IMG/VR virus record: IMGVR_UViG_3300017991_000037
Span: 1 to 37,089 of that record
From: a virus
Strand: one strand, 5' to 3'
Length of the DNA stretch: 37,089 nucleotides
Of the stretch, positions 1 through 37,089 are shown piece after piece. A program made the position numbers and the translations under genes. Numbering within the stretch: the first letter of the stretch is position 1; every line of letters starts with the position of its first letter. The notes below the pieces were generated by a model. It saw only the letters and a program-made list of their open reading frames with translations, was not told the DNA's origin and searched no databases.

Positions 1-123
1 CCGTTGCCCCGTCGCCGACCTTCGCCCAGTCGCAGACCGTCGCCCCGTCGCAGACCCTCGCCCCGTAGCCTACCTTTGCCTCGTCGCAGACCTTCGCCCT
101 GTAGCCTACCGTCGCCCAGTCGC
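1..123. repeat. 123-bp direct terminal repeat, left copy
   Basis: These bases are identical to the last 123 bases of the window. An exact end overlap of this size is what an assembler leaves when a circular or circularly permuted molecule is cut at an arbitrary point, so the unique genome is 36,966 bp. The repeat falls inside the hexapeptide-repeat gene and does not coincide with a terminase-type gene boundary. I therefore read it as an assembly overlap, not a physical phage terminus. Confidence 0.93.
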
Positions 124-253
124 AGACCCTCGCCCTGTTCCCGACCGTCGCAGTAGGCGAGATAGTGATGCCGCGTTTTCTTTGCTCCTCCGCCGTCGCC
201 TCCGTCAGCGCCCAACCCCCGTTGCCGTCTAATAGATAAATCTTTATTTTCAT
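1..253 (-). CDS. Hexapeptide-repeat (left-handed beta-helix) protein, N-terminal part; continues at 36707-37089
   Basis: This is the first 84 codons of a 170-aa protein that crosses the circle junction. It starts at ATG 253 behind an excellent AAGGAGGGGGA SD site, overlapping the TGA of the upstream small zinc protein. After a short N-terminal strand region (about 1-34) come hexapeptides of the type ATVGDG, ARVCDW, AKVGYG from residue 35 to about 100, eleven units in all. Such [small]-x-V-x-x-x units fold as a left-handed parallel beta-helix. The whole architecture (hexapeptides, then a GPIGSR segment and a C-terminal helical part) matches from memory a family common in phages and prophages whose function is unknown. 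No transferase active site is evident, so I assign no enzymatic role. Confidence 0.85.
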   Translation of the reverse strand, partial: MKIKIYLLDGNGGWALTEATAEEQRKRGITISPTATVGNRARVCDWATVGYRAKVCDEAKVGYGARVCDGATVCDWAKVGDGAT

Positions 254-278
254 TCCCCCTCCTTGCCCTTGATGGCAG
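250..278 (-). repeat. Gene-junction cassette copy 1 (shared tail plus SD)
   Basis: On the minus strand this reads a GCC-ATC-AAG-GGC core, then GGCAAGGAGGGGGAATGA. It encodes AIKGKEGE plus stop for the upstream gene, the SD for the downstream gene and its ATG. Four more copies lie at 34902, 35579, 36423 and 36707. Confidence 0.85.
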
Positions 279-399
279 CTTGCTCCGTGTAACACTCCTC
301 GCACCTGCGCCCGTCCTCGCACTCCTCGCCCTCATCCAACGCCAGCTTTTTCCCACAGTCCACACACTCCACAAATTCATCGTAAGTGTAATTGCTCAT
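250..399 (-). CDS. Small Cys-rich zinc-ribbon protein (49 aa)
   Basis: Forty-nine residues starting at ATG 399, which overlaps the TGA of the upstream gene. Cysteines sit at 12, 15, 27, 33 and 36 (C-x2-C then C-x2-C), a minimal zinc-ribbon pattern with an acidic loop (DEGEECEDG). The C-terminus is AAIKGKEGE, the cassette-encoded tail also found on the hexapeptide, 95-aa and radical SAM proteins. It likely binds one zinc ion; the role (DNA, RNA or protein contact) cannot be told. It is first in the cassette-linked cluster. Confidence 0.72.
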   Translation of the reverse strand: MSNYTYDEFVECVDCGKKLALDEGEECEDGRRCEECYTEQAAIKGKEGE

Positions 400-554
400 C
401 GTTCCTCCATCCAGCTCGTTGCCGCATCATAAATTCGCATTACCTCTCGCCACCACTCCCTATTATTTCGCTTCTTGCGTCGCTCTTCTTCGGATCTCTT
501 TTCGTCCGCTCGATATTCCCGCAGATATTCTAACCGTTCCTCTCGCGTTTTCAA
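396..554 (-). CDS. Small basic helical protein, TTG start (52 aa)
   Basis: This frame is open from a TTG at 554 that overlaps the TGA of the upstream gene (TTGA) to a TGA at 396 overlapping the next ATG. GGGAG lies about 7 bases before the TTG. The product is 52 aa, highly charged (REERLEYLREYRADEKR, then EEERRKKRNNREWWREVMR) and predicted as continuous alpha-helix. There is no recognisable domain. It is kept because it exactly fills the space between two genes with stop/start overlaps on both sides. It may bind nucleic acid or act as a helical adaptor; this is inference. Confidence 0.6.
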   Translation of the reverse strand: MKTREERLEYLREYRADEKRSEEERRKKRNNREWWREVMRIYDAATSWMEER

Positions 555-1012
555 AATGGATCTCCCGGCATACGTTCTTCTTCGTGCTTCCTTTTCCTCT
601 CAGCGTTTTTTGCTTTCTGCTCTGGCGTCGCATCTTTCCAGGATGGACTATAATCCGTACCCTTCTTGTGCCACCACCTGCCGCATCCCTTCCTGCAATC
701 CCAAAACTCTAATACATCCTCGCTGTCTGGCGGGTGCCATTCACGGTAAGACGTCTTCGAGAAACACACCTTGCACTTGTCCTGATCCGTGTTTCCTTCC
801 GTGTTCGGCTTTTCGGCTTTGCCCTTCCTGAACTCCTCGGCCTTCTGACAAGTGATGTGGTGTGGGATGTGTCCCTTTATTATCCTTCCGTCGGATGTCA
901 TTATCGTCGTCTCCTCGGCGTTGACTGGCGTCGCTTTCCCGTTCTCGCTCCTTAAGAACTTGATCGCCGCTCCGTATCCCTTGCATCCCGTTACTCCGTC
1001 GATCCCGCTCAT
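551..1012 (-). CDS. Hypothetical protein with C-terminal zinc-ribbon-like region (153 aa)
   Basis: ATG at 1012 sits behind AAAGGAGCG. The N-terminal two thirds (MSGIDGVTGCKGYGAAIKFL, then ETTIMTSDGRIIKGHIPHHI) is not a family I know. The C-terminal part has C-x2-C (CKVC) and, about 27 residues later, C-x3-C (CRKGC) flanked by aromatic residues, consistent with a zinc ribbon, followed by a Lys/Glu-rich helix. The gene is overlapped over 272 bp by the frame of the upstream zinc-ribbon ORF. This frame has the better composition in the shared stretch, so I regard it as the genuine one there. Confidence 0.7.
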   Translation of the reverse strand: MSGIDGVTGCKGYGAAIKFLRSENGKATPVNAEETTIMTSDGRIIKGHIPHHITCQKAEEFRKGKAEKPNTEGNTDQDKCKVCFSKTSYREWHPPDSEDVLEFWDCRKGCGRWWHKKGTDYSPSWKDATPEQKAKNAERKRKHEEERMPGDPF

Positions 1013-1142
1013 GTTCGCGCTCCTTTGTTTTTAGCTTCTCGACGCACTCTGGACAAATACTAATATACTTCCCATCAATATACCACCCGTAAAGTCTCGT
1101 CCATTCTGAACCGCATAGCTTACATTTTGCCACTATCGGCAT
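741..1142 (-). CDS. Zinc-ribbon protein with anomalous overlapping C-terminal extension (133 aa)
   Basis: ATG 1142 directly follows the TAG of the upstream gene, with GAGAGG as SD. Residues 1-43 are a convincing zinc ribbon: C7-x2-C10 and C30-x2-C33 around a WTRLYGWYIDGKYISI core. After that the frame runs without a stop for 90 more codons over the start of the next gene (1012). That extension is Arg/Gly/Ser/Gln-rich and reads like out-of-frame sequence. Either a short protein has lost its stop, the assembly has a frameshift near 1010, or the overlap is real. The ribbon is secure; the C-terminal end is not. Confidence 0.5.
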   Translation of the reverse strand: MPIVAKCKLCGSEWTRLYGWYIDGKYISICPECVEKLKTKEREHERDRRSNGMQGIRSGDQVLKERERESDASQRRGDDDNDIRRKDNKGTHPTPHHLSEGRGVQEGQSRKAEHGRKHGSGQVQGVFLEDVLP

Positions 1143-1144
1143 AG

Positions 1145-1297
1145 CTACCTCTCGCGCACTACGTCCTCGTCCTCCCACTCTGCCATATCAACGTCGCTAT
1201 CGCAGTTGGGGCAAGCATAAATTACTCGCCCGTTAAGCTCCTCGGCCTCCATAATCTCCCCGCACTCGCAGCAATACCTAATGCCCATTTTTGCCAT
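1145..1297 (-). CDS. Small zinc-ribbon protein (50 aa)
   Basis: Starts at ATG 1297 behind AGGAGAAG, 20 bases inside the end of the upstream gene, and stops at TAG 1145. C9-x2-C12 and C29-x2-C32 flank GEIMEAEELNGRVIYA, a rubredoxin/zinc-ribbon-like knuckle pair, followed by an acidic tail (DSDVDMAEWEDEDVV). The tail could mimic nucleic acid or contact a basic partner; that is inference. It is one of a run of tiny zinc proteins in this early block. Confidence 0.75.
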   Translation of the reverse strand: MAKMGIRYCCECGEIMEAEELNGRVIYACPNCDSDVDMAEWEDEDVVRER

Positions 1298-1796
1298 GTT
1301 CTTCTCCTATTAACTTTGATACATACTTTCGCTTCTCTATTTGCCATCGTTCAAGCTCGGTATCCATCAATGACTTCATCTCGTTCTTGAGCTTCTCAAT
1401 TTCATCCTCAAGGGTGCCCATTCCTGGTTGCCACCATCTTCTGCCCCTCATCAAAATTTTAATTTCATCTATGACCGCTTCAGCAAACAGTGCCTTTACT
1501 GCAAATAATCGCATCATTCTTCGTCCTATAGTCTCATCGGTTCCATGCCCTTCGTGAAAATATCCGAGATGACAATCTCCTGTAGGCCATCCACACATCA
1601 CATATAAATTCGAAGTGTGGATTATTCTCATACTTCCATGCGCTATTTCGTTGACGTGAAGAACCCCTCGACGTCTGCAAAATCTCCATTCACTATTGAC
1701 CTTTACGGGCCTGCAACAATACGGATGTGAGCAAAGATAAGCCTTCCGTATCTTTTCTGCACTATACTTAGTGATCTTCCCATATAGCCCCCTCAT
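1278..1796 (-). CDS. Possible HNH-like metal-binding protein with coiled-coil tail (172 aa)
   Basis: ATG 1796 overlaps the upstream TGA. Residues about 20-85 carry CSHPYCCRPV, then VNEIAHGS, and YVMCGWPTGDCHLGYFHEGHG. Paired Cys knuckles with an E-I-x-H-like centre and a late C/H cluster recall HNH endonuclease folds such as the NinG type, but a canonical H-N-H triad is not clear. Residues about 125-165 form a charged coiled coil (TLEDEIEKLKNEMKSLMD). It lies among recombination and replication genes, which would suit a junction or recombination nuclease. I treat the HNH assignment as tentative. Confidence 0.55.
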   Translation of the reverse strand: MRGLYGKITKYSAEKIRKAYLCSHPYCCRPVKVNSEWRFCRRRGVLHVNEIAHGSMRIIHTSNLYVMCGWPTGDCHLGYFHEGHGTDETIGRRMMRLFAVKALFAEAVIDEIKILMRGRRWWQPGMGTLEDEIEKLKNEMKSLMDTELERWQIEKRKYVSKLIGEEHGKNGH

Positions 1797-2035
1797 CTTT
1801 TTATCTCCTGTATATCAATAATGACACGCGCCGCAATTGGCATTTTCCATCCATATGGTTCCCTTCTTAAATCTTTTCGTTTTCTGATGTACCCATATTC
1901 TTTCTCTGCGTACTCGCGCGCTTCTCGGCATGTGTGGAAAATAGCTGGAACATAATTACGAAAAATGATGTGCCGCACTTTCCCTTCCAGCTTGTTGTCG
2001 TTTCTCCATATCAAGCACCATCCACACCACTTCAT
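1793..2035 (-). CDS. Hypothetical protein (80 aa)
   Basis: Starts at ATG 2035, overlapping the TGA of the resolvase-like gene, and ends by overlapping the next ATG. The N-terminus is WCGWCLIWRNDNK with a C-x2-C pair. The middle has a helix (CREAREYAEKEYGYIRKRKD) and the end is beta-like (KMPIAARVIIDIQEIKR). I do not recognise the family. Tight coupling on both sides supports it as a real gene of the early operon. Confidence 0.65.
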   Translation of the reverse strand: MKWCGWCLIWRNDNKLEGKVRHIIFRNYVPAIFHTCREAREYAEKEYGYIRKRKDLRREPYGWKMPIAARVIIDIQEIKR

Positions 2036-2502
2036 ACCTTCGCCTCCCTTACAAATTCAAAATAAACGTCTCGGTTAACTATATAGTTACTCATTCCTAC
2101 CAGACCGGATATTGTTACCTTCTCCTCGCTCTTGACCTGCCACCACCTGACGACTGGAATGCAAATCAGCACGTCGTTTTTTTCTCGTTCCTGAATGAAC
2201 GCAACCGCTAAAAGCCCGTTATACTTTTCGAGATATTCCAATTGCTTGCCCTCGATCCTACGTGGATAAAATATCATACCCCTCGGCGTCTTGGCTTTTA
2301 CCGCTTTGAGCTCCAAACAATCCGTGGCCCAGAGATAATCTACGTGGTTAAACATCCTGACAGGATTACCGCGCTTGTCCTTTCCCCATGAGTCCTGTAT
2401 CTTGGCAAAGCGTCCGGGCATCGTTCCTATTTTTAGCTTCTCGATAGCGATTGGATTGTTTAGCTCCTTCGCAACTCGGCTGTATAGCGTTCTTTCGTTC
2501 AA
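2032..2502 (-). CDS. PD-(D/E)XK nuclease, RecU-like Holliday junction resolvase candidate (156 aa)
   Basis: Residues 55-105 show the layout of RecU-type resolvases: D61-x2-E64-x-K66 (DCLELKAVK), a basic/aromatic stretch, Q87 before a helix (KQLEYLEKY), then a hydrophobic strand GLLAVAFI. In RecU the D, E, K and following Q are active-site positions of a PD-(D/E)XK fold that cuts four-way junctions. Size also fits a small phage resolvase. The start is TTG 2502, overlapping the upstream TGA; the next Met is residue 28, which would still keep the core. A VRR-NUC or other small PD-(D/E)XK nuclease is the main alternative. It would resolve recombination intermediates made by the nearby Bet/exonuclease system. 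Confidence 0.6.
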   Translation of the reverse strand: MNERTLYSRVAKELNNPIAIEKLKIGTMPGRFAKIQDSWGKDKRGNPVRMFNHVDYLWATDCLELKAVKAKTPRGMIFYPRRIEGKQLEYLEKYNGLLAVAFIQEREKNDVLICIPVVRWWQVKSEEKVTISGLVGMSNYIVNRDVYFEFVREAKV

Positions 2503-2666
2503 TTTAATTTAGCCTTTTGTTTGCGATAATTAATTCTCTCCTGATGGTATTTTATTTGTGCATCGCACCTCCTTACGCAGTTATACGGAGACTGCTTGCG
2601 TTTCTCGCGCCACGCCCACGCCTTGAGCCTTAATCGCAACCAGAATAAGCGAATCCTGCTTTTCAT
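2499..2666 (-). CDS. Small basic protein (55 aa)
   Basis: ATG 2666 overlaps the TGA of the preceding gene (ATGA), and the TGA at 2499 overlaps the TTG of the resolvase-like gene. The product is very basic and Trp/Arg-rich (IRLFWLRLRLKAWAWREKRK) with two cysteines (C30, C34) and a helical end. The first 20 residues could form an amphipathic or membrane-associating helix. No family is recognised; the double overlap is the evidence for expression. Confidence 0.55.
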   Translation of the reverse strand: MKSRIRLFWLRLRLKAWAWREKRKQSPYNCVRRCDAQIKYHQERINYRKQKAKLN

Positions 2667-2836
2667 TTTTCATCCTCTCCGGTTATATTTATCTTCGTCC
2701 CGCACTTCTCGCAATCGAGGAACATATCGTTTTTGATGTAAATGCGGCGATAAAATCCAGTCTCCTGCCTACATACCGGACACCTAAATTGTGGAAGAAA
2801 TAACTTAGCTGGCTTTACATATCTTATTTTTTTCAT
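2663..2836 (-). CDS. Small zinc-ribbon protein (57 aa)
   Basis: ATG 2836 overlaps the TGA of the winged-helix gene; GGACGG lies before it. C19-x2-C22 (CPVC) and C42-x2-C45 (CEKC) flank about 19 residues containing FYRRIYIKNDMFLD, a classical zinc-ribbon arrangement with aromatic strand residues. It probably binds zinc and a nucleic-acid or protein partner. It is too short for a catalytic domain. Confidence 0.72.
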   Translation of the reverse strand: MKKIRYVKPAKLFLPQFRCPVCRQETGFYRRIYIKNDMFLDCEKCGTKINITGEDEK

Positions 2837-3198
2837 ATCCGTCCTGTATATACGTGCTGCTCAGCAGGCATCATATCGTCAAGCGTTATCTGCCTCGAAA
2901 ATTCATTTTCGCCCCACTTTTTAAGCTGGATATAATGCCGGAAGCACGCTTTCGCTCTCGCGCCAAATTCTCGTACTGCTTCGTCCCAGTCCTCCTCGGT
3001 GCGAATCAAAAAATACCCGCGCTTTGGCGATGAGCCTATCGGACTACCTTCGTCCCGCAACTCCTCGATGCACTTCCGAACGGCACGTTCCGGTATGCCC
3101 GAAATTAGTCCGACTAACTCTTTGCGGGGTACTGCTTCCCGATCATTAAGGATTTCCAGAATCGTTTCTTTCGTTCGGTCCAACCTTTCTACGTACAT
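2833..3198 (-). CDS. Winged-helix DNA-binding protein (121 aa)
   Basis: Start taken at ATG 3198, with AAGGAGG ahead of it and a TGATG junction with the loader gene; a GTG three bases upstream is possible. Residues about 7-60 read as a winged helix: KETILEILNDREAVPRKEL, then a second helix pair GIPERAVRKCIEELRDEG, then a beta hairpin SSPKRGYFLIRT. A remaining helical region (EEDWDEAVREFGARAKACFR) may mediate dimerisation. Directly downstream of the DnaC-like gene, it could be a replication accessory protein or a transcriptional regulator of the early operon; the sequence does not decide. Confidence 0.7.
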   Translation of the reverse strand: MYVERLDRTKETILEILNDREAVPRKELVGLISGIPERAVRKCIEELRDEGSPIGSSPKRGYFLIRTEEDWDEAVREFGARAKACFRHYIQLKKWGENEFSRQITLDDMMPAEQHVYTGRI

Positions 3199-4001
3199 CA
3201 CGCCTCCTTTCGCTTTACTAAGTGAGAAAATTTTGTACCTTTAAGCCACTCAAAAAACACCTGTTCCAATTCCGGCTTGCCGCGTATTGCCTTGAGTGCC
3301 TGCCGAATTTCCCGCTCGCTCGCTTCGCTCCCCTGCTTTTGCTCCTCGGCCTGCTCGTATAACGGCAACGTTGCCTTTACAGAACGCGTCAACTCAGTCT
3401 TGGTCTGCTTGTCATCTGGGCCTTCGAGCAAATACGTCCGCTCGGAATAATTGAATACCTCACCTTTCCGCCGGTCTCCTTTGAAAAAAAATATCCTCGC
3501 ATGGTTGCTGAATCTTGAAAATATCCTGCCCCTTCCTTCTTGTCCCTCGGCACTCTTGTCGTACATCTCAAGCAGACCTTCCGGTTTCGCGTTAGTGGTG
3601 ATAATCGTCCGCCTATCTATCCGGCACCGCTTCAAAAGTGCTATCCTGAAAATCTCGTGTGGCCTGTATTCGGTTTTATATTTCGCGAACCGATCCTTCT
3701 GCTCCGTCCCCAGGTCGTCTACGATTAGCCTCTCAGAATCCTCGAGGTGCCGTATTCTATCGCGCACTCCATCGTCGGTACTACATGCGTTTCTCATTTC
3801 GTCTATCAACTCCATCGCGTTACAGAATTCCCATCCTACCCCTCCCATCGCATAGTTTACCGCCCACCGAGATTTTCCGCTCCCTGCGCTCCCGTAGATC
3901 AATAGCACTGGCGTATCGGTCTTCAGTAGCGGGAATTCCTTATTCCCAGCCGCCAGCTTAATCACGTCCGCGACTATCTCCTCCGGTAGCTCCCAAGTCA
4001 T
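3198..4001 (-). CDS. DnaC-like helicase loader, AAA+ ATPase (267 aa)
   Basis: An AAA+ ATPase with Walker A GSAGSGKS at residues 37-44, Walker B RLIVDDLG around 91-98 and a sensor-1 type ITTNAK later. The size and order match phage DnaC/DnaI-type loaders, which load the replicative helicase onto origin DNA. The last 80 residues are a charged helical tail. I start it at ATG 4001 in a TGATG overlap with the initiator, behind GGAGGAG; a GTG at 4004 is the alternative. No phage DnaB helicase is seen, so it presumably recruits the host helicase. Confidence 0.88.
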   Translation of the reverse strand: MTWELPEEIVADVIKLAAGNKEFPLLKTDTPVLLIYGSAGSGKSRWAVNYAMGGVGWEFCNAMELIDEMRNACSTDDGVRDRIRHLEDSERLIVDDLGTEQKDRFAKYKTEYRPHEIFRIALLKRCRIDRRTIITTNAKPEGLLEMYDKSAEGQEGRGRIFSRFSNHARIFFFKGDRRKGEVFNYSERTYLLEGPDDKQTKTELTRSVKATLPLYEQAEEQKQGSEASEREIRQALKAIRGKPELEQVFFEWLKGTKFSHLVKRKEA

Positions 4002-4783
4002 CACTCCTCCTCTGCTATCGCCCGGCGCGGGTCTGGCTTTTTCTTACTTGGCTTATCGTTAATGAAACGCTCTAAACGCGGTTGATTGCCGAAGAACCAC
4101 GCAGCTCCCCTCGTGCAATTCGGCCTATACCCGTTTCCGCCCTTCCAGAAAAACTCGTCGTGCTCTCGGTTGTCGATCGCCTGCACGAGCTGATCAACGG
4201 AAAAGTTATCAAGTGCCTTTGCTATTGCCGCGAGATGTTCTTTGAGCGGTGTAATCCGTGGCTGGATTTTTTCTCGGTACCGGTTAAATACCCTTAATAT
4301 TACTTCTTTCTTATTCCCTTCATACTTCTTACTTATTAAAGGAATTTCCTCTGAATTATTCTGAATATTTTTGAATTTATTAAAAAGCTTCGCGCAGTTT
4401 CCTGCCTGCCAATCGGCAATTGTAACGCTTCTGCTTAAAGATGGCGGCCTCGGCCCCCGTGGCTTTGTAGTGGTCTTCAGGTAGTTGTCATTAAACCAAC
4501 GAGTGATAAACAACCATTTACGTGAGTTATCATCAGTCCACCGTTCAATAACGCCGACTTTCTCCATTTCACAGATCGCGTCCTCGAGCTCCGTAATACT
4601 CGGAGCATGAGGAGGTTGATCTCCTCCAAAGGCGTCAACGTGAATCTTGGCGGGGATAAATTCGCAAGTACCATAATAACATACCGCTCGCTCAAGATAA
4701 GGGAATATCGCCTTTGCTTGCCATGATAGCCCTCTCTCAAGCAGGCTGGATCCAAACTCGCCGGATAATATGATTGACTTCAC
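4001..4783 (-). CDS. DnaD/O-like replication initiator (260 aa)
   Basis: Starts at ATG 4783 behind a perfect AGGAGGTGAT SD. The N-terminal half (about 1-105) is a winged-helix region typical of phage replisome organisers: WQAKAIFPYLERAVCYYGTC, then SITELEDAICEMEKVGVIERW and a strand WLFITRWF. The C-terminal part (about 160-245) has a DnaD-like pattern: VFNRYREKIQPRITPLKE, LDNFSVDQLVQAIDN, and an aromatic GAAWFF segment. Pairing with the DnaC-like gene immediately downstream is the standard phage arrangement. It should bind the origin and bring the loader and host helicase. An AT-rich repeat lies inside the gene at 4346-4380. Confidence 0.8.
   Translation of the reverse strand: MKSIILSGEFGSSLLERGLSWQAKAIFPYLERAVCYYGTCEFIPAKIHVDAFGGDQPPHAPSITELEDAICEMEKVGVIERWTDDNSRKWLFITRWFNDNYLKTTTKPRGPRPPSLSRSVTIADWQAGNCAKLFNKFKNIQNNSEEIPLISKKYEGNKKEVILRVFNRYREKIQPRITPLKEHLAAIAKALDNFSVDQLVQAIDNREHDEFFWKGGNGYRPNCTRGAAWFFGNQPRLERFINDKPSKKKPDPRRAIAEEE
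4346..4380. other. AT-rich tandem 10-mers inside initiator gene; possible origin unwinding element
   Basis: On the plus strand three adjacent imperfect 10-mers (ctgaattatt, ctgaatattt, ttgaatttat) at 4351-4380 follow a T/A-rich stretch from about 4290. The block is clearly more AT-rich than the surrounding gene. In lambda-type phages the origin lies inside the initiator gene with an AT-rich unwinding element next to iterons. I see no clear GC-containing iterons here, so this is only a candidate. Confidence 0.3.
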
Positions 4784-4804
4784 TGATCACCTCCTAGAAT
4801 ATGC

Positions 4805-5032
4805 CTATTTCGCGTCAACTCGTAACGCCCGTGGCCTTTTTGTCGCTATCGTATTCTTTGGGGTATGGGGACGCCTGCCAAAACGATAGGGCCATAAAAC
4901 GCACGTACGTACGGTACAATTAGCAACTTCCGATGGCGACTCGGCGCAACAATCCAGACATTTAGCTCTTATCGCCTTTAGCGGCCTTAATGGCCTTTCC
5001 GGATTGTATTCTTGATGCTTCCACTTTTTCAT
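4805..5032 (-). CDS. Small Cys-rich conserved phage protein (75 aa)
   Basis: The core AIRAKCLDCCAESPSEVANC followed by TVRTCVLWPYRFGRRP is a pattern I recognise from many phage and prophage proteins of unknown function. Cysteines at 25, 28, 29, 39 and 44 suggest one zinc site, and the Arg-rich flanks suggest nucleic-acid contact. The gene starts inside the last 71 bases of the exonuclease gene, with GAGG as a modest SD, and ends 22 bases before the initiator ATG. Position next to replication and recombination genes is the usual context. Confidence 0.75.
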   Translation of the reverse strand: MKKWKHQEYNPERPLRPLKAIRAKCLDCCAESPSEVANCTVRTCVLWPYRFGRRPHTPKNTIATKRPRALRVDAK

Positions 5033-6212
5033 TTTTCTTGGCCTCTATCCGTACAATTGAGAGTTTGGTTTGCTTCCGAGTCTCTATAGTCTCGGAGGCT
5101 TCCTCTTTGAATTTGTCTATTTTTTCTTGCGGCAATATCGAGAAAAGCTCCTTCTTTGCTTCCTCGTAACTCGATGCGTCGAGCTTCAGGTATCTTGATA
5201 TATCGGCACCGTGCCTCCGAAATAGCTCGGATATTTTATCCGCAGGGAACCCGCGCCGCTCCTCGGCCTTCCACGCCCAACCCATGCTCCCGTCGTCTAT
5301 CGGCACAACGTCGGCTGCATTAGCAAGGTCGCCGAGATACTGGCGCAACGTCTCGCGCCGAGATTGATGTAGCTTAATCGCGGCCTCGACCTTCCGAAGC
5401 TCGTCGTGGGCCGCCTGCGCTGAAAGTATATTCTCTCCAGTACTCTTATATCGCCGCTTATACTCCGCGCACTTCGCGCGGATAGGACAGAGGTTACAGT
5501 TACGGTTTATCCTGGCCGGAAACTTTTTGCTGATAATTCCTTCGAGTATCTCGTCGATCCAACCCCTAATCCACTGTACCTCGTCTGGATCCACCTCGAC
5601 GCTATTCTCCAGATTATACCGGAACATATACTGCGTGAATTTTAGGCGCTTCAGCCCGGGCACGATATCAAGAGCGGCCAGCATATAGATATTCCCCTGC
5701 CGGTCTTTTCGCAGATCATCTTTCGAGAGTATGCGCCGTGCGTTCTTGTAATCCACGATATGCAGGCCGTCGCCCTCCATGTAGTCTATACGGTCGATGA
5801 TTACCTTGAGCCCGACGTTATGATCCTGACTATACGGAATGACTATCTCCGCCTCAGCATCATGAATAAATTCCGCAGTCTGAGCGAGGCGTAGACCTAA
5901 GTGCCTCAACCCACGTAATCCTTCGGTATAATCGTCCGGCGTAATCTCTGCCGTCAACATCTCCTTCCGAATAGCGGCTTTGAATATTCCCTCGATGTCA
6001 TCGGCTCCTATCTCCTTACCGTCGCGAATAGAGACATTCATCGCGCGGGCCGCCAAGTGCATTGCCGATCCGAGCCGCATATAATAGGTGCGCTCCAGTT
6101 GTAGGCCGTCGATATACTTGGCCTTATAGAGTCTCGGACAGTCGTGATACGTCTCGCACTGCGACCAGCTTATCCACGGCTTCGGAGTTTTACTTCGCTT
6201 TTGCTTTGGCAC
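4962..6212 (-). CDS. PD-(D/E)XK exonuclease with Fe-S cluster motif (Cas4/AddB-like), 416 aa
   Basis: Starts at GTG 6212 after GGAGGG, overlapping the bet gene by 23 bases. The nuclease core is clear: H52 in GSAMH, D140 in IIDRID, D154-Y-K156 and Q172 before a hydrophobic helix. This is the RecB-family PD-(D/E)XK order. Four cysteines, C25 (CPRLY) and C239-x2-C242-x5-C248 (CNLCPIRAKC), match the iron-staple Fe-S cluster of Cas4 and AddB. Residues 265-416 are a helical, charged extension not typical of minimal Cas4. Directly downstream of a Bet annealing protein, it most likely supplies the 5'-3' resection that makes single strands for annealing. No Cas genes are present. Confidence 0.82.
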   Translation of the reverse strand: MPKQKRSKTPKPWISWSQCETYHDCPRLYKAKYIDGLQLERTYYMRLGSAMHLAARAMNVSIRDGKEIGADDIEGIFKAAIRKEMLTAEITPDDYTEGLRGLRHLGLRLAQTAEFIHDAEAEIVIPYSQDHNVGLKVIIDRIDYMEGDGLHIVDYKNARRILSKDDLRKDRQGNIYMLAALDIVPGLKRLKFTQYMFRYNLENSVEVDPDEVQWIRGWIDEILEGIISKKFPARINRNCNLCPIRAKCAEYKRRYKSTGENILSAQAAHDELRKVEAAIKLHQSRRETLRQYLGDLANAADVVPIDDGSMGWAWKAEERRGFPADKISELFRRHGADISRYLKLDASSYEEAKKELFSILPQEKIDKFKEEASETIETRKQTKLSIVRIEAKKNEKVEASRIQSGKAIKAAKGDKS

Positions 6213-7161
6213 GGCTTCCCTCCTCGGCGACCTCGCCAGCTATAGCCCTCTCGCCCTTGTCCTTCTCGTCTACCTTCGACCGTAACTCGGAGATTATCTC
6301 GTCCAGCTTATCCTCCCCCAACTCCTTCGCGCTGATTACGTTGTAGCGGCGACGAAGAGCTTCGTGTATCTCGTCCTCGGTGTAGGGATTACCTGTCGTA
6401 GGATTGAGCAGTTGCTTCGAGAGGATATGAACCTGTTGGGCCTTCTTACCGATCCGTGCGACCTGCGCTGGATCAATCTGTATTTTGTCTGGGTCTTCGA
6501 CGCCCATCTCGTCGTGAGTATGTAGGCCCGCAAGCTCCCACGGAAACGCCCGACGTAACCCCTGCGACTCGGCGCACTTGGCGATCATCACTGGCCCCAT
6601 CGACTTCCACATAGCCGTGAGATCGCCGGACTTCTTTTTCTGTGCGTAATCATCCCACCGAGCGACTCCCCAAATAGGAAGCAACTGACCAGTAGACGGA
6701 TCGACATACCCTTTTCTAACTATACCTACTCTCGCGGCTGTCGGGTACGCATCCTCCTTGCTCGGTATCCAGACATCTTTCCAGCGCCCATCTTTGTCAC
6801 ACCATTCCGGCCCGATCTGTCCTAGATACTTGCCTGTCCTCTCGGCGATAAGCCGAAGCCCGTCGATGCCTACCTGCGTCACCATCTTATACTCCCAATC
6901 TCCCGACTTGCCCTGTTCTGGATTCCACTTTTCTGGATTCCATTCTCTCCTGCGGATCGAGTATATCTGCCTGAGTAGTGGATTGAGGCCTGTATGCTTG
7001 CAGACGTACAGGAACATTCTGAGTTCAAGATCAGACGCCCCTTTCGCAACTGTCCGCCTGATGAGATCAACTTCATCCCGCGAATACTGCTCTGCGATAG
7101 CTGTACTTTTCTCGGACTTCGCGGGCGGCTTTAGTTTGCTCGCCTTCTTCTCCTTCTTCAT
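6190..7161 (-). CDS. bet: Bet/RecT-family single-strand annealing protein (323 aa)
   Basis: ATG 7161 has an AAAGGAGAG SD. Residues about 45-235 carry the Bet signature: LYVCKHTGLNPLLRQIYSIR, VGIDGLRLIAERTGKYLGQ, a PIWGVARWDDY strand region and MIAKCAESQGLRRAFPWELA followed by GLHTHDEMG. Proteins of this family anneal complementary single strands and promote phage recombination. The Lys-rich N-terminus and the C-terminal helical tail (residues 245-323) are typical linker regions. The Fe-S exonuclease gene overlaps its end, forming a two-component recombination module. I use the symbol bet for the family. Confidence 0.9.
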   Translation of the reverse strand: MKKEKKASKLKPPAKSEKSTAIAEQYSRDEVDLIRRTVAKGASDLELRMFLYVCKHTGLNPLLRQIYSIRRREWNPEKWNPEQGKSGDWEYKMVTQVGIDGLRLIAERTGKYLGQIGPEWCDKDGRWKDVWIPSKEDAYPTAARVGIVRKGYVDPSTGQLLPIWGVARWDDYAQKKKSGDLTAMWKSMGPVMIAKCAESQGLRRAFPWELAGLHTHDEMGVEDPDKIQIDPAQVARIGKKAQQVHILSKQLLNPTTGNPYTEDEIHEALRRRYNVISAKELGEDKLDEIISELRSKVDEKDKGERAIAGEVAEEGSRAKAKAK

Positions 7162-7171
7162 TTTCTCTCCT

Positions 7172-7900
7172 TTAGTTTACCGCCCTTTTTGCCTCGCCGT
7201 GGAACCGCGCCTCGCCACCGCTGACCTCGCCCGTGGACTGGCCGTAGAACCGCGCCTTGCCACCGCTGACCGTGCCGGTGGACTGGCAGTAGAACCACGC
7301 CACGCCACCGCTGATCTCGCCCGTGGACTGGCCGTCGAACCGAGCCATGCCACCGCTGACCGTGCCAGCGGACTGGTTGTGGAACTGCGCCTCGCCACCG
7401 CTGATCTCGCCCGTGGACTGGCCGTAGAACCGCGCCTCGCCACCGCTGATCTCGCCCGTGGACTCGCCGTGGAACTGCGCCTCGCCACCGCTGACCTCGC
7501 CCGTGGACTGGTCGTAGAACCGCGCCTTGCCATCGCTGACTTCGCCGGTAGACCGGCCAACAAAAACCAAAAACTCGCCGTCCCGAACCTTTCTATCCCC
7601 CTTGCGTATGATATGCTCTTTCGCCCACGACTTCAACGCTCGCCTCGCCGCCACTTCGTGCTTCCCAGCCAGCCACGTGGGCCGGACTTGCTCATCCACC
7701 TTGAACTCCCACTTGCTCAGCGGCAGGGAGTAATCGCCACCAGGCGGCACTATCTCCACTCGCGCGAACGCCAGCTCATCCTTGTCCGCCGTATCATCCT
7801 TCAGTCCAGCTGAAAAAAGTATTTCATCATGGCTTGGGTCGTTTCCCATCGAAAAACATCGCCCGTCCCTACGCGCAATTCCCGACCACACCTTACACAT
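7172..7900 (-). CDS. Beta-solenoid protein with eight 15-residue repeats (242 aa)
   Basis: First large gene of the early block, at ATG 7900 behind AAGGGAGGG. Residues 1-110 form a domain I have seen in other phage and bacterial proteins of unknown function (SHDEILFSAGLKDD, then RVEIVPPGGDY, WEFKVDEQVRPTW, ALKSWAKEH). Residues 117-236 are eight perfect-length 15-mers of the type STGEVSGGEARFYGQ. The regular Val/Ile, Ala and Phe positions with Gly turns predict a beta-solenoid of one coil per repeat. Start at Met18 is possible but lacks the SD. The DNA repeat (45 bp) can expand or contract. Function unknown; solenoid proteins of phages include DNA mimics and binding scaffolds, which is only analogy here. 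Confidence 0.8.
   Translation of the reverse strand: MCKVWSGIARRDGRCFSMGNDPSHDEILFSAGLKDDTADKDELAFARVEIVPPGGDYSLPLSKWEFKVDEQVRPTWLAGKHEVAARRALKSWAKEHIIRKGDRKVRDGEFLVFVGRSTGEVSDGKARFYDQSTGEVSGGEAQFHGESTGEISGGEARFYGQSTGEISGGEAQFHNQSAGTVSGGMARFDGQSTGEISGGVAWFYCQSTGTVSGGKARFYGQSTGEVSGGEARFHGEAKRAVN
7193..7552 (-). repeat. Eight tandem 45-bp coding repeats
   Basis: Eight 45-bp units without spacers encode the STGEVSGGEARFYGQ-type repeats of the gene at 7172-7900. Copies differ by point changes (for example Glu/Thr at position 4, Gln/Glu at 15), so the array is not freshly expanded. All units keep frame and length exactly. Confidence 0.92.
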
Positions 7901-8051
7901 TTTTTCGCCCTCCCTTGTTACTTGCCGCCCTCGTGGCGGCCCAAAAACAGGCGGCGGCCGGGTATGATGACACAGGGGCCCGCTCCGATATGGAGAGGCA
8001 CAGGTGAGCCCGACCGCCGCTTTTCGTTTTTTTGAATTCCTGCGTCATCAT
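7893..8051 (-). CDS. Possible leaderless 52-aa ORF in structured leader (doubtful)
   Basis: ATG 8051 lies six bases after the -10 box of the early promoter, so a transcript starting there would be leaderless. The frame runs 52 codons (MMTQEFKKTKSGGRAHLCLS at the start) to a TAA that overlaps the ATG of the next gene. There is no SD, and the composition is odd because the DNA also forms strong inverted repeats. I list it for its exact fit to promoter and next gene; the RNA structure alone may explain the sequence. Confidence 0.22.
   Translation of the reverse strand: MMTQEFKKTKSGGRAHLCLSISERAPVSSYPAAACFWAATRAASNKGGRKNV
7924..8051 (-). ncRNA. Structured 5' leader of the early transcript, pseudoknot-type pairing
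   Basis: Three pairings are visible in the transcribed (minus) strand. Segment 8051-8039 pairs with 7976-7964 over 13 bases with one wobble. Segment 8020-8009 pairs with 7962-7951 over 12 bases with one wobble. A hairpin GCCGCC/GGCGGC with a five-base loop closes at 7940-7924. The first two pairings interlock in the order A-B-A'-B', so they form a pseudoknot or compete. The final hairpin sits just ahead of the SD of the 7900 gene. This could control early gene translation or antitermination, or be a separate RNA. The pairing is seen; the role is inference. Confidence 0.5.
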
Positions 8052-8057
8052 GCTATG

Positions 8058-8086
8058 ACTATATACCAGCGCGAGGAGCTTGTCCA
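8058..8086 (-). promoter_or_regulatory. Strong sigma70-type early promoter
   Basis: On the minus strand: -35 TGGACA (8086-8081), 17-base spacer, -10 TATAGT (8063-8058). Each box differs from consensus at one position. It stands alone between the late-operon terminator and the first early gene, so it should start the early transcript near 8051. The -35 shares the TGGAC core with the promoter at 27712-27740. Confidence 0.72.
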
Positions 8087-8103
8087 GCAAAAAATGAAAA
8101 AAA

Positions 8104-8149
8104 GCAAAAAAAATAGTGCCCGAAAAATGTACTATTTTCGGACACTATT
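8104..8149 (-). terminator. Intrinsic terminator ending the late operon
   Basis: The minus strand reads a 15-base stem (AATAGTGTCCGAAAA pairing with TTTTCGGGCACTATT, one wobble) around a short loop, followed by a run of eight T. It lies 12 bases after the stop of the last late gene and upstream of the early promoter, so it separates the two transcription blocks. Confidence 0.9.
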
Positions 8150-8160
8150 TGAACGCTTCC

Positions 8161-8544
8161 TCATAGTATCTCTGCGTGAATCCAGAGGTAGACTTTCTTT
8201 CCAGTACCATATCCGACATTAAGACCAACTGGAACTTTGAAAACCTCAAGCGGATTAGGAAGCTCCATCTTCTTTGCAAGTTCGCTCAACTTCGCACTCC
8301 CACCTATACCCCACGCGGATTGCGCCTTCTCGTCCTGCGGGATTGTCGTAATATATCCCACTGAGGGAGAGATAATATTCCAAAAGTAATAGGCGTCCCA
8401 CTTGCCACCTACGGTCTGGCCGCCTATCTCCAAAAACTCATATGCCGCAACTCCGCTCATAGAGTCCTTGACGTAATCCGTCCACTCGAACGCGAAAGCT
8501 GGCGTACTAAAAAATAACACAAGCGCGAAAAGCAACTTTTTCAT
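8161..8544 (-). CDS. Secreted protein with signal peptide, unknown function (127 aa)
   Basis: ATG 8544 overlaps the upstream TGA behind GGAGGAGG. Residues 1-18 (MKKLLFALVLFFSTPAFA) are a clean Sec signal peptide with AFA cleavage. The mature part is Gly/aromatic-rich with strand-like stretches (WDAYYFWNIISPSVGYI, VPVGLNVGYGTGKKVYLWIH), compatible with a small outer-membrane beta-barrel or periplasmic protein. It is the last gene of the late operon after the lysis genes, a place where spanins or accessory envelope proteins occur, but it has no spanin coiled coil. Function not assigned. Confidence 0.72.
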   Translation of the reverse strand: MKKLLFALVLFFSTPAFAFEWTDYVKDSMSGVAAYEFLEIGGQTVGGKWDAYYFWNIISPSVGYITTIPQDEKAQSAWGIGGSAKLSELAKKMELPNPLEVFKVPVGLNVGYGTGKKVYLWIHAEIL

Positions 8545-8771
8545 AGTCCTCCTCCATTCGTTTTATCGTCAACTTTTCCAGTTTTTTCCAACACCTTCTT
8601 ATCAAGCCATCCTTGCACAAAAATATATGCCAACCCCACGCCAGCCGCAAGACACTGTTCCCATGTGTCAAGGTTTTGGTTTTCAACTATCGTATAGATA
8701 GTCAGGCCAGCCGCCGCCAGCTTACGCGAGACAAACTTCAATGCCAAGTCAATGAGCATCTTCTTGTCCAT
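8541..8771 (-). CDS. Small membrane protein, holin candidate (76 aa)
   Basis: Starts at ATG 8771 and overlaps the transglycosylase gene end by 23 bases. Two hydrophobic stretches (about 18-31, AAAGLTIYTIVE, and 41-58, LAAGVGLAYIFVQGW) are joined by a short polar turn (NQNLDTW), with a charged tail KKVLEKTGKVDDKTNGG. Size, two membrane segments and place among muralytic genes fit a class II holin. Its last codons (GGA GGA GGA) supply the SD of the next gene. The 92-aa membrane protein at 10070 is a rival holin candidate. Confidence 0.6.
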   Translation of the reverse strand: MDKKMLIDLALKFVSRKLAAAGLTIYTIVENQNLDTWEQCLAAGVGLAYIFVQGWLDKKVLEKTGKVDDKTNGGGL

Positions 8772-9465
8772 CTTTCCTCCTTTGATTTAGGGCCACCTTT
8801 ATATTTTTGACACGCTCCATCACGTCGCCATAGAACGTGAACCTCGGATTGATACCTCGCCTGCGCAGACGAGACGCGACGCCCGATCCGCTATTATATG
8901 CTATACCAGCCCAGGCCAGCGGGAAGTCCCATCGCTTTCCGACGGGAGAATAAACATTGATATTATAAGCCGTATTAGCGTACTGCTCAACGTAAAATTC
9001 AAATTCGGTCATCATCACTTCGATATTCAACAACGGATTATATAGCGCGACATCGAACCTACGCGGCCTTGTGCGTCCAGTACGATAGCAAAAATCCTCA
9101 AAAGCATTATTCTGAATAGAACCAAGTCCGCGAGACTTCCCGCTATCGCACGTTGGCCTACTCGTCGGATTCCCCTCACTCTCTCGGTCGATAAATCCGG
9201 CCCAAAAGATAAGTCCTCGCTTCTTGATGTCGTGCTTCTGTATCCAATTCAGCCAAACCTGAAGCTCATCAAAACTCGGAGCGTATCCAGTATCAGACCA
9301 TCGCGCCTCGAGCACAAATGCCAGATCAGCTATTTTCTTCTCGGCGTCAATCCTTTGCTGTTCCAATATCTGCAACCTTCCGGTATGAGCGATAAGCAAA
9401 AGACACAAGACCGAGAATATCCAAAAAGCGGCTTTGTAAGTTATAAGCTCTTGACGTAGTTTCAT
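8749..9465 (-). CDS. Membrane-anchored lytic transglycosylase, SLT fold (238 aa)
   Basis: An N-terminal membrane helix (about residues 10-27, AAFWIFSVLCLLLIAHTG) precedes a helical linker and an SLT-type domain. The catalytic Glu is E95 in IDRESEGNP, followed by GLGSIQ (113-118) and later AYNSGSGVASR, the usual motif I, II and IV order of goose-type/SLT transglycosylases. It would cleave peptidoglycan glycan strands from the periplasmic side, anchored by the N-terminal helix. I prefer ATG 9465, which overlaps the upstream TGA and has GGGAGA; ATG 9477 adds four residues. It adjoins a GH73 enzyme. Confidence 0.8.
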   Translation of the reverse strand: MKLRQELITYKAAFWIFSVLCLLLIAHTGRLQILEQQRIDAEKKIADLAFVLEARWSDTGYAPSFDELQVWLNWIQKHDIKKRGLIFWAGFIDRESEGNPTSRPTCDSGKSRGLGSIQNNAFEDFCYRTGRTRPRRFDVALYNPLLNIEVMMTEFEFYVEQYANTAYNINVYSPVGKRWDFPLAWAGIAYNSGSGVASRLRRRGINPRFTFYGDVMERVKNIKVALNQRRKDGQEDAH

Positions 9466-10055
9466 ACTTTCTCCCATTCACCTTTTTTCTTTTCGTACAA
9501 AGCGGTTAATTTTTGGACATATTCCGGATCAGTGGCCCATTTACGAGTGCCCGAAACAAGTCCCTTGAAAAACTCGACTGGATCGGCTTTGGCTTTGAAC
9601 GCATCTGGATAAAGGCGTTCTATTAGATCAAGATAAAAAAGTATCGCCTCATCCTCGCGCTTCCAATCGCAGAATAAATCTTTGACTTTTACCGTCCACC
9701 TGCGCTCCTTGCGATTGCGTTTTTCCTTTTTTCCATCTCCGATGCTAACTTCTATACGCACGATCCGCTCAGTGTATTTTATCTCCTCGATATCCGAGAG
9801 CTTGCTATTCACAAAACGAGCAAACCTAAAATTATCAACAAATACTTCGTGCGTCGAAACAGGAACAACAACACCAGTCCACGGCTTGCGCTTCGGAACC
9901 TTGATTCCCCAGAAGTTGTTCCATCCTATTATATGTTGGAATCCTCCGGTCTCATGATAAGCGTGTGTCAGTATCGAATATGGATGGTATTCTTTCGCGT
10001 TCTTCTCGGCGGCCGCCATAAATTGTCCCATCTTTGCTTCGGCGTGAGTGAGCAT
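9462..10055 (-). CDS. Endolysin, GH73 glucosaminidase (FlgJ-like), 197 aa
   Basis: Residues 27-52 show the GH73 motif: SILTHAYHETGGF with catalytic Glu35, then NNFWGIK (46-52). Later conserved parts include FRFARF, a basic insert (KKEKRNRKERRW) and ATDPEYVQKLTALYEKK at the end, matching the closing helix of FlgJ-type N-acetylglucosaminidases. No signal peptide is seen, so release would need a holin. Starts at ATG 10055 behind AAAGGAGAG, and the stop overlaps the transglycosylase start. Confidence 0.82.
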   Translation of the reverse strand: MLTHAEAKMGQFMAAAEKNAKEYHPYSILTHAYHETGGFQHIIGWNNFWGIKVPKRKPWTGVVVPVSTHEVFVDNFRFARFVNSKLSDIEEIKYTERIVRIEVSIGDGKKEKRNRKERRWTVKVKDLFCDWKREDEAILFYLDLIERLYPDAFKAKADPVEFFKGLVSGTRKWATDPEYVQKLTALYEKKKGEWEKV

Positions 10056-10069
10056 TTTTCACTCTCCTT

Positions 10070-10348
10070 TCATTTCGGTAGACGATCTCTTAATAATGCC
10101 GTCTGTTCCTTGACAGCATCAACTTGTTGCTTTAACAGCGTACTTGTCTCTATACGAGAATCGGACAACTTTCCAAGTATAATATCTTGCCGCGAATGAT
10201 CCGCCGAAAGTGCATCAAGCTTCACGGAAACATCGCACGTTTTGTCTCTGCCATTAAATTTAGCCCTAATAGCAAAATAAGCAAACGCGCTTAATACTCC
10301 AAGCACACCTCCGGCACCAGATGAAATTCCGATAGTAATGTCCTCCAT
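10070..10348 (-). CDS. Small membrane protein with coiled coil, holin or spanin-like candidate (92 aa)
   Basis: ATG 10348 follows AAGGAGAGGA. One hydrophobic segment (about residues 8-27, SSGAGGVLGVLSAFAYFAI) is followed by a polar, helical region with heptad-like pattern (LDALSADHSRQDIILGKLSD, then TSTLLKQQVDAVKEQTALL). This single-membrane, coiled-coil layout is common in phage lysis cassettes, as one-TM holins or i-spanin-like proteins. It lies directly upstream of the endolysin. Which role applies is not decidable here. Confidence 0.6.
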   Translation of the reverse strand: MEDITIGISSGAGGVLGVLSAFAYFAIRAKFNGRDKTCDVSVKLDALSADHSRQDIILGKLSDSRIETSTLLKQQVDAVKEQTALLRDRLPK

Positions 10349-10374
10349 CTCGTCCTCTCCTTACTGCCCCTCTA

Positions 10375-10551
10375 TTACCGCATATAAATATCAATGATGT
10401 TGTCGGGATTTATTATCCTATCATCGTTGGTACTTATCATCTCATTAGCCTGTTTTGCGGAATTGATGATAGTTTTCACTTCAGCCAGAGTCTTATTTAT
10501 TATATACTTTCTTTCCTTTCCATCGATAGTCCTTACGATAAATACAGCCAT
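10375..10551 (-). CDS. Small hypothetical protein (58 aa)
   Basis: ATG 10551 has a near-perfect GGAGGTAAA SD, and the frame ends at TAA 10375. The product starts with a beta-like MAVFIVRTIDGKERKYIINK and continues with a helix (TLAEVKTIINSAKQANEMI) and a DNIIDIY end. No family is recognised. It sits between a tail-tip-type protein and the lysis genes. The strong SD and clean spacing support it as a real gene. Confidence 0.72.
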   Translation of the reverse strand: MAVFIVRTIDGKERKYIINKTLAEVKTIINSAKQANEMISTNDDRIINPDNIIDIYMR

Positions 10552-10560
10552 TTTACCTCC

Positions 10561-10896
10561 TTATGTTATTGCATATCCCCAGATAGTATAATCAACGTTG
10601 GTCGATCCACTTACGCGTTGTATTTCCACATCATTACCAGCCAAAGCCATGAGATTAGGGCAAGAACCCTCGACTCCAGCGTCTTCAGCAACGCAAAAAT
10701 TGAACGTTGGCTTACCTGTATCGACTGTAACGCGGGCAACAACTATCCCTTCGAGTTCCACTGTCCATTCTTCCGCGTTACCTCCACCATTAATAGCTAT
10801 CCCAAGAATATGCCAAGTAGTAGAAGCCGGAACGGTCTCCGTTGCATTTCCCGAAACCGTTGTTCCTTGAGCCAACACTGTCGGTGTGAATCCCAT
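10561..10896 (-). CDS. Probable virion beta-sandwich protein (111 aa)
   Basis: ATG 10896 lies behind GGGAGGTAAA. The sequence is Thr/Val/Gly-rich with alternating strands (TTVSGNATETVPASTTWHIL, EEWTVELEGIVVARVTVDTG, VDYTIWGYAIT) and two Cys (C67, C79 region) that could form a disulfide. This composition suits a small tail-tip or receptor-contact protein. It is encoded after the tail hub-type proteins. No specific family is recognised. Confidence 0.6.
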   Translation of the reverse strand: MGFTPTVLAQGTTVSGNATETVPASTTWHILGIAINGGGNAEEWTVELEGIVVARVTVDTGKPTFNFCVAEDAGVEGSCPNLMALAGNDVEIQRVSGSTNVDYTIWGYAIT

Positions 10897-10899
10897 GTT

Positions 10900-11244
10900 T
10901 TACCTCCCGTAGCATCCGAGCAAATAGACAAGCTCGCTTATAGTGAATATTCCATCTACGTCCAAATTGCCATAGACGTGCGCGTTGTTGTTCATATCAA
11001 CGTCGCCTGTTATATCGGCCCCTCCCGCACTTACTGTTAACTTACCTCCCGATGTCGTGGTGCTCGACGTTTGCATTGTCGTTGTACTTATTCCTTGCGT
11101 CGACGCCGCTCCATCAGTAATCGCCGACTTCAAATAGTTTAGATTTACGTTCATGTCAGTCATCAAGTCGGTAGATACTGGAGCGTCTACAGCAACTCTT
11201 GTATCGTCCATATTTACCCACGGAGTAATTGGAAGAACTGCCAT
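10900..11244 (-). CDS. Probable tail-tip/fibre protein (114 aa)
   Basis: ATG 11244 follows AAGGAGACAAG. The N-terminal part (MAVLPITPWVNMDDTRVAVD, then VSTDLMTDMNVNLNYL) resembles virion attachment segments. The middle is Ser/Thr/Gly-rich (STTTMQTSSTTTSGGKLTVS), followed by GADITGDVDMNNNAHVYGNL, a pattern like short beta-helical turns of trimeric tail fibres. Its place after two large tail proteins supports a distal tail role. The precise family is not recognised. Confidence 0.58.
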   Translation of the reverse strand: MAVLPITPWVNMDDTRVAVDAPVSTDLMTDMNVNLNYLKSAITDGAASTQGISTTTMQTSSTTTSGGKLTVSAGGADITGDVDMNNNAHVYGNLDVDGIFTISELVYLLGCYGR

Positions 11245-11253
11245 CTTGTCTCC

Positions 11254-12891
11254 TTACGGCGTAATATAATATCCGTCGCTCCCATCGGACATTACGCCAG
11301 TTGTCGCGTTAACCCAACGGCTTATAAAACAATAAAGTCTTTGCGTGGCACTCGCCACGTTCCAATTCGGGAAGTTAATAGGCGGCTTCGTACTCGGACT
11401 TATTGCTCCGTACTTCTTGCCGTAGCTGAACTCCGTATCTATCAGCCGGAATATCTCGCTCCCTCGAACGTAATCGAAATCAACCTTTACGGCCTCAACC
11501 ATCTTATTCGAGACGCCCATCTCTCCCCGCGTCATATCCGGTATTTTATCGCTCGTCAACCTCACTATATCCCCAGGCTCGGTTATCCTCTCGCTGAAAA
11601 ACGTCTTGGCCGTAAGCTGTGGGGCCGGGTTGGCGAACCTCTTAAAAATCCTTAAGGCGATATTGTCTATCTTCGGCTGTGATATTACTCCGGTACGCAA
11701 ACCTTTGCTCTCAATCTTCAGCGTCTTAACCTCGCTATATTTCGTCTGCGAATTAGTGTCCTCATATAGCGACCGAGATAGATATTGACCAGTTGCGAAA
11801 TCCCAGTCATAAGACAGGTCTATCTCGTTGAAAAAAAGCGTGTCCATAATCTGCCCTTGCCATACCGGAGCGCCGACAAGGTTATCATCATTAAACTCTC
11901 GTATGTCTATTGTCGGCAACGGCGGCTTGTAAACCTTAACAGATATTCTCCCTTCGTTGTCAACGATAGGATAGGCATTGATGAACCTGAATATCTCGCT
12001 TTCGAGAAACTTCTTGCCTTCCTGGGCCTCCTCGAACTCAAACTTAAACGTGATATTCCGCAACCATCTATCGCGTTCGGTTTCCATCTTTGTGATAGCA
12101 ATATCGTTTTGGTCTATCGCAAGCCCACACGAGGCGGGCAAAACGTCATGCGTTCCGTTCGTACCTAACCCCGTCGAGGTCAATATTTGTAGTGCGATGT
12201 CAATAGCGTTATTCTGTAGCACTACGAAATTGACGACCTCCGCGCTGGAGGCGTGTGTTGCCGGCGCCGTCCCGAGCTGGCCACGAGAGCATCCAGTGAA
12301 TGATGTCCCGGTCTTGCCTGTATATAATATTACCTCATTATCTATCTTGATGTAAAACTGCGTACCCGTCGCGGTTGCGAAATTAGCGGCGTTGACTACG
12401 TTAATCGTTGCGTCTCCTATACCTACGCTCAACGATGTTCTTGTAATTGCCGTCATTATATTCACCTTTGCGCTTTTCCAGAGCGTAACGAGGTTAAATC
12501 GATAGCTTACGTTATCAGATAAAAGCTGGTAGTTTAGAACCTTACCGATGAACACCTTAACGTAATCCGCCTCGTCCATATCGAGGAATCCCGTCTTAAC
12601 CGTAACTTTTCGGTTGAGTAGTGAATACTGATAGACGAGCTTCGTGATTTCTTTGTCTTTGTCTATCATCTTGAAATTAATATTGCCTATCGACGATCTA
12701 CCCTCAACCACCGTGATCTGACTTCCGGCTCCCTGGACTTCTTGGACGTAAACCTCGTAAGGCCCCGTGGCATTGACGATTTCGTGATCTGAATACCGAG
12801 TAGTTATTCCGTCGAACTCAACGATGTAGACGGGTATCTTTTCGGGCCTATCGAGATAGCGTTTATAAGTTGTGTTTATATCCTGCGTCAT
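11254..12891 (-). CDS. Large tail protein, likely tail hub/tip (545 aa)
   Basis: ATG 12891 overlaps the upstream TGA. The N-terminal half has hub-like beta sequence (KIPVYIVEFDGITTRYSDHE, then KVTVKTGFLDMDEADYVKVF). Residues about 151-222 form a small beta module (INVVNAANFATATGTQFYIK, then TSFTGCSRGQLGTAPATHAS) that I know as an inserted domain in many tail-tip proteins. The C-terminal half (QISPS-like strands, TRGEMGVSNKMVEAVKVDFD) continues as a mixed beta domain. Order after the tape measure and one other tail protein matches the distal tail/baseplate hub position in siphoviruses. Confidence 0.65.
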   Translation of the reverse strand: MTQDINTTYKRYLDRPEKIPVYIVEFDGITTRYSDHEIVNATGPYEVYVQEVQGAGSQITVVEGRSSIGNINFKMIDKDKEITKLVYQYSLLNRKVTVKTGFLDMDEADYVKVFIGKVLNYQLLSDNVSYRFNLVTLWKSAKVNIMTAITRTSLSVGIGDATINVVNAANFATATGTQFYIKIDNEVILYTGKTGTSFTGCSRGQLGTAPATHASSAEVVNFVVLQNNAIDIALQILTSTGLGTNGTHDVLPASCGLAIDQNDIAITKMETERDRWLRNITFKFEFEEAQEGKKFLESEIFRFINAYPIVDNEGRISVKVYKPPLPTIDIREFNDDNLVGAPVWQGQIMDTLFFNEIDLSYDWDFATGQYLSRSLYEDTNSQTKYSEVKTLKIESKGLRTGVISQPKIDNIALRIFKRFANPAPQLTAKTFFSERITEPGDIVRLTSDKIPDMTRGEMGVSNKMVEAVKVDFDYVRGSEIFRLIDTEFSYGKKYGAISPSTKPPINFPNWNVASATQRLYCFISRWVNATTGVMSDGSDGYYITP

Positions 12892-14255
12892 AGCGACTCC
12901 TTGAACGAGTGCATGAACGTCCAGCGCTTGGCTTTTTGGTTTACGAGACGAGTATTAAGTTGATTGTCGGTATTGATTACGAACGGGAAATAATATATCG
13001 AGCGCAGTATATCTCCTACTCGGTACGAATAGTTAATATTGCCATTGAAAGTTACGGTAGTACCAGAAACGCTGGCGATCTGAACGAAGTCGGCTCTCAC
13101 GTTATCTGTTCTTTTCAGAATACACCACGCTCCGGCCTGTAACCCAGCCGCGTCAACTACCGTAACGCCGGTTGCGTAGGCAGTAGCCGCCGCTGAAAGT
13201 CTGCCGTCGTACATCTGGTTGCTGTCTATTGCTACACTGTAAACCTTGCTCTGTTGGGCGTAAGACCACCAAGTTAAAAGAGATTGCATTTGCTCATCGG
13301 TTATATGCTCCCATGCCACTCGGCACGTCTCGCGTGCGTGAAAGAAAATGCCTTCGTTCTTCCCGCTATTCGATTCTTTATTTTCGAGTTTTACAATTCT
13401 TATCGGCTCCGGCGCAGTAACCTTCCGGCTGAAATCTACCTCGTAGAGAATATAATCATCTCCGGCCCATGCCTTTAACAACGGAGATCGGAAACGAGGA
13501 TTCGTTCCGTCCGTCCTCGTAATTTTAAAATAAGAGCTTAAAGGAAAATCTTCAGCCTCAACCGAAAAGCTTGCGCTGTCTACCGTAACCGTAACCGTCG
13601 ATCCGATCTGCGTATCGTCCTCTTTGTAGAAGCTCACCTTCTGACCGGGCGACAATCCCTTGACTTCAATGTCTTTGCTATCGGCAAGCTGGATATAATC
13701 GAAATATCCGAAGTGAGTCCCAGCGTATACCGTACAACCTACTTCTACTCGGTCGAATACATCCGTCGCGGCTCCGGCCGCCGTGTGTTCGGTAGAGGTA
13801 TCTACTATCAGGACAACCGCCGTGCCGCTTTTCATTATTGCAAACCTATGCCATGCGGTTGTTCTGGCTATGCTCGTGGCCGTTATAACTCCAGCAACAT
13901 TCTTGCAATAGTGAGTTGTCGAGACGCTGTTATCTACTCCCAGCCCGTAGAAGTTAGCCGTACCCTTTACGCGACAACGCAGGAACGGCTTGATTCCTCC
14001 CGTCGTCTCGGAGCTATCGTCATAAAAGTACCCCACGCAAAGCTCGAATTCTTTAGCGTTATAGATATGCGGGAAGGTGCTATCGAGAATCAAAGACTTT
14101 AACCCCTCCTCGGCGGCATTAGAAGATGATACCGGAGTGCCGTTGATGATCTGCCATGACTGGTCGGTCTGCCAGTTGAGGCCCTCGAAGCTCTCGAACA
14201 TGACGCGACCATCAACCGAAGGTAGAAGTGCTTGTATTAAACTTGTTGCTCTCAT
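12888..14255 (-). CDS. Distal tail-type protein with carbohydrate-binding-like region (455 aa)
   Basis: ATG 14255 overlaps the tape measure TGA. Residues about 17-185 look like a LamG/concanavalin-type jelly roll (MFESFEGLNWQTD, FELCVGYFYDDSSETTGGI, TTAWHRFAIMKSGTAVVLIV, FGYFDYIQLADSKD). After it come a short Ig-like strand region (VSFYKEDDTQIGSTVTVTVD) and a C-terminal part with MQSLLTWWSYAQQSKVY and a beta module (GVTVVDAAGLQAGAWCIL). A glycan-binding tail component that contacts the host surface is a reasonable reading; the domain call is from pattern only. Confidence 0.6.
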   Translation of the reverse strand: MRATSLIQALLPSVDGRVMFESFEGLNWQTDQSWQIINGTPVSSSNAAEEGLKSLILDSTFPHIYNAKEFELCVGYFYDDSSETTGGIKPFLRCRVKGTANFYGLGVDNSVSTTHYCKNVAGVITATSIARTTAWHRFAIMKSGTAVVLIVDTSTEHTAAGAATDVFDRVEVGCTVYAGTHFGYFDYIQLADSKDIEVKGLSPGQKVSFYKEDDTQIGSTVTVTVDSASFSVEAEDFPLSSYFKITRTDGTNPRFRSPLLKAWAGDDYILYEVDFSRKVTAPEPIRIVKLENKESNSGKNEGIFFHARETCRVAWEHITDEQMQSLLTWWSYAQQSKVYSVAIDSNQMYDGRLSAAATAYATGVTVVDAAGLQAGAWCILKRTDNVRADFVQIASVSGTTVTFNGNINYSYRVGDILRSIYYFPFVINTDNQLNTRLVNQKAKRWTFMHSFKESL

Positions 14256-16012
14256 TCTCCCTGTACCTGCGACGCCACCAACCTCACGTCGTTATTTTCA
14301 ACAACCGATGAAATCTTCTCGGCCATCCTATTTGCAAACTCCTGCTCGCCGTAATAGTCGCCCATAACTACGACCTTGACGCTTTGCTTCTCCTCGGCCG
14401 CTTCCGCCGGAGCCGCCGCCGCAGGTGTTCCCGCAACGGTAGGCGTCGCCGCTCCACCGGCCGGAGCCGCTCCAGTTGCTCCTATCTTTGCCTTTGCCGC
14501 TTCCGCTATAGCTCCGATTGCTGCGCTTTGGGCCACGCCCCAAGCTATAACCTTCGATCCTGTGAATAATCCGACTACTCCCTTCTTCGCCACTTCCTCG
14601 GATGCTCCTTGTATGGCATTAGCCATCACTGCCGCCTGTGCGCGTTGAGCAATTATATCTATGACTTGAATGCTTGTTTTTTTCCACGCGTCTGCTTCTC
14701 CGGCGGCGGCTTTTCCAGCGGCGGCTCCGATTAAGTTTCCCATTTGGAAATACACTTCAAATCTCTTTTTTGCAACTTGTTCAGTGAGTTTTATCTGTTC
14801 AGCCGTCAACGCCTTGTCGGATTCGATTTGCATAGCGGTTATCTGCTCCGCGCTCATCTTCTCGGCCGTCATTTGGTCTGCTATCTGCTTACGCCTTATT
14901 TCCTTCTCTGCGTCAAGCGCAACGAGCAGATATTCAAGGCGTTTAGATTCACTCATTTGTTGCTCTGCCAAAAGCTCCGCGTTCATCTTGCGAAATACGG
15001 CGGTTAATTCTTTGGACGTTCTATCCACTTCCGCTATCCTCTCCGGAAGCTCTTTTTGTACTTCTTCTTTGCCTGATAGCACGTTCCAAAACTCTTTTGC
15101 GGCCGTTGCGTTTTCGTCCATCAACGCCGCCAACGAAGCGTGGCCTTCTCTATACGCCTCTTTTACTCCAGCCCAGTTTCCGGTAATCGCCGACATAATA
15201 ACACGATTAGAGCTTATCGCGGCCTGTGCCATAGTCGCCCATCCTGTAGCCCAAAGCTCCACGAGTGCTGTAATAGCCTGACCTACTTTTTTCAGAACGT
15301 TCATTATCATCAATACGCCGGGTATAAGTTTTGCTCCGATGTCGGCTTTCCAGTCCGAAAGCTCCTCGCGGAACGTCTCGAATTTTTTAGCCGTGGTATC
15401 CTCCTCGGCGGCCAGGTCTCCAAACCTTTCCTTGAAAGTCTTGAGGACATAGGCGACATCCCTCGACTTCTCTCCTGCTATACCTATCCTCTCGGCGAGC
15501 GTCTTTGTAAACTCCGTTACGCCGAGAGTAGCTCGTCCTACCTGTTCGGCGGCGGTTGAATAGCTTATCCCCTGCGCCCGTGCAAGGCCCAACGTCGCGG
15601 ATAGATACTCCTGGGCCTTCCCGACGTCGTTGGTGCTATCTATCAGACGTGATAGAGCGTCATTTACTTCGGGATAACCCACACCAGTCATATCAGACAT
15701 AACCCGATTGTATTCTATCACCTGATTCTTGACCTTCTCCCAAGCCAGGCCGGTATTTTCTACTCTCTGCCCGAGAAGGAATTCTGACCGCTCCAGCTTT
15801 ACGGCCTCATCAACGAGGCTCTTATAAAACGTAACTATGCCAAGCCCAACGAGCGCGGAATAAATTCCTTGCAACTTCTGAGTCTGATCTTTCCACGCCG
15901 CCGTTGATTTTGCGTTGTCTTTGGCTCCTTTGTCTAAATCGCGCACCTGCTTCGCGGCGTCTTTGAAGCCCTTTTCGTCGAGCTCGCTTGCAATTTTAAA
16001 GTATAATGACAT
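14252..16012 (-). CDS. Tail tape measure protein (586 aa)
   Basis: A long, mostly alpha-helical protein directly after the frameshifted chaperone, the standard tape measure position. The N-terminus (MSLYFKIASELDEKGFKDAA) and the hydrophobic middle (LIPGVLMIMNVLKKVGQAIT, then LVELWATGWATMAQA) are typical, as is the Ala/Pro-rich linker near the end (GATGAAPAGGAATPTVAGTP). At 586 residues it is short, which by the usual tape-measure scaling would mean a tail of roughly 90 nm. Starts at ATG 16012 beside the stop of the frameshift product. Confidence 0.85.
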   Translation of the reverse strand: MSLYFKIASELDEKGFKDAAKQVRDLDKGAKDNAKSTAAWKDQTQKLQGIYSALVGLGIVTFYKSLVDEAVKLERSEFLLGQRVENTGLAWEKVKNQVIEYNRVMSDMTGVGYPEVNDALSRLIDSTNDVGKAQEYLSATLGLARAQGISYSTAAEQVGRATLGVTEFTKTLAERIGIAGEKSRDVAYVLKTFKERFGDLAAEEDTTAKKFETFREELSDWKADIGAKLIPGVLMIMNVLKKVGQAITALVELWATGWATMAQAAISSNRVIMSAITGNWAGVKEAYREGHASLAALMDENATAAKEFWNVLSGKEEVQKELPERIAEVDRTSKELTAVFRKMNAELLAEQQMSESKRLEYLLVALDAEKEIRRKQIADQMTAEKMSAEQITAMQIESDKALTAEQIKLTEQVAKKRFEVYFQMGNLIGAAAGKAAAGEADAWKKTSIQVIDIIAQRAQAAVMANAIQGASEEVAKKGVVGLFTGSKVIAWGVAQSAAIGAIAEAAKAKIGATGAAPAGGAATPTVAGTPAAAAPAEAAEEKQSVKVVVMGDYYGEQEFANRMAEKISSVVENNDVRLVASQVQGE

Positions 16013-16013
16013 A

Positions 16014-16801
16014 TCAAGTCCCGTCGCTTTGTAAACTTATCGTCTCGCCTTCATCGCCCTTGTTTAACTTCTCTTGCTGGTCATTCCATACCATCACAAC
16101 CGCTCGCCATAGTTCATATGGTATATCCCACACATTCGAGCTTCGCGCTATTGATAATCCATTCTTTGCGCCGACGACCGCGAAGCCGCCGAGTAGACTT
16201 AATTGGCTATCATCGTCGGAGCAAGCGATTTTTTTAACTCGTCATCCGATAACTGGAATTCCTTAAGGTGTGTTGACAATATCTCTAACTGCAACGAGGC
16301 ATTCAAAGATATGACTTCTTGCGGCGTAAAAAACCTTACCAGCTTACCGTTCTCTTTTTTCTTCACTACGCATTCAACATATTTTGCCTGCAACGCCTGA
16401 TTACAAATAATGTTGAGCGTATCCTCAAAGTCTTTTTCGCCTTGTTCCGTCAAATTATCAGGCTTGCTTCTCGAAATAGAAAGGCGGCGCAAAAGGTAGG
16501 CATGTTGAACCTCGAAATACTCGTCCACCGATAACGGAGTTAGCAACGCCTCGATCTTAACATCAGAGAGGCGGCTGATCTTTTCGCGCACTTCTTCCAT
16601 GCGACGCTCGACCAACCGCCTCCCCTTATCGGTTGTGAAGATAGACTTCACTTTTTGCTTATTAGTTTTCGGAGCTTTATTCGCATTCTCTAAACGTCCG
16701 AGCTCCTCCTTCAACGCTTCGATTTCATACTTGAAGCGTTCCAAAATGATAGGGACGCTTTGCCTTGTCAACTTTCCGATTGCGGAAGCTGTCTCTTCCA
16801 T
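16014..16801 (-). CDS. Tail assembly chaperone, -1 frameshift product (262 aa)
   Basis: The zero-frame chaperone reaches TTA AAA AAA TCG at residues 189-192. Slipping -1 on A-AAA-AAA opens 71 further codons that stop at TGA 16014, two bases from the tape measure ATG. The extension (IACSDDDSQLSLLGGFAVVG, then SNVWDIPYELWRAVVMVWND) reads as real protein and has no start codon of its own in a sensible place. Otherwise this space would be an unexplained 180-bp gap. This is the G/GT arrangement conserved in long-tailed phages, where the longer form bridges tape measure and tube subunits during assembly. Confidence 0.85.
16199..16801 (-). CDS. Tail assembly chaperone, short form (200 aa)
   Basis: ATG 16801 follows AAAGGAGGAG. 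The protein is helical and charged (IGKLTRQSVPIILERFKYEI, coiled coil EEVREKISRL, LSVDEYFEVQHAYLLRRL), lying between the tail tube and tape measure genes. The zero frame ends LKKSLAPTMIAN at TAA 16199. It is the gpG-like partner of the frameshift product, made in excess, and both are expected to be absent from the finished virion. Confidence 0.85.
   Translation of the reverse strand: MEETASAIGKLTRQSVPIILERFKYEIEALKEELGRLENANKAPKTNKQKVKSIFTTDKGRRLVERRMEEVREKISRLSDVKIEALLTPLSVDEYFEVQHAYLLRRLSISRSKPDNLTEQGEKDFEDTLNIICNQALQAKYVECVVKKKENGKLVRFFTPQEVISLNASLQLEILSTHLKEFQLSDDELKKSLAPTMIAN
16229..16235 (-). promoter_or_regulatory. Programmed -1 frameshift slippery heptamer A-AAA-AAA
   Basis: Seven A residues in the transcribed strand, in the frame A-AAA-AAA, lie ten codons before the zero-frame stop. 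The -1 frame is open from here to the tape measure start. The position, just before the end of the first chaperone ORF, is where long-tailed phages place this signal. Confidence 0.82.
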
Positions 16802-16819
16802 GATTCTCCTCCTTTGAGG

Positions 16820-17914
16820 TTATGACGGCTGATATAACGTAAACAAGTCGTAATGATCTCCGGCACTCGGAGTAACACGAAGCTCAAACTCCGTGCCTGC
16901 GGCGTTAAAGAAGAAGTCGTCCTGAGTCGCCGGATTATCGGGAGAAGCTATGACCTCTCCGTTTTTCATAATCAGCGCGTAGTCAAGCCCCGTCTGCGGA
17001 ATCTTGAAAGCCGCGATGTCGAGTATAACTTTATCGCTCGAAAACGCTTTGTCATTAGCAACCTGCGGAGCGCCCGTAGTATCGTCATTTGGACAAGCGG
17101 CAGCGGTTATCGAAGGTAACGCAGTGATGTCATACGACGTAGTTGCATCAGTGGCAACGTATCGCGCATCGTTAGACCTATTGGAAACGTAGACGTTATG
17201 ACCTGTTACCGATCCACTTATTGCCGGAAGCGTGACGGTAATCTTCTGGACTGCCGTTCCGGCCGTCAATTCGACCATCGCCTCGTTGGAGCCGTTGCTC
17301 TCTCCTGCCGCCGTAACCTGAGTTATGCGGATGTAATAGGTATCATCAGACAGCGCGCCGCCAGTAGCACCAGCCGCAACGACAGGTTGACTCGGAGGCC
17401 CCAAAGGCCCGGTAGCACTTCTCGCCCTGGTGTATAGGATTCCGAGTCCGGCGAAATAGTAGCCGTTGATGTACTCGAAATCGAGCGTCTGCTTCGCGCC
17501 TTCCTTTACCGTCGAAGTCCACGGATTCCCAACCGGAGTGCAGGTATTCAGGAGATAGCTCGCCTTGATCTTGCCATCCAACCCTTTCAGGTTGGCGAAA
17601 ACAGTAAACGTTTTCATATCGGCGGGATTGACGAATATCTCCTCGACCGTTGGATCGGTGTCCATGACGAGCGCCTGTATCTGCCCCTGGTTGTTGACGG
17701 TATAACTGATCTTGCCGTTTCCGCCGTCGAACGTCGTATATACCAGAGCATCAACGGGGTTGTCAAACTCTGGTATGCGATTCATCGTCAGGACGTTGTT
17801 AAAATCAACGGCGTCTACCATGCCGGGGCGTATGGCCCCGTGGCTCTTCGTCACGCAACGCAGTTGCGCGTTTTTGCCTCTGAAGATCGAAAGTGGTGTT
17901 CGAGTAACTCCCAT
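16820..17914 (-). CDS. Major tail (tube) protein with inserted Ig/Fn3-like domain (364 aa)
   Basis: Located directly upstream of the chaperone, with GGGAGG SD before ATG 17914. The first 165 residues and the last 75 have the strand-rich pattern of tube proteins (AVDFNNVLTMNRIPEF, KISYTVNNQGQIQALVMDTD, then VILDIAAFKIPQTGLDYALI and TEFELRVTPSAGDHYDLF). Between about 170 and 278 lies an Fn3/Ig-like insert (SDDTYYIRITQVTAAGESNG, AVQKITVTLPAISGSVTGHN, VYVSNRSNDARYVA). Such inserts decorate the outer tail surface in other phages and may bind cell-surface sugars weakly. Confidence 0.78.
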   Translation of the reverse strand: MGVTRTPLSIFRGKNAQLRCVTKSHGAIRPGMVDAVDFNNVLTMNRIPEFDNPVDALVYTTFDGGNGKISYTVNNQGQIQALVMDTDPTVEEIFVNPADMKTFTVFANLKGLDGKIKASYLLNTCTPVGNPWTSTVKEGAKQTLDFEYINGYYFAGLGILYTRARSATGPLGPPSQPVVAAGATGGALSDDTYYIRITQVTAAGESNGSNEAMVELTAGTAVQKITVTLPAISGSVTGHNVYVSNRSNDARYVATDATTSYDITALPSITAAACPNDDTTGAPQVANDKAFSSDKVILDIAAFKIPQTGLDYALIMKNGEVIASPDNPATQDDFFFNAAGTEFELRVTPSAGDHYDLFTLYQPS

Positions 17915-17932
17915 TGTAGTTTACCTCCCTTT

Positions 17933-18505
17933 TTAATTCATTTCATACCAATAAAGTTTAACCAACAGTTGGAGCCTATACACTGTCGGCGCTTCAGGTG
18001 TTGGCTGAAACGGATTTTCGATAATATGGTTGTCCTCCTCCGTGGGGACGTAGGCCACTATGCCCGTTTGGACTGCGGCGTTGTCGTAATCGAGAACCTC
18101 TATTGGAGATACTATTACGGCGTCTGTTGCATCGTTGGAATGTCCGGCCTTCTTCAGACCTCGGACTATTCTATCCCTGATCTGATACATCTTCTTCTTA
18201 GCCGAAGCGTCTACGCTCAGATCGTGATAGATAGAGATATCGAGCATGATCTGATTATTCGCGCCTTCCTCTTGCGATCCTGCCTCGAATAGAACCTCTC
18301 CGAAAGCGTTACTTCCCGCATTGAAGAAGTTGTATTCCTGAACATGAACCGATGGGAATATCTGCGTCGTATCCTGGGCCATGAAGACATAGGTGAAATC
18401 AGAAGCCCCGGCACTCGGCACGTTCGTCTCGATCCAATTATTAAACGAAGTCAATAAATTCTGCTTGCCCGTTGGATTCTTATATGTCGTCGGTACTATC
18501 GACAT
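17933..18505 (-). CDS. Tail terminator/completion protein candidate (190 aa)
   Basis: ATG 18505 overlaps the upstream TAA (TAATG). The sequence has a FNNWIETNVPSAGASDFTYV start, a long strand region (QIFPSVHVQEYNFFNAGSNA) and a RIVRGLKKAG helix, then a closing YRLQLLVKLYWYEMN. Size and place, just before the tube protein and after a gp10-like gene, match tail terminator proteins that cap the tube end. Assigned by position and general pattern. Confidence 0.6.
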   Translation of the reverse strand: MSIVPTTYKNPTGKQNLLTSFNNWIETNVPSAGASDFTYVFMAQDTTQIFPSVHVQEYNFFNAGSNAFGEVLFEAGSQEEGANNQIMLDISIYHDLSVDASAKKKMYQIRDRIVRGLKKAGHSNDATDAVIVSPIEVLDYDNAAVQTGIVAYVPTEEDNHIIENPFQPTPEAPTVYRLQLLVKLYWYEMN

Positions 18506-19065
18506 TATAATAACCCTCCGGTCTCGTGGTTTGGATCAATCGTCGGATCGGTCTTTGGCGGTATCCATCCCTGCTTTTCTGCCGCCTCAAAGAACTTCTC
18601 GAAATTCTTGTTATAGCGGCGATCTCCCCATACCTTCGTTTTGGTCAAATACCCGCTTACGGAATTGACTTTATCGGCATAATTTACGTTTGATCCTATT
18701 GTCGTACTCAACGCCTCATCCACATACATGCCTAATTTTTTCCCATCCTCCATAGCCTTCGGATCGAGAGCGACGCCGCCTTTGTCGCCGTATACTAACT
18801 TGTTATCCTGCATATATTTCATGTACCTCGCGGCCTGGCCGTATTTATCGAGGAACGGCAACCATGATCCGCGAAGTCTTCCAGTCTGAACGTTGCAAAC
18901 CCTAATCAGATATGTCAATATTTCGAATACGCTTTTCCGATGGACAAGAAAACACTTCTTTTGAAAATCCTCTCCTGCGTCAATAAAGACCTGGGCTATC
19001 CTCTCAAGCGAAGTATTCTTGAGTTCAATCCCTCTTATTTTCAGATCAGCCGTTAGCGTTATCAT
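18505..19065 (-). CDS. HK97 gp10-like neck/tail completion protein candidate (186 aa)
   Basis: ATG 19065 overlaps the upstream TGA. An N-terminal helical part (NTSLERIAQVFIDAGEDFQK) is followed by VCNVQTGRLRGSWLPFLDKY, a basic strand-turn similar to the TGRLRxS segment of gp10-family proteins. The C-terminal half is helical with NYADKVNSVSGYLTKTKVW and ends PNHETGGLL. The T-G-x-L-x-x-S motif and position between the head closure and tail terminator genes support the call. Confidence 0.62.
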   Translation of the reverse strand: MITLTADLKIRGIELKNTSLERIAQVFIDAGEDFQKKCFLVHRKSVFEILTYLIRVCNVQTGRLRGSWLPFLDKYGQAARYMKYMQDNKLVYGDKGGVALDPKAMEDGKKLGMYVDEALSTTIGSNVNYADKVNSVSGYLTKTKVWGDRRYNKNFEKFFEAAEKQGWIPPKTDPTIDPNHETGGLL

Positions 19066-19490
19066 CCTACCTGCCTCAGTGTTGCTTGATAATATATTTT
19101 TCCTCTCGCATGTACCGCGTCTTCTACTTGACCCTGAACATGATATTCTCTACCTCGATATGAAACTCTATCCGGCTTACGGCCCGATGTTTGTTGATCT
19201 CCGCTATAAGTGGTTCCCGCATATATTGGAATGCGGAACATCGCCTTCAAATCTCCCAATCTTAATATGCCGTTCGATTGTCCTATCTTCCTCGCGGTCA
19301 TCGCCTGAATTATTGCCTTCGTGCGTATCAACCTAAAATCATCAGTTGCGGCAACTCCGGCTTTGGCGTCTCCTCCGCTCACCCCCTCGAAGCGCTTTAT
19401 AATAACTCGCTCCTCGAGCATATCCGAAATTTCCTCAGCTGCTTGCCGAGCAAATTGTCCATCTAATTGCCCTTTTTGACTTCTCTGCAT
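19062..19490 (-). CDS. Head closure/head-tail adaptor candidate (142 aa)
   Basis: ATG 19490 overlaps the upstream TAA. A helical N-terminus (LDGQFARQAAEEISDMLEER) leads into strands (DFRLIRTKAIIQAMTARKIG, GDLKAMFRIPIYAGTTY). It closes with VSYRGREYHVQGQVEDAVHA, then IYYQATLRQVG, the type of ending seen in small head-closure proteins of siphoviruses. The neighbouring order (adaptor, closure, gp10-like, terminator) is the standard neck layout. Confidence 0.58.
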   Translation of the reverse strand: MQRSQKGQLDGQFARQAAEEISDMLEERVIIKRFEGVSGGDAKAGVAATDDFRLIRTKAIIQAMTARKIGQSNGILRLGDLKAMFRIPIYAGTTYSGDQQTSGRKPDRVSYRGREYHVQGQVEDAVHARGKIYYQATLRQVG

Positions 19491-20137
19491 TATCGCCTCG
19501 GAGTAACCGTCTTAACGCCAGAATAATTAGCAACCTGTGTTGAAGGCGCGTTCCTCTGCCCGTGTCTCGTGTAGTAGTCCTCGCGGAGCTTCTCGGCAAT
19601 CTCCATTTTAGCTTTCATCATCTCGCGGAATTTAGTTGCGATAGCGTCTTTGTTGAAAGAGGAATTCCCCGCATTCGCACTATAATACCAACTTGAGAGA
19701 TCGCTCATCTTCTCGGCGGCCATCGCGGCTATGTAGTTATGACACGCACTCGCCAACCCATCCGGTATAGCCGTAACGCTTGTTTGACCTACAAAGTTGG
19801 CCGCATCGCTGGCCCACGCTTCATAGTTCGCGTCGACGATTAAGACGTGATAATACTCCGCGAGAACATACGCTCCCTCGGCCGGAGCCGCTGTAAAAAC
19901 CGCTATGCCTGTCGACTTGCTAACGGTTACCGAAGCGTAAACCGTTCCGTTAATCGTAAACACGGGATCGGCAGGCGCGCCATCTCCAGAATTAACTATA
20001 TTCCTATTGGTCACCCTAAAACGCTTATTCGTTCCGTCTACCTGATCACTAATATCGTCTATGATGTAATTGTCATCTAATCTGTCATTAAATAAATTTC
20101 TCGCGCCAGTAACGAGTCCTGCAAGTGTTATCGCCAT
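19490..20137 (-). CDS. Probable neck/adaptor structural protein (215 aa)
   Basis: Start taken at ATG 20137, with GGAGA seven bases upstream; a TTG at 20164 would extend into the previous gene without an SD. The N-terminal helix (ITLAGLVTGARNLFNDRLDD) precedes a beta domain (NKRFRVTNRNIVNSG, PVFTINGTVYASVTVSKSTG, YVLAEYYHVLIVDANYEAWA). A helical end (LASACHNYIAAMAAEKMSDL, FREMMKAKMEIAEKLREDYY) closes the protein. The helical part resembles head-tail adaptors, giving a fused two-domain protein. It restarts the virion genes after the three exported proteins. Confidence 0.6.
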   Translation of the reverse strand: MAITLAGLVTGARNLFNDRLDDNYIIDDISDQVDGTNKRFRVTNRNIVNSGDGAPADPVFTINGTVYASVTVSKSTGIAVFTAAPAEGAYVLAEYYHVLIVDANYEAWASDAANFVGQTSVTAIPDGLASACHNYIAAMAAEKMSDLSSWYYSANAGNSSFNKDAIATKFREMMKAKMEIAEKLREDYYTRHGQRNAPSTQVANYSGVKTVTPRR

Positions 20138-20139
20138 AA

Positions 20140-22368
20140 TTATTCTCCGTATTTGGGCGACCAATAAAATGGGTTACAATCCGCATAAGGATAAGGAGTC
20201 TTTGTGAAAGTATGCGTCGATGTAGAAGTGTAAGTATGTGTTGGAGTATGCGTATAAGTATATGTTGATGTGGCTGTAGGAGTTGATGTCGGAGTAAATG
20301 TTGGGGTATGCGTATAAGTATGAGTTGGCGTCGATGTTGGCGTATCGGTTGGTGTGGCTGTAGACGTAGCTGTGGGCGTAGCTGTAGGAGTATTGGTAGG
20401 AGTATCCGTTGGTGTAGCTGTTGATGTAGCCGTCGGTGTGTCCGTTGGTGTATCGGTAGGCGTAGCGGTATATGTCGGCGTTGATGTAGATGTATCCGTA
20501 AATGTCTCCGTACTCGTGGGCGTATCAGTGTACGTAGGAGTACTCGTAGGCGTGTCGGTGTATGTCGAAGTGCTCGTCGGTGTGTATGTGTAAGTGAATG
20601 TCGGAGTATCAGTATATGTGTGAGTTGGCGTATCTGTGTAAGTAAACGTCGGCGTTGATGTTGGGGTGTCCGTATACGTCGGCGTCGCCGTTGGTGTCGT
20701 CGTATAGGTCGGCGTACTGGTTGGCGTGCTTGTGTACGTCGGCGTCGCCGTTGGTGTACTCGTGTATGTAGGCGTGCTCGTTGGTGTCGCCGTATAGGTC
20801 GGTGTGCTTGTGGGCGTGCTTGTGTACGTCGGGGATGATGTTGGCGTAGCAGTATACGTCGACGTTGAAGTCGGAGTATCCGTATAAGTGGGCGTACTCG
20901 TAGGAGAAGCAGTTGGGGTAGCTGTAGGCGTCGAAGTAGGCGTGGCCGTGTACGTAGACGTACTTGTCGACGTGTTGGTGTAGGTAGAGGTATCCGTGTA
21001 AGTTAATGTCGATGTAGCGGTTGACGTATCAGTGGACGTATCAGTTGGGGTAGATGTAAATGTAGCCGTTGGCGTAGCTGTGGGCGTGTCCGTAGGCGTG
21101 GCTGTAGATGTCTCTGTGTCCGTGTATGTTGCTGTACTCGTAGGCGTATCCGTGTATGTCTCCGTAGCTGTAGGCGTGTCGGTCGGTGTACCGGTTGGGG
21201 TAGCTGTAGGAGTCGCGGTCGGCGTGTCAGTCGCCGTAGCGGTCGCCGTAGCGGTCGCCGTCGGCGTCGCGGTTGGCGTGTCCGTTGGTGTGTCGGTTGG
21301 AGTAGCAGTTGGTGTGTCGGTCGGTGTGGCTGTAGAGGTCGGCGTTTCCTCGGATTCGTACTCATACGCCCCGATGTCATCCGCCGCACCTTGTGGTCGG
21401 CTTACTCCCTCGATGTCGTCGTCTACACCGTATCCGCTTGCGTCCGTTCCGGCATCTCGGCAGTCAGCGGTTGACTTCAAGTGAAAATCACTGCCGTTAT
21501 CTACAAACTCGTCTGCGGCGACAATGGTTATACACCCCGACCCACTCCACGCCTCCGAATCCTCGGCGGCGCAATAACTGAATGCTCCTATAGCAGCGGG
21601 AGATGTCAACGATATATCGTCGTCGTTGTTAGCGAATATACAATTGACTACTGAAACAGGATCGTCCGCCTCTAACCCTATTCCGTCCGTTGCTCCCTGT
21701 ATTGTGCAGTTCACAAATTCAGCGGAATGATCAGTCTGACTTCCGGTTATTTTGACAACGTAATCCGTTCCAGAAGTGCCCAAAAATAAACAATTGTGAA
21801 ATTGTACTGTATGTGTCGTTCCCAAAGTTCCTACTCCCCACAATACAAGTTCCGTTTCATCTCCGGTAGATTCAAAATAGCACTGATAAAAAACATTTGG
21901 GTTTGAATATCCACGAAAATTAGTGTCGGTCTGTATTAACCTAAAGTAGTTCACATCTGTCGTGAAGTATATATCTTTGAACTGATAGGCATTCGATTGT
22001 TGATCGCCCTCGAACGCCAATCCCGTTCCGCCACCAATTGTCATCGGCATCGAAGTAGAAGCGCCTAAAAATGTAATTATTTCATCGGTCTGGTCGTTGT
22101 ATTTGTTATAAATCGTAGACGTGCTTCCGGATTTTTCAATAGTCGGCGCAAAGCCGGAACCAGCAAATATAGTTACTGCCTTGTCGGTATTTATTCGCTC
22201 ATCGTAAGTTGCGTTATCTCGTATCTCGATTGAGTCTCCGTCGGATGACGCACCGAGAGCAGTGTTAATCGTAGTGTAGTCGCACCCGCTTGCGCATACC
22301 GTCCGATTCGTTGCTCCAGCAATGGTGCAAGCTAAAAGCGAGCATATCAGAAGTATTGCTTTTCTCAT
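20140..22368 (-). CDS. Secreted beta-helix protein with long Thr/Pro-rich repeat stalk (742 aa)
   Basis: ATG 22368 overlaps the upstream TAA. A Sec signal peptide ([19 protein letters not shown]) starts the protein; LLAC at 11-14 is a weak lipobox. Residues about 25-335 form a right-handed parallel beta-helix of the pectate-lyase type ([35 protein letters not shown]), ending with [16 protein letters not shown], a motif common at the end of such secreted helices. Residues 342-725 are almost pure TPTxTPTx repeats, a rigid mucin-like stalk. The tail is [15 protein letters not shown]. Nothing marks it as a virion protein although it sits amid head and neck genes. It may coat the infected cell or the released particle. 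Confidence 0.82.
20194..21345 (-). repeat. Degenerate Thr-Pro coding repeat (384 residues)
   Basis: About 1.15 kb of low-complexity coding sequence made of 6-12-bp units encoding TPT, TDT, TAT and TYT combinations. Codons vary between units (ACG, ACA, ACC, ACT all used for Thr), so the protein pattern is kept while the DNA has diverged, which argues for selection on the peptide. Shadow frames through it (poly-Val-Gly and Arg/Pro-rich) are artefacts. Confidence 0.9.
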
Positions 22369-22739
22369 TATTTTTTCTTCCCGCCTAAATCATCCGAAAT
22401 AACAGTCGCGGGAGTATCAACGTCATCAATTTTGAAATTCCAGTAGTATCCAACGACAGTGTTAGATTCCGCCTCGGCGAGGTCGAGCGTTACTACTCTA
22501 TAGCGTAATCCGGTCTCCTCGTTAGCGACTACTTCCCCGCGTTCTATAGCCGACCATTCCCATTCCGGATCAGGGTGCATAACTATAATCTTTCCGGCGT
22601 TGTATCCTGACAGGCCGGGTGTGGCGACATAGCAAACCGAGATAGCGTGAGGCCCGTACTCCTCGCCTTGCGGGACAACTATCAAATAGGACGCGATGAA
22701 TCCTATCGCGCCGATGAATCCTACCACCCAACGTTTCAT
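22368..22739 (-). CDS. Exported or membrane-anchored protein, unknown function (123 aa)
   Basis: ATG 22739 follows GTAGGAGGGAG. The first 22 residues ([20 protein letters not shown]) are a signal anchor or uncleaved signal peptide. The rest is a mostly beta domain with aromatic and acidic residues ([56 protein letters not shown]) and a KKK end. No family is recognised. Its stop overlaps the start of the secreted Thr/Pro protein, so the two are likely made together. Confidence 0.68.
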
Positions 22740-22747
22740 GCTCCCTC

Positions 22748-23641
22748 CTACTCAGTCTTGAATTTAAGACTCACTCCTACTGTGGTGAAGGTATTGCTCA
22801 AATAATCTACGAGCAAATAAATAGGCTCATTAGCGTTCGCGCTCCTTAATGACGAAAACTCGTTGACGGGCTCCTTGTTTCCTCCAGTATGCGAAAGATC
22901 AAAGTGATCTATGTGATTGGTCGAAGCGTTCCATGTATCCGTGAAATGCAATTTTCCTCTTGCTGTACCGTCATACGCTGTTATCGTGTATCCTATTATT
23001 CTGTGTTTCAGGCTCGCTTGTCCGGCAACGAGCGCTTCCTCTCCGGCGGCAGATACTTCCTCGTAATACGTCGATATACTTTCGACTGGAGGAGCCGCTT
23101 CAGCGTTGATGGAATTAGCAGATAAATCCGGCACTGAATTAACATCTACTATTCCCGAAATATTACCGGTGTCAATCGTAACGGCCTTATCGTCTATTGA
23201 CGTAATCTTCGTCAAAATAGTAGTAGCTTTATCGAGTACGCTCTGTAACGTAGACTCGGAAGCTGGATCAATGGTATTCCCGGAAGAATCTACTATCACC
23301 CCTCTTAATGCGTCTATTGAATCTGCGTGAGCATCAGTCAATATATCATCTATGTCCTTGGCGTGGCCGTTGATCGTAGTGGCCGTTGCGTCTATGCTTC
23401 CGGCCGTTTCCTCCGTAGCTGGATTTATGATAGTCCCGAGAGAGTCGAGAACGTAAACCCATTTTGTGTTACCCTCTGAGTCTACGATAGGAATTGGTAT
23501 TCCCGATGCCGTACCTTGAACGGCCAGCGCCTTGTTTGCTGGAGGCTCGCTTCCCACCACACCTACACAATCATCGCATCTCCACTGTGCGCTCGCTATT
23601 CCGCTAAATAGCACCAGCGCGGCGACAAGTAGCTTCTTCAT
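22748..23641 (-). CDS. Exported protein with virion-like C-terminal domain (297 aa)
   Basis: Signal peptide 1-18 (MKKLLVAALVLFSGIASA, cleavage before Q). A C-x2-C pair follows (WRCDDC), then a helical, repeating region with INPATEE and IDPASEST motifs that I associate with phage structural/fibre proteins, and a beta-rich C-terminal domain (SLKHRIIGYTITAYDGTARG, PIYLLVDYLSNTFTTVGVSL). A Sec signal on a protein with virion-type segments is unusual. It starts 38 bases inside the preceding gene. Confidence 0.68.
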   Translation of the reverse strand: MKKLLVAALVLFSGIASAQWRCDDCVGVVGSEPPANKALAVQGTASGIPIPIVDSEGNTKWVYVLDSLGTIINPATEETAGSIDATATTINGHAKDIDDILTDAHADSIDALRGVIVDSSGNTIDPASESTLQSVLDKATTILTKITSIDDKAVTIDTGNISGIVDVNSVPDLSANSINAEAAPPVESISTYYEEVSAAGEEALVAGQASLKHRIIGYTITAYDGTARGKLHFTDTWNASTNHIDHFDLSHTGGNKEPVNEFSSLRSANANEPIYLLVDYLSNTFTTVGVSLKFKTE

Positions 23642-24038
23642 GCTGTCTCCTTATCTCGTTTAATCTTGCTTTGAATTCAGCTTCTCCTAACTCCTCGCCA
23701 AAATCTATATACATATACTTGAACTCCAGGAGCTCAAATAAGGTCTTACGCTTTTGTAGCTCGCTCGCGCTCGGAACGAAATCAACTATCAGCTTCTCGT
23801 GAGGATAGAATCGAGAAACAGTCAAGGGAATATCACGCGGAGAATATCTAAAGCTAATATCGGTATAATCTTCAAAATACAAAGCCGATCCTATCCACTC
23901 ACTCACGAGATCGGGTTTCCGCTTAACGCCTAACTCCTCGGCCTCGTCCTGTTCCCATTCCTTCTCGGTCTTGGGCCTGAACGTTTTTTCCCAACGTTCT
24001 TTTTTTCGCTTCTTTCCTATTATCGCGTGGTTTTTCAT
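23604..24038 (-). CDS. Hypothetical protein after the capsid gene (144 aa)
   Basis: ATG 24038 lies behind AAAGGAAAAG and follows a strong UUCG hairpin. The N-terminus is very basic (KKRKKERWEKTFRPKTEKEW). The core has a strand-rich stretch (SALYFEDYTDISFRYSPRDI, EKLIVDFVPSASELQKRKTL) and the end is a helix (EAEFKARLNEIRRQHEEATC). Not recognised. Position directly after the major capsid gene suggests a connector or capsid accessory role, by context only. Confidence 0.6.
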   Translation of the reverse strand: MKNHAIIGKKRKKERWEKTFRPKTEKEWEQDEAEELGVKRKPDLVSEWIGSALYFEDYTDISFRYSPRDIPLTVSRFYPHEKLIVDFVPSASELQKRKTLFELLEFKYMYIDFGEELGEAEFKARLNEIRRQHEEATCRRAGAI

Positions 24039-24059
24039 CTTTTCCTTTTGGGATTAGGC

Positions 24060-24079
24060 GTCCGGCCCGAAGGCCGGAC
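24060..24079 (-). promoter_or_regulatory. Super-stable UUCG hairpin between capsid and next gene
   Basis: The transcribed strand has GTCCGGCC-TTCG-GGCCGGAC: an 8-bp perfect stem closed by C(UUCG)G. There is no T-run after it, so it is not a classical terminator. It is better explained as a 3' stabiliser or processing barrier protecting the abundant capsid mRNA. Confidence 0.7.
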
Positions 24080-24103
24080 ACCCTTTCCCGCTTCAAGGAG
24101 TCG

Positions 24104-25369
24104 TTACTGCGTAACTGACGCAGTGCCGTCGTTGCCCTGATACCAGAACCTTGAATCCAGCCACTCCGCCTCCCAACGAGCGCGGTTGCGGAACCTATAA
24201 GTGTCGGTGTCAAAGCTCTGCCCGGCCTGCGGCAACTCTTGAACTACCTCCAGTGGGTCTCTCCGCTGGAAAACAAATCCCTTCTTGCCTTCGCCCATGT
24301 ACCACGCGCCTTGCGGCAGGTAACGGTTATAGGCGGGATTCATCAAGCCGCGAATCACGTTCTCAGCGTACTGCGTGCCAGCGTAACCGGACGCGGCGTT
24401 AGCGACCGTCTCGCCTCCGCGACCTGGAACCGCCGGATACCACGTCGAGTTCAAAAACGTCCTGACATTCAAGAAGTCGAATCCGCTCACGAGAACGGTG
24501 TCGGGATTGACCGCGATCTTAAGGCCCAGCGGATCGCGAGCGTCGAGCAACTGCTCGTAACCCGTCTTCATAGCGAAAAACGAGAGCTGGACGTAAGACG
24601 CTGGGCAGTTTCCAGATCCGGTGTAATACATATTCACCGAGAACGGAACCGTGATTGACGTGCCGTTATAGTTGACGGTTGAGAACGTAGACGCGGGGTA
24701 GCTGTCGGAACCAGCGGTGAAAGCTATGCCGCGAAAACGTCCGGCGACATACTCTTCCTCCAAGTCCCTCATAGCTTCACCGAGAGCCTGCGCTCGCTGA
24801 TTGATCTGACCAGTCTGGTCGTCGTCAAACAACTCGCGCTCAAAGCTCTCGCCGCCCATGTACTTGTAGTTGATGATCTCTCGATCAGCACCCTTTACGC
24901 GCTGTTCCTTGTAGGGAACGCCTCTGCCGGTGCGGCTGGGCCTCGCGGCTCCATATAACGGAGCGTAGAATTCTTGCCGCTTATCGCTCGTGGTCTCCAA
25001 GACGTAATCGGGATAACCGACTGGCTTACGCTTGTACCACTCGTTAGCGATGGTCTGAACTCCGGCACGAAGTAGCTGAGATAGTGCGGTTGAACTATGC
25101 GCTTCGTTCAGCTTGCGGTAATTCTCTACCGCCATTTTTACGACTCCGCTCCATTTCAGGCGCGGATTCAACCAATTGATACTCTCGGCCACCTTCGCTA
25201 TTTCCGGCGTCAAGTGAACGTCCGGCTTGACGCTCTTTTTCATAGCTTCGATGGTTGTTACTCGGTCGTCCCAAGTAACGATATCCGCAGGCTTGCTTTC
25301 CTTCGCGTATTTCTGCAACGCGGAAGAGAGAGCCTCGGCAAACTGCTCTTTGCTCAATCCTGGAAACAT
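24104..25369 (-). CDS. Major capsid protein, HK97 fold (421 aa)
   Basis: ATG 25369 behind GAGAGGATAA. An N-terminal helical arm (EQFAEALSSALQKYAKESKP) precedes the shell domain. Recognisable parts include YKYMGGESFERELFDDDQTG, a helix QRAQALGEAMRDLEEEYVAG, a DPLGLKIAVNPDTVLVSGFD segment and a C-terminal RNRARWEAEWLDSRFWYQGN typical of the Mu gpT-like major head subunits. The neighbours (protease-scaffold, decoration protein) fix the identity. It is expected to be the most abundant late product. Confidence 0.85.
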   Translation of the reverse strand: MFPGLSKEQFAEALSSALQKYAKESKPADIVTWDDRVTTIEAMKKSVKPDVHLTPEIAKVAESINWLNPRLKWSGVVKMAVENYRKLNEAHSSTALSQLLRAGVQTIANEWYKRKPVGYPDYVLETTSDKRQEFYAPLYGAARPSRTGRGVPYKEQRVKGADREIINYKYMGGESFERELFDDDQTGQINQRAQALGEAMRDLEEEYVAGRFRGIAFTAGSDSYPASTFSTVNYNGTSITVPFSVNMYYTGSGNCPASYVQLSFFAMKTGYEQLLDARDPLGLKIAVNPDTVLVSGFDFLNVRTFLNSTWYPAVPGRGGETVANAASGYAGTQYAENVIRGLMNPAYNRYLPQGAWYMGEGKKGFVFQRRDPLEVVQELPQAGQSFDTDTYRFRNRARWEAEWLDSRFWYQGNDGTASVTQ

Positions 25370-25387
25370 GATGTTATCCTCTCTGCG

Positions 25388-25834
25388 TTACAGGTTATTG
25401 CCGACGTACTGCGGCATGATTTTGACCTGGACTTCCGTTCCGGCCGCGCCGGTAACGCTCTGGCCATCAGGAAGCCAAACCTTACCGATCTTATTAGCGT
25501 CCGTGGAGGTTAGCTTCACAGTCTGGCTGTCGGCTCCGACTTCAACCCACAAGCCGTGTTTGTATGTCTCCGAAGCGGTCGTCTTGAACGAAAAGACGCC
25601 TTCTGACCGGACTCTTATCCGGTCTACAACATCGGTGCTGTCGATCCTGCTCGGGAGCGGGATCGTGTCCATAGACACGCCGACGCAATCGCCAGCGGCA
25701 CCAGTAGCCTGACGCACGGCGTAGAGATTAGTGGTGTCCCACTTCACTACGTCTCCGGCGTCTATCGGCCCAGCGGCCAAACACTTGTACTCCTCTGGGT
25801 CGGAAGGCTTTAGGTAGCGATGTTCAGTTGCCAT
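25388..25834 (-). CDS. Capsid decoration protein candidate (148 aa)
   Basis: ATG 25834 after AGGAGAAAAGG. A small beta-barrel-like protein (CLAAGPIDAGDVVKWDTTNL, AAGDCVGVSMDTIPLPSRID, DRIRVRSEGVFSFKTTASET, KIGKVWLPDGQSVTGAAGTE). Between prohead protease and major capsid, this is the usual place of DUF2190-like or lambda gpD-like decoration proteins, and the AGD-V and G-V-x-x-D patterns agree. It probably trimerises on the shell surface and stabilises the expanded head. Confidence 0.72.
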   Translation of the reverse strand: MATEHRYLKPSDPEEYKCLAAGPIDAGDVVKWDTTNLYAVRQATGAAGDCVGVSMDTIPLPSRIDSTDVVDRIRVRSEGVFSFKTTASETYKHGLWVEVGADSQTVKLTSTDANKIGKVWLPDGQSVTGAAGTEVQVKIMPQYVGNNL

Positions 25835-25878
25835 TTCCTTTTCTCCTTTTTGACGTTATCGTGTAGTCGCCTCTGCGC

Positions 25879-27624
25879 CTACTTTTCTACGGTCGGAAGG
25901 CCGTATGCGCTGGGATCAACCACCAGGCCACCGCCGGGCTGTCCAGCTTCTTTCGCAAAACCGGAACCGAAAGGACTCCTGCTCTCAAGGATCGCCTTCG
26001 TGCGCTCGATCTCGCGGTTCATCTCCTTCGCGCTCTTGCCTACGAGATCGGATACCGAGAGGAACTTCTCCGGTATCTCGGCCTCGGATAGCTTCTTCGC
26101 TGCGAGCTGTTGGTCTTTCATTATCGAAAGCTCAACCGTCAGCTTGCGATTATCTTCGGAAAGCTTCTTTACCTTGCTACGCTCGGATGAAAAATCCTTG
26201 CGCTCCTCGTCGAGCTTAACTCGAGCGTGTTCCATAATTCTCTGGAACATCTTGGGCTCTTTCTTCTGGAAGTCCTTTACCTCTTTACTGGCCTCGGTCT
26301 TTTTAGAATCCTCCGGGTCAGGCTCTTCCTGCTCTTTAGGCTCCGGCTCCGGCTCTTCCTGCTCGCCCATCTTGGCGGACATCTTGCCATAAGCGGATTT
26401 GCAACGCTCGATATACTGCTCGTTACTCTCGCCTTCCATCTGCGGAATTTCATCTTTGAGCTGCTCTATTAACTCATCATCGACTTCGAGCGTCTCCGGT
26501 TCGTCCTGTTCCGACTTGAGCAGATCATCAATGTTCTGCTCGACCGCCTCGATCTTCTCTTTCGGGGCATCTTCCTCAATCAATTTCGCGCGATCCTTAT
26601 GCGCTTCACGTAGCTTGTCGAGAATCTCTTTTGTCAGCATTTCGTCAGCCTCCGCTTTTGAAATTATAGCGCCACTCTTGACGCTTTCCTCAAGGGCGAC
26701 GAACGCGCCGCCTCTTGCGGGCTTCGTCACGACATCAATACTCCCTCCTCGGACGAACTCTGCGATGTTCGTCCATTCCTCACCGTCTATTTCGACGGTG
26801 CCCTTCGGTATGCCGTTATAATTAATCGACATCCCGGCATACACTTCATCGGTATTCGGGAAATATTCGCGGTACTTGATGGCTGCTTCTGCTTTTGCGA
26901 GCGCGGCGGCTCCAGCCTCGCTCTTGTCGCAATACAGCACACCCTCTACTGCGCCCACTTTATTCCCCGTCTTCTTATCGTCTACCTGGGTGGCTCTGGT
27001 ATCTTTCCAAAATCCAGCCAGCTTCCAGATGTCCCCCTCTGGTCTTTCCTCTTGCTCCGATTCCGTCGGATGGTTAATATAACATTGTGCTCCGTTGAAT
27101 ACCTGCGCTCCGCTATTTACCGCCTCGGCGCTATAATAATTCTTATCGACCTCATTGCCCTTACCCTCGCTTATGAGGACGCATTTTACTTCTCGCTTCT
27201 CGTGGTCTACTTGTGCCTCGGCGAGGTCTATGATTAAACGCCCGCTATCTTTGTCTCGCGTAACAAAGCCAGCTTCCGACTTCTTTGTCCCACGCATTAG
27301 CTGACTAACGGAGCTCGACGATATAGCTTCATCAAGTAACTTCTTATCGCTTGCCGAAAGATCAGGCATGGACATCTCGCTTTGCTTCCCGCCACCGTGC
27401 TTCAAATACCACCAGGTTGCGAAGGCGTACTTGTCGGAAGCTCCGGCCTTATCGGCTGCTCGTTTGGCTTTGTCCCAAAGTCCCTCATCGGCTACCCATT
27501 TTGGCTCGGTGGTTGACTTAACGCCTATCTTTTGTAGTCTCTTTCCTATCGGGCTTTGCGTCCTCTGAAAACTCCTGTCATGTAGGCCTGTCCCATCTCG
27601 CTTCCCCGGCACCGATTTACCCAT
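25879..27624 (-). CDS. Prohead protease fused to scaffold (581 aa)
   Basis: ATG 27624 follows GGAGGAAAT. Residues 42-80 (KWVADEGLWDKAKRAADKAG, then YAFATWWYLKHGGGK) form a small helical module often found in Mu-like phage head proteins. Residues 130-320 are a herpesvirus-assemblin-type serine protease with His185 in CYINHPT, Ser266 in AGMSINYNG and a SIDVVTKPARGGAF end. Residues 330-575 are an acidic coiled-coil scaffold (MLTKEILDKLREAHKDRAKL, EEPEPEPKEQEEPDPEDSKK). Protease and scaffold in one chain would process itself and the capsid arm during head maturation. Its own promoter and attenuator precede it. Confidence 0.83.
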   Translation of the reverse strand: MGKSVPGKRDGTGLHDRSFQRTQSPIGKRLQKIGVKSTTEPKWVADEGLWDKAKRAADKAGASDKYAFATWWYLKHGGGKQSEMSMPDLSASDKKLLDEAISSSSVSQLMRGTKKSEAGFVTRDKDSGRLIIDLAEAQVDHEKREVKCVLISEGKGNEVDKNYYSAEAVNSGAQVFNGAQCYINHPTESEQEERPEGDIWKLAGFWKDTRATQVDDKKTGNKVGAVEGVLYCDKSEAGAAALAKAEAAIKYREYFPNTDEVYAGMSINYNGIPKGTVEIDGEEWTNIAEFVRGGSIDVVTKPARGGAFVALEESVKSGAIISKAEADEMLTKEILDKLREAHKDRAKLIEEDAPKEKIEAVEQNIDDLLKSEQDEPETLEVDDELIEQLKDEIPQMEGESNEQYIERCKSAYGKMSAKMGEQEEPEPEPKEQEEPDPEDSKKTEASKEVKDFQKKEPKMFQRIMEHARVKLDEERKDFSSERSKVKKLSEDNRKLTVELSIMKDQQLAAKKLSEAEIPEKFLSVSDLVGKSAKEMNREIERTKAILESRSPFGSGFAKEAGQPGGGLVVDPSAYGLPTVEK

Positions 27625-27636
27625 ATTTCCTCCGAT

Positions 27637-27694
27637 AAAAAAAAGAGGCGGACTACAACTACGCTTCTCGCGCTCATTGTAGCCGCCTCGCGGC
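27637..27694 (-). terminator. Attenuator: intrinsic terminator with competing hairpin
   Basis: The transcribed strand forms GAGGCGG-CTACAA pairing with TTGTAG-T-CCGCCTC (27689-27645, one bulge), followed by eight T (27644-27637). Its left arm overlaps a second hairpin, GCCGC-GAG-GCGGC (27694-27682), which cannot coexist with it. It lies between the promoter at 27712 and the protease SD at about 27634, so it can stop transcription before the capsid genes unless bypassed. Confidence 0.75.
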
Positions 27695-27711
27695 AGTGAA
27701 GAATTAAATAA

Positions 27712-27740
27712 ATTATACCCCTACGCTAAACTCAAGTCCA
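27712..27740 (-). promoter_or_regulatory. Sigma70-type promoter before the protease/capsid genes
   Basis: Minus strand: -35 TGGACT (27740-27735), 17-base spacer, -10 TATAAT (27717-27712). The -10 is perfect and the -35 matches at four of six positions, sharing TGGAC and spacer length with the early promoter. The -35 lies within the last codons of the upstream gene. Initiation near 27705 would make only a 70-base RNA if the terminator just downstream works. Confidence 0.6.
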
Positions 27741-27909
27741 GTGTTTTTTTTACTTTTTTTCCGCTCCAGCTTATATCCTGCTTCGTCCACTTCCGAGTGG
27801 TATATCCCGTTACTACCTTGAAATCCTGAACCTTAACGCATATCTCGCCGTGCTCAATATTCCGCAATTCAAGGATAAGGTGCTTTTCTTCGTCAGTTAA
27901 TTTAATCAA
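27721..27909 (-). CDS. DUF2292-like small protein, TTG start (62 aa)
   Basis: The pattern LTDEEKHLILELRNIEHGEI followed by CVKVQDFKVVTGY matches the short DUF2292-type fold (helix, then G-E-x-x-V-x-V-Q-D-x-K-V-V hairpin) found in many bacteria and phages, function unknown. The start is TTG 27909, overlapping the upstream TGA, with AGAGGGCGAC as SD. The Lys-rich C-terminus (KVKKTLDLSLA) overlaps the -35 of the next promoter. Confidence 0.68.
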   Translation of the reverse strand: MIKLTDEEKHLILELRNIEHGEICVKVQDFKVVTGYTTRKWTKQDISWSGKKVKKTLDLSLA

Positions 27910-28400
27910 GTCGCCCTCTTGCTCGCCGGTAGCTTAACGCTCCTCGGAGGAGACATAGGAGTATTCCCGTTGTAAACCCTGAATTTTACTATCCCGTTAT
28001 CGTCTATTTGAATGCGCCTAAAACTTATCAGGCGTGCCGTTGTCTTTTTCATGGCCGCATATGATACCAACTGGCGGCCAATCTTGAACATGACTTTCAT
28101 CACGTGATCTATCGGCTTTGCCTCTGGCATTGATATTATCCCCGCGAATATTTTGAAGACTACAATTCCGTCCTCTTGCCATATCACATCGCTCGTCTGC
28201 ATAGACCGTGGATCGAGGTTCTTGTTCTCGCCGTATCTCCTGATTATCTCTTCGAGCTTCTTCATCAGCTTAGGGAACTCCGGGAAATCTCGGTATATAG
28301 TCCTCAACGCCTCGAAGTGAGCTTCAAGGGCCTGCTTAGCTTCTCGTTCCTTGCTTCCAGTCGGAGCGATTAAAGTTTTACTCCTCGCCTCGTTTTCCAT
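27906..28400 (-). CDS. Hypothetical protein (164 aa)
   Basis: I start it at ATG 28400, which has AGGAGAGATA ahead; the open frame extends 40 codons further upstream but only through the previous gene's coding region. Residues 15-65 are helical (EREAKQALEAHFEALRTIYR, then FPKLMKKLEEIIRRYGENKN). The second half has strands (SDVIWQEDGIVVFKIFAGII and IQIDDNGIVKFRVYNGNTPM) with two similar G-I-V-x-F-x-x motifs. Not recognised; sits in the head module between gpF-like and DUF2292-like genes. Confidence 0.62.
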   Translation of the reverse strand: MENEARSKTLIAPTGSKEREAKQALEAHFEALRTIYRDFPEFPKLMKKLEEIIRRYGENKNLDPRSMQTSDVIWQEDGIVVFKIFAGIISMPEAKPIDHVMKVMFKIGRQLVSYAAMKKTTARLISFRRIQIDDNGIVKFRVYNGNTPMSPPRSVKLPASKRAT

Positions 28401-28617
28401 TATCTCTCCTCGCGGATTCCTGAACTCGTTTGAACTCAATATATTCCTGCAACAATGGAACTTCAACCGTTGGGTTCTCATTGTAATACTCACATAGTTG
28501 GGACAACAATTCAAGTCCATCGTCGTGAGATAGGGAAAGCGTCGTCCTAATATCCTTCTCGGAACCCTCCGCTATAATCAAAAGATACTTGCTATTTTCC
28601 TTCTCAATGCTTATCAT
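28378..28617 (-). CDS. Small hypothetical protein (79 aa)
   Basis: ATG 28617 overlaps the TGA of the gpF-like gene, with AGGAG 11 bases upstream; an ATG at 28638 has no SD. The N-terminus is beta-like (MISIEKENSKYLLIIAEGSE), then helices (SHDDGLELLSQLCEYYNENP, PLLQEYIEFKRVQESARRDN). The end overlaps the next gene by 23 bases. No family recognised. Confidence 0.62.
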   Translation of the reverse strand: MISIEKENSKYLLIIAEGSEKDIRTTLSLSHDDGLELLSQLCEYYNENPTVEVPLLQEYIEFKRVQESARRDNGKRGEE

Positions 28618-29630
28618 CTCGCCGTCGTCTCCTGCCATTTATCGAACGGAACAACCGGAGCTATCTTCCACTTTCCTGTAACGGGGTCTCGGTATCCCCT
28701 ATCCTCCTCGCCGTACTCCTCCGGCATATCAATGCCTAACTGTCTCCACGTCTTGAGCTTCGGCGCGCTCGTGCATCGGCAATTCGGATGAAGCGGAAGC
28801 GTCGCCTTGTTACCCCACGGGTCGGCTCCGGCGGCCATCTTCTCAATTTCCTCCGGCGTCTTTCCTTCTCGCCTCATACACCAGCGGCAGAGTCTATCGT
28901 CCGGCGTAACTACCCATACCCAGGCCGTCTCTGGATCGCCGTCTATTAAGGCGTCGTTATCCATATACGAAGTTATGCGCCCTAAATGCTGAGCCCTCAT
29001 AACTTCTGTCCTGGCGATAGTTAATGCGCGTGAAGTACCGCTCCTCGGAGACGTGAGATTAGACGATCCGATTACATCAGCCACTCGCGCCGACGCATCT
29101 TGCATTGTCTCCCCATTGATCATGCTTTGTACGAGCTCATCGCGTATGTCGCTTGCCATAGCGTCTGTTATCGCTCCTATACGTTGCGAAAACATAGCGC
29201 CTTGAAAGGGCTCGCTTAACAAAGCTCTGATTGTCTGTTCCGGTAAGATAGGCACTTGCACGCGCATTGCTGGAGGAGTAGCCATATCGAGGCCGTAAGC
29301 CGTTCGCGTTCTGCTTGTCTCGAACTGGCTTATTCCTGCCTTCATAACCTGCTCGCTGGCTTCCCCTTGTAACTGATTCAAACGCTGACGAATACTTGAC
29401 AACAACTGCGCGTTTCGACCCGTTGCCGTCATCTCCGTAAACGTCCATTGATTAGGAGTAGCGAATTGAGACGTTCGAAATAACTCCTCGATCCTCGCCA
29501 TAACGTCATCCTGTGCGCGGCGGTACGCTCCGACGAGACCTCCAACGTCCTCGTTTTCTATACCGCGCATGACGCGCATTGAATGACTCGTTATCCTATC
29601 AATGACCTCTGCTTGAGTCTCGCCGGGCAT
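28614..29630 (-). CDS. Mu gpF/SPP1 gp7-like minor head protein (338 aa)
   Basis: ATG 29630 follows AAAGGAGTAG. The N-terminal 190 residues are helical. The C-terminal signature is clear: ALTIARTEVMRAQHLGRITS, then VVTPDDRLCRWCMRREGKTP and LPLHPNCRCTSAPKL. These form the DR-x-C-x-x-C ... HPNCRC metal-binding region of the Mu gpF / SPP1 gp7 head morphogenesis family. Such proteins are minor capsid components that associate with the portal and enter the head. Position just after the portal region agrees. Confidence 0.88.
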   Translation of the reverse strand: MPGETQAEVIDRITSHSMRVMRGIENEDVGGLVGAYRRAQDDVMARIEELFRTSQFATPNQWTFTEMTATGRNAQLLSSIRQRLNQLQGEASEQVMKAGISQFETSRTRTAYGLDMATPPAMRVQVPILPEQTIRALLSEPFQGAMFSQRIGAITDAMASDIRDELVQSMINGETMQDASARVADVIGSSNLTSPRSGTSRALTIARTEVMRAQHLGRITSYMDNDALIDGDPETAWVWVVTPDDRLCRWCMRREGKTPEEIEKMAAGADPWGNKATLPLHPNCRCTSAPKLKTWRQLGIDMPEEYGEEDRGYRDPVTGKWKIAPVVPFDKWQETTAR

Positions 29631-29631
29631 A

Positions 29632-30078
29632 CTACTCCTTTGCTAAGGGACAATCGCTCGGACGAGAATTAACGCTCGCCTTTGCCGATGGATTAGGATT
29701 AGTACACTTCGGAGGAACGTCTTTCTCGCTTCGCGGGTCTTTGCCGCCATGATAGAAGAATTGGCACTTGCCACAAGTATCGGGGATAGGTGCTTTTGTC
29801 TCCGCGCTAATCTCCGGCTCGTTTAGTCTCGGACACCAGTCGGGATTCATCCCGATCTCTCCGAGCGCTCTTCCCTTTGCCTCGGCGTGAGTACAACAAG
29901 GCTTCGGCTCCTTCGATCGCAGATCGTGATAGCACCATTCACAATCCTGACACATGAACTTGGCCTTCCCTGACTTCTCGCTTCCCTTCGTAGTAGGTGC
30001 AGGAGATTCCTTTGCAATCTCCGGCTTTTCCGTGCTTGATTCAACCTTCTCGCTTTTCTGTTTCTTCTTGGCATTCAT
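29632..30078 (-). CDS. Protein with two tandem Cys-rich CxxC/C-P domains (148 aa)
   Basis: After a Lys/Ser/Pro-rich linker (1-40) come two copies of one pattern. Copy one: C43-x2-C46, C62-T-H (CTHAEAKGRAL), then W-C82-P. Copy two: C102-x2-C105-QFFYHGG, C125-T-N-P, then D-C143-P. The same module occurs once more in the next upstream 56-aa gene. Each probably binds one zinc. ATG 30078 has GGAGCAAAG. Function unknown; it lies between portal and gpF-like genes. Confidence 0.7.
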   Translation of the reverse strand: MNAKKKQKSEKVESSTEKPEIAKESPAPTTKGSEKSGKAKFMCQDCEWCYHDLRSKEPKPCCTHAEAKGRALGEIGMNPDWCPRLNEPEISAETKAPIPDTCGKCQFFYHGGKDPRSEKDVPPKCTNPNPSAKASVNSRPSDCPLAKE

Positions 30079-30094
30079 CTACTTTGCTCCTTTC

Positions 30095-30265
30095 TTACTT
30101 TTTGTTAAACGGACACCACGACGGCATCTTGTCGCCTGCCAACCTCCTCATCCTTCCATCTGGATGAGTGCAAATGTCCGCTCGCTTCTCGTAATCGCGG
30201 AAGCGGAACGAGCATTCCAAGCATGACTTCCTAACTACTTCATTTAACTTCTTCACCTTACCCAT
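30095..30265 (-). CDS. Small zinc-binding protein, same module as next gene (56 aa)
   Basis: ATG 30265 behind AAGGAGGAGC. Cysteines C15-x2-C18 (CLECSFRFRD), C32-T-H-P-D and W-C51-P-F reproduce the spacing of the two domains in the neighbouring 148-aa protein. The Cys-His-Cys arrangement suggests a zinc site. It is directly after the portal gene. The two genes look like products of tandem duplication and domain fusion. Confidence 0.72.
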   Translation of the reverse strand: MGKVKKLNEVVRKSCLECSFRFRDYEKRADICTHPDGRMRRLAGDKMPSWCPFNKK

Positions 30266-30274
30266 CGCTCCTCC

Positions 30275-32155
30275 TTACTTTGTTTTCGCCTGCTGTTTGT
30301 AATCCCCCTTATCAAGAGACGATCCGGCTTTCGGCGTCTCCTCCGGCTTAGTGGCTCCGAGTCCACTCGCCGATAACGTCGCTTGATCGAACATCTGGAT
30401 CGCTTGACTTTCGCCTTCCTCCCTCACGTCCTCCATCTCCTTGTCATAGTCATAGGTCGTAACGCCCAGCTCTTTGGCTGTCATCTCGCTGGCGCGCCTA
30501 TGAGAAAACATCCTACCTGCGAACGCGGAGAATATGTCTTTTATCTTCGCGGTTCTATCTTCGGTGAGTATCTCCGGATGGATCACTTCAAAGCCGGTAT
30601 CCGTTGGCTCGGTGATAGCTTGGCCCAGGACTAACGCCTTCGCTTCGGCGAACAGTCCTTTCCAGTCGCGCTCCATGATAGCTCTTTTGATCGTAGCAAG
30701 AGACGCTCGTCTTATTTGCTCCTTTGGAACTTCGCCCTTCTTAATCCCGAACGCGATCACTCTATCCGCTATCTCGGAGACGTAGACCTCGTTAATCTGC
30801 TGGCGCGTGTCGATCTCCTTGTATACCGGCTCGGCTTTGCTTATCGCCGTAGCCTGAGTTGACGCCGCGCCTCCTACTCCGAGTATCTCCGGAGATACCC
30901 CGACGCCTGTCGCTATTACGCTCCGCAACTGCTCGCCGACATTATCGGTTGCGCTCCCTGCGCTCGAAACGGTAGGCGTCATGTATGTCGTATCCACCGA
31001 CTCGTTTTCAACAATCATCGCGCCGGGAGGCGGTATTGTAGTCAAGTCGGTATCGTTAATAATAGCCGAAACGTCAGTGTCGCTCCCCTGCACCTTTTTC
31101 TTTATCGCCCAGCTCTCCTCGATCTGCGCCTTTGTCACGCGAGCGTTAAGCCAGTCCTTGAACCTCTTGAGATCCGTCAATACGGGGAATAGGTCGGAAC
31201 GCCCTCGCTTCTCGCCGGCGGCACAGTTGACCTTAACGTGCAACATCTCCGAGGCGGGAATATCGTTGATAATATACTCCATCGCCTTCTCGCCCTTTTT
31301 CTTGCCGTAAAGTAGCTGATACTGCGTCGGATATTGCTGATGATAATAATAAACCTTTTCGATGTCAGTCGGCTCCGTTACTACTTCCCACACGGTAGAT
31401 GGATCAATCTGTTGCATCCTCAACCGCCCTTGCTCCTCGATAAGCCGAGTCATCACTTCGCCACCCCACGTCAGTTGATCATTGTCGCTTCTGTTCTTTG
31501 ACGTGAAGTCTACTTCTTTGGCCCATCTATCCCAATAATCCTGACACTTCGCGTTGCTGAAAATCAGCTTAACGCCTTTGCCGATAGTGTAATTTGTCTT
31601 TATCCGTACTACCTGCTTGGCGAGAGGATTGTGGTTCTTGGCCTCAAAGCACTTCGCGTGCATATCGAGATAGTCGTGTAAATATAACTGCTTGCTATAC
31701 GGGCCTCCCATGATGGGATAGAATTCGTTGTTCGGCGGGGTAGCTCTTTGGCCTCCGGTTGAATCGCCGTAGTCTCCTGTCAAAAAGTAGTCAAAGTTAA
31801 AACTCTCTCGAAGTTTCTTTACCCCTTGAGATTCTAACACGGAAACGGGCATTGATTCTATTACCTTGCTCGTCTTATACTCCTCGCTCTGAATCAATAC
31901 CTGAAACGCCTCTTTGTTAGGAACCCACTCACGCCTGACTTTTACTTCCCCGCTATTCGCGTTTCGCGTGAGTATGGCAACCCATCCTCTGACTTCGTTA
32001 TGCTCTTCGAGTTTAATCGCGGATCGCTTCCTGTACTCCGACGCTTCAGTTATGCACCGGAACTGCTCCTCGGTGGTATCCTTCGCTGGAAGGATTATCT
32101 TGCTGTGTTTTATCTTGCCTCTTACCTTCCCGTCATTCTTGACCGTTGCCTTCAT
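30275..32155 (-). CDS. Portal protein (626 aa)
   Basis: A large protein directly downstream of the terminase, with typical portal features. These include a wing/clip region (YDYLDM-type LYLHDYLDMHAKCFEAKNHN, VVRIKTNYTIGKGVKLIFSN), RMQQIDPSTVWEVVTEPTDI, and SEMLHVKVNCAAGEKRGRSD with the R-G-x-S-x-L-x-P-V-L pattern. The long stem/crown helices follow (DWLNARVTKAQIEESWAIKK). The C-terminal 90 residues are polar (SGLGATKPEETPKAGSSLDK). The G-R-S-D-L-F-P-V-L segment is the most telling motif. Start ATG 32155 overlaps the preceding gene by 23 bases. Confidence 0.85.
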   Translation of the reverse strand: MKATVKNDGKVRGKIKHSKIILPAKDTTEEQFRCITEASEYRKRSAIKLEEHNEVRGWVAILTRNANSGEVKVRREWVPNKEAFQVLIQSEEYKTSKVIESMPVSVLESQGVKKLRESFNFDYFLTGDYGDSTGGQRATPPNNEFYPIMGGPYSKQLYLHDYLDMHAKCFEAKNHNPLAKQVVRIKTNYTIGKGVKLIFSNAKCQDYWDRWAKEVDFTSKNRSDNDQLTWGGEVMTRLIEEQGRLRMQQIDPSTVWEVVTEPTDIEKVYYYHQQYPTQYQLLYGKKKGEKAMEYIINDIPASEMLHVKVNCAAGEKRGRSDLFPVLTDLKRFKDWLNARVTKAQIEESWAIKKKVQGSDTDVSAIINDTDLTTIPPPGAMIVENESVDTTYMTPTVSSAGSATDNVGEQLRSVIATGVGVSPEILGVGGAASTQATAISKAEPVYKEIDTRQQINEVYVSEIADRVIAFGIKKGEVPKEQIRRASLATIKRAIMERDWKGLFAEAKALVLGQAITEPTDTGFEVIHPEILTEDRTAKIKDIFSAFAGRMFSHRRASEMTAKELGVTTYDYDKEMEDVREEGESQAIQMFDQATLSASGLGATKPEETPKAGSSLDKGDYKQQAKTK

Positions 32156-32378
32156 CGACGACCTTCCTCTCGTTTAGTTTCTTTTCCCACGCCTCACGCC
32201 ACTCCTCGAAAAATGTCCGACGATAAAGAACTCTCGATGTCACGCCTTCTATCTTCTCGCTCGGTAACGGCTTGCGGTTCATTTCAAGAGCCTGCTTCTC
32301 CATCAGGAATATCAGCATGCTCTCTATCCGCGCTAACCGCTCGTGATTAATCTGCCGCAAAGTCTTATTTTCAGTCAT
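32133..32378 (-). CDS. Small helical protein between terminase and portal (81 aa)
   Basis: ATG 32378 lies within the end of the tiny membrane protein gene, behind GAGAGGAAC. The product is helical and charged (LRQINHERLARIESMLIFLM, EEWREAWEKKLNERKVVDEG). It overlaps the portal start by 23 bases. Not recognised. Similar short coiled-coil proteins at this place in other phages have no agreed role. Confidence 0.62.
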   Translation of the reverse strand: MTENKTLRQINHERLARIESMLIFLMEKQALEMNRKPLPSEKIEGVTSRVLYRRTFFEEWREAWEKKLNERKVVDEGNGQE

Positions 32379-32466
32379 CGTTCCTCTCGTCCATTAATTC
32401 ACTGATAGTAACATACAATAGAATACCCGCCACTATCAACGCCGAAAGCATGATCACTTCTTTCAT
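32371..32466 (-). CDS. Tiny single-pass membrane protein (31 aa)
   Basis: ATG 32466 overlaps the terminase TGA (ATGA) and the frame ends at TGA 32371, overlapping the next gene. The product MKEVIMLSALIVAGILLYVT then ISELMDERNDD is one hydrophobic helix with an acidic tail. GGTGAGG serves as SD. Supported by overlaps on both sides; function unknown. Confidence 0.55.
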   Translation of the reverse strand: MKEVIMLSALIVAGILLYVTISELMDERNDD

Positions 32467-34112
32467 CGCCTCACCATTACGCTAATCGGCTTCCTGTTAG
32501 ATACAACCTTATGCAAGGGCCGACCTACTCCCACCTTATCGGCCATATGAAAGCAAACTCCCGCAGCGGCGTCGGATATGTCTTTGCTTCCGAACGTCGG
32601 CTTGACGACCTTCCGGCCGTCGTGTAATTCGAGTCCTCGGCACTCCGCGAGAAGCTCGGGATTATTATAAGTGTCAAACTGTCCGAGATTAACGAACGAT
32701 AGGAACGTGTCATATGGGCCGAGGTTTCTATCAACCGACAATGTGTCCGCCTCGATCCCTTTCGCTTCGAGTATCTGAAGGCTATCTTTGCTTTGCCATC
32801 CGTCATAAGTTACCTTTCGCAGTCTAAACCCCAACTGTCGCATTAGGAGTATTATACCACGAATCTTCTCGAAGTTAATCTTTTTTTCGTCTACCGCGAT
32901 TATTTTCAGGACGTAATCGAGCACCGCTTTTGTCCTATATGCCGACCAGTGGCCCATGCCTATACCTGCCGCGCATCTCGTCTCAGCCAAGTCTATATGC
33001 ATGAAATAATCGCTTGACCTCTCCGGCTTAAACCAGTCATGCCATACCTTCGGGTATCCCTGATCGTCGAATATCCTGACCGGGCAACTCATATCACTCT
33101 CGGCCATTATATCCCGCAACTGCTCATAATTGAAATACGGGTCTTTCGCCGCGCTCGGTATCGCCGCAAAATCTCTCCTCGCTAAGTGCTTGTTCTTATC
33201 CCATGACGCCTTGAGCTCTATCGGGACATTCATGTTTATCCCTTCATCGAAAAACGTTTGGCCCGACCACTTCACTCCTCGCTTGTAATATTCCTTGGCC
33301 TCCCATAGCGTCCTATGTTTTGCGAATAGTCGCGGATTAGTCTCTGCTTCTTGGGCCTTGCGGACGGTAAAATCTCCCTCATGTTGTGGGTTACTGATTA
33401 TTACGATTAACCCGTTATCTCCGAACCTTGACTCCCTGCGCCGGACGATTGCGTTATATATTTTCGCGACCTGATCGCTGGCCTGCTGGCTGGTATTGAC
33501 GCCAGGCTGCTTCATATAGCTGGCCTCATCTATCACGGCGCAGAAAAGGTTATACCCCAAAGGACACGACTCGCTCGAGCTCCCCGGCAAGATATATTGC
33601 CCCTTCCTGAATTTTAGCTTGCTCTTAACCCTCGGATCGGGCGCGTTCATTCCGGTAAACCACGGACTGTTATTTATCCTCGCGCTTATCTCCCCGAAAA
33701 CTACGTCCCGCGCTTGTAACTCCGTAGTGGCCGTGTTCATGTATGCTATCTTTGAACCTCTCGCCAATCCCCAGTAGCTTATCGGGTCTTTGAGGCATAG
33801 GTTGAGATACAGTTGATAGACAAGAATAATCCCTGACTTGAACGACTTGCCCGCTCCAATGGCTTGGAGCAATACCGCTTCGTTATATGATTTTGAGAAT
33901 AGCTCCCTTAAATCATCAACTACGCTCGGCCATACCTCGTCTCGCCTTAGCGCTAAATAGCTATCGTCGAAAATAAACGTCTCTATGTCGGTGGGTATCT
34001 CCTCGAAGTCTCCCCATCCTGGATTATACCTCGCCGCCAGTTTCCTTCGGGCCGACTCCGTAATCTCGGAGTAGACGCTCATCAAACTTTTTCCGCTCTC
34101 CGTTTCCTGCAT
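32463..34112 (-). CDS. terL: Terminase large subunit (549 aa)
   Basis: The packaging ATPase-nuclease. The Walker A is a variant, QAIGAGKS at 83-90, with Walker B LFCAVIDEAS around 189-198 and a coupling-type SNPQHEGD. The nuclease half has D in MHIDLAETR, D in VTYDGWQS and the last acidic site in SKDISDAAAG, the usual RNase H-like triad. Length is normal for TerL. It overlaps the small subunit by 89 bases at ATG 34112; ATG 34082 (residue 11) is possible. The headful versus cos mechanism cannot be decided, though a circularly closing assembly fits headful packaging. Confidence 0.9.
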   Translation of the reverse strand: MQETESGKSLMSVYSEITESARRKLAARYNPGWGDFEEIPTDIETFIFDDSYLALRRDEVWPSVVDDLRELFSKSYNEAVLLQAIGAGKSFKSGIILVYQLYLNLCLKDPISYWGLARGSKIAYMNTATTELQARDVVFGEISARINNSPWFTGMNAPDPRVKSKLKFRKGQYILPGSSSESCPLGYNLFCAVIDEASYMKQPGVNTSQQASDQVAKIYNAIVRRRESRFGDNGLIVIISNPQHEGDFTVRKAQEAETNPRLFAKHRTLWEAKEYYKRGVKWSGQTFFDEGINMNVPIELKASWDKNKHLARRDFAAIPSAAKDPYFNYEQLRDIMAESDMSCPVRIFDDQGYPKVWHDWFKPERSSDYFMHIDLAETRCAAGIGMGHWSAYRTKAVLDYVLKIIAVDEKKINFEKIRGIILLMRQLGFRLRKVTYDGWQSKDSLQILEAKGIEADTLSVDRNLGPYDTFLSFVNLGQFDTYNNPELLAECRGLELHDGRKVVKPTFGSKDISDAAAGVCFHMADKVGVGRPLHKVVSNRKPISVMVRR

Positions 34113-34584
34113 TGTTCACCATGTTCACTACTGCTTGGAATTGACCTATTTGAACCGTCGGCCTGTCCCCTTCGTTCATCCCTAAAGCTTCTCGCTCTAT
34201 CGCGATCCCCGTCCTTATCGCGCTTATGGTATCCGCCGCGCTCATCTTTCGCACCCTTGATAAATGCTTCCCGCCCTTATCCTGTAGCCTTACCCCTAAC
34301 TTCTCGTGCCTCTCAATCGCCGCCATCCGCTTCTCGGCGTTTAATATGGCTATCCTATCCTCACTTAAATTTAATAATTCTTTTAATCTGCTCGTCCACT
34401 TTTGCTTTGAACTCATTATAGCTATCGTGCCATAGTTTAGTTCGTTCTTCTCGCAAAAATCTCTTAAACTCCCGTATTTCCCGTTTAACGTCCCTTCGAA
34501 ATAGTCTACTCGGAGCTTGTCATAGTTTAACTTCTTCCTATGACCTCGCGGCTTGATGGGTTTTTTACCGTTGCCTTCTGTCAT
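34024..34584 (-). CDS. terS: Terminase small subunit candidate (186 aa)
   Basis: Directly upstream of terL and overlapping it. The N-terminus is basic and helix-turn-helix-like (NYDKLRVDYFEGTLNGKYGS, LRDFCEKNELNYGTIAIMSS), suited to binding the packaging site. A helical oligomerisation part follows (ELLNLSEDRIAILNAEKRMA, AADTISAIRTGIAIEREALG) and a tail. ATG 34584 lies only six bases after a perfect TATAAT, and no SD at normal distance precedes it (GAGGAG is 18 bases away), so it may be read from a leaderless mRNA. Confidence 0.78.
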   Translation of the reverse strand: MTEGNGKKPIKPRGHRKKLNYDKLRVDYFEGTLNGKYGSLRDFCEKNELNYGTIAIMSSKQKWTSRLKELLNLSEDRIAILNAEKRMAAIERHEKLGVRLQDKGGKHLSRVRKMSAADTISAIRTGIAIEREALGMNEGDRPTVQIGQFQAVVNMVNNAGNGERKKFDERLLRDYGVGPKETGGEV

Positions 34585-34590
34585 GGGTTT

Positions 34591-34596
34591 ATTATA
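34591..34596 (-). promoter_or_regulatory. Candidate late promoter -10 (TATAAT)
   Basis: A perfect TATAAT on the minus strand, six bases before the terS ATG, in the only gap between early and late blocks (34585-34624). The -35 region is weak (TTTATT at 17-base spacing). A phage-encoded activator or sigma switch would be needed for strong late use; the box could also be chance. Confidence 0.35.
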
Positions 34597-34624
34597 CTAC
34601 TACTCCTCGCCGAAATAAAGTTTT

Positions 34625-34750
34625 TTATCCTATCGGCACTCTGTTTCCGCACTTACAACACACCCACCACCAGCCTTCATTGCCATCATAATATTTTGAC
34701 CACTCAGCCGGATCATCGTTTCCGCATTTGTGGCATTTCAATGGTGGCAT
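34625..34750 (-). CDS. Tiny zinc-ribbon protein (41 aa)
   Basis: ATG 34750 overlaps the upstream TAA (TAATG), with GGGAGAGAAA as SD. C6-x2-C9 and C31-x2-C34 (CHKCGNDDPAEW and VCCKCGNRVPIG) make a complete zinc ribbon in 41 residues with three consecutive Trp before the second knuckle. It is the last gene before terS. Function unknown. Confidence 0.72.
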   Translation of the reverse strand: MPPLKCHKCGNDDPAEWSKYYDGNEGWWWVCCKCGNRVPIG

Positions 34751-34905
34751 TATTTCTCTCCCATGTCTTTGTATATATCCTCATTCTCAATCTCAAGTAT
34801 CTCGATGTCACGCTCCATCCTCTTGATTTTGTCTCGCAACTGGTGTATCTTCGCGCGGTTCTTGATAAATTGCTTTCTCAATGCCTCTCGTGTTGTTGGG
34901 TTCAT
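34750..34905 (-). CDS. Small coiled-coil protein (51 aa)
   Basis: ATG 34905 follows the cassette SD GGCAAGGAGGGA. The protein is one continuous charged helix with heptad spacing (IKNRAKIHQLRDKIKRMERD, IEILEIENEDIYKDMG), so a coiled-coil dimer is likely. The frame is open further upstream, but only through cassette sequence reading ALRGKEGI, so the internal ATG with its SD is the start. Confidence 0.7.
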   Translation of the reverse strand: MNPTTREALRKQFIKNRAKIHQLRDKIKRMERDIEILEIENEDIYKDMGEK

Positions 34906-34931
34906 TATTCCCTCCTTGCCTCGTAGGGCGG
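34902..34931 (-). repeat. Gene-junction cassette copy 2
   Basis: Minus strand: CCGCCCTACGAGGCAAGGAG then GGAATAATG. It follows the methylase stop (34932) and ends at the ATG of the coiled-coil gene. Unlike the others, the upstream protein does not use the LRGKEG reading frame here because its stop comes just before it. Confidence 0.85.
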
Positions 34932-35582
34932 TTAGAATAATACTTCTTGGCGGCAACGATTGGCTGCTATCTCACAATATTTTTCCTCAAGCTCAATACC
35001 AATGGCCTTCCGGCCCAAGTCTTTCGCGGCCCTCAAAGTAGTTCCAGAGCCACAAAAGGGGTCGAGAATAATGCCCAGCTCGGGACAAGCTCTTTCAATC
35101 AACCAAGTGGCCCACCTCAATGGCTTTGGACATGGATGCCCGTTCTTGCCCATAACTTCATTGTTAATCACTGAAAAGTAATCGTGCATCTGAACGCCTG
35201 GATTCTTTCCGTAAACCAGCATCGGTTCCCAGTCATTAAACCCAACAAAAGCATGGTGACCAGGGCTACCCTTATACCAGCAAATCAACCAGTCGGGAGG
35301 ATAGTTCTGATATATCCACGGCAGCGCTTTTATTCGGCAACAGGGTAGGATGCTCATTGTTGCCACAGACTTAATGAGCGGTAGTATATCTGACATTAAT
35401 CTAAACCAGTTTTCCTCGGTATCGTCATAACTGGCATACTCTATACCAACCCCATACGGCGGGTCAGTCAGCATCAAGTCCACCGTCGGCAGCAACGGCA
35501 ATATCTCCCGGCAGTCCCCGTGCGCTATTGCAACGGAGCCGTCGGAGTAATACCAGTCAATGCCAGCGGGCGGCCAGGTCAT
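34932..35582 (-). CDS. DNA methyltransferase, beta-type amino MTase (216 aa)
   Basis: Catalytic motif IV DPPY at 40-43 comes before the SAM-binding motif I DPFCGSGTT at 174-182, the order of beta-class adenine-N6 or cytosine-N4 methyltransferases. Further parts include HPCPKPLRWATWLIE and GIELEEKYCEIA. No separate target recognition domain is evident at 216 aa, so recognition lies in the 50-140 region. There is no cognate restriction gene, so it is a solitary phage enzyme, likely protecting DNA or altering expression. ATG 35582 overlaps the TGA of the radical SAM gene within a junction cassette. Confidence 0.85.
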   Translation of the reverse strand: MTWPPAGIDWYYSDGSVAIAHGDCREILPLLPTVDLMLTDPPYGVGIEYASYDDTEENWFRLMSDILPLIKSVATMSILPCCRIKALPWIYQNYPPDWLICWYKGSPGHHAFVGFNDWEPMLVYGKNPGVQMHDYFSVINNEVMGKNGHPCPKPLRWATWLIERACPELGIILDPFCGSGTTLRAAKDLGRKAIGIELEEKYCEIAANRCRQEVLF

Positions 35583-35607
35583 TCCCCCTCCTTGCCCCGT
35601 AGGGCGG
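35579..35607 (-). repeat. Gene-junction cassette copy 3
   Basis: Minus strand: CCGCCCTACGGGGCAAGGAG then GGGGAATGA. It encodes TALRGKEGE plus stop of the radical SAM protein and the SD plus ATG of the methylase gene. Confidence 0.88.
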
Positions 35608-36406
35608 TTATTTTAGTCCTAATTATTGCCGGTCTGCTCCATTCTCGCGCCAATCGCTTCCACGCTTTCAATCGTTCTCCATTCGCCCCTACCCCGTCAT
35701 ACAGTTGCGCGAAAGGCATAGCCCCGGCCATCAGCGTTCTATTCAGTCTGGCCGTTGCCGCTTCCATCGTTTCATCGAATCCGATCAGAACATAGCACCG
35801 CACCTTGTCTTGCGACAATCCGGCCTCCCGCAACAAGTGTATTCCTCGTAGCGATAATTTCTCCCGTTGTCCATCGTTGGCCGTCCATACATCCAGCGGT
35901 TTAAGTCGCGCTATCATCTCGGCTTTGCGCCTGGTGATATAGCATCCGTCCAGCCCCCCTAAAAACCTGACTTGCTTTTGCCCCGCCAACATTTCAAACA
36001 CCCGCTCCTGGTGCGCTTCGCTACACGCCAAGATGTTATTGTCCTGCAAAATATTCCCCTCGGTAATCGGCAATTCCCTGATTCCGCCCTCGCGCCGCCA
36101 CACATAGCAGAACGGGCAACGATGCGGACACCCTCGACTAGTATGGACTATCCCTTTTTTCACGAACCTCCCCGGCTCAAAGCGATCACCACCGTCGGCT
36201 CCGAAGGCGGGGCCGCCAATTTCAACGTTCTCGGAATATGCCAGCCACATAGATTGCAACCGCAATGATTCGTTAATATCCCCGGTGAACACAACGGATA
36301 TTTCCACTAGGTCGTAGTCCCTCGGCGTGAATAAATCAGGCGCACCGACAACCGCTTCGTCTGGTGTCTGACTAGTCCGCCTGGGCACTACCAGCAATCG
36401 CTTCAT
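35579..36406 (-). CDS. Radical SAM enzyme (275 aa)
   Basis: The canonical 4Fe-4S motif C93-x3-C97-x2-C100 sits in TSRGCPHRCPFCYVWRREGG. Downstream blocks (ITEGNILQDNNILACSEAHQ, KQVRFLGGLDGCYITRRKAE, KVRCYVLIGFDETMEAATAR, GAMPFAQLYDGVGANG) complete the barrel of a family I recall in phages and environmental bacteria, often called Fe-S oxidoreductase, with unknown substrate. The N-terminal 85 residues (PRDYDLVEISVVFTGDINES) look like a small B12-type or Rossmann-like segment. Next to a DNA methylase, a nucleic-acid modification is a fair guess, not shown. It ends with the shared LRGKEGE tail. Confidence 0.85.
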   Translation of the reverse strand: MKRLLVVPRRTSQTPDEAVVGAPDLFTPRDYDLVEISVVFTGDINESLRLQSMWLAYSENVEIGGPAFGADGGDRFEPGRFVKKGIVHTSRGCPHRCPFCYVWRREGGIRELPITEGNILQDNNILACSEAHQERVFEMLAGQKQVRFLGGLDGCYITRRKAEMIARLKPLDVWTANDGQREKLSLRGIHLLREAGLSQDKVRCYVLIGFDETMEAATARLNRTLMAGAMPFAQLYDGVGANGERLKAWKRLAREWSRPAIIRTKITALRGKEGE

Positions 36407-36426
36407 TTTCGCTCCGCCTTGCTCAT
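36403..36426 (-). CDS. Seven-codon coupling ORF before the radical SAM gene
   Basis: ATG 36426 overlaps the TGA of the 95-aa gene at a junction cassette and reads MSKAERK before TGA 36403, which overlaps the radical SAM ATG (AAAATGAAG). It has the good cassette SD, while the radical SAM start has only AAGGCGGAG within this mini-ORF. It may translationally couple the two genes or be the remnant of a gene replaced by the radical SAM gene. Confidence 0.4.
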   Translation of the reverse strand: MSKAERK

Positions 36427-36451
36427 CTCCCCTCCTTGCCCCGTAGGGCGG
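36423..36451 (-). repeat. Gene-junction cassette copy 4
   Basis: Minus strand: CCGCCCTACGGGGCAAGGAG then GGGAGATGA. Encodes AALRGKEGR plus stop of the 95-aa protein and the SD/ATG of the seven-codon ORF before the radical SAM gene. Confidence 0.88.
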
Positions 36452-36710
36452 CTATCTCAGCGTCAAATGCGCGGTCAACAACCAGGGCGTCATCAAGCGT
36501 GGAGAGCTTCAGCGCCAGCGCCTTCTTCACCCGCTCCAGCGCGGCGATCGCATCGGTGTGGTCGGAGGTGCTGGTATTCATCGCTGCGATGAAGCCGCAG
36601 CGAAACGCTTGCCTAGCACAATGCGCCACAGCGTTGGAAGCGTCAATCCACCCACTGTAATCTTTCGCCAGCTTCTCCATCACCTGCTCATACGGGAGTT
36701 CGTCGCTCAT
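36423..36710 (-). CDS. Small helical hypothetical protein (95 aa)
   Basis: ATG 36710 overlaps the TGA of the hexapeptide gene behind AAGGAGGGGGA. The sequence is helical: YEQVMEKLAKDYSGWIDASN, AVAHCARQAFRCGFIAAMNT, then a coiled-coil-like DAIAALERVKKALALKLSTL. It ends AEIAALRGKEGR, the cassette tail. Not recognised. It is one of the interchangeable modules of this cluster. Confidence 0.7.
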   Translation of the reverse strand: MSDELPYEQVMEKLAKDYSGWIDASNAVAHCARQAFRCGFIAAMNTSTSDHTDAIAALERVKKALALKLSTLDDALVVDRAFDAEIAALRGKEGR

Positions 36711-36735
36711 TCCCCCTCCTTGCCCTTAAGGGAGG
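36707..36735 (-). repeat. Gene-junction cassette copy 5
   Basis: Minus strand: CCTCCCTTAAGGGCAAGGAG then GGGGAATGA. Encodes SLKGKEGE plus stop of the hexapeptide protein and the SD/ATG of the 95-aa gene. The left part differs from copies 2-4 but the GGCAAGGAGGGG core is identical. Confidence 0.85.
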
Positions 36736-37089
36736 CAGCGAATATCCCTATTGCCCAATCGTACTCCTCGCGGTGCTCGTGCCCGAGCTTGTAGGTCGCG
36801 GCCACTTGCTGTCGGAACTCGGCCAGCGGCCCAGACCAGCAACCGCAGAACACTACGTCGTGCTCCGAATCATACCACGTCGTTGCCTTGCGGCTACCTA
36901 TCGGGCCTGCCGGTACCATCGAGCGCGTTAGCGTCGCCCCGTCGCCGACCGTTGCCCCGTCGCCGACCGTTGCCCCGTCGCCGACCTTCGCCCAGTCGCA
37001 GACCGTCGCCCCGTCGCAGACCCTCGCCCCGTAGCCTACCTTTGCCTCGTCGCAGACCTTCGCCCTGTAGCCTACCGTCGCCCAGTCGC
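36707..37089 (-). CDS. Hexapeptide-repeat protein, C-terminal part; begins at 253
   Basis: Continuation of the gene that begins at 253. The frame is open from the window end to TGA at 36707. It holds the last hexapeptide units, then a motif reading VPAGPIGSRKATTWY, a CGCWSG segment and a helical tail. The conserved C-terminal domain (GPIGSR, CGC, G-L-x-E-F, H-x-x-E-Y) is what I recognise from the phage hexapeptide family. The protein ends SLKGKEGE, the tail shared with three neighbouring unrelated proteins and encoded by the junction cassette. The stop codon overlaps the ATG of the next gene. An internal ATG at 36919 would give only the C-terminal domain, but the upstream frame and SD favour the long form. 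Confidence 0.85.
   Translation of the reverse strand, partial: DWATVGYRAKVCDEAKVGYGARVCDGATVCDWAKVGDGATVGDGATVGDGATLTRSMVPAGPIGSRKATTWYDSEHDVVFCGCWSGPLAEFRQQVAATYKLGHEHREEYDWAIGIFAASLKGKEGE
36967..37089. repeat. 123-bp direct terminal repeat, right copy
   Basis: Exact copy of the first 123 bases. Joining the two copies restores an uninterrupted reading frame through the hexapeptide-repeat gene, which supports circularity. The sequence is internally repetitive (18-bp hexapeptide units), so the real number of units here could be miscounted in a short-read assembly. Confidence 0.93.

Follow-up and report, generated by a model that had tools for sequence, protein, structure and literature searches.

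What makes a run of adjacent and otherwise unrelated phage genes end in the same few residues and pass on to the next gene through the same short sequence? This question is raised by the viral record IMGVR_UViG_3300017991_000037, which was analysed over a stretch of 37,089 nt (hereafter the window). A cassette of 20–30 bp with the core GGCAAGGAGGG(G/A) occurs in it in five copies, each lying at a gene junction:

250..278, minus strand: cassette copy 1, end of the zinc-ribbon gene (tail AIKGKEGE*), SD AAGGAGG, ATGA overlap with the hexapeptide start
34902..34931, minus strand: cassette copy 2, non-coding after the TAA of the methyltransferase, SD and ATG of g50
35579..35607, minus strand: cassette copy 3, end of the radical SAM gene (tail TALRGKEGE*), SD, ATGA overlap with the methyltransferase start
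36423..36451, minus strand: cassette copy 4, end of the 95-aa gene (tail AALRGKEGR*), SD, ATGA overlap with a 7-codon ORF
36707..36735, minus strand: cassette copy 5, end of the hexapeptide gene (tail ASLKGKEGE*), SD, ATGA overlap with the 95-aa start

The genes joined in this way, together with the recombination genes of the phage, are:

250..399, minus strand: zinc-ribbon-like gene, 49 aa, with CxxC motifs; the first gene to end in a cassette
36707..37089, continuing as 1–253 across the circle junction, minus strand: hexapeptide-repeat gene, 170 aa (Pfam Hexapep, 2e-9)
36423..36710, minus strand: 95-aa gene with a coiled-coil-like C-terminus, DAEIAALRGKEGR
36402..36425, minus strand: 7-codon ORF, MSKAERK*, opened by the ATG of copy 4 (36425), its stop overlapping the radical SAM start
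35579..36406, minus strand: radical SAM gene, 275 aa (PHROG 9298, 2.5e-26 over residues 84–264)
34932..35582, minus strand: DNA N4/N6 methyltransferase, 216 aa (Pfam PF01555, 8e-26), without the tail
34750..34905, minus strand: g50, 51 aa, coiled-coil-like, its SD provided by copy 2
6190..7161, minus strand: RecT-like single-strand annealing protein (PHROG 2780, 2.5e-54)
4962..6212, minus strand: exonuclease (PHROG 69, 3.6e-24)

In the direction of transcription the order is zinc ribbon, copy 1, hexapeptide, copy 5, 95-aa gene, copy 4, 7-codon ORF and radical SAM, copy 3, methyltransferase, copy 2, g50 and the terminase genes, so that the accessory genes of the block have the early genes on one side and the terminase genes on the other. 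The circular map is supported by a 123-bp terminal repeat, which however lies inside the repetitive hexapeptide gene. Pfam and PHROG searches with the 49-aa zinc-ribbon-like protein, family searches with the 95-aa protein, and tblastn searches of phages with the hexapeptide and 95-aa proteins all returned no match.

A preliminary description of this DNA had held that one sequence recurs at five junctions and nowhere else, and both parts of that claim stand. A scan with GGCAAGGAGGGG, allowing at most one mismatch, gave five minus-strand matches (256–267, 34909–34920, 35585–35596, 36429–36440 and 36713–36724) where 0.18 would be expected by chance; none of 100 shuffles reached five, and the scan found no copy in the window beyond the five junctions. 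A repeat search placed all five in a single 38-nt family (D5). When junctions were anchored on the SD and the 18 nt upstream of it compared, every one of the ten cassette pairs agreed at 9–17 of the 18 positions, whereas the 1,316 other junction pairs averaged 4.7 and reached 12 at most. Perfect identity between copies runs to 19–25 bp; copies 2, 3 and 4 form one subtype (CCGCCCTACGRGGCAAGGAGGG), and copies 1 and 5 another (AAGGGCAAGGAGGGGGAATGA). The five junctions are also consecutive, for which the chance probability with 5 of 54 junctions is about 2e-5. It had further been proposed that the copies bound every gene from 399 to 34905; the unbroken run of junctions agrees with this, except that the zinc-ribbon gene's own start at 399 has an ordinary SD.

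Every copy carries AAGGAGG 4–5 nt ahead of a start codon, and four of the five encode the tail (A/S)(L/I)(R/K)GKEG(E/R)* on the very proteins to which it had been ascribed (zinc ribbon, hexapeptide, 95-aa and radical SAM). The description also had each copy supply an SD and an overlapping ATG for the next gene. This is right for the SD and for the exact ATGA stop-start overlap of copies 1, 3, 4 and 5; the overlap is inexact in copy 2, and the ATG of copy 4 opens only the 7-codon ORF, at whose stop the radical SAM gene starts (36406). Judging from its sequence, this ORF may be a relic of the start of a replaced gene.

A relaxed DNA-pattern scan that was blind to phage relatedness returned at least 118 stretches, and among the matches listed there was one multi-copy relative, IMGVR_UViG_3300032046_000066 (G003; 42,497 bp with a 127-bp end repeat; loci L267–L269), which has four exact cassette copies within 1.4 kb. 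Its early proteins are related to those of the window (RecT 47%, exonuclease 43%, and p156, p172 and p153 34–42% amino acid identity), and its terminase, portal and capsid show no recognisable homology to the window's. The cassettes lie between the p153 homologue (p153') and g50'/TerS, which is the matching place in the window, and in both genomes the final cassette provides the SD of g50 (36% over 42 aa, E 0.006). The genes in between are others: a 95-aa zinc-binding-like, a coiled-coil-like, a 117-aa zinc-ribbon-like, a 47-aa, a second coiled-coil-like and a 72-aa gene. Nothing among them is convincingly homologous to the hexapeptide, radical SAM or methyltransferase gene of the window, the pairwise matches being short and mostly confined to the tail. 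Since the final cassette precedes g50 in both phages and the genes between the cassettes differ, the joint stayed and the genes changed. Variable gene content between conserved cassettes in relatives was the check that the preliminary description had put forward for its swap model, and in this relative the outcome is positive.

Within the relative's block two junctions, after p117 and p47, are without a cassette. Several details suggest recombination among the copies. Two unrelated genes of the relative have 25 identical nucleotides in common (GGCCGACGGCAAGGAGGGGAAATGA), and its copy 3 (TALRGKADGKEGK) looks as though two joint types had been fused. Immediately ahead of the start codon, copies from one genome resemble one another more closely than they resemble those of the other genome: the heptamer that includes the start is GGAATGA in three copies of the window and GAAATGA in three of the relative.

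Other searches added more distant connections. Searching viral contigs with TerL or radical SAM as single proteins yielded no relatives; a TerL alignment search returned 80 loci, including two distant relatives (L017 and L064) with 34–41% amino acid identity in TerL and less in the head proteins, and the cassette is absent from both. G003 shares the window's early module (RecT, Exo, p156, p172, p153), and L017 and L064 share the window's head and terminase proteins; the early/late module split is clear, with the cassette block at the boundary. Protein and DNA-pattern searches of the available collections turned up no close relative of the window. A further contig (G004) has one cassette copy with a similar upstream sequence, CTAACCGCCCCTACGGGCAAGGAGGG, which is suggestive at most. 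We set aside as background 42 single-copy matches in unrelated bacteria from a genome contig scan and a lone copy of GGCAAGGAGGGGRARTGA in each of six other contigs. In a set of 212 sources with 2.4 Mb of viral DNA, biased by how the loci were fetched, a 16-mer start repeat containing an SD reaches three or more copies in the window and G003 only; with 13-mers they are joined by two contigs, G005 and L052. The former (L273) is an unrelated GC-rich contig of 23.7 kb with three joints of the form GATCC(G/T)GTCGGCAAGGAGG(G/C)GTGATG and tails DPVGKE(G/A).

The relaxed scan also brought in contigs that we think, from their domains, are enterobacterial prophages, and in these a similar joint, GGCAAGGAGGGGTGATG, is found; an E. 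coli genome search for it gave no match. It probably arose independently of the window cassette. Several upstream protein types, all ending GKEG*, are connected through it to at least eight different downstream genes; the upstream types include DUF3850/DUF551 and others with the endings RAAMLAAP, MANAMTP and RAAMLESL. Over the 861 bp that finish at the last base of GGCAAGGAGGGGTGATG, two of these contigs, L121 and L196, have 99.8% identity, and past that base they diverge; L196 in turn matches L110 at 96% identity beginning 7 bp ahead of the joint, the genes upstream being different. Taken together, the two comparisons make L196 look like a recombinant whose breakpoint falls within a stretch of 24 bp. 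The preliminary idea of a swap joint is thus supported in part: in the phage lineage itself by the variable genes between cassettes, with the breakpoints coming only from unrelated prophages with a similar joint. Five more contigs (L100, L182, L184, L187 and L190) have accessory regions linked by GGCAAGGAGGGGTGATG, and there too unrelated proteins end in GKEG*. When these prophage contigs are compared in pairs, unrelated genes are separated by further islands of 20–55 bp, some of which include an SD or a start codon.

We read the cassette as a short boundary sequence with translation signals that moves with accessory genes, and give this reading a probability of roughly two in three. As a single unit, the joint closes the upstream gene with its final codons and stop, provides a strong SD (AAGGAGG) and, by overlap, starts the gene that follows; because every joint is alike, homologous recombination between joints could add, remove or exchange a gene. 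Such exchange would leave the translation of the neighbours intact, and the GKEG tail would be a by-product, acquired by any gene that enters the joint in the frame ending at TGA. The Bet and exonuclease of the preliminary description were recovered in the searches as the RecT-like annealase and the exonuclease listed above, and these are the probable agents of recombination. We infer that in this lineage the arrangement came about through recombination at the joints, with RecT as the enzyme responsible. For Red-beta, 23–27 bp is the minimal efficient pairing segment, and for RecA 31–34 bp (PMC3945230); the 19–25 bp of perfect identity between cassette copies is at or just below the Red-beta minimum and below that of RecA. 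The shortness of this identity counts against the reading, as do the two junctions in the G003 block that have no cassette, the 7-codon ORF in place of a full gene behind copy 4, and the existence of start-associated repeats, in cluster K phages (PMC3203893) and in L052, which may have no part in exchange. A tentative extension, which we hold to be possible though against the balance of probability, is that the joint is kept as a standard docking sequence, with selection keeping the accessory-gene joints alike and homogenised within each genome. Alikeness would then be favoured since single operon genes could be exchanged without loss of translation, and the C-terminal residues would be a scar.

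The alternatives differ in what they take to be conserved. If the C-terminal GKEG peptide were itself functional, as a common tag or interaction motif under protein-level selection, the four window proteins and four G003 proteins that end GKEG(E/R/K) would be explained, and the preliminary description had offered this as its alternative. It fared poorly, and we regard it as very improbable. Wherever a family could be checked, the tail does not belong to it: the PHROG 7964 match of the hexapeptide protein covers residues 31–162 of 170, the PHROG 9298 match of the radical SAM protein ends at residue 264 of 275, and in the prophage analogue the DUF551 match ends at residue 196 of 200, in each case leaving the tail outside. 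Methyltransferase homologues end without the tail and align to residue 215–216, so that the TAA at the cassette edge is the natural C-terminus and copy 2 is not translated as a tail. That the sequence is kept in this non-coding copy and that the tail falls outside the checked families argue for conservation of the DNA and not of the peptide. The GGC glycine codon shows no synonymous variation either, though the searches selected for GGCAAGG, and the constant frame needs no peptide selection because the TGA of the joint is reached in a single frame out of three. Coincidence, on the ground that a strong SD with an overlapping stop fits few sequences and that AAGGAGG and stop-start overlaps occur at other window junctions too, has a practically negligible probability given the shuffle and junction-pair statistics and the finding that the sole other four-copy contig among the matches listed, G003, is a genuine relative.

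The cassette might instead be an SAS-type signal, tied to gene starts, that controls the translation of these genes together, any role in exchange being incidental. Each copy does set AAGGAGG 4–5 nt before a start, which with stop-start coupling, and perhaps a bound factor, would suit such control; the SAS of cluster K phages are 13-bp AGGAG repeats 3–7 bp before the starts of unrelated genes (PMC3203893); and the 97-kb viral contig L052 has, between 2207 and 20616, 11 dispersed SAS-like copies of CCAAGGAGTGG directly before start codons. Several features nevertheless make this account unlikely. The SD of the cassettes is not exceptional in a genome where several genes have SD matches of 8–9 nt, the similarity extends 12–18 nt upstream of the SD into coding sequence, and the copies are strictly consecutive, unlike the dispersed SAS or those of L052. 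Copies 3 and 4 have a potential RNA hairpin (GCCC-UACG-GGGC) ahead of the SD, with similar stems elsewhere, which was no better than in shuffles. A selected translation signal and an exchange joint are not mutually exclusive. More improbable is copying within the genome without exchange, by which template switching or gene conversion would have duplicated the 95-aa coiled-coil-like gene's 3' end (DAEIAALRGKEG) onto the ends of its neighbours. The longest similarity, DAE(I/L)xAL..., is common to this gene and the two coiled-coil-like genes of G003, and the greater likeness of copies within each genome agrees with copying; alone, however, it leaves unexplained the complete gene turnover in G003 and the breakpoints at joints elsewhere.

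The idea of boundary sequences originated with lambdoid phages. In T4-type phages, mobile regulatory cassettes are repeated intergenic elements for which module shuffling by homologous recombination has been proposed; these are a promoter or terminator between modules, and the joint of the window is a stop-SD-start unit inside an operon. The proposed exchange joint itself is of a known kind, as seen in lambdoid boundary sequences, Island3 gp67/gp68 and the cluster K SAS. Short conserved boundary sequences have been proposed as recombination sites between the modules of mosaic phages (PMC3029335). The cassette resembles them in being a short junction sequence with different genes on either side and a proposed role in homologous recombination: the same sequence lies at several junctions with unrelated flanking genes, and gene content differs between conserved joints in G003. 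It departs from them in occupying five consecutive junctions of one genome and in overlapping coding sequence, SD and start. In phage Island3 the unrelated proteins gp67 and gp68 have the same 18 C-terminal residues, with a 60-bp repeat at both 3' ends, and Brujita has one recombinant copy of this repeat without the second gene (PMC3029335). The Island3 repeat, like the cassette, gives unrelated proteins one C-terminal sequence; it is a single two-copy event of about 50–60 bp, whereas the cassette has five and four copies in two genomes, measures 20–30 bp and includes the next SD. The cluster K SAS (13 bp, consensus GGGATAGGAGCCC) occurs in 11–19 copies over the non-structural half of the genome (PMC3203893). 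Both it and the cassette are repeated SD-containing elements a few nucleotides before the starts of unrelated genes, and the cassette falls within the 3–7 bp upstream range of the SAS. However, GGCAAGGAGGGG does not fit the SAS consensus within two deviations, having only the AGGAG core in common, the cassette is confined to consecutive junctions rather than spread across the non-structural half, and no common C-terminal tail has been reported for the SAS (PMC3203893). What is new in the window is the consecutive multi-copy form that adds tails, combining the features of Island3 and the SAS over consecutive junctions.

It is an old question whether phage mosaicism arises via conserved boundary sequences or by random illegitimate joining, and at most mosaic boundaries no boundary sequences can be found (PMC3029335). 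What looks like an exchange joint, itself an old idea, is seldom visible as clearly as here, and two concrete test cases are at hand: the same joint with replaced genes in two distant phages, and prophage breakpoints in a 24-bp interval. Annotators are also warned that when unrelated phage proteins have a C-terminal motif in common, it can reflect a scar in the DNA rather than a function. The window has two other kinds of repeat: the gene at 7172–7900 contains a tandem coding repeat with a 45-bp period, and the 742-aa gene at 20140–22368, which has matches in G003 and G004, a degenerate repeat with 12-bp-type spacing.
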